Source: Pseudovibrio japonicus (lineage in GTDB: Bacteria; Pseudomonadota; Alphaproteobacteria; Rhizobiales; Stappiaceae). Taken from it: a stretch of 64,000 bases of DNA. The translations under genes were made by a program, and so were the position numbers. Below, piece after piece: positions 1 to 64,000 of the stretch. The notes beneath the pieces were generated by a model. The model was not told where the DNA came from. It worked only from the letters and a program-made list of their open reading frames with translations, and made no database searches. The stretch covers positions 186,001 to 250,000 of the forward strand of contig NZ_BMXE01000003.1 of NCBI RefSeq assembly GCF_014651595.1, written 5' to 3'. Within the stretch, counting starts at the first letter, position 1. Each line of letters starts with the position of its first letter.

Positions 1-1
1 A

Positions 2-751
2 TTGGCGCATAAGGATGGTATTCGCTGGAAGAGTTTCTGGCGACGGGAAGTGAAAGTTGCAATTGCGGCGCTTGCGGTTTCTGTGGTCACCTATTTTGTC
101 TTTCAGGATCAATGGGTTCGCTTTGGAATCTTGCACTCCATTGTTGTCTCCAGCCTTCTTGCTTTGCCATTTTTGCGTGTTCACTATCTTATTGCGTTGC
201 TATGTGGTGCCGGGGTGATCCTGCTCTATCATTGGATGGGGGATTTCGTGCTGCCTTATAACCAGCTGTTCTGGCTTGGGCTCACATCTTCTCCGCAGTC
301 TTCCGTTGATTATGTGCCGCTTATCCCTTGGTTCGGGCCTGTGCTGCTCGGGGTTGGGTGCGGGAGTTTCTTTGCGCGTTATGACCTGCTGCGCCTGTTG
401 CGTGGATCTGCGTCACCTAACGTTTTTTCGCGTTTTTTTGCGTGGTTTGGTCGCCATTCACTTGCAACCTACCTTTTGCATCAGCCGATCCTGTTCGGAC
501 TTGTTTGGACCGCAGTTACTGTTGGCGTGATCGGTAATACGAGTGGTGAAGCGCAGGTCAGGAGCTTTCAGCAATCCTGTGTGGCTGCTTGTAGTCAGAG
601 TGTGGACGTTGAGCAGTGTGAGCGGGCTTGTGCTTGTACCTCCTCTGAGATGATTGACCGTGGGCTCTGGGAGGAGCTGTTGAGTAGGCCGAATGATCCT
701 GACATGCGGGAGCTTGCGCAGCGGGTATTTCAGATGTGTTTGCAGCGTTAG
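2..751 (+). CDS. DUF1624 / heparan-alpha-glucosaminide N-acetyltransferase-like membrane protein (5' partial)
   Basis: The reading frame is open to the left edge, so the gene is probably cut and the TTG at position 2 is unlikely to be the real start. The product has several hydrophobic segments separated by short loops. A typical DUF1624 ending is visible, with a Pro-Trp-Phe-Gly-Pro segment mid-protein and Arg-His-Ser-Leu-Ala-Thr-Tyr-Leu-Leu-His-Gln-Pro before the last membrane helix. In this family such proteins are predicted inner-membrane acyltransferases whose substrate in bacteria is not established. The tail after the last helix is unusual: a soluble stretch of about 70 residues with a cluster of six cysteines. 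Family call is fairly secure; function is inferred. Confidence 0.75.
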   Translation: MAHKDGIRWKSFWRREVKVAIAALAVSVVTYFVFQDQWVRFGILHSIVVSSLLALPFLRVHYLIALLCGAGVILLYHWMGDFVLPYNQLFWLGLTSSPQSSVDYVPLIPWFGPVLLGVGCGSFFARYDLLRLLRGSASPNVFSRFFAWFGRHSLATYLLHQPILFGLVWTAVTVGVIGNTSGEAQVRSFQQSCVAACSQSVDVEQCERACACTSSEMIDRGLWEELLSRPNDPDMRELAQRVFQMCLQR

Positions 752-1403
752 GCCAGTGTTTACGGATGGAGTATGGCGCCCGCTTTCTTTTGTGAGCGGC
801 CAGCTTTTGTGTAGGCAGAAAAATAGTTCAGTTTGATTCAAATACGAGTGAATCAATTCGCTGGCGTCTGCCTGATATTGCGATTCTGGGTACCCAAAAA
901 AGCCGTTAGGCCTTCATTCCATTGAAAAAAATGACTTTTTGCCCGCTGAAATTTCAGGGGCTGCAGCGTTGCTACGCGCGCTTTCTATGATCGCAAAAAT
1001 TTCACTCTTCCGTAAACGTAAGCTTCGGAATTGAATGGGTTTTTTGCTGTCAATGCGGAGTTTCTAGATGCACGCGGAAGTCATATTTTGTGCATCTGTT
1101 GGGGTGGTGAAAGGGAAACCTCAGAAGAAAAATGCCTAAAACTACATATAGATGGTATTGACCACGTCAAATGTACGGATAATATATTACTCGGTAAATA
1201 TACGCAGTTCTATTGAAGTGATGTTGGGATATTCGTGTTGGTGGGGGAAGTATAGATTCAGTCTATGCTAATATAGTGTTTTAAACATAGCATCACCTCG
1301 CTCTGTGAGGTGGGCTCATCTATTACGACATATTCTCGCATCCCTTCAGAAGTGAGTTCGGTTTTGGGGAATTACCCGAAGCTCACAAGCATGGGGGAAG
1401 ATA
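752..1403. other. Intergenic region upstream of the first outer-membrane protein
   Basis: No convincing gene. It contains a perfect inverted repeat, TTGATTCA and TGAATCAA (833-840 and 849-856, 8-base spacer), which may be an operator or part of a terminator for the preceding gene. A 12-base palindrome CTGAAATTTCAG sits at about 945-956. The last 300 bases are AT-rich and should hold the promoter of the gene at 1404. Confidence 0.5.
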
Positions 1404-2624
1404 ATGCGGGTTTTAAAGAATGCAGGGCTAGGCCTTGCAGCAGGCAGCTTTGTGCTGGCTGGATCAGGTGCCGCTTTTGCGGGTGCGTGGGATAATTTAG
1501 GTATTGGCTCCCTTAACCTGCTGTTTGCACCTGAAAAATTTGTGGTTGAGGCGGGTGCGACCTATGTGGATCGAAATGTCGATTACAAGATAACGAGTTC
1601 GACGGGCCAACTTGGTGAAGATATTACTGACGGTTCTACAACCGAACGCGTAACGCCAAATGTCTGGGACTACCGAGTGGGCGTTAAGGCTCAGTTGCTG
1701 GATAATCTTAATTGTCTTGGGCGTTTCAATGAACCGTTCAATATCAATGAAGAGATGGACCCTTCCTGGAATGGGCGTAACGGTGGGTATGAGACCAAAG
1801 CAACTACGTTAGGACTAGATGCGACATGCGCTTATACATTTGACATTGATGGAAGTAGCAATTTCCGGGTGATCGCAGGTGTTAAGGCTATTGACCTGAC
1901 TTATGAGTCTCATAGCATGGCGACTGTGAATTTCGGGCTTGGTAGGACCGACTACCCTGGTGGCGCTGAGGTTAAGTCAGATGGTATGGCGTGGGGGTGG
2001 CGTGCAGGCGTTGCCTATGAGATTCCAGAGTACGCCCTGAGAGCAAGCCTTGTTTATGACTCTGAGGTCTCCGCAGACCTTGAAGGTGAGTGGTATATGA
2101 ATGACTTGCCTGATGGTTTAGGAGGTAGTTATGACATTACACGGCCAGTCTCTGCTTCAATCACTGCACCTCAATCTGTCGAACTGAATGTTCAGTCTGG
2201 GATTGCTCCGGGTTGGTTGGCCACATTTGGTGTGAAGTGGATGGACTGGTCAGTTATTGATCGTCTGACTCTGGTTTATGATGATGCTTTAGGCGGCGTA
2301 TCAACCGACCGTGACCTTGGCTTTAAAGATGGTTGGACAGTTCAGGCTGGCATCGGGCATCAACTTACTGAAAAGCTTGCCCTTGGTAGCTCGGTTCAGT
2401 GGGACCGCGGTGTTGGTGGTAGTTACTCTGACAACTATACCTTTGCAGCTGGTGGTGCCTATGACTTGAATGACAAAGTCAAACTATCCCTCGGTGGGGC
2501 GGCAATTTACAAGACTGCTAGCTCAGGTGGTGTTTACGATGATGCGTCACTTGCCGGATACGAATACGACTACGACAGTTCCTGGAACTTCGCTGTAGAT
2601 ACAAAACTACGGGTTGCTTTCTAA
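1404..2624 (+). CDS. FadL/OmpP1-type outer membrane beta-barrel protein, copy 1
   Basis: A 406-residue protein with a Sec signal peptide (about 26 residues, ending Ala-Phe-Ala), then alternating amphipathic strands, and a C-terminal phenylalanine as expected for BAM-assembled barrels. The conserved block Gln-Ser-Gly-Ile-Ala-Pro-Gly-Trp-Leu-Ala followed by Lys-Trp-x-Asp-Trp-Ser is typical of OmpP1/FadL family transporters for hydrophobic compounds. The ATG at 1404 is preceded by GGGGGAAG. The next gene at 3232 is a clear paralogue, sharing the ends and the barrel core but diverging in the first half. A strong terminator follows at 2646, so the two are probably separate transcripts. The substrate cannot be read from sequence. 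Confidence 0.8.
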   Translation: MRVLKNAGLGLAAGSFVLAGSGAAFAGAWDNLGIGSLNLLFAPEKFVVEAGATYVDRNVDYKITSSTGQLGEDITDGSTTERVTPNVWDYRVGVKAQLLDNLNCLGRFNEPFNINEEMDPSWNGRNGGYETKATTLGLDATCAYTFDIDGSSNFRVIAGVKAIDLTYESHSMATVNFGLGRTDYPGGAEVKSDGMAWGWRAGVAYEIPEYALRASLVYDSEVSADLEGEWYMNDLPDGLGGSYDITRPVSASITAPQSVELNVQSGIAPGWLATFGVKWMDWSVIDRLTLVYDDALGGVSTDRDLGFKDGWTVQAGIGHQLTEKLALGSSVQWDRGVGGSYSDNYTFAAGGAYDLNDKVKLSLGGAAIYKTASSGGVYDDASLAGYEYDYDSSWNFAVDTKLRVAF

Positions 2625-2645
2625 GAACGCATAGATTGTTTGATG

Positions 2646-2680
2646 AAAGCCGGAGCGTTGTCTCCGGCTTTTATTGTTTT
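2646..2680 (+). terminator. Rho-independent terminator after outer membrane protein 1
   Basis: Stem AAAGCCGGAG / CTCCGGCTTT with a 6-base loop, followed by a T-rich tract. Confidence 0.85.
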
Positions 2681-3231
2681 GTGGCGGGTTTGTTATCTGA
2701 TGGCGATTCTGTGTTGTGGGATATCTGTGTGAGTTGCACCGTAATTTGTGTTGATTGTGCAACAGTTGGGTGATGAAATGCACTTATTGCACTGTCGTAA
2801 CTGCCATCCTAAAGCTCCTAAGTAAATTACGTATAGGTAAGGTTGATTATGGTCTAGTACTTGGTTGACTCTCGTAATCGTCTCCCCTGTATTTAATATT
2901 GGTAAATATAATGCCATAATAACTTTGGGTTATATCTAAGGCTATGAATGTCCGCCTAGGCGGAATGACGTAGTATTTATACTTTGGGAGGGGTGAATTT
3001 TCCTCTCAATGCGTTATGCATGCAGTCAAGAATATATCAGTTTGCACCTGCAAATTGGTGGGATGGCACTGGCGCGAGGCACGTTGAGGCTCGTTAAGTG
3101 CGGATTGCATGCTCGTTGTATTGCTACGAAATATGCTGTAATTTCCGTTACTTACGCAAGTGCTCCCATTTGGATGAACCTAAGTCGGCGTTTTGACTGC
3201 CGCGTACGGGGAAGATAAAGGGGGAGAGGGC
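2681..3231. other. Intergenic region between the two FadL-like genes
   Basis: No convincing gene; an open frame on the minus strand (2693-2917) lacks a ribosome binding site. A perfect 14-base palindrome TCCGCCTAGGCGGA lies at 2951-2964, about 270 bases before the second outer-membrane gene, and is a candidate operator. Confidence 0.45.
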
Positions 3232-4455
3232 ATGCGTGTTCTCAAGACATTGGCTCAGACAACAATTCTGGGTTGTGCAGTATCCATGATTCCTGCCGCT
3301 GCATTTGCAGGCGGCTGGGCTACTGAAGGTATCGCAGAATACGACCTTCTGTTCGCAAAAGAGAGATTTGCGTTTGAAGCCCAGTCTACTTACGGCGCTC
3401 GTGATGTAGATTTTAAGAACGCTAAAACGACCGCGGCCGGTAACGATATTAGCTTTTACGGTTCAGATAAAGCCGACGATATCGCACCAAATCTTTGGTT
3501 GAACTCTGGCTCAGTAAAATTCGGATTGAGTGAAAATTTCGATTTTTTCGCAAGAGTAAATCAGCCCTACGTGGTTCGCGAGCAACCTGGGTTTGATTGG
3601 AATGGTCGCTTTGCGATTGCTGAGACAAATGCGGATGCTCTCGGCATTGATGCGATGTTGAGCTATAAACACGAAGTCTCCGACGGGAAGTTCGTTCGTG
3701 TCTTCGGTGGTGTTCGTTCTGTCACGGTTGACTTTGAACAGCTTTCTCGATCACTGGACGTATCTGCAGATCCTCTGGACCCAAGTCAATGGACCGAAGC
3801 TGACGTTGACCTCAGTGTAGAATCTGAGCGTGAGTATGGTTTCCGTCTTGGCGCGGCATTCGAAGTTCCTGAAATTGCGCTACGCGCAATGGTTGCTTAC
3901 GAGTCCGCAATTGGGCTTGATCTCGAGGGTACGCTGAATGGCGTACTGCCGGTTTCTGCAAAAGCTGATCTGCCACAGTCTCTTGAAGCAAAAATCCAAT
4001 CAGGCATCGCGCCGGGCTGGCTGGCGTCTCTGGGTGTGAAGTGGACCGACTGGAGCGTCCTTAATAAGCTGTCTCTTGATGCTCAGGTACCTGTTTTAGG
4101 TACTGTTGAGGATGGCGTTGTGCGTGATCTTGGTTACTCAGACGGTTGGATTGTTGAAGCAGGTTTGGGTCATCAGCTGACAGATAAGCTGAGCGTTGGA
4201 AGTACACTTACCTGGGATAAAGGTATTGGTGGTCCATACTCTGATTACTATGCACTCGGTCTAGGTGGTTCCTATGATCTGACCGAGAATGTGAAGTTTT
4301 CTCTGGGCGGACGTGCGATTTATAAAACCGCAGGTGAAGGTGCCTATACTGTCGTGAATAGCCTTAGCGGCGTGCCAACTGAGGTCAACGCCGACTACGA
4401 GTACGACGCTTCTTGGAACTTCGCGCTTTCTTCAAAAATCCGCGTTGCGTTTTAA
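3232..4455 (+). CDS. FadL/OmpP1-type outer membrane beta-barrel protein, copy 2
   Basis: A 407-residue paralogue of the protein at 1404. The ATG at 3232 is chosen over an upstream TTG because it follows GGGGGAGAGG directly and starts the same Met-Arg-Val-Leu-Lys signal peptide as copy 1 (cleavage after Ala-Phe-Ala). It carries the same Ser-Gly-Ile-Ala-Pro-Gly-Trp-Leu-Ala and Trp-Thr-Asp-Trp-Ser blocks and ends in Val-Ala-Phe. Divergence is concentrated in the region after the signal peptide and in probable surface loops, which suggests different ligands or phage pressure (inference). It has its own upstream region and terminator, so it is probably transcribed alone. Confidence 0.8.
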   Translation: MRVLKTLAQTTILGCAVSMIPAAAFAGGWATEGIAEYDLLFAKERFAFEAQSTYGARDVDFKNAKTTAAGNDISFYGSDKADDIAPNLWLNSGSVKFGLSENFDFFARVNQPYVVREQPGFDWNGRFAIAETNADALGIDAMLSYKHEVSDGKFVRVFGGVRSVTVDFEQLSRSLDVSADPLDPSQWTEADVDLSVESEREYGFRLGAAFEVPEIALRAMVAYESAIGLDLEGTLNGVLPVSAKADLPQSLEAKIQSGIAPGWLASLGVKWTDWSVLNKLSLDAQVPVLGTVEDGVVRDLGYSDGWIVEAGLGHQLTDKLSVGSTLTWDKGIGGPYSDYYALGLGGSYDLTENVKFSLGGRAIYKTAGEGAYTVVNSLSGVPTEVNADYEYDASWNFALSSKIRVAF

Positions 4456-4479
4456 ACGATCGTATCTATGAGAATTGTG

Positions 4480-4518
4480 GGGCCGGAGATGATTATCTTC
4501 GGCCCTTTTTTATTTTTT
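4480..4518 (+). terminator. Rho-independent terminator after outer membrane protein 2
   Basis: Stem GGGCCGGAGAT / ATCTTCGGCCC with one G-U pair, followed by TTTTTTATTTTTT. It touches the stop codon of the convergent minus-strand gene. Confidence 0.85.
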
Positions 4519-5067
4519 GGGGGAGGCGATCAGGTTGCATTCGAAGCGGTTGTCGTTGCTGAATCTGATTTCGACCGAGGGGTGTTTGAACTCGTTGTTG
4601 ATACGGAAGATTACCGCCTGTGCGCCGAGCTCTCTGAGGTGGTCTGGCAGCTCGTTGCTGAAAAATTTGTAGTGGGCTTTGATTGGGTGGGGGGTCATCT
4701 TGATGATCTCGCCGTCAACTGCAATCTCGGCGAATGAGTAGGTGGATCTGGTGTCGATCTCGTAATCAACGAACACCGTTGTTCCACGAAACTCATCAAA
4801 GATTTTCTGGCAATGATCGATCATATTTGAGGAAGCTAATCCCGTGCTGACACCGGTTCCCACATGGGCGATGGGTAGCATGAGTTCCTCCATGATCAGC
4901 TGCGCTTTGGCCTGTGCGATTGGTCCCAGAACAAACGTGGTGCTTAGGAGTGCAGCGATCACGCAGGATCGGGCGGACGTGTATCGGCGCAGCCTGATGT
5001 GGTCTGCCCCATGCTCTGGTGGTGCAAACTGCTTTGAAGCTATGAGTTTATTACGTCCTCTGTTCAA
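4510..5067 (-). CDS. Unrecognised secreted two-cysteine protein, paralogue A
   Basis: A 185-residue product with an unusually long charged N-terminus, a hydrophobic stretch ending Ala-Gln-Ala-Lys-Ala at about residues 35-58, and a mature part with two cysteines (one in His-Cys-Gln-Lys, one in Glu-Cys-Asn-Leu near the end). It aligns along its length with the product of 5094-5579: Leu-Pro-Ile-Ala-His versus Val-Pro-Ile-Asn-His, Val-Asp-Tyr-Glu-Ile versus Val-Glu-Tyr-Gln-Ile, and a shared final Cys. The gap to that gene is 26 bases, so they probably form a two-gene operon made by duplication. Start is TTG at 5067; no better start is visible. No function can be assigned; probably periplasmic or extracellular. 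Confidence 0.7.
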   Translation of the reverse strand: MNRGRNKLIASKQFAPPEHGADHIRLRRYTSARSCVIAALLSTTFVLGPIAQAKAQLIMEELMLPIAHVGTGVSTGLASSNMIDHCQKIFDEFRGTTVFVDYEIDTRSTYSFAEIAVDGEIIKMTPHPIKAHYKFFSNELPDHLRELGAQAVIFRINNEFKHPSVEIRFSNDNRFECNLIASPKK

Positions 5068-5093
5068 GTAAGTCTGTCCCTTTTGTATCTGCC

Positions 5094-5579
5094 TTACTGT
5101 CTCAGCCTAAAGGGCTCGGTGCTTAGGAAGCATTTGTCTGTGGATTGGTCTCCAGCAGCGATGATGTGGATTACTTCGTCTTCAAAATCGTCTTCCATTG
5201 AGAAAATGATCCGCTGGAAGCCCTGATTGCTGAGGGGCGGCGGTATTCTATCAGAGGTGAAGGAGTAGGTGTCCGGAATGCCGAGTGGTGTTAGGTTGAC
5301 CTGGGTGTTCTCCAGCATTGCAACGGCCCGGTTTTGTGTTGCGCTGATTTGGTACTCAACAAGCACTTCTTCGCCTAAGATAGACGCGTATTTTTCCTGG
5401 CAGGCCGTTGTCACAGACAGGTCTGCCGAACCGTCTTCCTTAAGGCCTGCGATATGATTGATCGGCACAAGTACCTGGCCGCTCACGTTATTGGGCGGGG
5501 CAGCGTAACTGGTTGCTGCAAGGAGGAGCGAGGTGGAGATAGCAGTGAGCGCACCTGCTCCGAAATGTCGTTTGTTCAT
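5094..5579 (-). CDS. Unrecognised secreted two-cysteine protein, paralogue B
   Basis: A 161-residue protein. ATG at 5579 is preferred over an upstream start at 5603 because AGGAAAA lies 9-10 bases before it and it begins a clean signal peptide (Met-Asn-Lys-Arg ... Ala-Thr-Ser-Tyr-Ala-Ala). The mature part of about 135 residues has two cysteines, in Ala-Cys-Gln-Glu-Lys and Lys-Cys-Phe-Leu, spaced as in paralogue A, which suggests one disulphide. It is first in the probable operon with 4510-5067. I do not recognise the family. Confidence 0.72.
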   Translation of the reverse strand: MNKRHFGAGALTAISTSLLLAATSYAAPPNNVSGQVLVPINHIAGLKEDGSADLSVTTACQEKYASILGEEVLVEYQISATQNRAVAMLENTQVNLTPLGIPDTYSFTSDRIPPPLSNQGFQRIIFSMEDDFEDEVIHIIAAGDQSTDKCFLSTEPFRLRQ

Positions 5580-5801
5580 TCTTGTTTTTCCTGCTCGATG
5601 CATGCCAGATGAGCGGTGATCTGGTGAGCCGGGGGGTGTTGTGACGAGTATCGTTATCCTGAGTGGTCACATGACCGCAACTTCGCAGTTTGCGGCAACC
5701 TTTGGCTCCACTCAAATCAATGCGTTCAGGCTGGTTAAGAGCGGGCAACGGGTCCTTTCTAAACCGAGCAGAGAAATTAATAGGATGTTTACGGCAGAGT
5801 G

Positions 5802-8699
5802 ATGGAACGAACTAAGAACATACTTTCTTTTCCGAATGACTCACGGCATAGTGTGCCCATGACAAAGCGCCCTACAAATTCTTCCAGTTCTTCGTCCTTG
5901 CCTGAAGCTGAGGGGTCTTCCTCCGGCTTTGGTGAAGCTCCGCAGCCAGCTCTTTCCGGTACTCCGTTGTCGGGGTCGGTTTCCGATTGGGCGGATCAGA
6001 TCGCGGAGGAGGATCTTTCTGGTTTGAAAGCCAAGAAAGCAGCTGAACAGCCGGTAGAAGAGAAATCAGCGCCTAAGAAGAAAGCTGCTGCAAAAACAAC
6101 CGCTAAGAAGCCAGCGAGCAAAGCCAAGAAAGCGCCTGCCAAGTCCGCGCGAGGCACCTCCATGGGGGCGACCAGTGATCCTCGGGAGCGGGCCAAGGGT
6201 GGTCTGAACCCGGTTGCGGGACTGGATATCTCGCTGGAAGATGCTGAGAAGCTGCTTGATAGTCATGTCAAGGAGACGAAGAAGAAGCGGAAGAAAGCCA
6301 AAGAAGAGACGATCACCGGAGCAACAGCGACTGTGCAGGCGCTGGCCCGGTTGATTGAGCAGGGGCGTTCTGACGAGGCTGGTGAAGATGCGTGGGTGCC
6401 GCATCGTCCGGAGCGGCCGTCAAAGTCCGAGGGCGGGGTTCCGATTGTTCTGGAATCCGAGTTTGAGCCGAAGGGGGACCAGCCCACGGCGATTGCGGAT
6501 TTGAAAGCCGGCCTTGAGGACGGTGATAATACGCAGGTTCTGCTGGGGGTGACTGGTTCCGGTAAGACCTTCACCATGGCGCAGATTATTGCGCAGACGC
6601 AGCGTCCTGCTTTGATCCTTGCACCGAACAAGACCTTGGCAGCGCAGCTTTATGGGGAGTTCAAGTCGTTCTTTCCCAACAACGCAGTTGAGTATTTCGT
6701 CTCCTACTATGACTACTACCAGCCGGAAGCATATGTGCCGCGGACGGATACGTTCATCGAGAAGGAAAGCTCGATCAACGAGCAGATCGACCGGATGCGC
6801 CACTCGGCGACCCGTTCTCTGCTGGAGCGGGATGACGTTATTATTGTGGCGTCGGTCTCGTGTATCTACGGTATCGGGTCGGTAGAGACCTATACGGCCA
6901 TGACCTTCCAGCTGGAGGTTGGTGAGAAGATTGAGCAGCGGCAGTTGCTGGCGGATTTGGTAGCGCTGCAATACAAGCGCAATGATGCAGCCTTCCAGCG
7001 CGGGACCTTCCGCGTGCGTGGGGATACGATTGAAGTGTTTCCGGCGCACTATGAGGATAGGGCGTGGCGGATTTCCCTTTGGGGCGACGAGATTGAGGGT
7101 ATTACCGAGTTTGATCCGCTGACGGGCAAGAAATCCGGTGAGCTGCAGCTGGTGAAGATCTACGCGAACTCGCACTATGTGACACCGAAACCAACGCTCA
7201 ATCAGGCGATGAAGTCGATCAAGGCAGAGCTGCGGCAGCGTCTTGATGAGCTGAACAGTCATGGACGGTTGCTGGAAGCGCAGCGGCTGGATCAGCGCTG
7301 TACGTTTGATCTGGAGATGATGGAGGCAACCGGCGCCTGTGCGGGTATTGAGAACTACTCCCGCTACCTGACCGGGCGTGCGCCGGGTGAGCCGCCACCA
7401 ACGCTGTTTGAATATTTGCCGGATAACGCGCTGGTCTTCCTTGATGAGAGCCATGTGACCGTGCCGCAGATTGGCGCAATGTACCGAGGTGACTTCCGCC
7501 GTAAAGCGACGCTGGCGGAATATGGTTTCCGTCTGCCTTCGTGTATGGACAACCGTCCGCTCCGGTTTGAGGAGTGGGATGCCATGCGGCCTCAGACCAT
7601 TGCGGTGTCGGCGACGCCGGGCAACTGGGAGATGGATGAGAGCGGGGGTGTGTTTGCCGAACAGGTTATTCGCCCAACCGGTCTGACTGATCCTGATATT
7701 GAGATCCGGCCTGCCAAGACGCAGGTGGATGATCTGCTGGGTGAAGTTCGCGAGAAGGCGGCCAACGGCTTCCGTACCTTGGTGACGACGCTGACCAAGC
7801 GCATGGCGGAGGATCTGACCGAGTATCTGCACGAGAACGGTGTGCGGGTGCGGTATATGCACTCTGACATTGATACGCTGGAGCGGATCGAGATCATACG
7901 GGATTTGCGCCTTGGCGCGTTTGACGTGCTGATCGGGATTAACCTGTTGCGTGAGGGCCTCGATATTCCTGAGTGTGCGCTGGTGGCTATTCTGGATGCG
8001 GATAAGGAAGGGTTCCTTCGCTCTGAAACCTCGCTGGTGCAGACTATTGGTCGTGCGGCGCGTAACGTGGATGGCAAGGTTATCCTTTACGCAGACAATA
8101 TGACCGGCTCTATGGAGCGGGCGATTGCGGAGACCAACCGTCGACGGGCCAAGCAGGAAGCGTATAACGAAGAGCATGGTATTACGCCTGAGAGCGTGAA
8201 ACGTTCTATCGGCGATATTCTGGAGAGCGTTTACGAACAGGATCATGTTTCTGTCGATGCTGGCTTTGCCGAGGAAGGGGCCACTATTGGTCATAACCTC
8301 AAGGGCCATATTGAAGACCTTGAGAAGCAGATGCGTGAAGCAGCAGCTGATCTTGAGTTTGAGACAGCGGCGCGGCTGCGTGACGAAATCAAGCGCCTGC
8401 AGGAGACCGAGCTTGCGGTTGCCGATGATCCGATGGCGCGGCAGACTTCGGTTGAGCAGCAGACCGGCGGATTTGGTGGTAAGAAGAAGTATGGCGCTTC
8501 GGGTAACTTGCCCAAGGCAGAGGCGGATAAGGCTGATGCTGGCAGTAAGGTGCACAAACCAAGGCTTGGTGAAATGGGGCCGGGGACAGACTTGCCGACA
8601 CCTGCTGGTGCGACAGTCGAGAAGACGAAGCGCAGGACCACATCGGGGCGTAGTACGGGTGGACGTCCGGGTACGCGGACTTATCGAAAGAAGAACTAG
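5802..8699 (+). CDS. uvrB: UvrABC system protein B (excinuclease subunit)
   Basis: DNA-damage recognition helicase of nucleotide excision repair, working with UvrA and UvrC. Visible motifs: Gly-Val-Thr-Gly-Ser-Gly-Lys-Thr (Walker A, about residue 248), the Tyr-Tyr-Asp-Tyr-Tyr-Gln-Pro-Glu beta-hairpin block, Leu-Asp-Glu-Ser-His (Walker B), Arg-Glu-Gly-Leu-Asp-Ile-Pro-Glu, and a C-terminal UVR motif that binds UvrC. The protein is about 965 residues against roughly 670 in E. coli. The excess is an N-terminal extension of about 205 residues, Ser-rich and then Lys/Ala-rich like histone H1 tails, and a basic tail after the UVR motif. The exact start is uncertain: ATG 5802 and ATG 5859 both lack a good ribosome binding site. 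Confidence 0.95.
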
Positions 8700-8794
8700 G
8701 GTTGGCTTGCCAGTTCTAGATGAATGCGGGGTTGTTGCGGGGCTGATGCTGCGCTAACACTGCCGCATTAAGCTGCATTAGGTGATTGGAATCA

Positions 8795-9436
8795 ATGATA
8801 AAACACATTGTTTGGGACTGGAACGGTACGCTTCTGGATGATTTTGAAATCACGGCGCAATACGGCATCGACTTTTTTGCAAAAGCCGGGCTGAGTGGTG
8901 TGACTTTTGATGATGTCCGGCAACATCATACACGTCCCTTTGCTGACTATCTGAAGGCGTTGCTGGGGCGTGATGCGACCGAGAGTGAGCTCTCCGATTT
9001 CCATAGCAGTTTTGGTGAAGTCTACGAGCCGGCGATGTATGACTTGCCGCTGGCGCCGGATGCGTTGCATGCTCTTGAGACCATCAACGGAGCTGGCAAA
9101 AGCCAGTCGATTTTGTCGATGGCTCCGCATGAGGAGCTGGTGTCACTGGTACGCCATAATGGCATTTATGAGCACTTTGCGCGTGTTGACGGGGCGCGGG
9201 ATCTGAAGAAGCACTTCAAGATCGACGCGCTCAGAGCGCATTTTGATGAGCTGGGCGTGGAGCCTGCCAGCATCTGCGTGATTGGTGACAGCCTTGATGA
9301 CTTTGATGCTGCAAAGGGCCTTGGGGCTTCTGCAGTTTTGGTCTCCACCGGCATGTACGCCCACCATCGGCTGGTTGCCTCCGGTGCCCCCGTGGCAACG
9401 AACCTGACGGGCGCTGTCGCGGAGGCGTTGAAGTAG
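8795..9436 (+). CDS. HAD-superfamily hydrolase, phosphoglycolate phosphatase-like
   Basis: A 213-residue HAD phosphatase. Motif I is Trp-Asp-Trp-Asn-Gly-Thr-Leu-Leu-Asp-Asp at residues 7-16, motif III a lysine in Arg-Asp-Leu-Lys-Lys, and motif IV Gly-Asp-Ser-Leu-Asp-Asp near residue 165. The helical cap follows motif I, as in the Gph/beta-phosphoglucomutase group. The second motif I aspartate, usually the general acid/base (Asp-x-Asp), is Asn10 here. ATG 8795 is chosen over TTG 8786. The gene ends 5 bases from the convergent peptidase gene. Substrate unknown. Confidence 0.8.
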   Translation: MIKHIVWDWNGTLLDDFEITAQYGIDFFAKAGLSGVTFDDVRQHHTRPFADYLKALLGRDATESELSDFHSSFGEVYEPAMYDLPLAPDALHALETINGAGKSQSILSMAPHEELVSLVRHNGIYEHFARVDGARDLKKHFKIDALRAHFDELGVEPASICVIGDSLDDFDAAKGLGASAVLVSTGMYAHHRLVASGAPVATNLTGAVAEALK

Positions 9437-9441
9437 TTTTC

Positions 9442-11358
9442 TCAGATACCGTCAATCAGATCTCGGCCTGCAAGGAGTTCAAGGGATGACCCTTCCAGGT
9501 CGGTTCCGACGGGCTCCTGCTGGCCGCCCAGATGTTTGGCTAGAAACAGTTCGACCACGGCATGATAGGCACGGCGGTTGTGCATTTTCTGAATGCCGTG
9601 GCCTTCGTCCGGGAACAGACCGTATGTGACTGGAATGCCGTGCTCTTGCATGGCGGAGACGACTTGCTCTGACTCTGAAGGTTTGACGCGTACGTCTTTG
9701 CCGCCCTGAACGATTAGTAACGGTTTTTCAATCTTCTCGACATGGGTGAGAGGCGAGCGTTCCTTCAAGAAGGCACGGCCTTCTTCGGTCGTGAAATCTC
9801 CAATCCTTGCTTTGAGGGCGGACCTCCAAGGCTTCCAATATTCAGGCATTGTGTCGATAAAGCTAATCAGGTTGGAGATCCCGACCAGATCAACCCCACA
9901 CGCGAATTTCTTTGGGGTTTGGGTCACGCCGGTGAGTGCTGCGAAGCCACCATAGCTGCCGCCCATGATAGCAACACGATCCGGGTCGGCGATGCCTTCC
10001 TCAATGGCCCAGTCCACAGCATCCAGCAAATCGGTTTGCATCTTGCCGCCCCATTCCTTGTTTGAGGCATTTACGAATGCCTTGCCAAAGCCGGTGGAGC
10101 CTCTGAAGTTGACAGACAACACTGCATAGCCTCGATTGGCAAGCCATTGGTGTGTGGGGTGCAGGCCCCAAATATCTCTCCACCATGGCCCACCATGCAC
10201 GAGCAGCACCATGGGACAGGGCTTGTCTGCATTAACAGGCCGCGACAGGTAGCAGACCAGATTGAGGCCGTCCCTTGCCTTAATCTCGATGGGAGACATG
10301 CTTGCCAGAGGTAAATCATTCAGATTGGGTTGAGCAGAGAACAAGCGAGTGGCGTTTCCGGTTGATCTGTCAAAGCAAAAATATTCAACGGGTTTGCAGC
10401 CCTGCTCATGCAGAAGGATGAGCTTCTCAGTATCCTCTGACAAGCTGGTGATTTCGATATCGCCCGGAAACTGTTTAACCAGAGATGCAAGAACTGGCTC
10501 GAACTGTGGGTCAATGGAGGCCCAAATGTTACGGGCGTAGATGGCTTTTGCTGCCAGCGGGTGATTGGTGCACGGGTGGAGTACCAGGTCGCTGATGTCT
10601 GCCTGCGGGTCCTCTGCAAGCACCTTGGAGGTTCGTGTCTGGAAGTCTTCCGCTACAGCTGCAGCTTTGTCTCGTCCGCGACTGTCGATCCAGAATAGAG
10701 TTTGCCCATCTTCACTGAACTCAATGGGTTTGGTTGTTAGACTGTCTTCAAAGGGGATGAGGGTGTATCGCTGCCATTCTTTGCCATCAGGTCTATGGAG
10801 GTATTCAACCTCGCCGTCGTCGGTGTCGCGCCTGGCGAGGCGGACGTTGAAATCGCTATCGGTCAAGAAACCTGAAAACTGATCGTTCTGTTCAATGAGC
10901 TGGCTGTGTCCGGTTTCGAGAGAAACTTTGTATAGGTCGAAGTGTTTTTTTGACCTTTCGTTGTGTGCGACCAGAACTTCACCGGGGTACCTTCTAGAAA
11001 CCTCATGCAGGTAGGCCGTTACACCGCCTTCAGGGGTTAGAGGGATCGGCTCAGTGCCATCAAGGGAGACGCTCAGAATACAGTAAGTCTCGTCACCTAC
11101 TTTGTCTCGCGAAATCAGGATGTGCCGGCTGTCGTAGGTCCAATGGACCATGAAACCGATATGGCGGTCCTGAAAATTTGTGAGGGGGCGGGCAGATTGC
11201 GGGTCTTCAGTACTGGCGAGCCAGAGATTGTAAACGCCGTTGATGGGCGCAAGAAAGGCGATCCAGTTTCCGCAGGGACTGATTGCGACCAGTGCCCGTT
11301 CGACGGGATCAAAGAATGTCTTGCGGGGGATGAGGCGAACTCGTTCCTTAACTTGCAT
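9442..11358 (-). CDS. S9 family serine peptidase (prolyl oligopeptidase / acylaminoacyl-peptidase type)
   Basis: A 638-residue protein with an N-terminal beta-propeller-like region (about residues 1-345, repeats such as Ser-Pro-Cys-Gly-Asn-Trp-Ile-Ala-Phe) and a C-terminal alpha/beta-hydrolase domain. The catalytic triad can be read as Ser468 in Gly-Gly-Ser-Tyr-Gly-Gly, Asp555 in Gly-Gly-Lys-Asp-Val-Arg-Val, and His587 in Glu-Gly-His-Gly. The oxyanion region is Leu-Val-His-Gly-Gly-Pro-Trp. No signal peptide, so probably cytoplasmic, trimming or recycling short peptides. The initiating ATG at 11358 gives a family-typical length. Confidence 0.88.
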   Translation of the reverse strand: MQVKERVRLIPRKTFFDPVERALVAISPCGNWIAFLAPINGVYNLWLASTEDPQSARPLTNFQDRHIGFMVHWTYDSRHILISRDKVGDETYCILSVSLDGTEPIPLTPEGGVTAYLHEVSRRYPGEVLVAHNERSKKHFDLYKVSLETGHSQLIEQNDQFSGFLTDSDFNVRLARRDTDDGEVEYLHRPDGKEWQRYTLIPFEDSLTTKPIEFSEDGQTLFWIDSRGRDKAAAVAEDFQTRTSKVLAEDPQADISDLVLHPCTNHPLAAKAIYARNIWASIDPQFEPVLASLVKQFPGDIEITSLSEDTEKLILLHEQGCKPVEYFCFDRSTGNATRLFSAQPNLNDLPLASMSPIEIKARDGLNLVCYLSRPVNADKPCPMVLLVHGGPWWRDIWGLHPTHQWLANRGYAVLSVNFRGSTGFGKAFVNASNKEWGGKMQTDLLDAVDWAIEEGIADPDRVAIMGGSYGGFAALTGVTQTPKKFACGVDLVGISNLISFIDTMPEYWKPWRSALKARIGDFTTEEGRAFLKERSPLTHVEKIEKPLLIVQGGKDVRVKPSESEQVVSAMQEHGIPVTYGLFPDEGHGIQKMHNRRAYHAVVELFLAKHLGGQQEPVGTDLEGSSLELLAGRDLIDGI

Positions 11359-11665
11359 GGATAAAAGCCCTAAATTTATTGCAAAGAAAATGGGTTAGGC
11401 CCTGGAACAGGCGGCTCGATAATGAGTAGGAAACAACTGCGCGGAAGTATTACAGGCGCTCGGTTCCTTGTCCAACTTTTGAGCACTACACATCGCTTAT
11501 TCAGAGGGTGTTTTAGGCGTTTTGGGGTGAGATTGCTGAAGGCTGTTTATGCAAAGAGCGGAGGCTTTAGATCGTTTTGCAGAGGAAGCTGCGTTAGATC
11601 AATGTGCTTTGCCTTGGTGTGGTGCACGCTGAGAATGGTTCCGAATTGCAATTGGACGTGTTTTG
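11359..11665. other. Divergent promoter region, peptidase / cupredoxin
   Basis: About 300 bases between divergent starts. No gene; open frames here lack ribosome binding sites and have implausible compositions. No clear operator was found. Confidence 0.4.
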
Positions 11666-12130
11666 ATGAAAAGAATTCTCTCAGGCCTTTTGGTGAGTGT
11701 TTTGATGGTGGGTGGTGTGCTTGCTGAGGAGGGCAAGACGTATTCCGTTAATCAGGTGACGGACGCCAGTGCGGAGACACCTGCTCATATGTTCCGATTT
11801 GAGCCGGATCTTCTGGATGTGCCGCTGGGCTCGACTGTTAAGTTTGATAATTTCCACGGCAACCACACGGTGATCTCGATCAGGAAGATGACGCCTGAGG
11901 GTGGGCCGATGTTCAAGTTTAGCAAGATGTCTGCTGACCGGTCTGTGACCTTCGATACACCGGGTATCTATGGTGTGACCTGCGGTATCCATGGCCGGTT
12001 TGGCATGGCGATGGTGATCAAGGTTGGTGAAGACAACGCTGAGGATTTGCAGGGGGCTCGTGCGGTGGTGCCCGGTGGCCGCATGGGGGCGAAGATCTCA
12101 AAGCTGTTGGATCAGCTAGAAGCTAAGTAA
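11666..12130 (+). CDS. Pseudoazurin-like type 1 copper protein (cupredoxin)
   Basis: A 154-residue periplasmic protein with a signal peptide of about 20 residues (Gly-Gly-Val-Leu-Ala). The four type 1 copper ligands are present in pseudoazurin order: His67 in Gly-Asn-His-Thr-Val, then Cys106-x2-His109-x4-Met114 near the end of the cupredoxin fold. After the fold is a short charged tail (Gly-Gly-Arg-Met-Gly-Ala-Lys). Such proteins carry single electrons between periplasmic redox enzymes; no partner oxidase or reductase is adjacent, so the partner is unknown. ATG at 11666 is preferred over an overlapping TTG. Confidence 0.88.
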   Translation: MKRILSGLLVSVLMVGGVLAEEGKTYSVNQVTDASAETPAHMFRFEPDLLDVPLGSTVKFDNFHGNHTVISIRKMTPEGGPMFKFSKMSADRSVTFDTPGIYGVTCGIHGRFGMAMVIKVGEDNAEDLQGARAVVPGGRMGAKISKLLDQLEAK

Positions 12131-12161
12131 GTGCACAAGACTTTTTGTTGTTCTGAATGAG

Positions 12162-12188
12162 AAAAGGCAGCCGGTTGGCTGCCTTTTG
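12162..12188. terminator. Bidirectional Rho-independent terminator
   Basis: Stem AAAAGGCAGCC / GGCTGCCTTTT with loop GGTT between the convergent cupredoxin and EamA genes. It has A and T runs on both sides, so it can serve either strand. Confidence 0.85.
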
Positions 12189-12228
12189 TGTTTGGTCCCT
12201 GATTTGGATCCGCTTTGTACTGTAGGTT

Positions 12229-13125
12229 CTATTCGGCCTGTGCCATGCGTTTCGATTTGATGTAGTGGGGCCCAACTTCAACCAGTAGAATGGCGCTGAA
12301 GATGAGTGCGCAGCCAACGATTCCGATGCCGACAATTCTCTCGCCCAGAATGAGTGCTGCAGCCAAAGCGGCAAAGAGTGCCTCGGAGGAGAGCATGATT
12401 GCGGCGTCGGAAGGTGTGGTCCACTGCTGGCCAAAGGCCTGAAACGTGAAGGCGATGCCGCCGGAAAGCACGCCTGTAAAGAACAGCTCAAACCATGCGT
12501 TTTGCAGGGCCTGCACTGAATAGGTTTCAAAGAACAATGAAAGGACCACGGAGACGGTGCCGACGAAGGCGAACTGGATTACCGCAACGGTGATTGGGCG
12601 CCCCGAACCATGGGCGAGTCGGCCAACAAAGATCACCTGTAGCGCCCAGAAAATTGCACAGACCAGCATAAGCAGGTCGCCGGAGTTCAGGCTTGTCAGG
12701 CCGCCGCCGAGTAAGTAGATGCCAAACAGCGTGAGCAGGCTGGCAGGCCAGATGAGAAAGTGTGGCCGCCCTTTGAACAGCAGGGTGACTAAAATAGGCG
12801 TCAGGACAACATAGGTTGCTGTCAGAAAGCCAGCGTTGGTCACGCTGGTGACGAGCAGGCCATATTGCTGGAGAACAGTCCCCAGTGTGAAGGCAACGGA
12901 AACGACCAAAAGCGAGGGAATATGGGCCTTGGTGAGTTTCTTGGTGTTGTGGATGCGGCGTTCGCGCAGCGCAAATGGCAAGATTACCAGTGCGGCCAAC
13001 AGAAAGCGCAGGCCGACGAACTGCAGTGGACCGAGATTGTCCATTGCGGTTGATTGCGCGACGAAAGCCGTGCCCCAGATAAGGCCGGCCAGAAGAAGAA
13101 GAATATTTGCAGATGCTCTGGTCAT
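12229..13125 (-). CDS. DMT superfamily transporter, EamA domain
   Basis: A 298-residue inner-membrane protein with ten hydrophobic segments arranged as two EamA repeats. It opens with Leu-Leu-Ala-Gly-Leu-Ile-Trp-Gly-Thr-Ala-Phe and the second repeat has Leu-Val-Cys-Ala-Ile-Phe-Trp-Ala. The late segment Ser-Ser-Glu-Ala-Leu-Phe-Ala-Ala-Leu and Leu-Gly-Glu-Arg are typical of metabolite and amino-acid exporters. Substrate is not predictable. The start is placed at 13125 (Met-Thr-Arg-Ala-Ser-Ala); an in-frame GTG at 13155 would add ten residues, and neither has a strong ribosome binding site. Confidence 0.85.
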   Translation of the reverse strand: MTRASANILLLLAGLIWGTAFVAQSTAMDNLGPLQFVGLRFLLAALVILPFALRERRIHNTKKLTKAHIPSLLVVSVAFTLGTVLQQYGLLVTSVTNAGFLTATYVVLTPILVTLLFKGRPHFLIWPASLLTLFGIYLLGGGLTSLNSGDLLMLVCAIFWALQVIFVGRLAHGSGRPITVAVIQFAFVGTVSVVLSLFFETYSVQALQNAWFELFFTGVLSGGIAFTFQAFGQQWTTPSDAAIMLSSEALFAALAAALILGERIVGIGIVGCALIFSAILLVEVGPHYIKSKRMAQAE

Positions 13126-13231
13126 GCCGAAGCTGTACTTCAAGCATATGAGCACTGCAAGCGCTCTATTGGCGCTTCTGCTGACTTTCTCTTACAACCT
13201 CTCGTGGCGATTTTTGCGTTTCTGAATGGTG

Positions 13232-13360
13232 TCAGAACACAAAAAGGGCCAGGAACATGATGCCGGTAAAGGCTGCAATGACCATGGCTGCAACAGGCCA
13301 TGGTGACTGGATACGATTTACATGTTCTTTGCGATGGTAGTCGACTGGTGACGTTCTCAT
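13232..13360 (-). CDS. Small single-span membrane protein, 42 residues
   Basis: A short frame running from ATG 13360 to TGA at 13232. It is preceded by a strong ribosome binding site (GGGGGGACAGA directly before the ATG). The product has a basic, histidine-containing N-terminal part of about 20 residues, then one hydrophobic helix rich in Ala, Ile, Phe and Leu that runs to the C-terminus (Phe-Leu-Ala-Leu-Phe-Val-Phe). It is likely to sit in the inner membrane with the N-terminus in the cytoplasm. I do not recognise the family; similar tiny proteins of unknown role occur in alphaproteobacteria. Confidence 0.6.
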   Translation of the reverse strand: MRTSPVDYHRKEHVNRIQSPWPVAAMVIAAFTGIMFLALFVF

Positions 13361-13527
13361 TCTGTCCCCCCTGGCCCTGGTCAGTTGTTCTCCTGAGTAG
13401 GGGCCGATAGACGCGGATTACATCGATTACTACAAGGGTATATTAATGGATTTTGGTGTGTTCGATATACCACAGGTTGGGCTTAAGCACATCACTCAAT
13501 TGTAAAAGTGCTGTAGCCCATATTTTA

Positions 13528-13938
13528 TTACAGGTTCAGAGCTTCCAATCCGGCCTCAAGATAGTCAGGCAGCAGCGGCAATCCCAGCAGGTAATTGGAG
13601 ACCGGGGAACTGGCTCGTTCCCGCGCTTCCGTGAAGGCGAGCTCGTAGTCGCTCTGATCATAATCACCGCGCCCAATCCATGCGATTGCGACCAGTTCGA
13701 TCTTCTCGTCCACGTTCAGGTCGTCTATGATTTCTCTCAGTTCAGACTCAGAAAAGTCATCGTGCTCTTCTTCTGCCAGCCCTTCATGGTGGTGGGCGCT
13801 TTCCAGTTTCTCGGTGTCAAAGGAAAGGTCGCCTTCGTGCCCGTCTTCATAGCTGTCTGGCAAGCTTTCGGAAACATTGCGCGCTTTTTGTACAATCGTG
13901 CGAACAGTATCTGCAGATAGTGCTAGTTCTACGGCCAT
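13528..13938 (-). CDS. DUF3775 family protein
   Basis: A 136-residue acidic cytoplasmic protein with a Glu/Asp/His-rich stretch at about residues 35-65 (includes His-His-His-Glu). A helical C-terminal part has Asn-Val-Asp-Glu-Lys-Ile-Glu-Leu-Val-Ala-Ile-Ala-Trp-Ile-Gly-Arg-Gly-Asp-Tyr, characteristic of DUF3775, a family largely restricted to alphaproteobacteria. No biochemical role is known. Monocistronic by context. Confidence 0.75.
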   Translation of the reverse strand: MAVELALSADTVRTIVQKARNVSESLPDSYEDGHEGDLSFDTEKLESAHHHEGLAEEEHDDFSESELREIIDDLNVDEKIELVAIAWIGRGDYDQSDYELAFTEARERASSPVSNYLLGLPLLPDYLEAGLEALNL

Positions 13939-14402
13939 CGTTCGTCCCCGCTTATTACTGTAACAGAACGTTACTCCCGTTCGGAATTAGTCTGCAAGTG
14001 GAACTTATCGAACACCTGCCAGTCGTCCAACCGCGCTAGGCGGCAGTATGGTGTTGACCATAGTAATAGGTGCTTTAAACGGCAGAAAAGATAAGGGAAT
14101 TGGTTAAACGAAGGTTATGGAATTGCGCAAACTTTTCCACCGCGTTTCTGCGCAGTGGGACACCTGATTTCGTTATGGTTAAAAAAAACAGTACATACCG
14201 TAGCGGCAGGGGTTGTTTGTGGGAGGCACCTGCGGGTACCATTTGATTCAAGGGCGAAAAAAACAATCAAATTTCCCAGAATTTCTAGGTGCTGGCGGAC
14301 CTGAGTGCGTTGTGCTGGCAGGGTGTTTTTTTGCCCTGCCGGCACGCCTGATGGCTGCTCCTTCATCCCAAATATTGCATGGTTTCCGAATGAAATTTGG
14401 AC
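13939..14402. other. Intergenic region with strong hairpin
   Basis: No gene visible. A stable inverted repeat lies at 14312-14345: stem GTGCTGGCAGGG / CCCTGCCGGCAC, one G-U pair, loop of ten bases made mostly of T. It is not followed by a T tract in either direction, so it is not a standard terminator. Confidence 0.5.
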
Positions 14403-14801
14403 TCAGCTTTTGAAGGCGTAGAGCTTTGAGAGCACGAAGTTGAACACCATGGACACAAGCGTGGCAAGGATGACGGCAAGATAGTTAGAGAAGTCTTCCA
14501 GCAGGATAATCAGCGCGCCATAGGTGGTGTAGTTGATCACCGCGCCCACGCTGTTGACCAGAACGAACCTGACATACTCGCCCAGTGGGCTTCCCTGGGA
14601 TTGGAATGTGAACACGCGGTTCCAAAACCAATTGTTGGTCATTGCAAGCCAGATGGAGAGGATTCGCGCGATTAGCGGATCAAGCCCGACCACTTGCCAG
14701 AAGAAGGCGAGGGCGACCAGATCAACAACCAGCCCGGAGCCGCCGACCATTCCAAAGCGTATGAACTGATTTTCAAGGAACTTGCGCAGAAGGATGTTCA
14801 C
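14403..14801 (-). CDS. GtrA family membrane protein
   Basis: A 132-residue protein with four hydrophobic helices. It has the GtrA opening Phe-Ile-Arg-Phe-Gly-Met-Val-Gly-Gly-Ser-Gly and the conserved Asn-Asn-Trp-Phe-Trp-Asn-Arg-x-Phe-Thr-Phe, then Phe-Asn-Phe-Val-Leu-Ser-Lys before the end. GtrA proteins are thought to flip polyprenyl-linked sugars or assist cell-surface polysaccharide synthesis. No glycosyltransferase is adjacent, so the pathway is unknown. Start is GTG. Confidence 0.85.
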   Translation of the reverse strand: MNILLRKFLENQFIRFGMVGGSGLVVDLVALAFFWQVVGLDPLIARILSIWLAMTNNWFWNRVFTFQSQGSPLGEYVRFVLVNSVGAVINYTTYGALIILLEDFSNYLAVILATLVSMVFNFVLSKLYAFKS

Positions 14802-15021
14802 GGGAATAGGGCTCTTATCTCTGGTTTCACCAGCTAAATTTTTAAGGATGGCAATGTGGGAGCTGATTATCTCTGTTCTGCCGGAAATACAAGAGACGCT
14901 GCGTTAAGCAACCCTTGAATTCAGTTGGGGAGTAATATTTGAAAAGATCTGCAGGTTTTCACGAAATTTGAGCTGAGAAAGTGGCGTGTTAGCGCTTGCC
15001 AAGCCACTGGCTGCGCCTTAG

Positions 15022-16275
<1,254 letters not shown>

Positions 16276-16288
16276 GCTTAGGTTTGCT

Positions 16289-16356
16289 GAGTGCCAGTTT
16301 TTTCTGGCACTCTGGTGAAATGTAAAAAAGGCGCTGCAATTGGCAGCGCCTTTTTT
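16289..16356. terminator. Tandem hairpins with bidirectional terminator
   Basis: A first hairpin, GAGTGCCAG / CTGGCACTC (16289-16312), is followed by AAAAAAGGCGCTGC / GCAGCGCCTTTTTT (16324-16356). The second is a classic terminator on both strands and separates aatA from the convergent gene. Confidence 0.9.
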
Positions 16357-16384
16357 GTTTGTGGTGTCTTGCGACTCTGGAAGC

Positions 16385-17098
16385 TTAATCCGGGAGGAGG
16401 GCGTCCAGAAGGTAGCTGTTGTTGACGAATGTACCGCGGCTTTCTTCCACCAGCGTTTGCATGCCGGCGAAGGAGAAGCGCACGCCTGCCATGACAGATG
16501 CGTTTTCGAGCTTCTCTGAGCGCAGGTCTGCGAACATTGTCATGCCATTAGCTGTCTCGGTGTCTGGCTTGAACTCCATACCCATTGCGTAGATATGGTT
16601 GTCACGCAGATAGCGGTAGCCTGCATAAAAGCGTGCGTTTTCGCTGGCAAAGTAGGATGCGGTGGCACCGCCCATGACAGAGCCGACGTCGTCGATCATC
16701 TGAACGCCGATCAGGCCGTCAACTGTCAGGTTTTCGAAGTGTGCCTGTGCCTCTGCACCAACGTAGCCGAGGGATCCGGCGCCGCCGTTGATCTGTGCGG
16801 CAGAGCCAACAACTCCGAAATAGTTGTAGTCCTGCGTGCGGAAGCCCATGCGACCTGTGCCAGCATAAAAGCCATAGTCTTTGGTTCCGCCAGCAGACAC
16901 ATCAAACTGGGATGCAAAGCCCGGACCCTGTCCCAAAGTAGCTGTCCCAGACATAACACCCAGCATCTTGCCTTGGAGTGCCCCAAAAGCTGTTGTAATG
17001 CGGGCATTGACAGGATTTGCCTGCGTGATTGTTGGAAGAGTTGCAATGGCTATTGCACTGGTTACGCTAAATAGTAGTCTCTTAAATTCGGAGCGCAT
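16385..17098 (-). CDS. Secreted outer-membrane beta-barrel-like protein, unknown function
   Basis: A 237-residue protein with a signal peptide (Lys-Arg-Leu-Leu-Phe ... Thr-Gln-Ala) and a mature part of alternating short strands rich in Gly, Ala and aromatic residues (Phe-Tyr-Ala-Gly-Tyr-Arg-Tyr-Leu, Val-Met-Ala-Gly-Val-Arg-Phe-Ser-Phe). This suggests a small beta-barrel such as an opacity-type porin. It lacks the classic C-terminal phenylalanine and instead has a tail of about 25 residues after the last strand. ATG 17098 follows GGAGAAACAGCA. Family not recognised. Confidence 0.6.
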   Translation of the reverse strand: MRSEFKRLLFSVTSAIAIATLPTITQANPVNARITTAFGALQGKMLGVMSGTATLGQGPGFASQFDVSAGGTKDYGFYAGTGRMGFRTQDYNYFGVVGSAAQINGGAGSLGYVGAEAQAHFENLTVDGLIGVQMIDDVGSVMGGATASYFASENARFYAGYRYLRDNHIYAMGMEFKPDTETANGMTMFADLRSEKLENASVMAGVRFSFAGMQTLVEESRGTFVNNSYLLDALLPD

Positions 17099-17542
17099 TG
17101 CTGTTTCTCCATACTCAGTTTCTGAGCGGAGCATTTCTCTTTTTATTTAAAACCACGTTTCAATATGTCCCAAACTGGGTCAATTTATTAGGCTTAATAG
17201 TCATGGTTAATAATTGGTTTAGTTTTTAATTAGGTCTGCATCTAACGCAGATTTAATCGATTGATTTTCTGATAACTCGTTCTTAAGGCGCTATTTTTTG
17301 TAATTGGTGCAAAGTTGCCTCCAGAGCATCAAAGGTTAACCGATCCGGGCAGGGTGGTTCGTCAAAGTCGGCCCCTGTTTATTTTGTCAATTATGATCAC
17401 AAATTCTAACAGAGATCACTAAGTAAAAATCACACGAAAACTAAGCGGAGTGTTCACTTTGATTTGAGCAAGGCTTTGACACTCCAAGGGCTTTAGTCTC
17501 TTTTGCGCGAAGGTCGTAATGGCTGATTACTGGAGAACAATA
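17099..17542. other. Divergent promoter region
   Basis: An AT-rich spacer of about 440 bases between divergent secreted-protein genes. No gene and no clear operator were found; it must contain promoters for both sides. Confidence 0.4.
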
Positions 17543-18055
17543 ATGAAAAAAAGCCTTGCAATTGCTGCTGTTGCCTCTGTTGCCTTCAGCGCACCCGCCT
17601 TTTCGGCAGACTTTGTACAGCCTGAGCCTGAACCATACTATCCTTTCAGGCCAGGCGTGGAAATCGGCCTCTTGACTTGTGATCTGGTTGACTATGACTA
17701 CTTCTTCGTTGGCTCAAGGCACCATCTTGCCTGTGTTTTCAAGTCGCCAACCGGTCAGCGTGTAGAAGGATATACGGGCTCAATCAATCACATCGGGGTT
17801 GATCTTGGTCCTGTGACGTCCGGTACACTGATTTGGGGGGTTATTGCTCCTAAATGGAGTCAGAGACCTGGCGCCCTTGAAGGTAATTACGGCGGTTTGT
17901 CTGCCGGTGCCGCACTGGGTTGGGGCGGGCAGGCCAATGTTCTGCTCGGTGGCTTTGAGCGCTCCATTGCTCTTCAGCCAATTAGCTTTGAAGGAACAAC
18001 TGGTGCGAATATCACAGCTGCCCTCACAGGCATGCGACTGATCAGCAATCAGTGA
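17543..18055 (+). CDS. DUF992 domain secreted protein
   Basis: A 170-residue protein with a signal peptide (Lys-Lys-Ser-Leu-Ala-Ile-Ala ... Ala-Phe-Ser-Ala). It shows the DUF992 hallmarks: Gly-Leu-Leu-Thr-Cys-Asp, then a second cysteine in Leu-Ala-Cys-Val-Phe, Tyr-Thr-Gly-Ser-Ile, Gly-Asn-Tyr-Gly-Gly, and a closing Leu-Thr-Gly-Met-Arg-Leu. The two cysteines probably form a disulphide. The family is almost confined to alphaproteobacteria and has no known function. ATG 17543 follows TGGAGAACAATA; an earlier start lacks such a site. Confidence 0.82.
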   Translation: MKKSLAIAAVASVAFSAPAFSADFVQPEPEPYYPFRPGVEIGLLTCDLVDYDYFFVGSRHHLACVFKSPTGQRVEGYTGSINHIGVDLGPVTSGTLIWGVIAPKWSQRPGALEGNYGGLSAGAALGWGGQANVLLGGFERSIALQPISFEGTTGANITAALTGMRLISNQ

Positions 18056-18126
18056 TCCCTAAAATCTTATAGGGATTGATATTTATCGCCCGGTGATCCT
18101 CCGAGATCACCCCGGTTTATATTGTG

Positions 18127-18161
18127 CGGCGGACTGTCACGTTTCAGTCCGCCGTTGTTTT
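18127..18161 (+). terminator. Rho-independent terminator after DUF992 gene
   Basis: Stem CGGCGGACTG / CAGTCCGCCG followed by TTGTTTT. A smaller hairpin (GGTGATC / GATCACC) lies just upstream. Confidence 0.75.
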
Positions 18162-18302
18162 GGTACTTGCATATCACTGTATTTCCGAGTGACGATACTT
18201 ATCCAGAGTCTTATAATAGTCTGGAAGGCGCGTGTGATTTTGCGCCAGTAATGGCGTAGACGCCCGTGCCTGCTTCCCAAACCCAAACAGGGAGTATGGA
18301 TC

Positions 18303-20363
18303 ATGGGAGAGAAGCATGTCGGAGTTGCCGGAGGCAGGGTTCGCAGCCCTCGTTCGGTTGCCATTATTGGGCCTTTTGCAAGTGGCAAGACCACGTTGCT
18401 GGAGGCTCTGTTAGCACGAACGGGGGCTATTGGGCGTCAGGGAAGTGTGGATGCGAAGAGCTCGCTGGGTGACAGCAGTGATGAAGCGCGCGACCACGCT
18501 ATGAGCATTGAGGCAAACATTGCCACCTGCACCTATAAGGGCGATCAGTTCACATTTATCGACTGCCCTGGGTCCGTAGAGTTTCTGCATGAAGGCAACA
18601 GTGTCTTAAACGGTGTTGATATTGCCGTTGTGGTTGCTGAGCCAGATGAAAAGAAGATTGCAGCCCTTCAACTCATTCTTAAATCACTTGAACAGCGGAA
18701 TATCCCGCATGTTCTCTTCCTGAACAAAATTGACAAGGCGACCGGTAGCGTGCGGGCGATGCTTCAGGCATTGCAGCCAGCTTCGAGTGTTCCAATGGTT
18801 CTGCGTCAGATCCCGATCTGGGAGAATGGCGCCGCGACAGGCTTTATTGATCTGGCGCTGGAACGAGCCTTTGTCTATCAGGAAGGCAAGCCGAGCAAGA
18901 CAATCGAAATTCCGGATGATGAGCGCGCCCGTGAGGTAGAAGCGCGCTACGCCATGATGGAAATGCTGGCGGACCACGACGACGTTCTGATGGAGCAGCT
19001 CCTTGAGGATGTGACGCCTGAGAACGAGATTATCTTTGACGACCTTGTTCAGGAAATGCAGCGCGGTGAGATCTGCCCTGTGTTTATTGGCAGCGCGATC
19101 CAGGGCAATGGCATTCGCCGTTTGCTGAAGGCTCTGCGTCATGATGCACCAACCATTGTTGATACACGCAAGCGCCTTGGACTTAAGGAAAGCGATGCTG
19201 TTCTTCAGGTGCTGAAGACCTATCACACCTCTCATGGCGGCAAGCTCTCTGTTGCCCGCCTGTTTGGGGGCTCTGTGAAGGATGGAACGCTGCTTTATGA
19301 TCGCCGCGTCGAAGAGTATCGTCCTTCTGGCTTGTTCCAGATGCAAGGGTTACAGCCGAAGAAGATCACTGAAGCGGTTGCTGGTGATCTGGTGGCCTTT
19401 GGTAAGCTGGAGGGCATTGAAACCGGCATGACCCTTGGAGTTGGTGCCAAACCTTCGCAAGACCTGTTTGTAGCCACCCGTCCGGACCCTGTGCTGTCAA
19501 AAGGCATCAAGGCGACTGAGCGCAAGGATGAGGTTCGACTTTCTACCGCCCTTTCCAAGCTGGTGGATGAAGATCCGTCCCTGAGTGTCGCTCAGGTGCA
19601 GAGTACGGGTGAGACCGTGCTTGAAGGGCAGGGCGAGATGCATCTGCGTGTTGCTCTTGAGAAGCTGACAGGGCGGTTTGGCTTGTCTGTGAAGAGCTTT
19701 GAGCCTAGTATTCCTTACAAGGAGACCATTCGCAGCAAGACCGAGCTGCGCGGACGCCACAAGAAGCAGAGTGGTGGTCATGGTCAGTTTGGGGATGTGG
19801 TACTGGCTATTCAGCCGATGCCACGTGGTGAAGGCCACAGCTTTGATGACACGATCACCGGCGGTGTGGTTCCCAAGCAGTACATTCCATCTGTCGGTGA
19901 CGGCGTGAAAGAAGCGCTTCAGAAGGGGCCGCTTGGCTTCCCTGTGGTGGATGTGGCCGTCACGCTGAAGGATGGGTCCTACCACTCCGTTGACAGCTCG
20001 GATCAGGCGTTCCGTATGGCTGGAATACTGGCCATGAGGGATGGGCTGAAGGAATGCAAGCCCGTGTTGCTTGAGCCGATCGACAAGGTTGTTGTGGCAT
20101 GCCCGTCTGATGCGACGGCGCGCGTCAACGCGATTGTCTCTGGCCGTCGCGGGCAGATCCTTGGATTTGATGCCCGTGAGGACTGGGATGGTTGGGATGA
20201 GGTGGAAGCCATGATCCCAGAGAGCGAACTTAGCGACCTTATTGTGGAGCTTCGTTCTGCAACAGCCGGCGTTGCGACATTCTCTCGTAACTTTGACCAT
20301 CTGGCCGAGCTTTCCGGTAAGGCAGCCGACAAGGTGATTGAGAGCGGAACAGCAGCTGCTTGA
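18303..20363 (+). CDS. Elongation factor G-like GTPase
   Basis: A 686-residue protein with EF-G architecture: G domain, EF-Tu-like domain II, and EF-G domains III-V (Gly-Glu-Met-His-Leu near 445, Gly-His-Gly-Gln-Phe-Gly-Asp-Val near 500). G1 is Gly-Pro-Phe-Ala-Ser-Gly-Lys-Thr (23-30) and G4 is Asn-Lys-Ile-Asp (141-144). Two differences from true EF-G stand out. G3 reads Asp-Cys-Pro-Gly-Ser (87-91), so the catalytic histidine of Asp-Thr-Pro-Gly-His is serine. The switch I Arg-Gly-Ile-Thr-Ile signature is replaced by Ala-Met-Ser-Ile-Glu. It stands apart from any str operon, so it is a paralogue, not the main translocase. ATG 18303 follows GGGAG. Confidence 0.88.
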   Translation: MGEKHVGVAGGRVRSPRSVAIIGPFASGKTTLLEALLARTGAIGRQGSVDAKSSLGDSSDEARDHAMSIEANIATCTYKGDQFTFIDCPGSVEFLHEGNSVLNGVDIAVVVAEPDEKKIAALQLILKSLEQRNIPHVLFLNKIDKATGSVRAMLQALQPASSVPMVLRQIPIWENGAATGFIDLALERAFVYQEGKPSKTIEIPDDERAREVEARYAMMEMLADHDDVLMEQLLEDVTPENEIIFDDLVQEMQRGEICPVFIGSAIQGNGIRRLLKALRHDAPTIVDTRKRLGLKESDAVLQVLKTYHTSHGGKLSVARLFGGSVKDGTLLYDRRVEEYRPSGLFQMQGLQPKKITEAVAGDLVAFGKLEGIETGMTLGVGAKPSQDLFVATRPDPVLSKGIKATERKDEVRLSTALSKLVDEDPSLSVAQVQSTGETVLEGQGEMHLRVALEKLTGRFGLSVKSFEPSIPYKETIRSKTELRGRHKKQSGGHGQFGDVVLAIQPMPRGEGHSFDDTITGGVVPKQYIPSVGDGVKEALQKGPLGFPVVDVAVTLKDGSYHSVDSSDQAFRMAGILAMRDGLKECKPVLLEPIDKVVVACPSDATARVNAIVSGRRGQILGFDAREDWDGWDEVEAMIPESELSDLIVELRSATAGVATFSRNFDHLAELSGKAADKVIESGTAAA

Positions 20364-20388
20364 TACTCCAGACTGAGACAAAACAAAG

Positions 20389-20415
20389 AACCCGGGGCAG
20401 TGCTCCGGGTTTTTC
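20389..20415 (+). terminator. Rho-independent terminator after EF-G-like gene
   Basis: Stem AACCCGG / CCGGGTT followed by TTTTC. Confidence 0.8.
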
Positions 20416-20434
20416 TTTGCAGGCGGGGTTATGA

Positions 20435-20890
20435 TCAGGCAGTTTCAGGCTCGTTGGTGAGTGCTTTGAGCCGGGAGACGAACTGCGTCATTTCGGTGTG
20501 CCCGCCTTTGGGAGCATCTGGCCATTGGGTCACCTTTATGCCCCAGTACTCTCTTGGGGTGCCTTTGTAGCGAGGCATGAGCCATATATGCAGGTGTTCT
20601 ACAGCGTCGCCAAAGACCCATGTGTAGACATGTTCGATATGCGGATGTGCGTAGAGGAGACCTGTAACGTCTCCTATCAACGTACCCAGTTGTGCTGCCT
20701 GCCGGGGGCTGAGCTCTGACCAATTCTGAACGTGGATTCGGGGTTCAATGATCAGAGCGCCAATCAGGTTGGAGGCATCCTCAGTGCGGTCTGGCGCATG
20801 AGCGACAACAAACTCGTCATAGGCTTTAAAATTCAAGGCCAGATCAGGTGTGAGGGTTTTGTGTTTCTTACAGACAAAGCAATCATTCAT
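20435..20890 (-). CDS. HIT-like family protein
   Basis: A 151-residue protein that starts with a CxxC pair (Asp-Cys-Phe-Val-Cys-Lys-Lys-His), often zinc-binding in HIT proteins. It carries the triad region Glu-His99-Leu-His101-Ile-Trp103-Leu-Met-Pro. The first two histidines of His-x-His-x-His are present but the third position is tryptophan. Branch families such as galT-like and Ap4A phosphorylase-like proteins also depart from the full triad, so nucleotide transferase or phosphorylase activity is possible but not shown. It is 87 bases downstream of the dehydrogenase on the same strand. Confidence 0.72.
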   Translation of the reverse strand: MNDCFVCKKHKTLTPDLALNFKAYDEFVVAHAPDRTEDASNLIGALIIEPRIHVQNWSELSPRQAAQLGTLIGDVTGLLYAHPHIEHVYTWVFGDAVEHLHIWLMPRYKGTPREYWGIKVTQWPDAPKGGHTEMTQFVSRLKALTNEPETA

Positions 20891-20977
20891 GGTGCACCCG
20901 GAAAATACAGCTGGGTTAAAACCGCGAGGTTAACACAGCTGTTCATCGTGGCAATGGGCGGGGCGCTGCGTCTCGAC

Positions 20978-21871
20978 TCAAGTTTCCTTGTTGAGAGGAG
21001 GGAGTGTGGCTGAGCGGGCCATGAGGCGGCCCAGGCAGGACCAGTCCTCGTCGGCAAATCCAGCTTTGATTGCGTTGCGTAGCCGATCTGATAGGAATTC
21101 CGTCATGGGCAGGTGCATGTGCAACTCTTCCGCTGCTTGCTGTGCCAGATCAACATCCTTCAGGCCCAATGTGGTCTTCATGCCTACGGCGGGGTTTTCC
21201 TCGCGGGCGATCAATGGTCCGTACCCCTGATACACGGGAGCGCTGAAGGATGTTTCTGTGACCATTGTGAGGAAGACTTCCGGATCTATCTCGGCTTTTC
21301 TGATAAGCGTGAAGCTTTCGGCCATTGCTTGCAAGGCAGCTGCTATCATCAGATTCATACCCAGCTTGGTCACTGCGGCCTGACGGGGTGTCGGGCCCAT
21401 CCAAAACTGCCGGATGGAAATGGCGTTCATGACGGAGTGGGCGTCTTCCAAAGCTCTGGTTTCACCTGCCGCGATGGCAAAGAGTTCGCCTGCGGCGGCT
21501 TTGTCGGGCCGGCCCAGAACAGGCACACACAGGAACCTGACGTTGGCGCGCTCATGGGCGGCGGCCAGTCTGTCTACCATTGGCGGGCTGATGGTACTGT
21601 GGGAGATGGAGATGCTGTTCTCTTTTAAGGGGAGTGCCAGCGAGTCTCCAGATAGATAGATGGCCTCGACCGCTGCATCGTCTGAAAGCATGGAGCAGAC
21701 GATGTCGCACTGATAGAATTTATCGAGAGTATCGGCCAGATGTGCGCCCTCCGAGACGAGAGAGGCAGCTTTTTCCGGTGAACGATTGTACACCGTCAGG
21801 TCGTGGTTTTTGTTGAGACACTGGGCCATTCCCAAACCCATGGCGCCAAGGCCGATAAATCCAACTTTCAC
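20978..21871 (-). CDS. 3-hydroxyisobutyrate dehydrogenase-like NAD(P)-dependent oxidoreductase
   Basis: A 297-residue beta-hydroxyacid dehydrogenase. The N-terminal Rossmann motif is Gly-Phe-Ile-Gly-Leu-Gly-Ala-Met-Gly at residues 4-12, with Asn29-Arg30 after strand 2, typical of NADP preference. The substrate-binding Ser-x-Ser-Thr-Ile-Ser (around 90) and the catalytic lysine Lys169 in Thr-Lys-Leu-Gly-Met-Asn are visible. The usual Asp-Ala-Pro-Val-Ser-Gly is changed to Cys-Val-Pro-Val-Leu-Gly-Arg-Pro, which suggests the glyoxylate or succinic semialdehyde reductase side of the family (GLYR-like). Divergent from msrP. Confidence 0.82.
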   Translation of the reverse strand: MKVGFIGLGAMGLGMAQCLNKNHDLTVYNRSPEKAASLVSEGAHLADTLDKFYQCDIVCSMLSDDAAVEAIYLSGDSLALPLKENSISISHSTISPPMVDRLAAAHERANVRFLCVPVLGRPDKAAAGELFAIAAGETRALEDAHSVMNAISIRQFWMGPTPRQAAVTKLGMNLMIAAALQAMAESFTLIRKAEIDPEVFLTMVTETSFSAPVYQGYGPLIAREENPAVGMKTTLGLKDVDLAQQAAEELHMHLPMTEFLSDRLRNAIKAGFADEDWSCLGRLMARSATLPPLNKET

Positions 21872-22153
21872 TAGTTCACTCCTTCGCCTTGTCAGGCATA
21901 CGTTGCATGACTCAACCTAGGCGGAGAGGTGTTTTAATGGGTGAAGGGAACCGGTTGGATTTGAGGAGACTTTTCCTGAAGGTGCCGTTTGGCAGTTAGC
22001 GAAGGTGCAAAATGGACATTTTGAGGGTGTGCAACTTCTGATCACGAAAAGCATCACGGGGGCTTTACTTGAAGTTTAAGATTTTTAGTCGCTAAATCAG
22101 AGGTCAATACCGGTCGATATGACCGTAACCCTTACTTGGTTGGAGATGGCAAG

Positions 22154-23128
22154 ATGAACATTATTCATAGGCCTGAATGGATTATTCCGGAAAGAGAAGC
22201 GACACCTGAGGATGTGTTCTTCAACCGCCGCAGGTTTATGAAGGGTGTCGGCGCTGTTGGTCTTGGATTGGTTGCGGGTGGACCCGGCCTAGTCACCAGA
22301 GCGTTTGCGCAGGATGGTCCGGATCCAACCCTTAATCTTTATCCAGCCACGCGAGACCCTGACTTTACCCTGAATCGCGCGATTACGCCTGAGAGTGTGA
22401 CTTCGGTTTATAACAACTTCTATGAGTTCGGCTCGCAAAAGACGATCTCAGGTGCAGCGCAGGCTTTGAAAATCCGCCCGTGGGCGATCACCATTGACGG
22501 GATGGTCGATAACCCTCAGACAATCGACTTTGATGATCTGGTGCGCAAGATTCCGTTGCAGGAGCGCCTTTATCGTCACCGCTGTGTTGAGGCGTGGGCG
22601 ATGGCTGTGCCGTGGACCGGTTTTCCGCTTGCCGATCTGGTTAAGTATGCCGGCCCGCAAAGTGGTGCCAAGTATGTTCGCTTCGAGACCTTCGAGGATT
22701 CTGATGTGGCCAGCGGGCAGCGTCAGTTCTGGTATCCATGGCCTTACGTTGAAGGTGTGACCATGGATGAAGCTATGAACGAAATGGCTTTCATTGCGAC
22801 TGGCATCTACGGCAAGCCGCTTTTGAAGCAGTATGGTGCTCCAATCCGACTGGTGCTGCCGTGGAAGTATGGCTTCAAGTCCATCAAGTCCATTGTGAAG
22901 ATGACCTTAACTGATCAGCGTCCTGTCGGGTTCTGGGAGTCTGTTGGGCCGGGTGAGTATGGCTTTTGGGCCAATGTGAACCCTGACGTGCCACATCCCC
23001 GCTGGTCACAGGCGACCGAGCGCCTGCTGGGGACGGATGAGCGGGTTCCAACGCAGCTCTTTAATGGCTACGCAGAACAGGTGGCGTCGCTTTATACGGA
23101 TCTGCAAGGAGAGAACCTTTACAGGTAA
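22154..23128 (+). CDS. msrP: Protein-methionine-sulfoxide reductase, molybdopterin subunit
   Basis: A 324-residue periplasmic enzyme of the sulfite-oxidase fold that repairs oxidised methionines in exported proteins. A Tat signal is visible (Asn-Arg-Arg-Arg-Phe-Met-Lys at 24-30, then a hydrophobic stretch ending Ala-Phe-Ala). The Moco cysteine is Cys144 in Tyr-Arg-His-Arg-Cys-Val-Glu-Ala-Trp, and the C-terminal half has Arg-Leu-Val-Leu-Pro-Trp-Lys-Tyr-Gly. ATG 22154 follows GGAGATGGCAAG. The haem membrane partner gene msrQ, normally next, is not in the following kilobase. Confidence 0.93.
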   Translation: MNIIHRPEWIIPEREATPEDVFFNRRRFMKGVGAVGLGLVAGGPGLVTRAFAQDGPDPTLNLYPATRDPDFTLNRAITPESVTSVYNNFYEFGSQKTISGAAQALKIRPWAITIDGMVDNPQTIDFDDLVRKIPLQERLYRHRCVEAWAMAVPWTGFPLADLVKYAGPQSGAKYVRFETFEDSDVASGQRQFWYPWPYVEGVTMDEAMNEMAFIATGIYGKPLLKQYGAPIRLVLPWKYGFKSIKSIVKMTLTDQRPVGFWESVGPGEYGFWANVNPDVPHPRWSQATERLLGTDERVPTQLFNGYAEQVASLYTDLQGENLYR

Positions 23129-23376
23129 GCGCAGTCCAACGCGTTCTTAAAGGGCCTGAGCGGGTTGCTTGCTTGCGAGCAGCGGTCGCCGGGCCTTTTG
23201 TGTATCCGTTGATGCGCGTCGCTGCAGCTGTTGTTGGCGAACCGCCTTAGATGCTCAATGAATTTCGATAGTTGCAGAATTTGGCAGTGTTGAATTGGAA
23301 GGATAACCCTCCGGCTACTGTGGATAACGCAAAGACGGCCTGTCCTCGTCAAAAAGGGAAGCGGACTGGACCGCTG
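23129..23376. other. Spacer after msrP
   Basis: No gene. A GC-rich imperfect hairpin ending GGGCCTTTTG (about 23149-23200) may act as the msrP terminator. No trace of msrQ. Confidence 0.4.
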
Positions 23377-23526
23377 CTATTCTCCCGGAATGTGCAGAGT
23401 GATCTGGCCGCTGAGCCTTTCCATCCTGTCAGATTCACTGATGGCGTAAGAAATTTCGCCATAGATTGCGAAAAGTGCGCAGGCAATCAGAGTGTAAAAT
23501 GCTTTTCTCAGGTCATTCACATCCAT
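23377..23526 (-). CDS. Small protein with N-terminal hydrophobic segment, 49 residues
   Basis: A frame running from ATG 23526 to TAG at 23377, with GAGGTA directly upstream of the start. The product begins Met-Asp-Val-Asn-Asp-Leu-Arg-Lys, then a hydrophobic stretch (Phe-Tyr-Thr-Leu-Ile-Ala-Cys-Ala-Leu-Phe-Ala) ending at Ser-Tyr-Ala. A polar tail of about 20 residues ends Ile-Pro-Gly-Glu. It could be a secreted peptide cut after Tyr-Ala or a single-span membrane protein. No family recognised; codon usage looks like that of neighbouring genes. Confidence 0.5.
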   Translation of the reverse strand: MDVNDLRKAFYTLIACALFAIYGEISYAISESDRMERLSGQITLHIPGE

Positions 23527-23797
23527 TACCTCGGATAATTGCCAATAGGTATGTTCCGATAAGTAAAGGATGCAAGCCGATTTGTAATTTCGTTGAATGA
23601 TGGTGGTTAGAAACCACTGTTCGAGTATTTACCTAGTGAATTTATAGTTAATTCTGGTGAGTTTTGCAGAAACTACTCGTTTTTGGGATTCGGGAATACC
23701 TAGATTCTTATGGGTTTTCCCTTGGTGGTGATCGGCAATAGCCTGATGAATCCTAATGCCTCTGCGTGTAGCAATGCGTGTTGCTTTCTCAGGTTGC

Positions 23798-24007
23798 CTA
23801 AAAAATAAGCGACCTCCGGTTCGTTATTGGGCAGAGCGTTTTGGCTGCCTTTTGGCGATATCTTTTGCGCTCCAATCGACCTTTCCAACCTTCTGCGTTC
23901 TGCCTGATGCGGGCCTGTAGTTCTTGCTCGATTTGTTGTGGTGTAGTGGGCGTAAGCGGGTCTTTCTTGACCATTAGGTCAAGGAAACGCTTGGTCACCC
24001 CGGGCAT
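23798..24007 (-). CDS. Doubtful small basic protein
   Basis: An open frame of 69 codons, or 58 from an internal ATG at 23974. The composition is plausible and protein-like: Thr-Pro-Gln-Gln-Ile-Glu-Gln-Glu-Leu-Gln-Ala-Arg, then a run of Lys and Arg. Against it, no ribosome binding site is visible at either start, and it sits just past the sRNA terminator. It may be a remnant of a longer gene. Confidence 0.3.
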   Translation of the reverse strand: MPGVTKRFLDLMVKKDPLTPTTPQQIEQELQARIRQNAEGWKGRLERKRYRQKAAKTLCPITNRRSLIF

Positions 24008-24012
24008 TAGGC

Positions 24013-24042
24013 AAAAAAAAACCGGACCATGCGGTCCGGTTT
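24013..24042 (-). terminator. Terminator of the candidate sRNA
   Basis: On the minus strand, perfect stem AAACCGGACC / GGTCCGGTTT with loop GCAT, followed by an unbroken run of T. Confidence 0.85.
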
Positions 24043-24155
24043 AGAAGTGATGAATGATAAAGCACCTAATGGGTGCAATCACCTTCCAGAGGGGAACAGC
24101 TGATCGAGTGTTGAGGTCACTGGGAGGAGAGGTGTGACAACAACTGATCAACAGC
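24013..24155 (-). ncRNA. Candidate trans-acting small RNA with anti-Shine-Dalgarno loop
   Basis: A transcription unit of about 143 nt read from the minus strand. It has a promoter (-35 TTGTGA, 17-base spacer, -10 ATATAT). A long hairpin is built from CAGCTG...ATC...GTTG and CAAC...GATCAGCTG arms, capped by stem GTCAC/GTGAC (24116-24138). The 13-nt loop reads ACCTCTCCTCCCA, complementary to ribosome binding sites. A second single-stranded CCCCTCT, a small GCACC/GGTGC hairpin and a U8-9 terminator follow. These are hallmarks of alphaproteobacterial Hfq sRNAs such as AbcR (alpha-r15) and the cuckoo/alpha-r14 group; which, if either, cannot be settled here. It lies about 310 bases downstream of an LsrB/VtlR-like lysR gene. 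Confidence 0.65.
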
Positions 24156-24220
24156 TGGTGTATATATGCGGTGCAGTGATGAAATCACAATCCTATATTT
24201 TTGCATTGCAGCTATGCATT
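24156..24220 (-). promoter_or_regulatory. Promoter and LysR-type site for the candidate sRNA
   Basis: The minus strand reads TTGTGA (24185-24190), 17 bases, then ATATAT (24162-24167), giving a start near 24155. Upstream, TGCAT-N7-ATGCA (24202-24218) is centred near -55 and includes a T-N11-A (24206/24218) LysR box. The position fits an activator site; binding by the neighbouring LysR protein is inference. Confidence 0.5.
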
Positions 24221-24317
24221 TTTCATATGTCTGGCAGGCTCGAAATTCCTTGTCAGATTTGATCAGTAACTTACAGATAACTCTGCGTTAGGTGTTGTCA
24301 TTTCGGGAGATTAAGGC

Positions 24318-24393
24318 AAAAAAGAGCCTCCCGGGTTGTCCACGAGGCTATCAAAAAGAGCGGGATTTCTTTTGTTTGGTGGTGCAAATCCCG
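24318..24393 (-). terminator. Tandem terminators downstream of lysR
   Basis: Read on the minus strand, CGGGATTT / AAATCCCG followed by CTCTTTTT (24353-24393), then AGCCTC / GAGGCT followed by CTTTTTT (24318-24349). Together they should insulate the sRNA unit from trxB-lysR transcription. Confidence 0.65.
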
Positions 24394-24464
24394 GAAATGA
24401 TTCTCTTTAGGTGGCTAAAAATGCCATGCCAGTGCGTCCGAAAAGGTCAGCTTCTTCGGTTGCC

Positions 24465-25376
24465 CTAGTGGGTCCAGCGCTCGGCGTAGGAGACGAGGAA
24501 GTCTCTGAAGGCGGTGACGCGGGCGGTGTTCTTCAGCTCGGATGGATACACAAAATAGGTATCAAAGCTTGGTAGCTCTTCCTGTGTGACTGACATTACG
24601 CGTTTGATGCCCGCACCGGGTTCCACCATGTAGTCCGGCAAAATAGCGATCCCGACGCCGGTCTGAACGGCCTTTTTTATGCCGGAGAGGTTGTTTACGC
24701 GCAGGGAGACGTCGCGGCGCTCGCCATTGGGTAGGCCAGCGGTTGCCAGCCAGTTCATAGCACGCAGGTAGGAGGCCATGTTGTCGCCAATGGTGATCAG
24801 GCGGTGGTGATCCAGATCGTCAATGGTGCTTGGGCTGCCGTAGCGCTCAATGTAGGCGGGGGAGGCGTAAACGTGGAAGTGCACCGTAAAGAGCTTACGC
24901 TGGATAAGGTCCGGCTGTGTTGGCTGGCGCAGTCGGATGGCCACATCGGCTTCGCGCATGCCCAGATCCAACTCGTCATCCATGCAGATGATGTCCAGAC
25001 GCATCTCCGGGTAAAGGTCCACGAACTCGTTGACGCGGGCGGTTAGCCATGTGGAGCCGAGGCCTACAGTGGTGGTGACACGGAGCGTGCCGGTTGGCTT
25101 TTCTTTGGTGTCTGTGAGCCGGGACTGGACGGTTTCCAGCTTTTGCAGAACTTCGCGGGCGGTTCTATACAGAAGCTCGCCCTGTTCTGTCGGAATCAGC
25201 CCGCGGGCATGACGATGGAAGAGGGGGACACCCAGCTCGGCTTCCAGCGCGCTGACCTGACGGCTAACGGCTGACTGGCTCATGTTGAGAGCTTCGCCTG
25301 CGTGGGTAAAGCTTCCTGCCTGTGCAGCTGCATGGAAAATTCGCAGCTTGTCCCAATCTAAAGAACGGCCTGGCAT
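24465..25376 (-). CDS. LysR family transcriptional regulator, LsrB/VtlR-like
   Basis: A 303-residue LysR regulator with an N-terminal winged helix-turn-helix (Phe-Thr-His-Ala-Gly-Glu-Ala-Leu-Asn-Met-Ser-Gln-Ser-Ala-Val-Ser-Arg-Gln, about 23-40) and a periplasmic-binding-like effector domain. In Sinorhizobium, Agrobacterium and Brucella the gene beside trxB is lsrB/vtlR, which controls redox and envelope genes and AbcR-type sRNAs. Position and sequence style match that group (established family knowledge plus inference). It contains a single cysteine, Cys131, whereas rhizobial LsrB uses several for redox sensing. It is 27 bases downstream of trxB and probably co-transcribed. Confidence 0.85.
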   Translation of the reverse strand: MPGRSLDWDKLRIFHAAAQAGSFTHAGEALNMSQSAVSRQVSALEAELGVPLFHRHARGLIPTEQGELLYRTAREVLQKLETVQSRLTDTKEKPTGTLRVTTTVGLGSTWLTARVNEFVDLYPEMRLDIICMDDELDLGMREADVAIRLRQPTQPDLIQRKLFTVHFHVYASPAYIERYGSPSTIDDLDHHRLITIGDNMASYLRAMNWLATAGLPNGERRDVSLRVNNLSGIKKAVQTGVGIAILPDYMVEPGAGIKRVMSVTQEELPSFDTYFVYPSELKNTARVTAFRDFLVSYAERWTH

Positions 25377-25403
25377 TTGCTTTCCCCCAATCTTCCCAGT
25401 TTC

Positions 25404-26366
25404 TTATTCGGCTGCTTCGGCTTCAGTTTCCAAAGCTGCCAGGTAGCGTTCTGCTTCCAGCGCAGCCATACAGCCCATTCCTGCGGCTGTTACAGCCTGA
25501 CGGTACTGTTCATCAGTCACGTCGCCAGCGGCATATACACCGGGAATGGATGTCTGAGTTGAATCAGCTTCGGTCCAAATGTAACCGGATTCTTTCATCT
25601 TGACCTGATCTTTAACAAGATCAACCGATGGTGCGTGTCCGATTGCGATGAAGACACCGTGGGTAGACATCTCGCTGACTTCACCGGTCTTGCGGTTTTT
25701 CAGGCGTACACCGGTGACAACAGCTGGATCTTCGGTGCCGAGAATTTCTTCAACCTGAGTGTCCCAAACCACGTTGATTTTCTCGTTCTTGAAGAGGCGG
25801 TCCTGAAGGATTTTCTCTGAGCGCAGCGCATCACGGCGGTGAACCAGAGTGACCTTGCTTGCGATGTTTGCCAGGTAGAGTGCTTCTTCAACAGCGGTGT
25901 TGCCGCCGCCAACCACAACAACTTCCTTGCCACGGTAGAAGAAACCGTCACAGGTTGCACATGCGGACACACCGCCAGCCTGATACTTCTCTTCGGATGG
26001 CAGGCCGAGCCATTTTGCCTGTGCGCCGGTTGCAATGACGAGGGCATCTGCGGTGTAGATGGTGCCGCTGTCGCCTTTCAGCTCAAACGGGCGTTTGGAC
26101 AGGTCAGCTTCCAAAATGGTGTCGTATTCGATCTTGGTGCCGACGTTTTCTGCCTGCTTGCGCATTTCTTCCACAAGCCAAGGACCCTGAATTGGATCGG
26201 CAAAGCCTGGGTAGTTTTCAACGTCGGTGGTGATGGTCAGCTGACCGCCGGTCTGCACACCTGTGACCAGAAGCGGTTCCAGCATTGCACGCGCGCCGTA
26301 GATCGCTGCGGTGTAGCCTGCAGGACCGGATCCTACGATCAAGAGTTTGGTGTGCTTAACAGTCAT
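25404..26366 (-). CDS. trxB: Thioredoxin-disulfide reductase
   Basis: A 320-residue FAD/NADPH flavoprotein that reduces thioredoxin. FAD motif Gly-Ser-Gly-Pro-Ala-Gly at 12-17, redox-active Cys136-Ala-Thr-Cys139-Asp, NADPH motif Gly-Gly-Gly-Asn-Thr-Ala-Val-Glu near 153-160, and C-terminal Tyr-Ala-Ala-Gly-Asp-Val. It lies between elm1 (64-base gap) and lysR (27-base gap) on one strand, suggesting an operon whose last gene regulates redox responses. Confidence 0.96.
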   Translation of the reverse strand: MTVKHTKLLIVGSGPAGYTAAIYGARAMLEPLLVTGVQTGGQLTITTDVENYPGFADPIQGPWLVEEMRKQAENVGTKIEYDTILEADLSKRPFELKGDSGTIYTADALVIATGAQAKWLGLPSEEKYQAGGVSACATCDGFFYRGKEVVVVGGGNTAVEEALYLANIASKVTLVHRRDALRSEKILQDRLFKNEKINVVWDTQVEEILGTEDPAVVTGVRLKNRKTGEVSEMSTHGVFIAIGHAPSVDLVKDQVKMKESGYIWTEADSTQTSIPGVYAAGDVTDEQYRQAVTAAGMGCMAALEAERYLAALETEAEAAE

Positions 26367-26429
26367 TTCCTCAGAACCTCAAATTTCGTGCGCAATCGGA
26401 TAGTACCAGTGCTGTGTTAGGGAGGGGTT

Positions 26430-27389
26430 CTATCCGCTTGCTTGCTTTTGTTCAATCGCTTTGGATATGGCATCCGCAATATCCGGTGTAGCGTCTATTG
26501 GTTCATAAGTAGGTGCTAATATGTCGCCGGGGAAGGGATGAAGTACTCCCAAATCCTCCATTTTTGATAAAAACCTATCAAATTTTTTGTGAGCACCGGT
26601 CGGTCGGAAGCCATAAATAGGCTTTCCGGTGGCTGCCGCTTCGCCCACCATGTTGGTGGAGTCCGTTGTAACAACGATGATTTCTGCGTTTGCAAGGTAC
26701 TGAATGATTGGGTTTTCGCCTTTGCCATTCCAAAACAGGTTGCCATGTGCTCCGCCCAGATCATAAAGCTCTCTTGAGAGTTCTCTGGGGGTGCGGCGCG
26801 AGCAGGTAATCATCAAAGAATGTGAGTGTGACAGGCTTTTAAGTGCAGTGACAAGTGTGTTGATATTGTCCGGCGTGAAGGTATGGTGCCGGGAATTACC
26901 GCCAACCAGCACGGCTGCCTTTGGTTTTGGCAGGGATGCAATCTCGTCCAGCGGCGTCTCGCGTGCTTCACTCAGCTTTTGTGCGGAAAAGCGATGTGGC
27001 GCGGTCAGCGTTGTCAAGATATTTTTGCCGGAAATGCTGTCATGTTCGGGTGCCCAGATAAAATCAGCAAATTTGCTGTTGATCTTTGGGTCCTTCAGGA
27101 AAACAGTAAAGGTCTTGCCCTTGGAAAGCCGCTTCAGTGCGCGTAAGTAGGGCACCGCTCTGCGCCCCGATGCTATCGCGACAGCGGGATAGGGTGGCGC
27201 AAGCGGGCTTTCTGGCTTATGTGGTGCATCTTTGGGATCAATGGGTCCCCAGGGCATGGCATAAGTGAAGAGCTTGCGGGGGGTAACTATTCGAATTTCG
27301 TAGGGCAGTCCTAATGCATCGGCGACACCGATGCACTGAGCGACGTCTCCGATTTTGCCATCTGTTAAAACCCACAGGTTTTGCGACAT
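26430..27389 (-). CDS. Mitochondrial fission ELM1-like protein (DUF1022)
   Basis: A 319-residue cytoplasmic protein matching the ELM1 / nucleoside-diphosphate-sugar epimerase-like family: opening Trp-Val-Leu-Thr-Asp-Gly-Lys-Ile-Gly-Asp, Ala-Ser-Gly-Arg-Arg near 73, Val-Gly-Gly-Asn-Ser-Arg-His-His near 165, and Thr-Thr-Asp-Ser-Thr-Asn-Met-Val-Gly-Glu-Ala near 242. The late Gly-Glu-Ala and Lys-Pro-Ile pattern is reminiscent of GT-B glycosyltransferases. The bacterial function is unknown. It is first in the probable elm1-trxB-lysR unit. Confidence 0.8.
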   Translation of the reverse strand: MSQNLWVLTDGKIGDVAQCIGVADALGLPYEIRIVTPRKLFTYAMPWGPIDPKDAPHKPESPLAPPYPAVAIASGRRAVPYLRALKRLSKGKTFTVFLKDPKINSKFADFIWAPEHDSISGKNILTTLTAPHRFSAQKLSEARETPLDEIASLPKPKAAVLVGGNSRHHTFTPDNINTLVTALKSLSHSHSLMITCSRRTPRELSRELYDLGGAHGNLFWNGKGENPIIQYLANAEIIVVTTDSTNMVGEAAATGKPIYGFRPTGAHKKFDRFLSKMEDLGVLHPFPGDILAPTYEPIDATPDIADAISKAIEQKQASG

Positions 27390-27550
27390 ATTGTTCCCCT
27401 AGCTTTCGGGAAGTGTCCGCAAAATGCTATTTGTTGATATAGTCTGTCGCAAATAAGCAATAAACTAGCATCTTGCCTGACTTCGTGTTTTAGGCAGTGT
27501 TGTAAAACAGGTTAACTGTTAATCCAATAGGACAAGCAAAGGAGACGAGC

Positions 27551-28033
27551 TTGAAAGCGCGTCTGGATTCGATCGACTGGCAAATTTTGAAGGAGCTGCA
27601 GGGAGACGGCCGCATTACCAATGTGGAGCTGGCTCGTCGTGTAGGAATTTCTGCGCCCCCATGTTTGCGCAGGGTTCGGGCCTTGGAAGAAGCAGGTCTC
27701 ATTCGCGGCTACCGCACTCTACTTGATGAGAAACAACTGGGGTATGAAGTCACCGCCTTCGTGATGGTTGGACTGCATAACCAAACAGAGACTGATCTTG
27801 TCGCATTTGAGGCACAAGTCAAGGAATGGCCGCTGGTTCGGGAAAGCTACATGGTGTCCGGTGAAGTTGACTTCATCATGCGCTGTACGGCTAAAGACCT
27901 GGAAACCTTCCAGAACTTCATCATTCGGGATGTGACTTCCACCAAGAATGTGGATCACGTTCGCACTGCACTGACCATCCGCCGTATCAAGGATGAGCCA
28001 AACGTGCCGATTGATAAGCCTGAGTACTTTTAA
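27551..28033 (+). CDS. Lrp/AsnC family transcriptional regulator
   Basis: A 160-residue regulator with an N-terminal helix-turn-helix (Asn-Val-Glu-Leu-Ala-Arg-Arg-Val-Gly-Ile-Ser, about 24-34) and a C-terminal RAM ligand-binding domain (Val-Arg-Glu-Ser-Tyr-Met-Val-Ser-Gly-Glu-Val-Asp-Phe). Initiation is at TTG 27551, preceded by GGAGACGAGC; the next in-frame methionine would cut the domain. It is divergent from elm1-trxB-lysR, an arrangement common in Hyphomicrobiales. Probably amino-acid responsive. Confidence 0.9.
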   Translation: MKARLDSIDWQILKELQGDGRITNVELARRVGISAPPCLRRVRALEEAGLIRGYRTLLDEKQLGYEVTAFVMVGLHNQTETDLVAFEAQVKEWPLVRESYMVSGEVDFIMRCTAKDLETFQNFIIRDVTSTKNVDHVRTALTIRRIKDEPNVPIDKPEYF

Positions 28034-28114
28034 AAACTGTCTGCAGTTTATCCGAGGACCGGTTCCCAGGTTTCGGAAAGAGGTTCCCGGCACAGGAACC
28101 TTCAATGAATTTAC

Positions 28115-28148
28115 AAACGGCCTTCGCGTAGGAAGGCCGTTTTTTTTG
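28115..28148 (+). terminator. Rho-independent terminator after lrp
   Basis: Stem AAACGGCCTTC / GAAGGCCGTTT with loop GCGTAG and eight or so T. Confidence 0.9.
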
Positions 28149-28172
28149 TGTCTTTGCGTTTAGTTGCGGAAG

Positions 28173-29513
28173 TCAGATGCCGCGGATGTTTACGAAAAAC
28201 TGGGAGATTTCGTCGGACATGGCCTCACTTTGCTTGCTGAGCTCTGTTGCGGCCGAGGTTGCTGTGGCAACTGCGCGTTTGGACTCGTCTGCTGTTGCGA
28301 GGATGTTGGTCAGTTCGTTGGTTACGCCCTTGGCGTTTTGAGAGGCGGACTGAATGCTTTGCGAGATCTCGTTGGTTGCGATGGACTGCTGGTCCACTGA
28401 ATCGGCGATTGCGGTTGCTGTGGTGCTGACTTCTTCAATCTTCTGCGAGATCGCTGAGATCTCTTCCACGCAGCGCTGGGTTTCGCTCTGGATTGCATTG
28501 ATCTTGGAGGCGATCTCGTCGGTTGCCTGACTGGTCTGGCTGGCAAGGTCTTTCACCTCGCTTGCCACAACAGCAAAGCCGCGGCCTGCATCTCCGGCAC
28601 GGGCGGCCTCGATGGTGGCGTTGAGGGCGAGCAGGTTGGTCTGTTCTGCAATAGCGCTGATGAGTTCAGTTACAGCGCCAATCTCGTTGGTGGCTGTCTG
28701 AAGGCCGAGGACGGTGTTGTTGGTGCGTTCTGCATCCTTGGAAACAGTCTGGGCTGTTTCTGCGGAGCGGGTGACCTGTGACCCGATTTCGGCAACGCTT
28801 GCGGACATTTCTTCAACGGCTGCAGCACCGGACTGAACGTCCGACGCGGTGTGGTCTGCTGACTGGTTTGCCGCCTCAGCTGCCATCTGGCTCTGCTCAG
28901 ATGTTTCGCGTAAGGTCAGCGCTGAGTTCTCGACGCGGGTACCGACTTCCTGCGTCTGCTGCATACGTTCGCTGATGGCTTGCTCGAATGTGTTGATGGC
29001 AGTTTCTAGCTGGCTGGTGCGTTCGTCGCGCTCTTCTATGTAGTGGCGATGGTAGGCGGAGACTGCCTGTCCCATATCGAACATGACAGCTTTTTGCAGA
29101 GCGATCAGGCTTCGCGCCAGGCGCTTTGCAGAGAAACGCATCTTGCTTGAGAGAACTTTTGTGAGCTCTTCAAGTATGAAGGTATACCCACCAATGTACC
29201 AATCCGGCGCCAGGTCTGCATGGACGTGGGCGCTGCCAATCTGGTCAACGCGCTCGATGTAGGAGCTGTCGAAACCGGCGGTGAACAGGATCTGCCAGTG
29301 GCTGGCCTGCGCCTTCTTGAGCCAGTCGACCTTATTCGAAACCTTCTTTTTCAGCTCGGGATCACGCTGAACGTGGTCGTAAAAATCACTTAGTATCCGT
29401 GGCAGATGGCCCTCAACGATGGGCCAGATTTCTGACAGTGTCTTTATGATCTGACTGTCGATCTTGAAAAAGCCGAGCTGGTTTTTCAGGCCTGAGCTTG
29501 AATTGGTTGTCAT
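28173..29513 (-). CDS. Soluble methyl-accepting chemotaxis protein with globin-coupled sensor domain
   Basis: A 446-residue receptor without transmembrane segments. Residues 10-165 form a protoglobin-type sensor. The proximal haem ligand is probably His96 in [15 protein letters not shown], matching the HemAT pattern. After a coiled-coil linker comes a full MCP signalling domain with the invariant hairpin [10 protein letters not shown] and Gly-Arg-Gly-Phe-Ala-Val-Val-Ala. It should sense oxygen or another gas and signal through CheA/CheW; no che genes are near. It lacks a C-terminal CheR-tether pentapeptide. Confidence 0.92.
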
Positions 29514-29901
29514 GGCAGCAAATTTCCCGTCAATTTGTCAGAGTATTTGCATTTACAAGGATTAATAGTAAGTAGATTTGCTCACACTGAAATTAGAATG
29601 TTTACCTGCAATTGTATTTTTACGCGCGAAACAGCTGGGTAATGATGTGTGTGTCGCAGAGGGATATGCGATAATGTCGCTGTTTTCTGCCGATTATTCA
29701 AAGTTTCGTGCAGATCTACTCACCAATCAAAAAAATGCGGTGTGCGTTCCTGAATGAGTGGATAACTCGTTAAGGTTGTATAAAAAATGCCGCTTGGCGC
29801 GGCACTCTTATTTCTTCAAATCATGTTTTGTCGAGTTTGCATCGCAGGCTATCCCAGATAAGGAGGGGCCTTGCTGATGCGCATTCAGCTCTACAATCAA
29901 A
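29514..29901. other. Spacer between greA and the chemoreceptor gene
   Basis: An AT-rich stretch with the greA terminator at 29782-29804 and the chemoreceptor promoter to its left. No gene is visible. Confidence 0.5.
29782..29804 (-). terminator. Terminator downstream of greA
   Basis: Minus strand: TGCCGC / GCGGCA with loop GCCAA, followed by TTTTTTA. Confidence 0.75.
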
Positions 29902-30375
29902 TTACCCGAATTGGACTTCGGTAATCTCGTAGCCGCGTGCGCCACCTGGTGCTGTCACTTCAACGCTATCACCAACGGACTTGCCGATGAGTGCGCGCGC
30001 AATTGGGGAGGAGATAGAAATACGGCCACGTTTCACGTCGGCTTCAACATCGCCAACGATCATGTATTGCTTTTCTTCCTCTGTATCCTCATCGATGAGA
30101 GATACGGTTGCGCCGAATTTGACAGTGTCGCCATTGAGTTTGGTCAGATCGATGACTTCTGCAAGTCCCAGAAGGCCTTCCAGTTCGTTGATCCGGCCCT
30201 CATTGAGGCTCTGTTGTTCCTTCGCTGCGTGATATTCCGCATTCTCTGAAAGATCACCGTGAGCACGGGCTTCGGAAATGGCTGCAATAATGCGCGGACG
30301 TTCTTCGGTCGTGCGATGCTTCAGCTCTTCTGTGAGCATCACATAACCTTCAGGAGTCATTGGCACCTTTTCCAT
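29902..30375 (-). CDS. greA: Transcription elongation factor GreA
   Basis: A 157-residue protein that rescues backtracked RNA polymerase. The N-terminal coiled coil carries Asp-Leu-Ser-Glu-Asn-Ala-Glu-Tyr-His, whose acidic tip residues act at the polymerase active site. The C-terminal domain has Ser-Pro-Ile-Ala-Arg-Ala-Leu-Ile-Gly. The start follows AAGGTG. It lies downstream of carB on the same strand, separated by a hairpin. Confidence 0.96.
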
Positions 30376-30421
30376 GGCTCGTACACCTTTCTAACTTTGT
30401 GGTGGTGTGGCCCATCACACT

Positions 30422-30456
30422 AAAAAACTGACCGGGCTGAGTAACCCCAACCCGGA
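30422..30456 (-). terminator. Possible terminator between carB and greA
   Basis: Minus strand: CCGGG / CCCGG with a 14-base loop, followed by TCAGTTTTTTAG. A moderate hairpin, so read-through from carB into greA is possible. Confidence 0.5.
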
Positions 30457-30470
30457 CCTGATAAACTATA

Positions 30471-33400
30471 TTAGCCAAAGTAAGATTGAAGAGATCTTAC
30501 TTCAAGCGATTTCGCCCGGAATGCTTCAATACCTTGGGCTGCTGCTCCGGCACCTGCCACAGTTGTGTAGTAGGGAACCTTGTTCATCAGCGCAGCTTGT
30601 CGAAGCGACCGACTGTCGGAGAGTGCCTGCGCGCCTTCGGTTGTATTGAAGACCAGCTGAACCTCACCATTCTTGATAGCATCGACGATATGAGGGCGCC
30701 CTTCAAGCACCTTGTTGACCTTTGCGCATGGTATGCCTTGGTTTTCCAAGTATCTTTGAGTGCCCTCAGTGGATATAATGGAAAACCCGGATGCTACGAT
30801 TTTTCTAGCAGTTTCAAGGATTTTCGGTTTATCCGCGTCCTTCAGGGAGATAAAGACGGTTCCACCTTCCGGAATTACTGTTCCGCCGCCGAGCTGTGAC
30901 TTTGCAAATGCGACGGAGAAATCGGTGTCGAGACCCATAACTTCACCAGTTGACCGCATTTCAGGGCCGAGGACCGTATCAACGCCTGGGAAACGGGCAA
31001 ACGGGAAGACAGCTTCCTTGACCGCCACGTGATCCAGTTTCTTTGGCTTCAGGTCAAAGCTTGCCAGCTTCTCACCTGCCATCACGCGGGCGGCAATCTT
31101 GGCGATTGGCTCACCGATGGTTTTTGCCACGAACGGGACTGTTCTTGATGCACGTGGGTTCACTTCCAGAACGTAGATCTCTCCGTCCTTGATCGCGAAC
31201 TGAACGTTCATCAGGCCAACAACGTTTAGAGCGAGGGCAAGTTTGCGTGCCTGCTCTTCCAGTTCTGCCAGAGTTTCGTCACTCAGTGTGTAGGCTGGTA
31301 GGGAACATGCGCTGTCGCCGGAGTGGATACCAGCTTCTTCGATGTGCTCCATGATGCCACAGATGAAGACATCCTCACCATCGCACAGAGCATCCACGTC
31401 CACTTCGATCGCGCCGTCGAGATAACGGTCGAACAGAAGCGGATTGGTGCCGAGCAGGGTGTTGATCTGGCCGGTCTTATCGTTTGGATACTTGGCGCGC
31501 ACGTCATGTGGAACCAGCTCTGGCAGGGTGCCGAGCAGGTAGTTGTTGAGTGCTTCTTCATCGCGAATGATCTGCATTGCACGACCACCCAGCACATAGG
31601 ACGGGCGAACGACCAGTGGCAAGCCAAGCTGGTTGGCAATCAGGCGACCCTGTTCCACAGAGTAGGCAATGCCATTTTCCGGCTGCTTCAGGTCGATCTT
31701 GTGCAGCAGGCGCAGGAAGCGGTCACGGTCTTCTGCCAGGTCAATCATGTCAGGAGACGTGCCGAGGATCGGAATGCCGGCCTCAACCAGTGCCTGAGCC
31801 AGCTTCAGTGGGGTCTGGCCACCGAACTGGACGATGACGCCCTTGAGGGTGCCCTTGGCCTGCTCAAGGCGCAGGATTTCCAGCACGTCCTCGGAGGTGA
31901 GCGGCTCGAAGTACAGGCGATCAGAGGTGTCGTAGTCAGTTGAAACCGTTTCCGGGTTACAGTTGACCATGATCGCTTCATAACCAGCGTCCTTCAAGGC
32001 GAAGGCGGCGTGACAGCAGCAGTAGTCAAACTCGATGCCCTGTCCGATACGGTTTGGACCGCCACCCAGAATAACAACCTTCTGACGCTCGCTTGGCTGT
32101 GCTTCACAGGATGGCAGGCCAGCGGTTGGTGTTTCGTAGGTGGAGTACATGTACGCAGTTGGTGAGGCGAACTCAGCAGCGCAGGTGTCGATGCGCTTGT
32201 AGACTGGCTTGACGTCCAGCTCAGCGCGCAGGGCGGCAACCTTGTCTTCCGTTGTGTCTGCCAAAACTGACAGGCGACTGTCGGAGAAGCCCATGGCTTT
32301 GACCATGCGCATGGCTTCTGCGTTGGTTGGGAGGCCGTGCTCGACGATCTTTTGTTCCATCTCCACGATTTCCTGAATCTGCTCAAGGAACCATGGATCG
32401 ATTTTGCAGATGTCGTGGATTTCTTTGGCGGATGTGCCGAAGCGCATCGCCTGAGCCACGTTCAGAAGGCGGGTTGGGGTCGGAATAGCCAATGCTTTGC
32501 GGATAGCGTTGGAATCGTCTCCTTGCCCAAGGCCGTCCACTTCGATTGGATCGAGGCCGGAAAGGCCGGTTTCCAGACCGCGCAGCGCTTTTTGCATACT
32601 TTCCTTGAAGGTCCGGCCAATGGCCATCACTTCACCAACGGACTTCATAGCTGTGGTCAGCGTTTGTTCAGAGCCCGGGAACTTCTCGAATGCGAAGCGT
32701 GGGATCTTAGTGACCACGTAGTCGATGGTTGGTTCGAAGGAGGCTGGTGTTGCGCCGCCAGTGATGTCGTTTTCCAACTCGTCGAGAGTGTAGCCTACTG
32801 CCAGCTTTGCCGCGATCTTTGCAATCGGGAAGCCGGTTGCCTTAGAGGCGAGGGCAGAAGAGCGGGACACACGCGGGTTCATCTCGATGACAACCAGACG
32901 ACCGTCAGCCGGGTTGACGGCGAACTGAACGTTGGAGCCACCGGTTTCCACGCCAATCTCACGCAGAACCGCAATGGAGGCGTTCCGCATGATCTGGTAT
33001 TCTTTGTCCGTCAGGGTGAGGGCAGGAGCGACGGTGATGGAATCACCAGTATGCACACCCATCGGGTCGATGTTCTCAATGGAACAGATGATGATGCAGT
33101 TGTCCGCTGTGTCGCGAACCACTTCCATCTCGTATTCTTTCCAGCCGAGCAAGCTTTCGTCGATGAGCACCTGACCATTTGGAGAGGCATCAATACCGGA
33201 GCGAACAATCTGTTCGAACTCTTCACGGTTATACGCCACGCCGCCACCGGTGCCGCCGAGCGTAAAGGCAGGGCGAATGATGGCCGGGAGACCGATGGTG
33301 TCCAGCTGGCGCATGGCTTCAGCATAGCCTGCGCCACGGTCGTATCCGGTGATGTTGCCTTCCTCGTCAAGGATCGGAGGGGAGGAGGCGATGGCAGCGC

Positions 33401-33833
33401 GTGGATTTTCCAGGCCAATTTTGTCCATGGCCGCGCGGAACTTCTCACGGTCTTCCGCCTTGTCGATCACATCGGCTTTCGCGCCGATCATCTCGACACC
33501 GTGTTTTTTCAGAACACCTCTGCGATCCAGTTCCAGCGCGCAGTTCAGTGCGGTCTGTCCGCCCATGGTTGGCAGGAGTGCGTCCGGCTTTTCCTTGGCG
33601 ATGATCTTTTCAACGGCGTCTGCGGTGATTGGCTCGATGTAGGTTGCGTCAGCCAGATCCGGATCAGTCATGATGGTTGCCGGATTTGAGTTCACCAAGA
33701 TAATTCGGTAGCCCTCATCTCGCAGTGCCTTACAAGCCTGGGTTCCGGAGTAATCGAACTCACAGGCTTGGCCAATCACGATGGGTCCAGCCCCGATGAT
33801 CATGATAGATTGGATGTCAGTGCGTTTAGGCAT
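30471..33833 (-). CDS. carB: Carbamoyl-phosphate synthase large subunit
   Basis: A 1120-residue enzyme making carbamoyl phosphate for pyrimidines and arginine from bicarbonate, ATP and glutamine-derived ammonia. It has two homologous ATP-grasp halves (Gly-Gly-Thr-Gly-Gly-Gly-Val-Ala-Tyr near 208 and [11 protein letters not shown] near 743). The repeated oligomer signature Met-Asn-Pro-Arg-Val-Ser-Arg / Val-Asn-Pro-Arg-Ala-Ser-Arg and a C-terminal MGS-like allosteric domain are present. Slightly longer than E. coli CarB, as usual in alphaproteobacteria. carA lies 2.2 kb away, separated by regulators and a gene-poor stretch. Confidence 0.97.
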
Positions 33834-33995
33834 GGTGACTCACATATGCTCGCGTTGAAGCACCAGTGCACCCGATTGGTGCTCTGGTGGTGCCTTCTGT
33901 AGAAAGTATGTCGGCTGAGCGTGCGTTATATGAACTATTGGAGCGATTATAAACCCCAGACAGCGGCTCTTTTCGAAATAATCCGGTTTTTTTTC

Positions 33996-34247
33996 TCAAG
34001 ACTTATGGATAGTTTGTTCAGCTAAAGACAAAGTCTCTGTGATTTTCGCGCCATCAAAGTCTGCAATGCCGATACTTAAGGCGTAACAAGCCAGTCGTAC
34101 AGACTTGGGAATATCTACCGGTTTGCCGTCCCGGTCCCCTTTTTCGTAATATTGAATCATTCGCTTTTTCAAGCCGAGACGTTCTGCGGCCTCTTTTTGT
34201 TTGTAGCCCATCGACTTGCGCCAGGCCCGAAACTGAGATGGTTCCAT
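33996..34247 (-). CDS. Small XRE-family helix-turn-helix protein
   Basis: An 83-residue protein with a Cro/CI-type domain: Phe-Arg-Ala-Trp-Arg-Lys-Ser-Met-Gly-Tyr-Lys-Gln-Lys-Glu-Ala-Ala-Glu-Arg-Leu, then Ile-Gln-Tyr-Tyr-Glu-Lys-Gly. This covers nearly the whole protein, followed by a short helical tail. It has no partner toxin visible. It could be a remnant of a mobile element at the edge of the gene-poor region, or a stand-alone regulator. Confidence 0.75.
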   Translation of the reverse strand: MEPSQFRAWRKSMGYKQKEAAERLGLKKRMIQYYEKGDRDGKPVDIPKSVRLACYALSIGIADFDGAKITETLSLAEQTIHKS

Positions 34248-35413
34248 GATACTAACCTAATGATTCCCAGACTGAAAATTCATTCTACAGACTGGGGCAT
34301 AATAATCTGCATTGGTACAATTGCATATACCTGAATGCAATATGCCGGCTCAACGGGTTGTTTGCCGGGATGTGATGCGATCGGTGCGTTTAGGATGGTG
34401 GTGTCACAGGGTCAAGCGCTAAGAGCAATGTGATGTGGTTGTGCAAGGCTGTATTTGCGTTCCAGTGTGGTGCTGCCGAGGTGGATATCTTTTAGAGACG
34501 CCTGTTAGTGGTGACTCTCCCGAACGTGGTGCGGGGATTGGTGCAACGGGATAGCTTTGCTTTGCACAAGCTGAAGCGGTTTCACTGACTGAGTCGGGTG
34601 GGGTAATTGTGCAATGCGTTCAATCGAGGGATTTTGAGCTGGCTTTTTGTGCCATTGTTTTGCCGTAATTCAGGCAAGAAGCCGTATTTTTCCCATGGAC
34701 CGCGACGGCAGTTATTATTTTTGCAGCGCGAAAAAATGAACATCCTGTTTAAAAAATGTGCGATCTGATCATTTTGTCAGCTAATTTTTGTTTTGATGAG
34801 AAAGAATAAAGTTAGCGCAGATTTTGAGAAGCAGAGTAGTTAGAAGTCATAATAGTTTCTCCCACTCTCTCTTGGTCAAGTTCACATATTATAGATAATA
34901 TGTATTTGATGGAATTTAAGTAAAATATGACGGATAACGCAGGAACATCTTTGAAAATGTGGCGGGTGAAGTAGAATAAAACAATGATGACCCAAAAATA
35001 GGTTGCGGAATTTTTTTGCAATACTTGTCTAGTATAAATACTTAGGGGTCAGGTTGAAAGCAGCTTCAGTGTATACGTTGTTTTTACGAAGTAAAAATTG
35101 TGATGTCGGGCTATATTTTATCACTTTCCTTGTGTAGATTATCAATTGTCCAATATGAATTATCATGGAATTCATTGAGGACTTTGAAAGTGGGGGTACT
35201 TGTTCGTCACTGAGAGGTAGCTTCGTTGATGCTTTAATAGGCATCAAAGGAGGTTCCGCAGTGCGGATGGGTATCAAATGCTACTGCATGAGCTAATACA
35301 CATGTGGAGAGGCGCAAAAGTTATTAGGGGAATTCATGGAGGCACCGGGTGGGGCGCTGAAATGATGAGCTTTTGTAACTCTTCAAGGGTTTAACATACA
35401 AACCACCGGGCAA
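34248..35413. other. Gene-poor, partly AT-rich region of about 1.17 kb
   Basis: No convincing gene. Open frames at 34812-35021 and 35029-35277 (minus) lack ribosome binding sites and have unnatural compositions. Base composition shifts to AT-rich between about 34640 and 35200, unlike the flanks. One 12-codon frame on the minus strand (ATG 34852, GGGAG upstream) is present but of unknown meaning. It may be a decayed insertion between carA and carB. Confidence 0.45.
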
Positions 35414-35869
35414 ATGGAAATGAACAGTATTCCTAGCAAGCTAGAAGTTGCTGCAGATATCGCCGGACCTATTCGTGAAGACGATGGAGACGGTCAGCTG
35501 CTCGCAATCTCTGAAATGTCAGAGTTGTTTAGTGTCACCCTGCGGACGCTTCGCTTCTATGAGGAGAAGGGACTTCTTAATCCAGTACGTCGTGGTGCGC
35601 GCCGCTTCTACAGAAGCCGTGACGTGAGTCGCATGCGTGTCATTCTCCAGGCCAAGAAGATCGGTCTGACACTGGCTGAAGTTCGCCGCATCATCAAGCT
35701 CGTTGAGGGTTCCACCCCTCGTGCCGAGCAACTCCAGGAACTACAGGAAATTTGTGGTGCTCAGGAGCAGCTGCTGCAGGAGCAGGAGCAAGCGCTTCAG
35801 GAGCAGATTGCAGAGGTTCGCGGTGTCTCTCAGGCACTCAGCGGCATGCTGCAGGCGGAAGCAGCTTAA
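35414..35869 (+). CDS. MerR family transcriptional regulator
   Basis: A 151-residue regulator. The MerR winged helix-turn-helix (Phe-Ser-Val-Thr-Leu-Arg-Thr-Leu-Arg-Phe-Tyr-Glu-Glu-Lys-Gly-Leu) starts at about residue 39 after an acidic leader of 30 residues. A long Gln/Glu-rich coiled coil for dimerisation follows. The C-terminal part has a single cysteine and no metal- or iron-sulphur-binding cluster, so it is neither a typical metal sensor nor SoxR. An alternative ATG lies 6 bases downstream. Its target is unknown. Confidence 0.85.
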   Translation: MEMNSIPSKLEVAADIAGPIREDDGDGQLLAISEMSELFSVTLRTLRFYEEKGLLNPVRRGARRFYRSRDVSRMRVILQAKKIGLTLAEVRRIIKLVEGSTPRAEQLQELQEICGAQEQLLQEQEQALQEQIAEVRGVSQALSGMLQAEAA

Positions 35870-35892
35870 GTGCTTCTGGCATAACGATATGG

Positions 35893-35921
35893 AACCCGGC
35901 TCCCTTGGTGCCGGGTTTTTT
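35893..35921 (+). terminator. Terminator after merR-like gene
   Basis: Stem AACCCGGC / GCCGGGTT followed by TTTT. Confidence 0.85.
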
Positions 35922-35991
35922 GTTGCCCAGCTCTTGGGACAATAGGGTTTTGCACGGTCTGCCACCCAAGGCTGCTCGCGAAGCCCACAGT

Positions 35992-36024
35992 AAAAAAGCG
36001 GGGTCGCTGACCCCGCTTTCTTTG
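35992..36024. terminator. Bidirectional terminator, carA side
   Basis: Stem AAAGCGGGGTC / GACCCCGCTTT with loop GCT. The T run is stronger on the minus strand, so it mainly ends carA. Confidence 0.85.
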
Positions 36025-36044
36025 ATTTTATCTACCGGATTTGA

Positions 36045-37235
36045 TCAGGCAGCTACTTTTGCCTTGTGGTTCTCAATCTGCTCGATGAAGCGAGAGAACA
36101 GGTAGTGGCTATCCTGTGGGCCCGGAGAGGCTTCAGGGTGATGCTGCACGGAGAAGACCGGGGCATCTTTTACACGCAGGCCACAGTTGGTGCCGTCGAA
36201 CAGGGAAACGTGTGTTTCTTCCACGTTGTCCGGCAGGCTGCCAGCGCTTACGGCGAAGCCGTGGTTCATGCTGGTGATTTCAACCTTGTTTGTGGTGTAG
36301 TCGTGCACCGGATGGTTCGCACCGTGGTGGCCCTGATGCATTTTCTGGGTGGTTCCGCCCAGAGCTAGCGCAAGCATCTGGTGACCGAGGCAGATCCCGA
36401 AGAGCGGCATGCCAGCGTCAACCAACGTACGGATGGTCGGCACCGCGTACTCACCGGTTGCTGCAGGGTCACCCGGACCGTTGGACAGGAACACGCCGTC
36501 TGGCTTGAGAGCGAGGATGTCCTCAGCAGATGTGGTTGCAGGAACAACAGTTACGCGGCATCCGGCTTCTGCCAGAAGGCGAAGGATGTTGCGTTTTACG
36601 CCAAAGTCCAGCGCAACCACATGATGGGCAGGTTTGTCCTGTGCGCCGAAGCCTTCTTGCCATTCCCAGGTGGTTTCGGTCCACTCATAAGTGGTTGGGG
36701 TGCTGACGGTCTTTGCCAGATCCAGACCTTCCAGAGCCGGGAGGCCAGCTGCTTCTGCCTTGAGTGCTTCCACATCGAACTCACCCTCAGGGTTATGCGC
36801 GATGACGGCGTTCTGCATGCCTTTTTCGCGAATGAGAGCGGTCAGGGCCCTGGTGTCCACACCAGTCAGGCCGACAATGCCGCGTGCCTTGAGCCAAGCG
36901 TCGAAATGGTTGCCTGATCGGTAGTTGGAAGGGGAGGTAATGTCGGTGCGCAAAACCGCACCACGCACACCAGAGGTCTCTTCCATACGCACAGTTTCGA
37001 TATCATCTTCATTGGTGCCCACATTGCCGATGTGAGGGAATGTGAAGGTGATGATCTGTCCTGCATAGGAAGGGTCTGTGAGAATCTCTTCATACCCGGT
37101 CATAGCCGTATTGAAGCAGACTTCGCCGGACGCTTTTCCAAGAGCTCCAACGCCTCGGCCTTCAATGACAGTGCCATCTGCGAGTACGAGGAGGGCGGTA
37201 GGTTTGGGTGCAGACCACGCGTCTTGAGCTTTCAT
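36045..37235 (-). CDS. carA: Carbamoyl-phosphate synthase small subunit
   Basis: A 396-residue glutamine amidotransferase subunit that feeds ammonia to CarB. The N-terminal CPSase_sm domain (Gly-Tyr-Glu-Glu-Ile-Leu-Thr-Asp-Pro-Ser-Tyr) is followed by a class I GATase domain. The nucleophile cysteine is in Phe-Gly-Ile-Cys-Leu-Gly-His-Gln, with the His/Glu pair in His-His-Pro-Glu-Ala near the end. ATG 37235 gives the family-typical length; a TTG at 37265 would add ten residues. Divergent from yqeY. Confidence 0.96.
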   Translation of the reverse strand: MKAQDAWSAPKPTALLVLADGTVIEGRGVGALGKASGEVCFNTAMTGYEEILTDPSYAGQIITFTFPHIGNVGTNEDDIETVRMEETSGVRGAVLRTDITSPSNYRSGNHFDAWLKARGIVGLTGVDTRALTALIREKGMQNAVIAHNPEGEFDVEALKAEAAGLPALEGLDLAKTVSTPTTYEWTETTWEWQEGFGAQDKPAHHVVALDFGVKRNILRLLAEAGCRVTVVPATTSAEDILALKPDGVFLSNGPGDPAATGEYAVPTIRTLVDAGMPLFGICLGHQMLALALGGTTQKMHQGHHGANHPVHDYTTNKVEITSMNHGFAVSAGSLPDNVEETHVSLFDGTNCGLRVKDAPVFSVQHHPEASPGPQDSHYLFSRFIEQIENHKAKVAA

Positions 37236-37485
37236 CACTTGCTTTCTTGATACGGTTGGTGACAATATGCGTCCATCTGAAACGCTCCGAAGGGACTTGA
37301 CTTTGGTGCGTCACAGTCGCATCAAGGCCGGGACCATAGGAGAAGGGGTCCCTCTGGTCAATATCACTCGCGTAGAAATAGTGCAGCGAGAAAGATAGGA
37401 GATAAGCCTAAATCACACGGATGAGGCGTATTATCCGAGATTTAAAAAGCCTCTCTTAAAGTTTCCGCGTCAGGGTTCCTTTAGT

Positions 37486-37947
37486 ATGTTGCGAGACAAA
37501 ATAGCGAATGCGCTGAAAGCTGCGCAAGAAGACAATAATAAGAGACGTGCCGCTACGTTGCGCCTCATTAGTGCAGCCATTATGGACCGTGATATGGCCG
37601 CTCGTGAGCAAGGCCGTGATGGTCTCAGCGATGAAGAGCTGATGGACCTTTTGCACACAATGCTGGTGCAGCGTGAGCAGGAAGCAACGCACTGCGAAGC
37701 CAATGGCAAAATGGAGCTTGCGGTGCAGGAGCGTGAGGAAGCGGAGATGATCCGTGAATTCCTGCCTTCTCAGCTTAGCGATTACGAAATGAAGCTTGTT
37801 TGTCAAACAGTTGTCGAGTGTGTGGAAGCGCGCGGACTGCGTGATATGGGCCGTTGTATGGCCGAGCTGAAAGAGCGTTACCCAGGCCAGATGGACTTTG
37901 CAAAAGCCAGCTGCATGGTGAAACAGATGTTGCGTGCTCCGCAATAA
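37486..37947 (+). CDS. GatB/YqeY domain protein
   Basis: A 153-residue protein covering the YqeY/GatB C-terminal tRNA-binding-like fold: Met-Leu-Arg-Asp-Lys-Ile-Ala at the start, Thr-Leu-Arg-Leu-Ile-Ser-Ala-Ala-Ile, then Glu-Phe-Leu-Pro-Ser-Gln-Leu-Ser, and a final Gly-Gln-Met-Asp-Phe-Ala helix pair. Proposed to assist tRNA amidation, unproven. The usual lysine in the last helix region is replaced by cysteine-containing sequence (Ala-Ser-Cys-Met-Val-Lys). Upstream of dnaG and rpoD, as in many alphaproteobacteria. Confidence 0.88.
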   Translation: MLRDKIANALKAAQEDNNKRRAATLRLISAAIMDRDMAAREQGRDGLSDEELMDLLHTMLVQREQEATHCEANGKMELAVQEREEAEMIREFLPSQLSDYEMKLVCQTVVECVEARGLRDMGRCMAELKERYPGQMDFAKASCMVKQMLRAPQ

Positions 37948-38127
37948 ATCCCTGCTTCTAAAGCATTTTTTGTCCGCCGTGTCGTCATGATGCGGCTTTT
38001 CTTTTTTCCTAAAGCATTTTTGAGGTCAGCCAGTGCAAATTGGGGGTTTTGCTGGCTTCTCCGCCCCTTCAAGCGTATAAAATGCTAGGCTCAGCTGCTT
38101 ATCGGCAGAATTACAAATTGGAATATC

Positions 38128-40095
38128 ATGCGTTTTGATCAGCTCTTCCTTGATGACATTCGCAATCGCGTCTCTCTTTCTGACGTGGTGGGGCGACGTG
38201 TAACGTGGGATCGACGCAAATCTCAGCCCGGCAAGGGTGATTATTGGGCCTGTTGTCCCTTCCATTCAGAGAAGTCTCCAAGCTTCCATGTTGATGAGCG
38301 GCGCAACCGCTACAAGTGTTTTGGTTGTGGTGAAAGTGGAGATCATTTCAAGTTTTTGATGGAAACAGAGGGCCTGAGTTTTCCCGAAGCTGTGGAAGAA
38401 TTGGCCGGTGTGGCGGGAATCGCCCTGCCTGCGCCTGATCCGCAGGCGGCAAAACGAGCAGCCAAGCGTAATTCGCTGACAGATGTCTGCGAGATGGCGG
38501 TGCGTTATTTCCGTCATATGTTCCAATCTTCCGAGGGGCGTTCGGCGCAGGAATACGTTCAGCGTCGCGGCCTGAGCGCGGAGACGCTCAACGAGTTTCA
38601 GTTCGGGTTTGCACCTGCAGGGCGGGATAATCTGAAAAAGGCTTTGATGGCGAAGGATGTCACCGAAGCCGAGCTGATTGAGGTTGGCCTTCTGATCAAG
38701 CCGGAGGATGGACGCCCGTCTTATGACCGGTTCCGCAATCGTTTAATGATCCCGATCCATGATGATCGGGGTAGGGCCGTTGCGTTTGGTGGCCGCACGA
38801 TGGATCCTGATGGACAGCCGAAGTATCTGAATTCGCCGGAAACACCAATCTTCCACAAAGGAACCATGCTGTTTAACGCGCACCGGGCGCGTCAGCCTGC
38901 CTATGAAGCGGGGCAGGCGATTGTGGTCGAAGGTTATATGGATGCCATTGCTTTGTGGCAGGCGGGCATTAAAGGCACTGTTGCAAGTCTGGGAACGGCT
39001 TTCACCGAAGACCAGATCATGCGGCTTTGGAAGTTCGCTGATGAGCCGGTGGTGTGTTTTGACGGTGATGTGGCTGGTATTTCCGCTGCGCACCGGGCCG
39101 TGGATCGAATTCTGCCGGTTCTTACAAGTGGCAAGTCATTCCAGTTTGCGTTTTTGCCGGATGGGCAGGACCCGGATGATGTAATCAATGCTGGTGGCAC
39201 GGCTGCTATGCATGGTGAGATCGAAAAAGCTCTGCCACTTTCAGAGGTGGTTTGGCGCCGTGAGAGCGAGCATGCGCGCATTGATACGCCGGAGCGCAAG
39301 GCTGCACTGGAAAAGGCGGTTGAGGATCTGGTTGGCACCATCAAGGATGAGCGCGTTCAAAAACGCTACCGGATGGACCTGCGCCTAAAGCTCTCCAATC
39401 TGTTTTATGAGGAGAGCCGGCGGCGTCGTGGAACAGGCGGTGGCCGAGATGGCGGCGGCTGGCGTGACGGGAAGGGCGACAGCACGGACCGGGCTTCGCT
39501 GGCGCTTATGGAGGCACCTGATACACCGGCGTATGGGGTGGAGCGTAGTTTCTGCACCATGTGCCTGATGTTTCCAGAGCTGTTTGAACGTCACTTTGAG
39601 CGGATTTCGCAACTGACCTATTCCAACGAGCTGCATTCCATGTTCATGGCATCGCTGGTGCGCATTGCGACGGATCTTGCTGAGGGGGCTGTAACTCAGA
39701 TCTACAACAAGCTGGATGAACGGTTCTATCAGATCCTTAAGGAAGCGATTGCAAGTGCGACGGGCGAAGGTGATGACGGTAAGGCCAGCACGTTGCGCCG
39801 CTGGGATGCGTTGACCAACCGCCTGCAGATTTTGAGAGAGGATCCGCCCGAGGACTTTGTGGAGATGCTGTTCCTGAACTATGCCGATATGCTTGAACTA
39901 CGCATGTTGGAGCGGGAACTGGAACATGAAACACGGGCAATGGAAGAAAACCTGACGGAAGAGAGCTGGCATCGTTTTCAGGCTCTGAAGCAGGATTTGT
40001 CGCGCCGTCGCGAGGAGTGTTTGCGTGATGAGCAGGAGTTGGCAGAGCGAGCGGTGAAAATGCGTGCCTCTGCGAAGACTTCGGTTTCTGCCTGA
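38128..40095 (+). CDS. dnaG: DNA primase
   Basis: A 655-residue primase making RNA primers at the replication fork. The N-terminal CHC2 zinc domain has Cys43, His46, Cys64 and Cys67 as ligands (Cys-Pro-Phe-His, Tyr-Lys-Cys-Phe-Gly-Cys-Gly). The catalytic TOPRIM domain starts at Val-Val-Glu-Gly-Tyr-Met-Asp near residue 267, with the second acidic centre Cys-Phe-Asp-Gly-Asp near 310. A Gly/Arg-rich linker at about 430-450 precedes the helicase-binding domain. ATG 38128 follows TTGGAATATC. Confidence 0.96.
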   Translation: MRFDQLFLDDIRNRVSLSDVVGRRVTWDRRKSQPGKGDYWACCPFHSEKSPSFHVDERRNRYKCFGCGESGDHFKFLMETEGLSFPEAVEELAGVAGIALPAPDPQAAKRAAKRNSLTDVCEMAVRYFRHMFQSSEGRSAQEYVQRRGLSAETLNEFQFGFAPAGRDNLKKALMAKDVTEAELIEVGLLIKPEDGRPSYDRFRNRLMIPIHDDRGRAVAFGGRTMDPDGQPKYLNSPETPIFHKGTMLFNAHRARQPAYEAGQAIVVEGYMDAIALWQAGIKGTVASLGTAFTEDQIMRLWKFADEPVVCFDGDVAGISAAHRAVDRILPVLTSGKSFQFAFLPDGQDPDDVINAGGTAAMHGEIEKALPLSEVVWRRESEHARIDTPERKAALEKAVEDLVGTIKDERVQKRYRMDLRLKLSNLFYEESRRRRGTGGGRDGGGWRDGKGDSTDRASLALMEAPDTPAYGVERSFCTMCLMFPELFERHFERISQLTYSNELHSMFMASLVRIATDLAEGAVTQIYNKLDERFYQILKEAIASATGEGDDGKASTLRRWDALTNRLQILREDPPEDFVEMLFLNYADMLELRMLERELEHETRAMEENLTEESWHRFQALKQDLSRRREECLRDEQELAERAVKMRASAKTSVSA

Positions 40096-40633
40096 TCGTA
40101 TTTGAGGGATTTTGGTTGATCTGCATGCTTCCTGCACGGGGTTATGCTCGGTCACATCAGGATGGATTTGTGAAAAAAGATCTGTTGTTTTTCAAAGTTA
40201 TCCAAAAAAACCGCTAATGAACTGTCCAAAATCCCCCAGAATCAGATTGACCGGGCGGAAACACCCTTGCGAATCACAAAAGGCGAGCTACATACACTAA
40301 GTCAGACAGCCGATACGAGCGCCCGTAGACCCTAGATGTCACTAGAGCGGCGAAATCAAAGTCGGATAATCAGCGCTGTCGATGCCTGGAATGTGCCGGA
40401 GACGGCCTAAAACGGTAGGAATGCCTGTGAGCACTCCTGCCTGAATGTGTTTTGGGTTGTTAATTCCGTGAGAACATTTTGATACCAGGGTTAAGTCAGG
40501 TTTAAGGGACTTTGCGTTAAACCCCAAAGTCAAATGTGATTCAAATGTCGCCTGTGTGAGTTGATGCACGGGGGCAATGGGTTGCGTAACGCAATAGTTC
40601 GCTGGTGCACGACCAGCGACTTTGGAGCAAAAT
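40096..40633. promoter_or_regulatory. rpoD upstream region with competing hairpins
   Basis: A gene-free 540-base leader. Two mutually exclusive hairpins overlap: GGTTTAA/TTAAACC (40499-40505, 40517-40523) and GACTTTG/CAAAGTC (40508-40514, 40525-40531). A 13-base palindrome TTGCGTAACGCAA is at 40582-40594. A hairpin with arms TCGCTGGT/ACCAGCGA (40599-40619) ends two bases before the GGAG of the rpoD ribosome binding site. Any regulatory role is inference. Confidence 0.45.
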
Positions 40634-42760
<2,127 letters not shown>

Positions 42761-42786
42761 GCTGCTGCTTTGGTTAAGCATTAAGA

Positions 42787-42817
42787 AGCCGGTCTCTGTA
42801 GGGAGGCCGGCTTTTTT
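42787..42817 (+). terminator. Terminator after rpoD
   Basis: Stem AGCCGGTCTC / GAGGCCGGCT with a T:G pair, followed by TTTTTTG. Confidence 0.9.
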
Positions 42818-43021
42818 GTTGGAACGTTTACCCGTCAATGTCGTTGTTTCGAGGTGTGTTGCCGCCATTGAGCCGTTTGGTTCAAGCGAATGTGTGTGCA
42901 ACGTGCGTATAACGTGTGTGCCGCTTGTGGTTGTTGAGGTGGTTCAATTCCGAGCTAATGGCGTAAGCTGGTGTTCCGCTATTTCTGCGAGAATTATCAA
43001 AGTGTTTTGATGGAGCTTACG

Positions 43022-43285
43022 ATGGAACCGGAAGATTTTCGCCGAGAGCTGGATGGCTTGAGGACTGAGGTACGCCGGAAACCGGGCAAGGGATGGGTGA
43101 TTGCCTGTTCGATTATCACGACCTTGCTTGTGCTGGTGATACTTGTAGCACTCATGATGTTTGGGATGATGAGCCGCATGCAGGGCGTTATGAGCTGGAC
43201 TGATGTCATGCCTGACCGGCAAGTTGAGCGGCCTTTCCCACAGACACCTTCACCACCACCACCGGCACAGCCGCTGCCGCGGTGA
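43022..43285 (+). CDS. Small membrane protein with proline-rich tail
   Basis: An 87-residue product starting at ATG 43022, which follows GGAGCTTACG; the frame extends upstream but without such a site. A charged N-terminal helix (Phe-Arg-Arg-Glu-Leu-Asp-Gly-Leu-Arg) is followed by one hydrophobic span at about 26-50. A methionine-rich stretch and a tail ending in a run of prolines (Pro-Ser-Pro-Pro-Pro-Pro-Ala-Gln-Pro) follow. Unknown function; a single-span inner-membrane protein is likely. Confidence 0.6.
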   Translation: MEPEDFRRELDGLRTEVRRKPGKGWVIACSIITTLLVLVILVALMMFGMMSRMQGVMSWTDVMPDRQVERPFPQTPSPPPPAQPLPR

Positions 43286-43439
43286 AACAAGATTGTTTTG
43301 GCGTATCTTGCTTGTGAAGATGGTGCCCGCCACTTTCGGTGGTACGCCTAAGGCACCGGCGTGTGCCTGAGCCTTTGGCGGGTCCCGTCCGGGGTTATCT
43401 CCACATTTACGGCAGATCGATCTTCCTCCCTGTATGAGA
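43286..43439. other. GC-rich structured intergenic block
   Basis: A 154-base gap between convergent genes. It contains hairpin CAAGAT/ATCTTG (43288-43310) and a long imperfect stem with outer arms CCCGCCA and TGGCGGG (about 43326-43382). The palindrome AGATCGATCT is near 43414. It is too structured for a random spacer, has no clean terminator tract, and I do not recognise a known RNA family. Confidence 0.4.
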
Positions 43440-44879
43440 TCAGCGCATTTTGGGCATCTTGAAGGCCATGATAGCTGCCAGAGACGAAACCCCTGCCATG
43501 ATGAGGAAGACAACAGGCCCGGTTTGAGCTGCATTTTCCAGTGTGATCAGATCTTTGGCTCCGGGAACGGAGAAGCCGGAGAGGCCAGCCAGAAGACCAG
43601 CCAGCGCCGCTCCAATGGCGGTGCCGGCGGATTGAAGCGGGCCGATGAAGCCGGAGGCTCTGTCGCGCTCATCGTCGGTTTCTGCATAGATGATCGCCTT
43701 CTTCAGGAACTGGCTGCTCATACCAAAGCCTGCACCGCTCAAGACCGATGAAAGCATGAAGATCCAGAGAGACAGCGTGGAGAGGGATAGGACAGTGAGC
43801 AGTATTCCAGCGGTGATGCTCAAGGTCCCCAGACGGATCAGGTTGGTCTGGGTGTGTGGTGTCTGCACACGGGCGACGATCCATGCGGTGGCTGTCCATG
43901 TAAAGGCTACGATTGCCATTGTATAAGCCGCCTGCGTGACGGTAAGACCCCAGAGCACTTGTCCCATGGCAGCGCCATAAACAACGCGTGCCGCGCTGGA
44001 GATTGACAGAAGCAAGGTCACCCACATGCCGAGGCCGAGGATGCCGGTGAGCTTAAATGCGCTGCGCGGTATGAAGGGGCTTGCGCTTTTCTTATCCCAC
44101 TTGACGGCGAGGATTAGCAGCGTCAGCCCAACGACCAAGGCAGCAAAGATGTGCAGCGTGCTGCGCAGTTCACCCACATAGGCGACGAGCAGGACGGCCA
44201 CGGCGAGCAGTCCGAGGCGCGGGAACATGCTCATTCTATCGGTGTTTTGGGCGCCTGTGCCTTTTTGCCTGGCGGTGGCAGGAATGACTGTGATCGCCAA
44301 AATGAGCAGTATCAGGGAGAGGGGCAGGTTGGCGTAAAATACGGCGCGCCATGACCAACTTTCTGTCAGAGCGCCCGCAGCAAGGGGACCAATACCTGCG
44401 GAAACCGCCCAGACCCCTGATAATAGGGCAAAGACAGAGGAAACGGCATTTTCCGGATATAGGTCTGAAATCAGCGTGTAGCAGAGGGAGACGATCATAC
44501 CTTCGCCCAGACCTTGCAACATGCGACCGAGCAGGAGGTGCTCCAAAGAGCCGGCAACCCCTGCGATGAAGGAGCCTGCAAGAAAAGACAGGGCTGCGGC
44601 AATGAAGAGAGGACGCGCTCCAATGCGCGCTTTAAGGGAGCCTGTGACCGTCCCAGCCAAGATGGACCCAATCTGAAACAGGCTGAGCACCCAGAAAGCC
44701 CTTTGCTGGCCGCCAAGGTCTCTGATGATGTCTGGCATGATCGCGGAGGACAGGAAACCGTTCATGCTCGCCGATCCGACACCCAAAATCATAATGAGAG
44801 ATGGCAACCAGCGGCCATCCATGGTGAGCTTTTGGAAGGGTGATAAAGGGGCTGTTTGAGCTGGGTTGGAAATGGTCAC
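43440..44879 (-). CDS. MFS transporter, DHA2-like drug exporter
   Basis: A 479-residue inner-membrane protein with about 14 hydrophobic segments, as in the DHA2 family of proton-driven drug exporters. Motif C-like glycines (Gly-Val-Trp-Ala-Val-Ser-Ala-Gly-Ile-Gly-Pro) lie in helix 5. The motif A loop is Gly-Ser-Leu-Lys-Ala-Arg-Ile-Gly-Ala-Arg-Pro. GTG 44879 is chosen because AGGTGA lies just upstream. A palindrome at 44901-44925 overlaps the promoter region and suggests MarR-type repression. Confidence 0.88.
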   Translation of the reverse strand: MTISNPAQTAPLSPFQKLTMDGRWLPSLIMILGVGSASMNGFLSSAIMPDIIRDLGGQQRAFWVLSLFQIGSILAGTVTGSLKARIGARPLFIAAALSFLAGSFIAGVAGSLEHLLLGRMLQGLGEGMIVSLCYTLISDLYPENAVSSVFALLSGVWAVSAGIGPLAAGALTESWSWRAVFYANLPLSLILLILAITVIPATARQKGTGAQNTDRMSMFPRLGLLAVAVLLVAYVGELRSTLHIFAALVVGLTLLILAVKWDKKSASPFIPRSAFKLTGILGLGMWVTLLLSISSAARVVYGAAMGQVLWGLTVTQAAYTMAIVAFTWTATAWIVARVQTPHTQTNLIRLGTLSITAGILLTVLSLSTLSLWIFMLSSVLSGAGFGMSSQFLKKAIIYAETDDERDRASGFIGPLQSAGTAIGAALAGLLAGLSGFSVPGAKDLITLENAAQTGPVVFLIMAGVSSLAAIMAFKMPKMR

Positions 44880-44900
44880 GAGTATCACCTAATTAGAAAT

Positions 44901-44925
44901 ATATCTCTTGTTTAATTCGAGATAT
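44901..44925. promoter_or_regulatory. MarR-like operator upstream of MFS gene
   Basis: Inverted repeat ATATCTC-N11-GAGATAT, 22 bases before the GTG start of the MFS gene, resembling TATCTCGAATT-type MarR/OhrR sites. No marR gene is adjacent. Confidence 0.5.
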
Positions 44926-45152
44926 TTGATAAGTAAAGTATTTTTTTATTAAGTTGGGCTTGCTTTGTGTAGTCCCAAAATTCGTGGGGCGGTCCTTTTC
45001 GCACGCAACTCAACTGAAGGCCGGCTGCGGGAGAAAGGAGAAAGGCTGGATGCTTGATGACGTTTGAGAATAGGCGGGTGTGTTGGGCGAGACTATCAGA
45101 ATGGGGAGAGTGACGCACTGTCTGGTATCAGAATTTTTGTGGGGTTTGGGCC

Positions 45153-45184
45153 AATAAAAGAAAACCCCGCTTGGGGCGGGGTTT
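45153..45184 (-). terminator. Terminator after SIMPL gene
   Basis: Minus strand: AAACCCCGC / GCGGGGTTT with loop CCCAA, then TTCTTTTATT. Confidence 0.85.
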
Positions 45185-45209
45185 GAGAGTTTGTGTTGGA
45201 GGCTCGTGT

Positions 45210-45965
45210 TTACTGCACAAGCTCGTAGGTTATTGTGACTGATGACGAGAGGGTTTCTTGTCCGGCTGCAATTGGAGGGGCGCTGTCCATTTTTGCAGCT
45301 CTCATCGTCATCATTTCCGGGTAGGGCCGCGGGGTCGACCCTGCTTCGGAAATACTGAGAACCTTGCCGAGGCTGACGCCAGCTGCAGTTGCATACGCTT
45401 CTGCTTTGGTGCGTGCGTCTTTTACTGCGCTTTCGCGGGCCTCATCAATGAACTCTTCAGGGTTGGATACGCCGAACTGAATCTGTCCAACATCGTTGGA
45501 GCCGTTCTGGACCAGCATGTCCAATGTGGTGCCGAGCTTTGTGATGTCCTGCAGATTGATGCGGACGCCGTTTTGAACGCGGTAACCGATGATCTCAGGG
45601 GCTCTGGGCTCGTTGTTGTTAAGGCGGCGGTTGTCGTAGACCGGGGAGATATCGAAACCGGATGTCTGGACGTCATCGCTGTCAATGCCCGCTTCCTCGA
45701 TGTCTTGCAGGATGGCGTTCATGGTGACAGAGTTTTGCTGAAGAGCAGAGGCAGCATCATCGCCTTGCGTGATGACGCGAGAAACCAGCGTCGCCATATC
45801 TGGCGCCACACTGACAGATCCCTGTCCAGAGACTGTGATCCTACCGGACAGTTCTGCAGCTTTGGCATGGACACCGCTGGAAACAACAAGGGCGGCGGCA
45901 ACAAGGCCAGCAACTGCGAGGGCGCTTATACTTGGAAGACGTAATTTCTTCTGTTCGTTCTGCAT
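45210..45965 (-). CDS. SIMPL domain (DUF541) periplasmic protein
   Basis: A 251-residue protein with a signal sequence (Ala-Leu-Ala-Val-Ala-Gly-Leu-Val ... Val-His-Ala). It carries the SIMPL/DUF541 core: Ile-Thr-Val-Ser-Gly-Gln-Gly-Ser-Val-Ser-Val-Ala-Pro-Asp near the mature N-terminus, and Asp-Ala-Arg-Thr-Lys-Ala-Glu-Ala-Tyr-Ala near 190. Bacterial members are linked to oxidative-stress tolerance (YggE) and form oligomeric channel-like assemblies in some cases. Monocistronic. Confidence 0.9.
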   Translation of the reverse strand: MQNEQKKLRLPSISALAVAGLVAAALVVSSGVHAKAAELSGRITVSGQGSVSVAPDMATLVSRVITQGDDAASALQQNSVTMNAILQDIEEAGIDSDDVQTSGFDISPVYDNRRLNNNEPRAPEIIGYRVQNGVRINLQDITKLGTTLDMLVQNGSNDVGQIQFGVSNPEEFIDEARESAVKDARTKAEAYATAAGVSLGKVLSISEAGSTPRPYPEMMTMRAAKMDSAPPIAAGQETLSSSVTITYELVQ

Positions 45966-46090
45966 TCAATTCTCCAGTTTAAAAAGTGTTTTGACCAATG
46001 CTTGATCTGTGTTGCTGATTGTCTTTTTTGATCAGTTGAATCTCAAGAAATGCAATTAGAAGTTACAATTGCGGCGGCTCTCAGGCGTGT

Positions 46091-47173
46091 TCATGTCAAT
46101 TCACGGGTTTGATTTGGGTGATCCAAATTAATTGGATCGCCCACGTTGCCATCTCCCGACAACAGGATTGCAATGGGGCGCGAAGCGGGGAATTGCGCGC
46201 AGATAATAATGGCCAGCACGACTAACGGTACGCACAGCACCATTCCAATCACGCCCCATAATGTGCCCCAAAAACTCAAAGAGATCATTATGACGAGTGG
46301 CGAAATGTTAAGTTGTGTCCCCATCAGACGTGGTTCCACCAGATTGCCCAGAACGAACTGAACGGCGCCTAGCCCAAGGGTAATAGCGACGAAGGGCGTG
46401 AGGGTGTCGAAGTAAACCAGCGAGAGCAAGCTTGGGAAGATAACGGCAATCAGGGAACCGATTGTCGGGATGTAGTTGAGCAGGAAGGCAATGAAGCCGA
46501 ACAGTGCCGGGTAGGGCAGGCCAGCCCACAGGGTGATGCCGTAGGTCAACAAGCCGGTGAGGGTGCTGACGCCCGTCTTGATGCCCATATAATGACGCAT
46601 GCGGCGGCCAATCTCTCCACGAATGGCAAAGGCGAGCTGGGCGCGGTCGGAGTTCTCAAAGAGGGCGGCAAGTTTTTTGTCAAACGTGGCGGCCTCAAAA
46701 ATCATGAAGAGGACGTAGATAAAGACCAGAGAGCTTGATCCAGCCAGACTGGTGAGAACCGACGCGCCAGTACTCAGAGCGGCGCTGAGCGAGAAGTTGG
46801 GCAGGATATCCTCGAGCTGAAGCGGCCTTTCCATATTTAACAATGAGGCAAGTCTGACCAGCAGCTCGTCGAGCCTGCCTTGATAGGTGGGCGCATCAAA
46901 CGCCAGTTGTTGCAGGTTGACGGAGACAATGTTGAACAGGATGCCCAACACATAGAAGATCACGAGCAAGGCCAGCAGAATCGTGAGTGGGCGCGGCAGA
47001 TAGGCCCCGACGACCGGCAAATGTCGCAGGGCGGTGGCCATGGAGTTGATAATGTACCAAAGCACCAATGCGATAATCAGGGGGATGAGAAGGGAGCGCC
47101 CTATGAAGAGTAGCCACCCAATAACAACAAGAAGGAACAAAGAGGCGGTAAAATTTATGAGAGGCTGGCGCAT
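46091..47173 (-). CDS. AI-2E family transporter (PerM/YdiK-like)
   Basis: A 360-residue membrane protein with about eight hydrophobic segments and the PF01594 signature in the second half: Pro-Tyr-Pro-Ala-Leu-Phe-Gly-Phe, Asn-Tyr-Ile-Pro-Thr-Ile-Gly-Ser, Asn-Leu-Val-Glu-Pro-Arg-Leu-Met-Gly, and Ser-Pro-Leu-Val-Ile-Met-Ile-Ser-Leu. Family members have been linked to autoinducer-2 export or sodium/proton exchange; the substrate here is unknown. Tandem ATGs at 47176 and 47173 follow TTGGAG; the frame extends 67 codons upstream but without homology-like sequence. Confidence 0.88.
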   Translation of the reverse strand: MRQPLINFTASLFLLVVIGWLLFIGRSLLIPLIIALVLWYIINSMATALRHLPVVGAYLPRPLTILLALLVIFYVLGILFNIVSVNLQQLAFDAPTYQGRLDELLVRLASLLNMERPLQLEDILPNFSLSAALSTGASVLTSLAGSSSLVFIYVLFMIFEAATFDKKLAALFENSDRAQLAFAIRGEIGRRMRHYMGIKTGVSTLTGLLTYGITLWAGLPYPALFGFIAFLLNYIPTIGSLIAVIFPSLLSLVYFDTLTPFVAITLGLGAVQFVLGNLVEPRLMGTQLNISPLVIMISLSFWGTLWGVIGMVLCVPLVVLAIIICAQFPASRPIAILLSGDGNVGDPINLDHPNQTRELT

Positions 47174-47379
47174 CATGCACTCCAAGGGGTCAAGCTGCCG
47201 GTGGCTGTTAGTCTTCACATAGTCTCTTAAAATCAGGTATTTATAAAGCTTTGTGATGAATCCTCTGTTTATCTGGCGGGGATAAGGCACATCCCCAAGT
47301 TTCAACAGGATCTGGCTGACCAGTTGCTTTAAACAATTTACTCGACCACAGTTGATGGTGTAGAACCTGTCCACGGTAA

Positions 47380-47456
47380 GGGCCTGTAGCTCAACTGGTT
47401 AGAGCCGTCCGCTCATAACGGACTGGTTGGGGGTTCAAGTCCCTCCGGGCCTACCA
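47380..47456 (+). tRNA. tRNA with CAU anticodon, probably tRNA-Ile2 (lysidine-modified)
   Basis: 77 bases with encoded CCA. Acceptor GGGCCTG pairs with CGGGCCT, anticodon stem GTCCG/CGGAC encloses CTCATAA, and the T arm is GGGGGTTCAAGTCCCTC. CAU can be elongator Met or Ile2. The GGGCC acceptor, discriminator A and variable-loop pattern lean towards Ile2 (inference). Structure fit is excellent; identity is less sure. Confidence 0.9.
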
Positions 47457-47801
47457 CCTTCCCTATCTTCTTCATTTTCTTTTTATATCGGCTTTCACGA
47501 TGTGATCTGCATTCACGTCGTGAACTTATTCTTTCTACATGCCGTAATTCTGGGGTGTGTTTAGAGTAGATATTTATCTCACCATGAATTTATAGGTGAT
47601 ATATTGTATCGGATAAACGCTAGGTGAAATTAGTTTAAAGTAATTACTTTGTTCTTACATTGCTAAAAGAAACTAATACCTTGATATGTCGTGAGATGAC
47701 ATAATTCAGCTCAGCTAATATACCAAAGCTACATCGATACAACTGACACTTTCTTTCTCAGAAATTTTTCGTGAAGTCCTCATTAGATTAGGGGTTGCTC
47801 T
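47457..47801. promoter_or_regulatory. csg operon upstream region with paired palindromes
   Basis: A 345-base AT-rich region without a gene. Two near-identical dyads, TTCACGATGTGA (47494-47505) and TTCACGTCGTGAA (47512-47524), lie 18-19 bases apart centre to centre and could be a regulator site. The csg promoter should lie in the AT-rich part from about 47550 to 47790. No csgD-like regulator is adjacent. Confidence 0.45.
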
Positions 47802-48272
47802 ATGAGACTAAATTCTGCTCTCGGGCTCATGCTGGGGTGTGTCCTCAGTGTGGGCTCCTCTCACGCACAACAACTTGTTTATCAGCCAATTAATCCGAGC
47901 TTTGGTGGTTATTCGTCCAACACGACGCACCTGTTTGCAACAGCCAATGCGCAGAAAACTGCCACGGCGCGGGATATAAACAGTGGCGGTGGTTATGGCT
48001 CCGGCAGCGGGGCTGACGGAGACGGGACGAGCCTTGCTGATTTGTTTGTGCGCCAGTTGCAAAACCGATTGATCTATGCGCTGGCTGATCAGGTTTCGCA
48101 GGCGATCTTTGGTGAAGATCCCAAGGACAGCGGCACCGTCAGCTTTGGGGACCAGAAAGTTTCCTTTGTGCGGGGCACAGATTCCATTCAGCTGCAGATT
48201 ATTGATGAGAGCACAGGTGCGATTACCGATATTACGGTTCCCGTTCTGCAGGCCGATACTCCAATAAATTGA
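47802..48272 (+). CDS. csgF: Curli assembly protein CsgF
   Basis: A 156-residue secreted protein. After a signal peptide cut at Ser-His-Ala (residue 22) the mature N-terminus shows the CsgF hallmark Leu-Val-Tyr-Gln-Pro-Ile-Asn-Pro-Ser-Phe-Gly-Gly. In E. coli this segment inserts into the CsgG pore and couples it to the nucleator on the cell surface. A Gly/Ser-rich linker and a C-terminal domain with Gln-Asn-Arg-Leu follow. ATG follows AGGGG. First gene of the probable operon, 15 bases before csgG. Confidence 0.9.
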   Translation: MRLNSALGLMLGCVLSVGSSHAQQLVYQPINPSFGGYSSNTTHLFATANAQKTATARDINSGGGYGSGSGADGDGTSLADLFVRQLQNRLIYALADQVSQAIFGEDPKDSGTVSFGDQKVSFVRGTDSIQLQIIDESTGAITDITVPVLQADTPIN

Positions 48273-48287
48273 TGCCAGGTTATTGAT

Positions 48288-49238
48288 ATGATGAAGAAAT
48301 CCATTGTTATCGCCATGGCGTTGTCGTTGTCTGCTTGCGGGCCGGTAACACGCATGGCTTTTAGTCCCGGACCTCAACTTGCAACGGTTTCTGCCCAAGC
48401 AAGTAAGTTGAAGAGGCTGCCCCCTCCGAAGGAGCCGGTTTATGCTGCTGTCTATAGTTATCAGGACCTGACTGGCCAGTATAAACCCTCTGAAAATGTG
48501 CAGACTCTGTCCCGTTCAGTTACGCAAGGTGCTGACACCATGCTGGTGCGGGCTTTGCAGGATGCGGGGGATCGGCGTTGGTTCCGCGTGGTTGAGAGGG
48601 GCAATCTGGATGCGCTCCTGAAGGAACGTCAGATCGTTACGCAGATCCGCAAGATCTATCTGGGCGAAGAGAAAGTTGACCCGAACGTGCTGCCACCACT
48701 GCTTTATGCGGGCGTGCTGTTTGAAGGCGGCATCGTTGGATATGACAGCAACACCCGCACTGGCGGCGCAGGCGCTCGTTACCTGGGCATTGGCGGGAAT
48801 GCAGATTACCGGCAGGACGACGTTACCGTTGCACTTCGTGCTGTGAGCACCCGTACGGGCGAAGTCATGGCCAACGTTATGGTGCAGAAGTCTGTTGTTT
48901 CCGTCGGTCTGAAGGGCGGTGCGTTCCGCTACATCGCTTTGGATGAAATTTTGGAAGCTGAAGCGGGCATCACCAGAAATGAACCGGTCACCCTTGCTGT
49001 GCAGCAGGCCGTTGAGAAAGCGGTTTACTCCATTGTTATGGAAGGTGCGCGCGTTGGGGCTTGGAGTTTTGAAAATCCGGCCCAAGCCAATGTTTTGTAT
49101 CAGGAATACACATCTGAGAAGGCACAGGTTACGCAGCCTGTAAAGGTGAAAAAGGCTCGCCCCCCATCGAATAATGGTGCTTACAAAGGGAGTGTTCCAC
49201 TGGCGTGGTCAAACCTGTGGGCGAATAAGAAATCTTAG
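48288..49238 (+). CDS. csgG: Curli secretion channel lipoprotein CsgG
   Basis: A 316-residue outer-membrane lipoprotein forming the nonameric curlin export pore. The lipobox is Leu-Ser-Ala-Cys17. CsgG motifs include Val-Tyr-Ser-Tyr-Gln-Asp-Leu-Thr-Gly-Gln, then Trp-Phe-Arg-Val-Val-Glu-Arg (near 97), Glu-Gly-Gly-Ile-Val-Gly-Tyr-Asp-Ser-Asn (the amphipathic pore hairpin) and Gly-Gly-Ala-Gly-Ala-Arg-Tyr-Leu-Gly-Ile. It has about 40 residues of basic, Pro/Asn-containing tail beyond the E. coli length. Just after csgF and upstream of the curlin genes. Confidence 0.94.
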   Translation: MMKKSIVIAMALSLSACGPVTRMAFSPGPQLATVSAQASKLKRLPPPKEPVYAAVYSYQDLTGQYKPSENVQTLSRSVTQGADTMLVRALQDAGDRRWFRVVERGNLDALLKERQIVTQIRKIYLGEEKVDPNVLPPLLYAGVLFEGGIVGYDSNTRTGGAGARYLGIGGNADYRQDDVTVALRAVSTRTGEVMANVMVQKSVVSVGLKGGAFRYIALDEILEAEAGITRNEPVTLAVQQAVEKAVYSIVMEGARVGAWSFENPAQANVLYQEYTSEKAQVTQPVKVKKARPPSNNGAYKGSVPLAWSNLWANKKS

Positions 49239-49487
49239 GATGTTGCAAAATGTTCAGCAGTTCTAGAACAGCATCCATCGTTTTTCTCTTGGGCCATAAT
49301 TTTTCTAAGCCATTGAAATTAGGTGACTATGACAAATGGTGGCAAGAGATATGGGTTACCGTAAAACGGTAATAGAGGGTGTGCGACCTCGCTAAAACTC
49401 ACACACCCTCATGTCGCAACGGAGCAAATTTGATTGGTTGCAATCTCCTTTGCTCACCCGAACTATTATATGTGAAGGTTCGTAATT
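49239..49487 (+). promoter_or_regulatory. Structured leader upstream of the major curlin
   Basis: Three inverted repeats in a 250-base gap: TTACCG/CGGTAA (49355-49371), GAGGGTGTG/CACACCCTC (49375-49410) and GAGCAAA/TTTGCTC (49422-49455). The last ends about 30 bases before the curlin start. The first two could terminate or process the csgFG transcript; the third could fold over the 5' leader of the curlin mRNA. ATG at 49488 has a modest GAAGG upstream. Confidence 0.5.
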
Positions 49488-51014
49488 ATGAAGCAAATTC
49501 TTATTTTGTCATGTTCAGCATTGGCATTTTCAGTTGTTGCTGCACATGCGGGAGATGGTAATGCATCTTCCCTGAGCCAGGTGAACCTGGCGGGTGCAGG
49601 CAATAAGGGCACGATCACCCAGACCGGCGACTACAATAATTCGATTGTTCAGCAAACCAACACTGGAGGTGGCCTTAATACGGCGACTGTTATGCAGCGT
49701 GGCAGCAATAACATTGCTGGTACCAATAGCAGTTCAAACAGTATGAATGGTCAAATGGTGCAGAATGGCGCCAGTAACGTTCTTGACATCTGGCAGGACG
49801 ACAATCAGATGGTGAGCCGTGTAAGGCAGTCTGGTGATTACAACACTGCAAATATCGACCAGCGTGCGGACGATGCTCCTTCTGATCGTACCCCTGATCA
49901 CCGTGTCTGGCGTGTGAGACAGACTGGTCAGGCAGGTGCTACTTCGACGCAGAACAGTCTGGATATCACGCAGCGTGGTGATACCAACGTGGTTCATCGG
50001 GTTATTCAGCGGAATACTTCTGCAACTGGTGATGAGAATACTGCTACGATCACTCAGCGTGGCTCTTACAACGGTGCTAATATTGATGGCGTTCCGCCGG
50101 ATGGACCATCCCATGGTGCAAGACTGACGCAGGTTGGATCTGGCAACGATACATCGGCAAAACAGAATGGTGAGCGTAACAACTTCTGGCTTGAATCCAG
50201 AGGTGACGGAAACATAGTTGATTTGGTTCAGGATGCCAGCTCCATTCAGTCCTACACCAAATCTGTTATTGAAGGCGATGCGAATGATGCCGGGTATCAC
50301 CAGTCTGGTGATATGCAGGATATTGATGTTGTACTTGACGGCAGCAACTTCATGATCCGTGCCCGACAGTCTGGATCTTCCAACACAGTTGACTACGTAG
50401 GGGCCGGTGCCGACGGAAAGGTTTCCATTCAGCAGATTGGTGTTAGCAATGCCTTTTCCGGTTACTCAGCGGGCAACGACCAATATATTGCTGTGAAGCA
50501 ATCCGGTGACAATAACTATGCTGGTATTGATGGTTTGAATGGACCTAACGTCAACAAGTTCTACGTGTTGCAGACGACTGATAGCAATCGCGTACATGTT
50601 GGAGTGGTTGATGGCAGCTATAATCGCCTTCAGTTCATTCAAAAAGGCGGTAATGGCAACGTCATTGACTTTGAAGACGTTTATGGTGACCAGAACAAGA
50701 TCTTCCTCACCCAAAACGGCGAGGGTAACCTCATCACCGGTAACGTTGGCAGTAGGAACGATTCCTCTACAAGCAACAATAACCGCATTCGGGTGGCGCA
50801 GATCGGTGATTTTAACATAGCGGGTGTTTCTATCACCGGAAGTAGCAACACGGCAGACGTTGGTCAAAAGGGTAACAGCAACGTTGCTGACGTCATCCAA
50901 GCCGGAGACAACAACACTGCAACCATCACGCAGGGTGCTGCCAATGTTGGTCTTCCAACGATCATGACTGACAGTTCCATTCCATTCAATACGCTGAATG
51001 GCTCGAACTGGTAA
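49488..51014 (+). CDS. Major curlin-like amyloid subunit with many Q-x-G-x-x-N repeats
   Basis: A 508-residue secreted protein, signal peptide of 21 residues (Ala-Ala-His-Ala), mature start Gly-Asp-Gly-Asn. At least 15 exact Gln-x-Gly-x-x-Asn repeats span nearly the whole mature chain (for example Gln-Thr-Gly-Asp-Tyr-Asn, Gln-Arg-Gly-Ser-Asn-Asn, Gln-Ile-Gly-Asp-Phe-Asn), with further degenerate copies. E. coli CsgA has five repeats and 131 mature residues, so this is a much longer beta-solenoid. It follows csgG and should be the fibre subunit exported by CsgG. Confidence 0.88.
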   Translation: MKQILILSCSALAFSVVAAHAGDGNASSLSQVNLAGAGNKGTITQTGDYNNSIVQQTNTGGGLNTATVMQRGSNNIAGTNSSSNSMNGQMVQNGASNVLDIWQDDNQMVSRVRQSGDYNTANIDQRADDAPSDRTPDHRVWRVRQTGQAGATSTQNSLDITQRGDTNVVHRVIQRNTSATGDENTATITQRGSYNGANIDGVPPDGPSHGARLTQVGSGNDTSAKQNGERNNFWLESRGDGNIVDLVQDASSIQSYTKSVIEGDANDAGYHQSGDMQDIDVVLDGSNFMIRARQSGSSNTVDYVGAGADGKVSIQQIGVSNAFSGYSAGNDQYIAVKQSGDNNYAGIDGLNGPNVNKFYVLQTTDSNRVHVGVVDGSYNRLQFIQKGGNGNVIDFEDVYGDQNKIFLTQNGEGNLITGNVGSRNDSSTSNNNRIRVAQIGDFNIAGVSITGSSNTADVGQKGNSNVADVIQAGDNNTATITQGAANVGLPTIMTDSSIPFNTLNGSNW

Positions 51015-51023
51015 GATTTCTTC

Positions 51024-51050
51024 CCCCGGCCTACGGGCCGGGGCTTTTTC
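51024..51050 (+). terminator. Terminator between major curlin and the accessory curlins
   Basis: Perfect stem CCCCGGCC / GGCCGGGG with a UNCG-like TACG loop, then CTTTTTC. It sits inside the gene cluster and probably lowers expression of the downstream genes relative to the major subunit. Confidence 0.85.
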
Positions 51051-51131
51051 AATTTTACTGACTCAATCTATAGAAAATAGAAGACACTGTGATGTGATGG
51101 GAGTGGATCTTTCCACTTCCGGAGCATTGCA

Positions 51132-51647
51132 ATGTTGGTTGGTCTTCTCGTTGGCGGTTTTGCTCTGCTTGGAGTTCTATGTGGGGCAAATGCGCAGGAT
51201 GCTCTCGTCATCCCTCAAGTGGCTGTTTCCGAGTCTCAGCAAGGGGGCGCAGGTTTGCAGCTATCGGAAGGGCAGAGTGCGAAGCTGGTTTCCGGCGATA
51301 TTCCGCAGGTGACAGGTTACGGTGGGAATGCCATCAGCATTCGGGGTTTAGAAGAGAGTTTCGCCACTTTGATTGTTCCTGTGGAACCGAAAACAGTCAG
51401 TGATGTGCCAAACTCGCCGGTTGGCGGGCAGGGGCTGATTATCGGGACCGGGGATACGGTGCTTTACGAGGCACAGGGAACCGGGGATGGCTTTGGTTTC
51501 ATCCAGTATGGATATAGCAATTCATTGATAGGCAGAACTTATGGGCACGGCAACACGGCGTTGCTTGGGCCGTTCGAGAACAATAATCGGGTGCTGCTCA
51601 ATCAATTTGGAACTGGGAATTCTCTAAGTATTATGCAGGGGCAATAG
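51132..51647 (+). CDS. Accessory curlin-like protein with C-terminal repeats (possible nucleator)
   Basis: A 171-residue secreted protein, signal peptide ending Ala-Asn-Ala (residue 21). The first 110 mature residues are not repetitive and are unfamiliar. Only the last 55 residues carry curlin-type repeats (Gln-Tyr-Gly-Tyr-Ser-Asn, Thr-Tyr-Gly-His-Gly-Asn, Gln-Phe-Gly-Thr-Gly-Asn). This fits an anchor or nucleator like CsgB in which one part binds the secretion complex or surface and the other templates the fibre (inference). ATG follows GGAG with 8 bases between. Confidence 0.65.
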   Translation: MLVGLLVGGFALLGVLCGANAQDALVIPQVAVSESQQGGAGLQLSEGQSAKLVSGDIPQVTGYGGNAISIRGLEESFATLIVPVEPKTVSDVPNSPVGGQGLIIGTGDTVLYEAQGTGDGFGFIQYGYSNSLIGRTYGHGNTALLGPFENNNRVLLNQFGTGNSLSIMQGQ

Positions 51648-51688
51648 CCGTACGTGGGCTCATTGCTCCGAATTTTCGGGTGACGGAC

Positions 51689-52282
51689 ATGATAGGAAAA
51701 TCAAGCGGGTTTATTCTGGCAGGTTTGTTGATGCAGACGGCCGCGTTTGCCGGTGATGGGAATACCGCACTTATCCGGCAGGTGGGTGACAATCACACGG
51801 TTCAGGTTTCACAAACTGCAAGCAACAGCGATGCAACTGTTCTGCAAGGCGGAGAAACTCTCGCTGCTGGTGTAGGGCAGACCGTCTTGCGCGGGGCATG
51901 GGCTCTTGGTGATTTTTGGGGCGCGTCAAAAAATGCTTTTGATGCGGCTGACAACGTGGCCGCGCTTGTGGTGCGTGAGAGCTTTCTTGCTCCCTCTGCC
52001 ACTGGTGTTGGCAATGATGCGACAGTTGTGATTTCCGGCGATAATTCAACAGCTAACCTGTTTCAGACCGGAAATAACAATCTAGGGTCGGTGGAGGTTT
52101 CCGGTAGTGATTCCAAAGGAACCTTGTGGCAGCACGGCAACGACAATGAGGCTGGGCTGTCTGTCATCAGTGATAGCACCTATGTGCTTTACACCCAGCG
52201 TGGTAACGGGCTGAAGACCTCTGATGGCAATACGCTCACGGTTTATGCTCCGGGTAACTCCCTCAGAGTGGATCAGCAATAG
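51689..52282 (+). CDS. Curlin-family protein with central non-repeat insert
   Basis: A 197-residue secreted protein whose mature N-terminus (Ala-Gly-Asp-Gly-Asn) matches the major curlin. It has curlin repeats at residues 30-52 (Gln-Val-Gly-Asp-Asn-His) and 118-175 (Gln-Thr-Gly-Asn-Asn-Asn, Gln-His-Gly-Asn-Asp-Asn). A non-repetitive, partly helical insert of about 50 residues interrupts them (Trp-Ala-Leu-Gly-Asp-Phe-Trp-Gly-Ala-Ser). It ends Arg-Val-Asp-Gln-Gln. ATG 51689 is used. It lies 41 bases after the previous gene and probably shares its transcript. Confidence 0.65.
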   Translation: MIGKSSGFILAGLLMQTAAFAGDGNTALIRQVGDNHTVQVSQTASNSDATVLQGGETLAAGVGQTVLRGAWALGDFWGASKNAFDAADNVAALVVRESFLAPSATGVGNDATVVISGDNSTANLFQTGNNNLGSVEVSGSDSKGTLWQHGNDNEAGLSVISDSTYVLYTQRGNGLKTSDGNTLTVYAPGNSLRVDQQ

Positions 52283-52379
52283 GGCATGCTCGTGAGTCAG
52301 ACACAGCGTTGGTGATCACAGTGGACTGTGCTGCCGTACGGTATGGTGTGCGGTGCCGGGATGTTCCGGGTTTCAGGAG

Positions 52380-53249
52380 TTACGGATTACTGGCGTTTTG
52401 GCGTTCGGCCATTGCGAGTGCTCCGTGTAGGGCATCGCTTTTGGCGGGTACAATGAACTGCTTCAGGTCTGGAGGTAAAAAGGCGTCGTAAGCCTGACTT
52501 AGACCACCAAGCAGGGCGATGGGCAGTTTGCCGTCATCGCTCAGGAGTCGCAGGGCCGAGGCCACGTAGGTGGTGCCTTCCTCAACGATGTCGAGGGCAA
52601 GGCTGCTTTGTTGCTGGGCGTAGATGAGGATGATCGGCATGAACTCGGCGAAGTCCTTGGGCTTTGCGCTGCGAGCGAACTCCGAGAGTTTGCGCGGGTC
52701 ATCGTCAAACTGGCGTAGGATATGCTCGGTGAGCGGGCAAAGTCTGCGTAGGCCGTCGTGTGCGAGCAGGGCTTCTTCCAGTGCACGTTCGCCCATTTTA
52801 GCACCGCTGCCCTGATCTCCGCAATGGAAGCCCCAGCCACCCAGATAGTAATGCTGGCCGCCTTTGCGGGCCATGAAATTGGAGCCAGTTCCGACGATGC
52901 CGATCACACCGTCTCCAGCGCCGTGTGCGCCTTCCAGTGCGATCACGGTGTCGGTGACAATCTGCGCTGAGGCGAAGGGCAGGGTTTGTGCAAGTCCCTC
53001 CGGATCGTGGTGGGCGTTGGCGCCTGCAAGGCCCAGAACGGCGACGGTTTGCTGTAAGGCTTCTTCGGTCAGGCCCGCGTCTTTACACGCTTCATTTGCT
53101 GCGAAACTAATGGATTTCACGCTCTGGGCAGGGTCGCTGTAAATGTTGGCTGGTCCGGCTGTCCCACGGCCCAGTAAACGTCCATCTGCTGTTGCGATTG
53201 CTGCACGGCATGTGGTGCCTCCGCCATCAACACCCAGAATGTAATCCAT
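52380..53249 (-). CDS. BadF/BadG-type ATPase, N-acetylglucosamine kinase-like
   Basis: A 289-residue sugar kinase of the ASKHA fold: phosphate-1 motif Val-Asp-Gly-Gly-Gly-Thr-Thr-Cys at the N-terminus, Gly-Leu-Ala-Gly-Ala-Asn near 74, Gly-Ile-Val-Gly-Thr-Gly-Ser-Asn near 118, Gly-Gly-Trp-Gly-Phe-His-Cys-Gly-Asp-Gln-Gly-Ser near 138-149, and adenosine motif Leu-Leu-Gly-Gly-Leu near the end. In this family it probably phosphorylates GlcNAc or glucosamine from cell-wall or chitin recycling. No sugar transporter is adjacent. Confidence 0.85.
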   Translation of the reverse strand: MDYILGVDGGGTTCRAAIATADGRLLGRGTAGPANIYSDPAQSVKSISFAANEACKDAGLTEEALQQTVAVLGLAGANAHHDPEGLAQTLPFASAQIVTDTVIALEGAHGAGDGVIGIVGTGSNFMARKGGQHYYLGGWGFHCGDQGSGAKMGERALEEALLAHDGLRRLCPLTEHILRQFDDDPRKLSEFARSAKPKDFAEFMPIILIYAQQQSSLALDIVEEGTTYVASALRLLSDDGKLPIALLGGLSQAYDAFLPPDLKQFIVPAKSDALHGALAMAERQNASNP

Positions 53250-53607
53250 GAGGTTTGCCTCTTCTCTTCCGCTTCCAATCCTGTGTATGGCAGCAGGTGT
53301 TTAATGCATGGTTGAGACGTGGTGGTTTTGTCGGGGCTGCTGCACTTCCAAAGTGGTTGGCGTAAGGGATGCAGGGGGAGCCCGAGGTGGCCTTGATATG
53401 CTGGGCTATCTTTTTTGGCCATAGGGGCGCGTCGGATTGCACGCTTGCGGGGTGTAGGATGCCAAGTGCTTTGTTGAGTTGCGGAAGCTACTCTAAACGT
53501 GAAGTGCTCGGTGAGCTACGAACTGTAAACCAGAAGCAGGTTTGTTGCGTGCGGGCAGCCAGGCAACGCCCATCTGGGATAGGCGTTGCTGCAGAACGAT
53601 AAGGGGT
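53250..53607. other. Spacer between pyrE and the kinase gene
   Basis: About 360 bases; open frames here overlap on several strands without ribosome binding sites. Nothing convincing. Confidence 0.4.
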
Positions 53608-54147
53608 CTATTTAGGTTCCAGATCAGCCCGTGTGAAAACCGGATAAACGGGCAGGTTAGGAACGCCTTGAATTGCGGGGTTGCCTTCTCCTCGCCAGAT
53701 CGCGCAGATGACTGCGCGAACATCGGCGCCTTCCTGTATTGCAAGCTGATGGGCGTCCGCGACCGCACCGCCGGTGGAAATCACATCCTCGATGAAGGCT
53801 ATTTTTTTCCCGGCGACGTCCTGGCCCTCAATCGCCCGGCAGGTGCCATAGGATTTGGCTTCTTTTCGAACGAATGCTGCCGGTAGTCCGGTGTGCAAGG
53901 AAAGGGCGGTCACGAGGGGGACGCCTCCCAGTTCGAGGCCAGCGATAATCTCGGTTTCGGGTGGCAGTAAATCACTCATTGCCTTTGCGAGTGGCCGCAA
54001 CAGGTGAGGCAGACCTTCAAAGCGATATTTGTCGAAATAGCGGTTTGACACCTGTCCTGAGCGCAGCACAAATTCGCCCTCAAGCGCAGCGACCTCGGTA
54101 ATGCTCCGCGCGAGATCGGGCAATGACAATATGGACTGATCTGACAT
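53608..54147 (-). CDS. pyrE: Orotate phosphoribosyltransferase
   Basis: A 179-residue enzyme adding ribose phosphate from PRPP to orotate in pyrimidine synthesis. The PRPP loop is Phe-Ile-Glu-Asp-Val-Ile-Ser-Thr-Gly-Gly-Ala-Val near 117-128. The substrate side shows Leu-Arg-Ser-Gly-Gln-Val-Ser-Asn-Arg-Tyr-Phe-Asp-Lys-Tyr and Arg-Lys-Glu-Ala-Lys-Ser-Tyr-Gly. It is shorter than the E. coli enzyme, similar to archaeal and some alphaproteobacterial forms. Apparently monocistronic. Confidence 0.9.
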   Translation of the reverse strand: MSDQSILSLPDLARSITEVAALEGEFVLRSGQVSNRYFDKYRFEGLPHLLRPLAKAMSDLLPPETEIIAGLELGGVPLVTALSLHTGLPAAFVRKEAKSYGTCRAIEGQDVAGKKIAFIEDVISTGGAVADAHQLAIQEGADVRAVICAIWRGEGNPAIQGVPNLPVYPVFTRADLEPK

Positions 54148-54335
54148 CTGGTTTCCCCTTTAAATTCAATCGGCCCATTACTAGTGCGAAGGCAGCTGAC
54201 TGGCAAACGTTTTGGTGAACTCGATGCGCCGGAAGGGAACGTCGGTAAGCAGGGGCATCTTTTCTCGCCGTTTCGGATCGAAATACTGCTGGACTTCAGT
54301 AAATCAAGTGCTTCAGAGAATTCCGGAAACTGCTC
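54148..54335. other. Spacer upstream of the SoxR-like promoter
   Basis: No gene visible; holds the pyrE promoter on the minus strand. Confidence 0.4.
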
Positions 54336-54366
54336 TTGACTTAAACTTAACTTGAAGCCCTAGACA
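54336..54366 (+). promoter_or_regulatory. SoxR/MerR-type promoter with 19-base spacer
   Basis: -35 TTGACT and -10 TAGACA are separated by 19 bases, the overlong spacing used by MerR-family activators. The spacer region carries CTTAAACTTAACTTGAAG (54340-54357), which matches the E. coli-type SoxR box CCTCAAGTTAACTTGAGG at 14 of 18 positions and in the same register to both hexamers. Start of transcription expected near 54373. The next confident gene on this strand is the MFS exporter. Confidence 0.6.
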
Positions 54367-54633
54367 GGATGTCATCGGAAACCAATAGAAAGGTTGTTGT
54401 GATGATAAAGAGCGCCCTGAGCCAGCTGGAATCTGCCCTGCCTGATCCTGTCGTGATGGTGAGCCTTTTTTGTGAGCATCGGCGAGGTGTTGTGCGTTCG
54501 CGGGTGAGCAAAGTTCATGCTCTGGTGTGTGACGATGACATTGCCGTCGTTTCTCCTGGGAAGACTAGTCAGTAAAGCAGATAGGGGCCTTATCAAATTC
54601 GTCAGCATCTGAATGGGGATGGGAGGTCTCGGT

Positions 54634-54693
54634 GTGATTTTTAAGAAGAGCGTTCGCTCGTGGCTTTGGCGTGCGGAGCCGTATTGGTTTTAA
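54634..54693 (+). CDS. Probable leader peptide, 19 residues, rich in Trp/Tyr/Phe
   Basis: GTG-initiated frame with a strong GGGAGG seven bases upstream. Product: (fMet)-Ile-Phe-Lys-Lys-Ser-Val-Arg-Ser-Trp-Leu-Trp-Arg-Ala-Glu-Pro-Tyr-Trp-Phe, then TAA. Three Trp plus Tyr and Phe in the last ten codons, followed 17 bases later by a terminator-like hairpin, is the layout of ribosome-mediated attenuators such as trpL or antibiotic-inducible efflux leaders. Codons Tyr-Trp (54682-54687) can pair with CCAATA at 54714-54719 in the terminator stem and loop. Confidence 0.5.
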   Translation: MIFKKSVRSWLWRAEPYWF

Positions 54694-54710
54694 GCGTTTT
54701 GGTGCCGGGT

Positions 54711-54738
54711 AGCCCAATAGATTTTGCTGGGCTTTTTA
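54711..54738 (+). terminator. Attenuator-like hairpin upstream of MFS gene
   Basis: Stem AGCCCA / TGGGCT with an 11-base loop, then TTTTTA, ending 14 bases before the MFS start. It lies downstream of the leader peptide and upstream of the exporter, so it acts within the 5' leader rather than at a gene end. Confidence 0.6.
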
Positions 54739-54751
54739 CAGGTGGGGCTTC

Positions 54752-55954
54752 ATGAAATTGTTTAGTTTATTTGCCGCAAATCTCGTTGCTTCAGTTGCGA
54801 TGGGAATTGCGCTTACGATTGTTCCCTGGGAGCTTGCCAATAGCGTTGGCGGGGGGAAGTTTCTTGCTTTTACTGCGAGTTGGTCAACAGCCGTGCTGAT
54901 CTTTGTGTCTCCGGTTGCTGGTCGTTTGGTAGACCGCTTATCGCGGCGGTTCGCCCTGATGGTTTGCGTTGTGACTATGGGAATAGTTTTGCAGATCAGC
55001 GCTTTGGCCTATGGCTCTGCGGTCCTGAAAGTGGCTGGTCTGAGCGTGTTCTATTTTCTCTCCCAGATATTTTTCTTGTTCTTCTACAACGCTCTAACGG
55101 CATTCATCCAAGAGGTTTTTGAGGAGGAAGAACGCGGCAAGGTGAATGGCTGGATGCAAGTTGAAATGCAGGCCTCAACCGTTCTCGTCGGCCTTTTGAT
55201 GATCTATTCCATCGAGAGCGAGGACTTCAGAAGCGTTCTTGTCTTAAACGGCTTCTTGCTGTTTTTATCGGCGCTTTTGCTTGGCGTTATTCCCTATTCT
55301 AAACAATCGAGACCGCAGCAGGCGAGGCGTTCAAGTGTTGTGTTTGCGACCATCTTGCGGCGTTACGATTTGGTGATGCTTGGGATCTGCGGAAGCGTGA
55401 GTTTTGTTTGCATCATGATGCTGAACATTGTGCATCCGGTTTATATGGTGAGCGTTCTTCAGCTGGATGTTTCAGCCCTTGCGAAACTGTCGATTGCATT
55501 CGGGATAGGGGCGGCGTTTTCGGGATTTATTGCTGGCAGGTGTGTACGAAAAGAAATTGCATTGCCCATCATGAAAACCTGCATAGTCTTGTACACCGCA
55601 ATGACCTTCCTGATGGCGCTGTTTCCGGATTTTCTGGTTATTCTTGTTTTGTTTGCAGGGCTTGGGGCTACAGGGTCGGCGATACGGGTTGCCTATAACA
55701 CCTACATCATGAGCGTGGTGGATGAGGCGATTTTTGGTAGCTACCTGTCAGTGATCAGCACGGTTACCTACATTCAGCGGACAGTCTTTGGGTTGTTGCT
55801 GGCGCTGATTATCGCGTGGTGGCCTGCCTCCAATTATTATTGGTTTGTTTTCGCGATCAGTTTTGCCGGGTTTGTGTTGCTGCTGGTCCATGGAGTGCTT
55901 GCCTCCGGGCACAGGCTTGAAATACCGGAGCTGGGCCGTGAGAAAGAGGCTTGA
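54752..55954 (+). CDS. MFS transporter, Mef-like efflux protein
   Basis: A 400-residue inner-membrane protein with about 12 hydrophobic segments. The loop between helices 2 and 3 is Gly-Arg-Leu-Val-Asp-Arg-Leu-Ser-Arg-Arg, close to MFS motif A. The overall length and pattern resemble the Mef/MFS_3 group of small-molecule exporters. ATG 54752 follows GGTGGGG. It is preceded by a SoxR-like promoter, a leader peptide and a hairpin, implying inducible expression. The substrate is unknown; redox-active drugs or aromatic amino acids are candidates suggested only by the control region. Confidence 0.85.
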   Translation: MKLFSLFAANLVASVAMGIALTIVPWELANSVGGGKFLAFTASWSTAVLIFVSPVAGRLVDRLSRRFALMVCVVTMGIVLQISALAYGSAVLKVAGLSVFYFLSQIFFLFFYNALTAFIQEVFEEEERGKVNGWMQVEMQASTVLVGLLMIYSIESEDFRSVLVLNGFLLFLSALLLGVIPYSKQSRPQQARRSSVVFATILRRYDLVMLGICGSVSFVCIMMLNIVHPVYMVSVLQLDVSALAKLSIAFGIGAAFSGFIAGRCVRKEIALPIMKTCIVLYTAMTFLMALFPDFLVILVLFAGLGATGSAIRVAYNTYIMSVVDEAIFGSYLSVISTVTYIQRTVFGLLLALIIAWWPASNYYWFVFAISFAGFVLLLVHGVLASGHRLEIPELGREKEA

Positions 55955-55993
55955 AGAGATTTGGGAGCGTACTGAGCGTGTCGGCAAGCTTCA

Positions 55994-56031
55994 CCCAGAA
56001 TGTTGATCGGGCGGTCGATCAACATTCTGGG
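55994..56031. terminator. Bidirectional hairpin between convergent genes
   Basis: Perfect 16-base arms CCCAGAATGTTGATCG / CGATCAACATTCTGGG with a 6-base loop, between the stop codons of the MFS gene and arsH. T tracts are poor, so it may work partly as an mRNA-stabilising end. Confidence 0.7.
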
Positions 56032-56041
56032 AGCTTTGGTT

Positions 56042-56758
56042 TTACTTCGTATTCACTCTCGCAGAGAGTGCTTCGGCGGATTCTTTGCGTTCGGAGTATC
56101 TATCCGTCAGATGCTCCGTGCGCCCGCGGGTGAGGTGGGTGAACTTCATGAGTTCTTCCATGACATCCACTACGCGGTCGTAGAGGGAGGACGGCTTCAT
56201 GCGGTCGTCGCCGTCAAACTCCAGAAATGCCTTGGGCATGGAGGACTGATTGGGGATGGTGATCATGCGCATCCAGCGGCCAAGCACGCGCATCTGGTTG
56301 ACGGCGTTGAAGCTTTGGGAGCCGCCGCTGACCTGCATCAGCGCCAGTGTTTTGCCCTGGGTTGGGCGAACTGCACCAACAGAGAGGGGCACCCAGTCGA
56401 TCATGGTTTTCATGATGCCGGTCATGGAGCCATGGCGTTCTGGCGAGCACCAGACCTGACCTTCGGACCACATCATCAGGTCGCGTAATTCCTGCACCTT
56501 GGGGTGGTCTGGCTCAGCGTCATCGGCCAGTGGCAGGCCGCTCGGGTTGAAGATGCGGGTCTCGGCGCCAAGCTGTTCCAGAATGCGCTGGGCTTCCAGA
56601 ATGGCAAGGCGGGAGAAGGAGCGTTTGCGCAAGGAGCCGTAGAGCAGCAGGATACGTGGAGCGTGGTCCGGTGCATTCTCTTTGCGCAAAGCATCAGTGT
56701 TGATCGGGTGGAAGCTGTCTGCTTCCAAATGTGGTAGGTCGGTCAAATCAAAGGACAT
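56042..56758 (-). CDS. arsH: ArsH, NADPH-dependent FMN reductase / organoarsenical oxidase
   Basis: A 238-residue flavoprotein with [11 protein letters not shown] (FMN phosphate loop, residues 40-50), [12 protein letters not shown] near 102-113, and Val-Ser-Gly-Gly-Ser-Gln-Ser-Phe-Asn. These are diagnostic of ArsH, which oxidises trivalent methylated arsenicals and has quinone reductase activity. Last gene of arsR-arsC-arsH, 12 bases after arsC. Confidence 0.93.
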
Positions 56759-56770
56759 TTTGGAGGCAGC

Positions 56771-57181
56771 TTATGTTTTTGCAGGGATGACGACTTCGCC
56801 GTCTTCTTTGGTGAATGCGCCAATCTGGTCTGCGCTGAGGATTCCCAGCAGCACGTCAGAGGGGCGGCAGAGGCGGGTGCCTTTGTCGGTGACGACGATC
56901 GGGCGGTTCATGAGGATTGGGTGTTCCTGCATGAAGTCGATCAGCTGATCGTCGGTCCACTTTTCATCATCAAGGCCAAGCTCCTCAAAAGGAGTGCCTT
57001 TTTTACGCAGTACTTCGCGAACGGAGAGACCGCTGTCCTTGATGAGCTTTTCCAGCGTTTCGCGGGAAGGCGGGGTTTTGAGGTATTCAATCACGACCGG
57101 TTCGGTGCCAGCCTGTTTGAGCATGGCGAGGGTGTTGCGGGAGGTGCCGCATTTTGGGTTGTGATAGATGATTGGGTTCAC
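56771..57181 (-). CDS. arsC: Arsenate reductase, glutaredoxin-dependent type
   Basis: A 136-residue cytoplasmic enzyme reducing arsenate to arsenite with glutathione and glutaredoxin. Active-site Cys11 is in Asn-Pro-Lys-Cys-Gly-Thr-Ser-Arg-Asn. The arsenate-binding arginine is in Leu-Met-Asn-Arg-Pro-Ile-Val, and a later arginine in Arg-Leu-Cys-Arg-Pro is at the family-conserved place. Second gene of the ars operon, 24 bases after arsR. Confidence 0.95.
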   Translation of the reverse strand: MNPIIYHNPKCGTSRNTLAMLKQAGTEPVVIEYLKTPPSRETLEKLIKDSGLSVREVLRKKGTPFEELGLDDEKWTDDQLIDFMQEHPILMNRPIVVTDKGTRLCRPSDVLLGILSADQIGAFTKEDGEVVIPAKT

Positions 57182-57205
57182 GTTTTAGATCTCCGGTGGT
57201 GTTGG

Positions 57206-57568
57206 TCAACAGGAAGAAAACGGGTTGAGACCCTGACACAGGGTCGGATCGCCGCTGCAGCAATCTTCTGTCAGGAAACGAAGCAGGCCGCGCATGGTCT
57301 GCGGGGCAATGGCGTAGCGCACCACGCGGCCTTCTCGCTGGGCGGTGAGGAGGTGGGCGCGTTCGAGCGTTGCTAGGTGGAACGACATGCGGGTGGGGGC
57401 GATGGACAGCTCGCTGGCGATCTGGCCAGATGGCAGGCCCTCCGGCATGGCTGTCAGGATCAGGCGGAAGGCAGCCAGTCTGTCCTTGTTTGCCAAGGCG
57501 GCAAAGGCCGCGACGGCGTCATCTTCCGGCAGCGGGGCAGCGGTGTCGCTCTGGGAAATCTTAGTCAT
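57206..57568 (-). CDS. arsR: ArsR family arsenite-responsive repressor
   Basis: A 120-residue winged-helix repressor: Gly-Gln-Ile-Ala-Ser-Glu-Leu-Ser-Ile-Ala-Pro-Thr-Arg-Met-Ser-Phe-His-Leu is the recognition region. The classic Cys-x-Cys site in helix 3 is absent. Instead a C-terminal cysteine cluster is present (Asp-Cys-Cys-Ser-Gly ... Leu-Cys-Gln ... Ser-Ser-Cys), as in ArsR proteins that bind As(III) with C-terminal cysteines. A palindrome just upstream (57577-57596) is its likely operator. ATG 57568 is used; no strong ribosome binding site. Confidence 0.88.
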   Translation of the reverse strand: MTKISQSDTAAPLPEDDAVAAFAALANKDRLAAFRLILTAMPEGLPSGQIASELSIAPTRMSFHLATLERAHLLTAQREGRVVRYAIAPQTMRGLLRFLTEDCCSGDPTLCQGLNPFSSC

Positions 57569-57832
57569 GAGCAAATACTACAAATATCCTTGTAGTGTTG
57601 CAATGAGTGTCTTCAGTGCGAGAGCGAAAAGCTGTGAGTGGGAGTGGAAAGGTGTTTGGTGGGAGAGAGAGGAGGGAGGCTTTGTTATTGTTGGGGATGC
57701 CTCCCTCCAGTCGTGTCAATGCCACTTGGGGTGGCATTGGGTGGTCAGGATGGGGGTGTGCTTATTATTGCTGCTTTTCTTGTTTGGGCATGTATCCCCG
57801 ATAAGCCCAGTGCTGGCATATCGGGGATACGT
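57569..57832. other. Spacer with two hairpins between arsR and pirin genes
   Basis: Besides the arsR operator it contains CAATGCCAC/GTGGCATTG (57718-57740) and a 12-base perfect stem GTATCCCCGATA/TATCGGGGATAC (57792-57830) just past the pirin stop codon. The second may end pirin transcription, though no T tract follows on the minus strand. Confidence 0.5.
57577..57596. promoter_or_regulatory. Putative ArsR operator
   Basis: Perfect inverted repeat ACTACAA-N6-TTGTAGT, 9 bases upstream of the arsR start, placed to block its own promoter. The size and placement fit ArsR/SmtB autorepression. Confidence 0.6.
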
Positions 57833-58564
57833 TTAGTGGCGCGGCGAGAGATGGAAGACAATGACCTCCGCGTCTTTGCCGTTGTTCAGCAGCAGTTGGC
57901 CCTGACCTTCTGCGTCGATGGCGTCACCTTCTGAGAGTGTTTCGCCGTTGATCTGTACCTCTCCGCGGGCCACGTGCACATAGACCGCACGTTCGTCATT
58001 CAGCTCAAAGCTGATGGTGTCAGCTCCGTTTAGCTTGCCGGAATAGACGTCTGCGGCGGCCTCGGTACGGATGGAGCCATTGCGACCATCGTGGGAGAGG
58101 AACAGTTGCAGTTTTCCATCGCGTTCTGCATCGCCCAAATCCATCATTTCATAGCGGGGCGTGGTGTTTTTGCGGTCTGGGATCAGCCAGATCTGGAGAA
58201 TATGGGTTTTCTCCGTGCTGGATGGGTTGAACTCGGAGTGCTGCACGCCGCTGCCAGTGCTCATGAACTGGATGCCACCTTTGTGGACGGTGCTGCCGTT
58301 GCCCATGGTGTCTTCGTGCGCCAGTGCACCTTCGAGCATGTACGAGAAGATCTCGAAATTCTCATGGGGGTGCATCGGGAAGCCAGCAGCTGGATCAATC
58401 CAGTCGTCATTCATGACACGCAGATTGTGGAAGTTCATGTTGTTACGGTCAAAATAACTGGCGAAGCTGAAAGAGTGGGCGGTTTTCAGCCAGCCTGCAT
58501 CCACATGGCCCCGCTGATGGGAGGGGCGTACTCTTAGGCGTAAATCAGTTGCGGTGTTGGTCAT
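57833..58564 (-). CDS. Pirin family protein (YhhW-like, possible quercetinase)
   Basis: A 243-residue bicupin. Metal ligands can be read in the N-terminal cupin: His-Pro-His-Glu-Asn-Phe-Glu near 64-70 and Gly-Val-Gln-His-Ser-Glu near 105-110. Pirins of the YhhW type show quercetin 2,3-dioxygenase activity in vitro; their natural role is uncertain. Upstream on the minus strand, GTTC-N7-GAAC may be an operator. Monocistronic. Confidence 0.88.
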   Translation of the reverse strand: MTNTATDLRLRVRPSHQRGHVDAGWLKTAHSFSFASYFDRNNMNFHNLRVMNDDWIDPAAGFPMHPHENFEIFSYMLEGALAHEDTMGNGSTVHKGGIQFMSTGSGVQHSEFNPSSTEKTHILQIWLIPDRKNTTPRYEMMDLGDAERDGKLQLFLSHDGRNGSIRTEAAADVYSGKLNGADTISFELNDERAVYVHVARGEVQINGETLSEGDAIDAEGQGQLLLNNGKDAEVIVFHLSPRH

Positions 58565-58943
58565 GGGACTCTCCGAATTTGTTAATTTCTTTTATTCCGT
58601 TGTCTTGACCCTAAAGATATTCTAGTTCTCAAAATGAACAAGGTAACGTTTGGTGATCTGATTGTTCGCTATTTTTGAACGAAGGAGCCTTTGCCGGTTT
58701 TCCGAAAGCTGCAAAATCCGGCTGCCAGTTTCATAAAAATTTCGTGGGGAGTGGTGCTGGCACAGATTCCTGTGCGCTACCTGTGCCAAAGCCTCTAAAT
58801 CTGTGGGTTAGTGGCCCGCCTTAAAGACTTCTCTATAAACCGTATGCGTAATCTGCGGATTGGTGAATAAGAGACTTCTGAGTCATCATGCCGCTGGCAT
58901 CCCAAACAGCTGCATTTTCGACTTGGAGCGTGGAACAGGTAGT
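58565..58943. other. Divergent promoter region, pirin / sbcD
   Basis: About 380 bases without a gene. It contains GTTC-N7-GAAC (near 58630-58650) close to the pirin promoter. The sbcD reading frame extends into this region without a ribosome binding site and is not counted as coding. Confidence 0.4.
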
Positions 58944-60191
58944 ATGGCGTTGAAAATCCTGCACACAGCAGACTGGCATATTGGCCAGAGTCTGAATGGC
59001 TGGTCACGCACTTATGAGCACCAACAGTTTTTCAGCGAGCTTGAAGAGTTGATTGAGCGCCATGAGGTGGACGCGCTGGTTGTTGCAGGGGATGTGTTTG
59101 ACAACCAGAACCCATCCGCAGACGCCACGCAGATGCTGTATGAGGCACTGGCCCGGTTTCGCGAAAAACGCCCGCATCTGATCACTGTGCTGACTGCTGG
59201 CAATCACGACCCTGCCGGACGGGTGGAAGCACCGGGTGTGCTGTTTCAGAAAATTGGTGTGCAGGCCGTGGGTATGGTGCGCAGGCAGGATGGCTTGCTT
59301 GATCTTTCCCACCATCTTGTGCCGTTGATGGATAGTGACGGTGCGGTGAAAGCCTACGTGCTGGCGCTGCCGTTTCCGCGCGCAACGGATTTGCCGGGCC
59401 TTAGCTTTTCCTCTTCAGAAGAGGGCTCGCCAGTGGTGCGGGCGGTGGCCGCTCTTTATGAGGCGGCTGTGTCTCAGGCTCGTGAGCAGATTGGCAAAAT
59501 ACCCCTTGTTGCAACAGGGCATTTGCATGTTGCTGGTGGGCTGGAATCTGAAGGGGCGGAGCGCCGCATCCTGATTGGCGGTGAACATGCCATGCCGTGG
59601 GAGCAGTTTCCTGATGATCTGACTTATGTGGCGCTTGGGCATTTGCACAAGCCACAAAAGGTGGGCAAGGAAACCATTCGCTATTCCGGCTCGCCGTTTC
59701 CTCTTTCCGTGACCGAGCAAAACTACAAGCACGGGGTAAACCTGCTGAGCTTTTCTGATGAGGGGGTGCTTTCCATTGAGCGCCTTGAGCTGACCCGTCC
59801 TGTGCCGTTCCATCGCCTGAAAGGTGACGGTGGTTTGTTGCTTGAAGAGTTGGAGCCTGCGCTTGTCGGTCTTGGGCTGGATGGGGAGCTACCGGTGGAG
59901 CAGCAGCCGTTTGTGCATGTGGATCTGAAGCCGCAGGTTTCAGCTGGCGGGCTGAAGGCGGAGGTGGACCAGATCCTTGCCCAGTATCCTGTACGCAGTG
60001 CCGGGGTTTCTGTTTTGCGGCCACAACGGCAAGAGAGTGTCAGTGCGGAAGCGGAGAGCCTGATCCGTCTTGCTGAAATTCAACCGGATGAGCTTTTCAA
60101 ATCTGCTTTTGAGCGGGTGCACGGCGTTGCGCCGGACGCCAAGCATCTGGACTATTTTTATCGCGCAATCGCTGATGCGGAGGTTGAGTAA
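58944..60191 (+). CDS. sbcD: Exonuclease subunit SbcD
   Basis: A 415-residue Mre11-type phosphoesterase, nuclease half of the SbcCD complex that opens hairpins and protein-blocked DNA ends. Metal motifs in order: Asp-Trp-His-Ile-Gly, Gly-Asp-Val-Phe-Asp, Gly-Asn-His-Asp, Gly-His-Leu-His-Val-Ala and Gly-His-Leu-His-Lys-Pro. ATG 58944 (Met-Ala-Leu-Lys-Ile-Leu-His-Thr-Ala-Asp) follows GGAACAGGT and starts at the conserved N-terminus. Its stop codon overlaps the sbcC start (TAATG). Confidence 0.96.
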   Translation: MALKILHTADWHIGQSLNGWSRTYEHQQFFSELEELIERHEVDALVVAGDVFDNQNPSADATQMLYEALARFREKRPHLITVLTAGNHDPAGRVEAPGVLFQKIGVQAVGMVRRQDGLLDLSHHLVPLMDSDGAVKAYVLALPFPRATDLPGLSFSSSEEGSPVVRAVAALYEAAVSQAREQIGKIPLVATGHLHVAGGLESEGAERRILIGGEHAMPWEQFPDDLTYVALGHLHKPQKVGKETIRYSGSPFPLSVTEQNYKHGVNLLSFSDEGVLSIERLELTRPVPFHRLKGDGGLLLEELEPALVGLGLDGELPVEQQPFVHVDLKPQVSAGGLKAEVDQILAQYPVRSAGVSVLRPQRQESVSAEAESLIRLAEIQPDELFKSAFERVHGVAPDAKHLDYFYRAIADAEVE

Positions 60192-63100
60192 TGCGTATTC
60201 TAGCGGTTCGTGGCGAGAACCTTGCCAGTCTGGCGGCACCGTTCGAGATTGACCTTGAACAGGAGCCTTTGAATGGGGCTGGTTTATTTGCGATTACCGG
60301 GGAAACGGGTGCGGGCAAGTCCACATTGCTGGATGCGTTGTGCCTTGCCCTGTTTGGGCAATGCCCGCGTTTAAGCGCTGCTGGCAGCAGTGACAGTGTG
60401 CCGGATGTTGCAGGTGCGGAGCTGAAAGAAACCAATGCGCGCACAGTGCTTACACGCGGTGCTGCCTCTGGTTATGCCGAGGCAGACTTTGTAGGCGCGG
60501 ATGGCGCGGGATACCGGGCGCGCTGGACTGTGCGCCGTGCCCGCAACAAAGCATCGGGCCGCTTGCAGAATGTGGAGCGCTCGCTGGTTCGTATGGAAGA
60601 TAATGCTGCGATTGAAAGCGGCATCAAGCAGGTGGATGCAGCTGTTGAAGAGCGGTTGGGGCTGACCTACGACCAGTTTAAGCGCACGGTGCTGCTGGCG
60701 CAGGGCGACTTTGATGCCTTCCTGAAAGCCAATGACAGCGAACGTGCCGCTTTGCTTGAAAAGGTAACGGGCACCCAGCGCTACCGGGATATTTCCAAGC
60801 AGGTCTTCCAGCGCTTTTCCGATGCTAAGGATGCTGTTGCCAAGCTGGAAGATAAGTCCGATGTGGCTGGCCTTCTGGAAGAGGACGAGCGCAATGATCT
60901 GGTTGGGCAGCAGGCTGAGCTGGAGCGGCAGTCCATGTCTGTTCAAAGTGATATGGATGCCATTGCCAAGTCGCTTGGGAACTTGCAGCGGCTGAGTGAT
61001 GCAAAGAGCAAGCTTGCCACCGCGCAGGATGAGTTTGTTGCCTTGAAGGCGCGGCATGAGGCTGCCAAGACCAAGCGGGATTTGAAGGCACAGTTTGAGC
61101 GCATCAAGTCTCTAGAGCCTGTGACCCAGCGCGTGGTTGATGCTGAAAAAGACGTTGCGGGCACACGTGCTGCCGCAGAAAAAAGTCAGGTTCTGCTGGA
61201 AGCTGCGCGCACGGACCTTGCTGGCAAAGACGAGCAAACCAAGCAAGCGGATGCGGTTTTGGGTGAGCTGGAGGCAGAACTTACCAAGCTGACACCGCAG
61301 TGGCGTGAAGCAGAGCAGCTGGACACCAAACTGAGCGAGCTTGAGGTTGAGGGCAAACAGCTGCGCGAGCGCTGTGATGTTGCTGCCGCGGAGGCCAAAC
61401 AGGCAGACGACGCGCTGGTGGCGCACGGCAAAGCTTTGGAAGAGAAAAAAGCGCTACAAGCCACTGTAAAAGAGCAGATGGAGCGGCTGAGCGCGACTAA
61501 GGTGCTGAAAGAGCGTCAGGACAGTTTATACGCTGATCTGGATGAGTTTGAGCGGGTTCAGGTTGCGCTTGCCAAGGATGGCGAGCATCTGCTTGAGATG
61601 CGCCAGCGTGAGAGTGAGCTGGATACGATCCAGAGCACGCTTTCTGCCCAGTTGGTTCAGTTTGCCACTGATCTGGAGGCTTGTGAAACTGATGTTGCTG
61701 CCAAGAAGACCGATATTTCTGCACTTGGCGCAACTAACGCACGCAAGAGTATGGAAAAGCTCTCTGCTTTCCGGGAGCGGGCTGAGAAGCTGAAAGAGAC
61801 TTCTCGTCAGTTCAAGAAAGCCAAGCGCAGCAAAAAGGCCGAGCAGGCGACCTGGCAGAAGCTGGAGGAGCAGATGGCCGGTTTGCAGCAGGCAAAAGAA
61901 AAGGCCGTCAGCGAGTTATCCTTTCGGGAACAAACCCTTGAGAAAGCCAGAGGCCTTTCCACCCTTGCTGAAGCGGCGCAAGGGGATGACGTAAAAGTTC
62001 TGCGCGCCGGGCTGGTGGAGGATGCCCCTTGCCCGGTTTGTGGTTCTGACCAGCACCCCGTAGATACACAGGAGGGCCGGGCTGCGTTGGACACGCTGTT
62101 CGGCGACGTGTTTCTACAGCGCAAGGAAGCGGAAGAAGCTTGTGCAGCTGCGCGGCGAAATCTAGACGAGATCAATCAGAAACTTGCTGCCTGTAAAGCC
62201 TCGAAGCAAAACGCCTTTGAGCTGCAAAACCGCTATGCAGCGGAAGCAGATGCTTTGCGCACCTCTGCCGATCAGCAATGGGCTGTGCTGGAACCTCCCT
62301 TTGCTCTGGAGCTGAGCGTTGATGATGTTCTTGAGACGCCAGAGCTGCTGGATGGGGTGCTGGATGAGGTAGTCCTCAAGGTAGAGGACTTGCGCCGCGT
62401 TCTGGATCAGGATGAAACGCTCCGCAAGGATCTGGAACAGCTGGACAGCAAGCTGCGGGAGTTGCGCGGGGCACATCACAAAACGGCGACCGAGCAACGG
62501 CAGAACGCTGAAGCGATTTCAGTAATCCGTGCGGAGCTTTCGCGCACTGAAGGGCGGCATAACGAGAACTCAGCGGCGCAAGTGCGTATGGAGCAGCGGT
62601 TGACTAAGATGCTGGAGGCCGGTGGCATGGCCGTCGTGTCTCTTGCTGCCGAGCTGCCAGCGCTGAGGGATGATTTGCAGGAGCGCATTTCCAATTGGAA
62701 TGCGCTTGAGCTGCAGGAGGGGACAACTGCTGCGGCCCTGCAATTTCTTGAGCAGAAGACGAGTGGTCTTGTTGAGCGGCGTGACGGGCTTGCCAAAACA
62801 TCCGGTGAGTTGCAGCGCCAACTGGAGCACCTTCGGACGCGGCATCAGGAGCGGTCTGCTGAGCGTAAATTGCTGCTGGGCGGTATGGCAACAGCAGCCC
62901 ATCGGGCAGCGGTTGACGAAAAACATAGCAACGCAAAAGAACGCGTAAAAAACGCAAGTAACGCACAAAACAACGCAAGAGATGAATTTGGGCGCCTTGA
63001 GGCTGGCTTAGCGGCGGCAAAGGCTGCTGAGGCAAAAGCGATTTTGGCGCTAACGGATTGTTCTGACAAGTTAAACTCGGAGCTTGCTGTTCTGGGGCTT

Positions 63101-63940
63101 ATGAGGGATGCCTATGATGGCCTGCGGGAGAGGGCATCTCACGAGCTGGACGCGCTGACGCTTGAGCTGAAGGCGCTGGATGATGCTTACATAGCAGCGC
63201 AAACTGCTGTTTCCACTTGGGAAAAGGAGCTTGCTGCGGTTCAGGCATTGCCTATGCCAGACCAGCCGCAGGAGGAGTTATCCTCTCAGCTGGAGACAAC
63301 CAAGCAGGTGCTTTCTAGCTTGCAGGTCAAACGCGGCGTTCTTTCTGAGAAGCTGCGGGTCGATGCTGAGGCGCGGGAAAAAGCCAAACAAATCATGGGC
63401 TTGCTTATGGAGGCAAAAGAGACTGCCAAGACCTGGGGAGCGATTTCTGAGGCGATTGGGTCTGCTGATGGCTCCAAGTTCCAGAAGGTGGCGCAGGGAG
63501 TTACTCTCGATTTGCTGGTGGAATTGGCCAACAAACAGCTGCACCAGCTCAAACCACGTTACCAGCTCAAACGCGCTGATTTCGGTCTCGGCCTTTTTGT
63601 TATCGACCGCGATATGGGCGACACACCACGTTCCACACGCTCGCTAAGTGGCGGAGAACGCTTCCTTATTTCGCTTAGCTTGGCTCTGGCTCTGTCCGGT
63701 TTGGAAGGCCGCCAGTCGTTTGTTGACACGCTCTTTATTGACGAAGGCTTCGGTTCATTGGACGCTGAAAGCCTTGACCTTGCCATTGATGCACTGGAAA
63801 TGTTGCAAGGGCAGGGGAGAAAAGTTGGCGTCATCAGCCACGTGGAAGCGCTGAAGGATCGGATTCCAGTTCAGGTTCAGGTACTTAGACAGGGAGCAGG
63901 GCGGAGCCGCGTTGCCGTCAATGCCCCGGCAGGATGGTGA
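60191..63940 (+). CDS. sbcC: Exonuclease subunit SbcC (Rad50-like ATPase)
   Basis: A 1249-residue SMC-like protein. The N-terminal Walker A is Gly-Glu-Thr-Gly-Ala-Gly-Lys-Ser-Thr at 37-45. Long coiled coils enclose the zinc hook Cys-Pro-Val-Cys near residue 615. The C-terminal half-ATPase has signature Leu-Ser-Gly-Gly-Glu-Arg-Phe near 1153 and Walker B Leu-Phe-Ile-Asp-Glu-Gly-Phe-Gly-Ser near 1180. Start overlaps the sbcD stop codon, giving translational coupling. Full length. Confidence 0.96.
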   Translation: MRILAVRGENLASLAAPFEIDLEQEPLNGAGLFAITGETGAGKSTLLDALCLALFGQCPRLSAAGSSDSVPDVAGAELKETNARTVLTRGAASGYAEADFVGADGAGYRARWTVRRARNKASGRLQNVERSLVRMEDNAAIESGIKQVDAAVEERLGLTYDQFKRTVLLAQGDFDAFLKANDSERAALLEKVTGTQRYRDISKQVFQRFSDAKDAVAKLEDKSDVAGLLEEDERNDLVGQQAELERQSMSVQSDMDAIAKSLGNLQRLSDAKSKLATAQDEFVALKARHEAAKTKRDLKAQFERIKSLEPVTQRVVDAEKDVAGTRAAAEKSQVLLEAARTDLAGKDEQTKQADAVLGELEAELTKLTPQWREAEQLDTKLSELEVEGKQLRERCDVAAAEAKQADDALVAHGKALEEKKALQATVKEQMERLSATKVLKERQDSLYADLDEFERVQVALAKDGEHLLEMRQRESELDTIQSTLSAQLVQFATDLEACETDVAAKKTDISALGATNARKSMEKLSAFRERAEKLKETSRQFKKAKRSKKAEQATWQKLEEQMAGLQQAKEKAVSELSFREQTLEKARGLSTLAEAAQGDDVKVLRAGLVEDAPCPVCGSDQHPVDTQEGRAALDTLFGDVFLQRKEAEEACAAARRNLDEINQKLAACKASKQNAFELQNRYAAEADALRTSADQQWAVLEPPFALELSVDDVLETPELLDGVLDEVVLKVEDLRRVLDQDETLRKDLEQLDSKLRELRGAHHKTATEQRQNAEAISVIRAELSRTEGRHNENSAAQVRMEQRLTKMLEAGGMAVVSLAAELPALRDDLQERISNWNALELQEGTTAAALQFLEQKTSGLVERRDGLAKTSGELQRQLEHLRTRHQERSAERKLLLGGMATAAHRAAVDEKHSNAKERVKNASNAQNNARDEFGRLEAGLAAAKAAEAKAILALTDCSDKLNSELAVLGLMRDAYDGLRERASHELDALTLELKALDDAYIAAQTAVSTWEKELAAVQALPMPDQPQEELSSQLETTKQVLSSLQVKRGVLSEKLRVDAEAREKAKQIMGLLMEAKETAKTWGAISEAIGSADGSKFQKVAQGVTLDLLVELANKQLHQLKPRYQLKRADFGLGLFVIDRDMGDTPRSTRSLSGGERFLISLSLALALSGLEGRQSFVDTLFIDEGFGSLDAESLDLAIDALEMLQGQGRKVGVISHVEALKDRIPVQVQVLRQGAGRSRVAVNAPAGW

Positions 63941-64000
63941 TAAGTCCTTTTGGGTTCCCTTTGGCTTGATTGCTGGTGCGCGGGCTTAGTCTCCCGCATG
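63941..64000. other. Right edge, non-coding
   Basis: 60 bases after sbcC; no feature is visible before the window ends. Confidence 0.4.

Follow-up and report, generated by a model that had tools for sequence, protein, structure and literature searches.

AbcR small RNAs, known from plant symbionts and from Brucella, turn down genes for nutrient uptake. For A. tumefaciens the gene order trxB, vtlR, abcR1, abcR2 has been published (PMC7486931). In S. meliloti, AbcR1 was reported to carry two pairing motifs, one in its 5' loop (CUCCUCCC) and one between the first and second hairpins (UUCCCCUC), and an LsrB box of the form GCAT-N3-TG-N3-T was placed at -61 to -49 (PMC8844928); a TGCA-N6-GCAT form was described for the nfeR1 promoter (PMC10746234). 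As for the regulator, S. meliloti and B. abortus are reported to share cysteines C144 and C273 of A. tumefaciens LsrB, the second of which is reported to matter for peroxide resistance (PMC11975290).

The stretch analyzed here, referred to below as the window, comprises 64,000 nucleotides of Pseudovibrio japonicus, and its features are collected in Table 1. We consider it highly probable that the locus described carries the single AbcR1 (alpha-r15) small RNA (sRNA) of Pseudovibrio, activated by VtlR/LsrB, held by Hfq and silencing uptake mRNAs. In a literature search that left subscription journals largely outside, nothing was found that joins AbcR1 with the Stappiaceae, and the papers joining Pseudovibrio with sRNAs were, judged by title, on other subjects.

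Table 1. Position, strand and supporting evidence of the features at the sRNA locus (window coordinates).
Feature	Position	Strand	Evidence
msrP, methionine-sulfoxide reductase catalytic subunit, convergent	22136..23128	plus	NF003767 416.1 bits, above cut-off
AbcR1/alpha-r15-type sRNA, about 144 nt	24013..24156	minus	Rfam ar15, covariance model R1, fold
Intrinsic terminator, 10-bp stem and 9 T	24013..24042	minus	terminator scan, fold
Second hairpin region (predicted)	24043..24088	minus	minimum-energy fold of window sequence
aSD2 UUCCCCUC	24089..24096	minus	linker joining hairpin 1 and hairpin 2
aSD1 CUCCUCCC	24122..24129	minus	inside 13-nt apical loop 24133-24121
Promoter, -35 TTGTGA (24190-24185), -10 ATATAT (24167-24162), 17-nt spacer	24162..24190	minus	sequence
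Predicted VtlR/LsrB operator GCATAGCTGCAATGC	24203..24217	minus	-61 to -47 from inferred start
Two terminator-like hairpins, lysR-sRNA gap	24319..24393	minus	fold z -2.9 and -2.4
VtlR/LsrB-type LysR regulator, 303 aa	24465..25376	minus	Pfam HTH_1, LysR_substrate; adjoins trxB
trxB, thioredoxin reductase, upstream neighbour of lysR	25404..26366	minus	TIGR01292 412.7 bits, above cut-off

Anatomy and family of the small RNA

The 5' end of the sRNA was inferred from the -10 box, and the ar15 match likewise begins at 24156. The RNA begins at its 5' end with a long hairpin that carries the 13-nt pyrimidine loop; a single-stranded linker leads from it to a predicted second hairpin, and the terminator follows. 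An earlier note on this DNA had described a long stem with a C/U-rich loop and a terminator ending in about nine T, and both are there: the loop ACCUCUCCUCCCA caps the stem of the 5' hairpin, the 9-T run follows the terminator stem, and the terminator folded alone gives a z of -5.56. As a whole, 24160-24013 has a folding energy of -52.1 kcal/mol, the shuffles a mean of -30.4 (z -6.45), and 0/200 shuffles were as good. The second pairing site, UUCCCCUC, had been overlooked in that note and sits in the part of the sRNA that is conserved best. Both features of alpha-r15, aSD1 in the loop of the 5' hairpin and aSD2 in the linker, are therefore present. The second hairpin predicted for the window sequence is absent from the consensus structure of the homologue alignment.

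Scanned as a whole at the curated thresholds of Rfam, the window gave only a tRNA. In a permissive scan of 23700-24500 the ar15 model (RF02345) matched with 34.4 bits and an E of 3.5e-5 (5.2e-5 in a scan of the own genome). In this search against Rfam, which had been proposed as a check, the match runs over the entire model (1-112 of 112) but its score lies below the gathering cut-off of 40. At E values up to 10 the same model also matches 12 of 14 control genomes, with 0 matches above the cut-off. Among 16 lysR loci scanned with Rfam, the ar15 cut-off was passed by four (Brucella sp., Nitratireductor, Mesorhizobium and Aquibium) and by none of the six Stappiaceae loci. In all four, the covariance model R1, which was built from 26 homologues with the window sequence included, matches at the identical place, and this coincidence ties the window RNA to accepted members of ar15.

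It was also considered that the RNA might belong to alpha-r14 (NfeR1/cuckoo), the other LsrB-activated anti-Shine-Dalgarno family in S. meliloti, since the ar14 model (RF02344) matches as well, with 28.1 bits and an E of 0.0035, and activation of NfeR1 by LsrB has been reported (PMC10746234). This assignment is very improbable, as the score is far under the ar14 cut-off of 58.8 and under the ar15 score. Moreover, alpha-r14 is described as carrying CCUCCUCCC in each of three hairpins, whereas the window RNA has one CU-rich loop only and its second motif is that of alpha-r15; the coinciding R1 and ar15 places in the loci tested already favored ar15. The AbcR identity that the note had suggested is supported by the covariance matches, by the anatomy of the motifs, by the place of the operator and by synteny.

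The 26 aligned homologues come from Pseudovibrio, from other members of the Stappiaceae and from three more families, and the window sRNA, itself part of the resulting model, scores 139.8 bits with R1. UCCUCCC of aSD1 and GUUCCCCUCUG of aSD2 are each invariant in 26/26 aligned homologues, figures that apply to the set without locus L014, which is missing from alignments A1 and A2 since the motif search did not pick it up. In this locus of an uncultured Pseudovibrio (genome G009) aSD2 is altered and reads TTCCCCAATTG, which may reflect natural loss of a pairing site or an error of sequencing. Both-sided changes were found in 12 of the 28 consensus pairs, the covariation score was reached by 0/500 shuffles, and 95.6% of cells were paired compared with 23-48% when partners were slid; the count of further pair types (25) did not exceed that of the shuffles (mean 26.5). 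The covariation support is located in the 5' hairpin and in the terminator, where 3 of 8 pairs changed on both sides, and helix 3, a short element of the consensus, showed no such change. Conservation of loop and terminator among relatives, which had been named as a check on the sRNA, was thus borne out by the invariant UCCUCCC and by compensatory changes that keep the 5' hairpin and the terminator.

R1 gave one strong match in each of 25/25 Stappiaceae genomes (at least 86 bits, the next best being 33), and one match each at E 1e-6 in 20/20 genomes of a partly overlapping draw, so that the two draws together comprise 34/34 distinct genomes with one strong homologue. Across the order, 136 of 397 genomes have an R1 match at E 1e-6. 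When 80 loci of named records were chosen by their LysR gene, R1 matched with at least 26 bits in 63, two of them on the opposite strand, and in 11 of the 12 Stappiaceae; in Roseibium marinum (L045) the LysR gene is present and no R1 match was found within 4 kb. Six further R1 matches in the own genome all score at most 25.9 bits. The next ar15 match there (L002, 27.1 bits) was rejected as a second AbcR copy, looking by eye like a terminator behind a coding stretch, as were R1 matches L336-L338 in relatives (30-33 bits), which are terminator-like and lack UUCCCCUC. In a genome of another family (G170, contig C22) a second AbcR-like copy, L340, keeps GTTCCCCTCTGG and is without the loop motif CTCCTCCC. 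A single copy sidesteps the redundancy that complicates AbcR genetics elsewhere.

Promoter, operator and neighboring regulator

The -35 and -10 boxes at 17-nt spacing that the earlier note had read are present, and CATAT in the promoter is invariant in 26/26 homologues, but a generic sigma-70 scan returned no promoter in 23900-24500, and the promoter call therefore rests on conservation. The palindrome TGCAT-N7-ATGCA was found as described, at 24218-24202. Counted from the inferred start, GCATAGCTGCAAT of the window is an exact copy of the published LsrB box and lies, as in S. meliloti, at -61 to -49. Within 110 nt upstream, the published box occurs in 38 of 62 related promoters (0.7% of shuffled promoters), the dyad GCAT-N8-TGC in 52 of 62 (0.9% of shuffled promoters), and one or the other in 56 of 62 as counted from the listing; since the dyad was defined on 26 of the 62 and the sequences are related, these occurrences are not independent events. 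The set of 62 excludes L075 and L100, whose matches are on the other strand, and weaker ones such as L092.

As a fuller operator, GCAT-N8-TGC allows other VtlR targets to be searched for more precisely. Genome-wide the VtlR-like dyad pattern has 18 matches at 15 places, compared with 1 for the reversed pattern, although the two may differ in base-step content, and 10 of the 15 places are inside predicted genes. One further dyad of the own genome, GCATAGCAGCCATGC (L296:1501-1515, contig C7 near 212742), stands 11 nt upstream of TTGACA-N16-TATATT and in front of a small hydrophobic ORF, and is a candidate for a further VtlR target. Two more intergenic palindromic VtlR-like dyads were seen at positions 1501-1515 of L286 and L293.

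The LysR protein of the window shares 62% identity with the one encoded next to the Rfam ar15 member in Brucella sp. (L080). At E 1e-80 each genome yields one match to it, and at E 1e-85 it occurs in 366 of the 397 genomes of the order. Within flanks of 1.5 kb, a trxB match lies beside the LysR gene in 25 of 27 LysR-matching loci, one of which (L001) is the window's own place, the exceptions being L026 and L030. Pfam domains, identity to the L080 protein and adjacency to trxB uphold the view that the neighbor is VtlR/LsrB-like. By eye, an msrP-like ORF is also found beside the sRNA in L026, L027, L030 and L031; the gene order suggests a trxB-lysR-sRNA-msrP block.

Placement of the sRNA beside the lysR gene, another claim of the note, is supported in the family: in Stappiaceae the sRNA lies within 1 kb behind lysR and on the same strand in 29 of 34 genomes, and within 4 kb in 33 of 34. 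The exceptions have it 1.2-3.6 kb behind lysR (G392, G011, G357 and G013) or on another contig (G304). In other families of the order the sRNA is within 1 kb of lysR in 66 of 78 measured genomes and away from it in 12. These distances come from 29 strong-match genomes and 83 more, and with 15 genomes that are shared they cover 98 of the 136 genomes of the order with an R1 match. In Brucella L071 (B. pituitosa), with a LysR protein 63% identical, neither R1 nor ar15 matched within 4 kb of lysR.

Because the sRNA of the window is on the same strand and only 312 nt behind lysR, the RNA could be thought to be merely the terminator and 3' leader of lysR, with no independent gene. We regard this as scarcely tenable, since the sRNA has its own conserved promoter and operator, and two hairpins with T runs intervene. 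The latter had been described as two terminators; both do fold, but the second is weaker than claimed, its loop being 17 nt, and a terminator scan allowing loops of 3-8 lists neither. Furthermore, the sRNA is set apart from lysR by two transposase-like ORFs in G011 and by about 3.6 kb holding other ORFs in G013, and it persists with its promoter and the box in both genomes, which argues that the sRNA is a separate unit.

At the positions equivalent to C144 and C273 the window regulator has V145 and V276, and its one cysteine is unrelated. Both cysteines were found in 20 of 81 regulators (the window and 80 relatives), neither in 13/13 Stappiaceae regulators, and 7 of these 13 are without any cysteine. 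As the pair is missing, the thiol switch of the known LsrB cannot be the signal here, and a metabolite in its place is a guess. It is conceivable, though we hold it slightly less probable than its opposite, that the Stappiaceae keep an older VtlR-AbcR circuit with one sRNA, no redox cysteines and a non-thiol, probably metabolite, signal. If this were true, the lineage of Brucella and the rhizobia would have acquired the cysteine switch and the duplicated sRNA at a later time. A cysteine-free regulator also lets one ask what VtlR senses.

Predicted targets and proposed mode of action

Duplex energies were computed for 1223 predicted genes in 1.6 Mb (about a third of the genome) and the window. 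The top 60 ATG genes by pairing energy held no excess of transporters over a G-rich matched or a random set; matches of ABC_tran and BPD_transp_1 came to 5 among these 60, to 7 for the matched control and to 2 for the random set, each tally covering the first 25 families. Since livK is a known AbcR target, the families Peripla_BP_6 (8 genes) and SBP_bac_5 (15 genes) were tested. The 8 genes for binding proteins of the leucine/isoleucine/valine (LIV) type pair more strongly than do the 984 genes of the background (aSD1, p 5e-4; aSD2, p 2e-4), an excess that was weaker but present against shuffled seeds (p 0.02 and 0.013) and after allowing for 16S pairing (p 0.0097 and 0.0065), all of these values being uncorrected for two families and two seeds. 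Two of the 8 genes (L306 and L307) showed little complementarity, and the 15 SBP_bac_5 genes had no excess.

Of 16 genomes searched, 12 had a match to the LIV-type gene L300; in its leader the aSD2 complement AGGGGAAC is conserved in 9 of these 12, the own included, is absent in two distant genomes and has a one-base change in one; this is supporting evidence only, as a Shine-Dalgarno site is conserved anyway. Before ATG, the aSD2 complement GAGGGGAA is not commoner than its reversed 8-mer (18 compared with 26; 10 of the former and 12 of the latter are followed by an ORF of at least 70 aa), a comparison that is uninformative.

The absence of transporter enrichment from the unbiased prediction, like that of SBP_bac_5, would fit an RNA that is AbcR by descent but whose main targets in Stappiaceae are not transporter mRNAs, or whose driver is not VtlR. 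Control of S. meliloti AbcR1 by LsrB is itself disputed, being denied in PMC7486931 and affirmed in PMC8844928. Nevertheless, this possibility appears unlikely, given that the excess complementarity of the LIV-type genes persists against shuffled seeds and that the operator is kept in most of the related promoters.

We therefore retain an AbcR1 under VtlR control that acts on uptake genes, and infer the following course. VtlR/LsrB, encoded just upstream, would bind the GCAT-N8-TGC dyad at about -54 and activate the sigma-70 promoter, from which the 144-nt RNA would be transcribed, probably to be held by Hfq via its poly-U end. The 5' loop, with CUCCUCCC, and the linker, with UUCCCCUC, may then pair with the ribosome-binding sites of uptake-system mRNAs, which would block translation, for example of LIV-type binding proteins.

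Comparison with described systems

The window RNA shares an anti-Shine-Dalgarno loop with NfeR1 (alpha-r14), and LsrB activation is reported for NfeR1 of S. meliloti. NfeR1 differs in its three CCUCCUCCC hairpins, and the accessible part of its description notes no UUCCCCUC linker motif. The likeness to S. meliloti AbcR1 (RF02345) extends to the place of aSD1 in the 5' loop and of aSD2 in the linker (PMC8844928), and to the intrinsic terminator, the position of the LsrB box and the sigma-70 promoter (PMC8844928, PMC3712013). Unlike that system, the window genome yielded no second AbcR copy, its RNA scores below the Rfam cut-off, and its regulator is without the conserved cysteine pair.

Sequence comparison with the VtlR-AbcR2 locus of Brucella (L080) likewise places the sRNA behind a VtlR-type gene, with 70.7 bits for ar15 and the published box at -59 in the promoter. 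The regulator of L080 differs in having two cysteines, and in B. abortus a second AbcR is reported on the other chromosome (PMC7486931). The order trxB, vtlR, abcR is that of the A. tumefaciens VtlR-AbcR locus, which differs in its two tandem abcR genes, of which only AbcR1 is described as VtlR-dependent (PMC7486931); the window has one. The arrangement of regulator and sRNA is thus already known from A. tumefaciens, and the window adds a further member of a known family, by which the AbcR circuit would be extended to Pseudovibrio, Stappia and Roseibium. The window locus differs from the known cases in having one copy, a more complete operator dyad and a regulator that lacks the redox cysteines.
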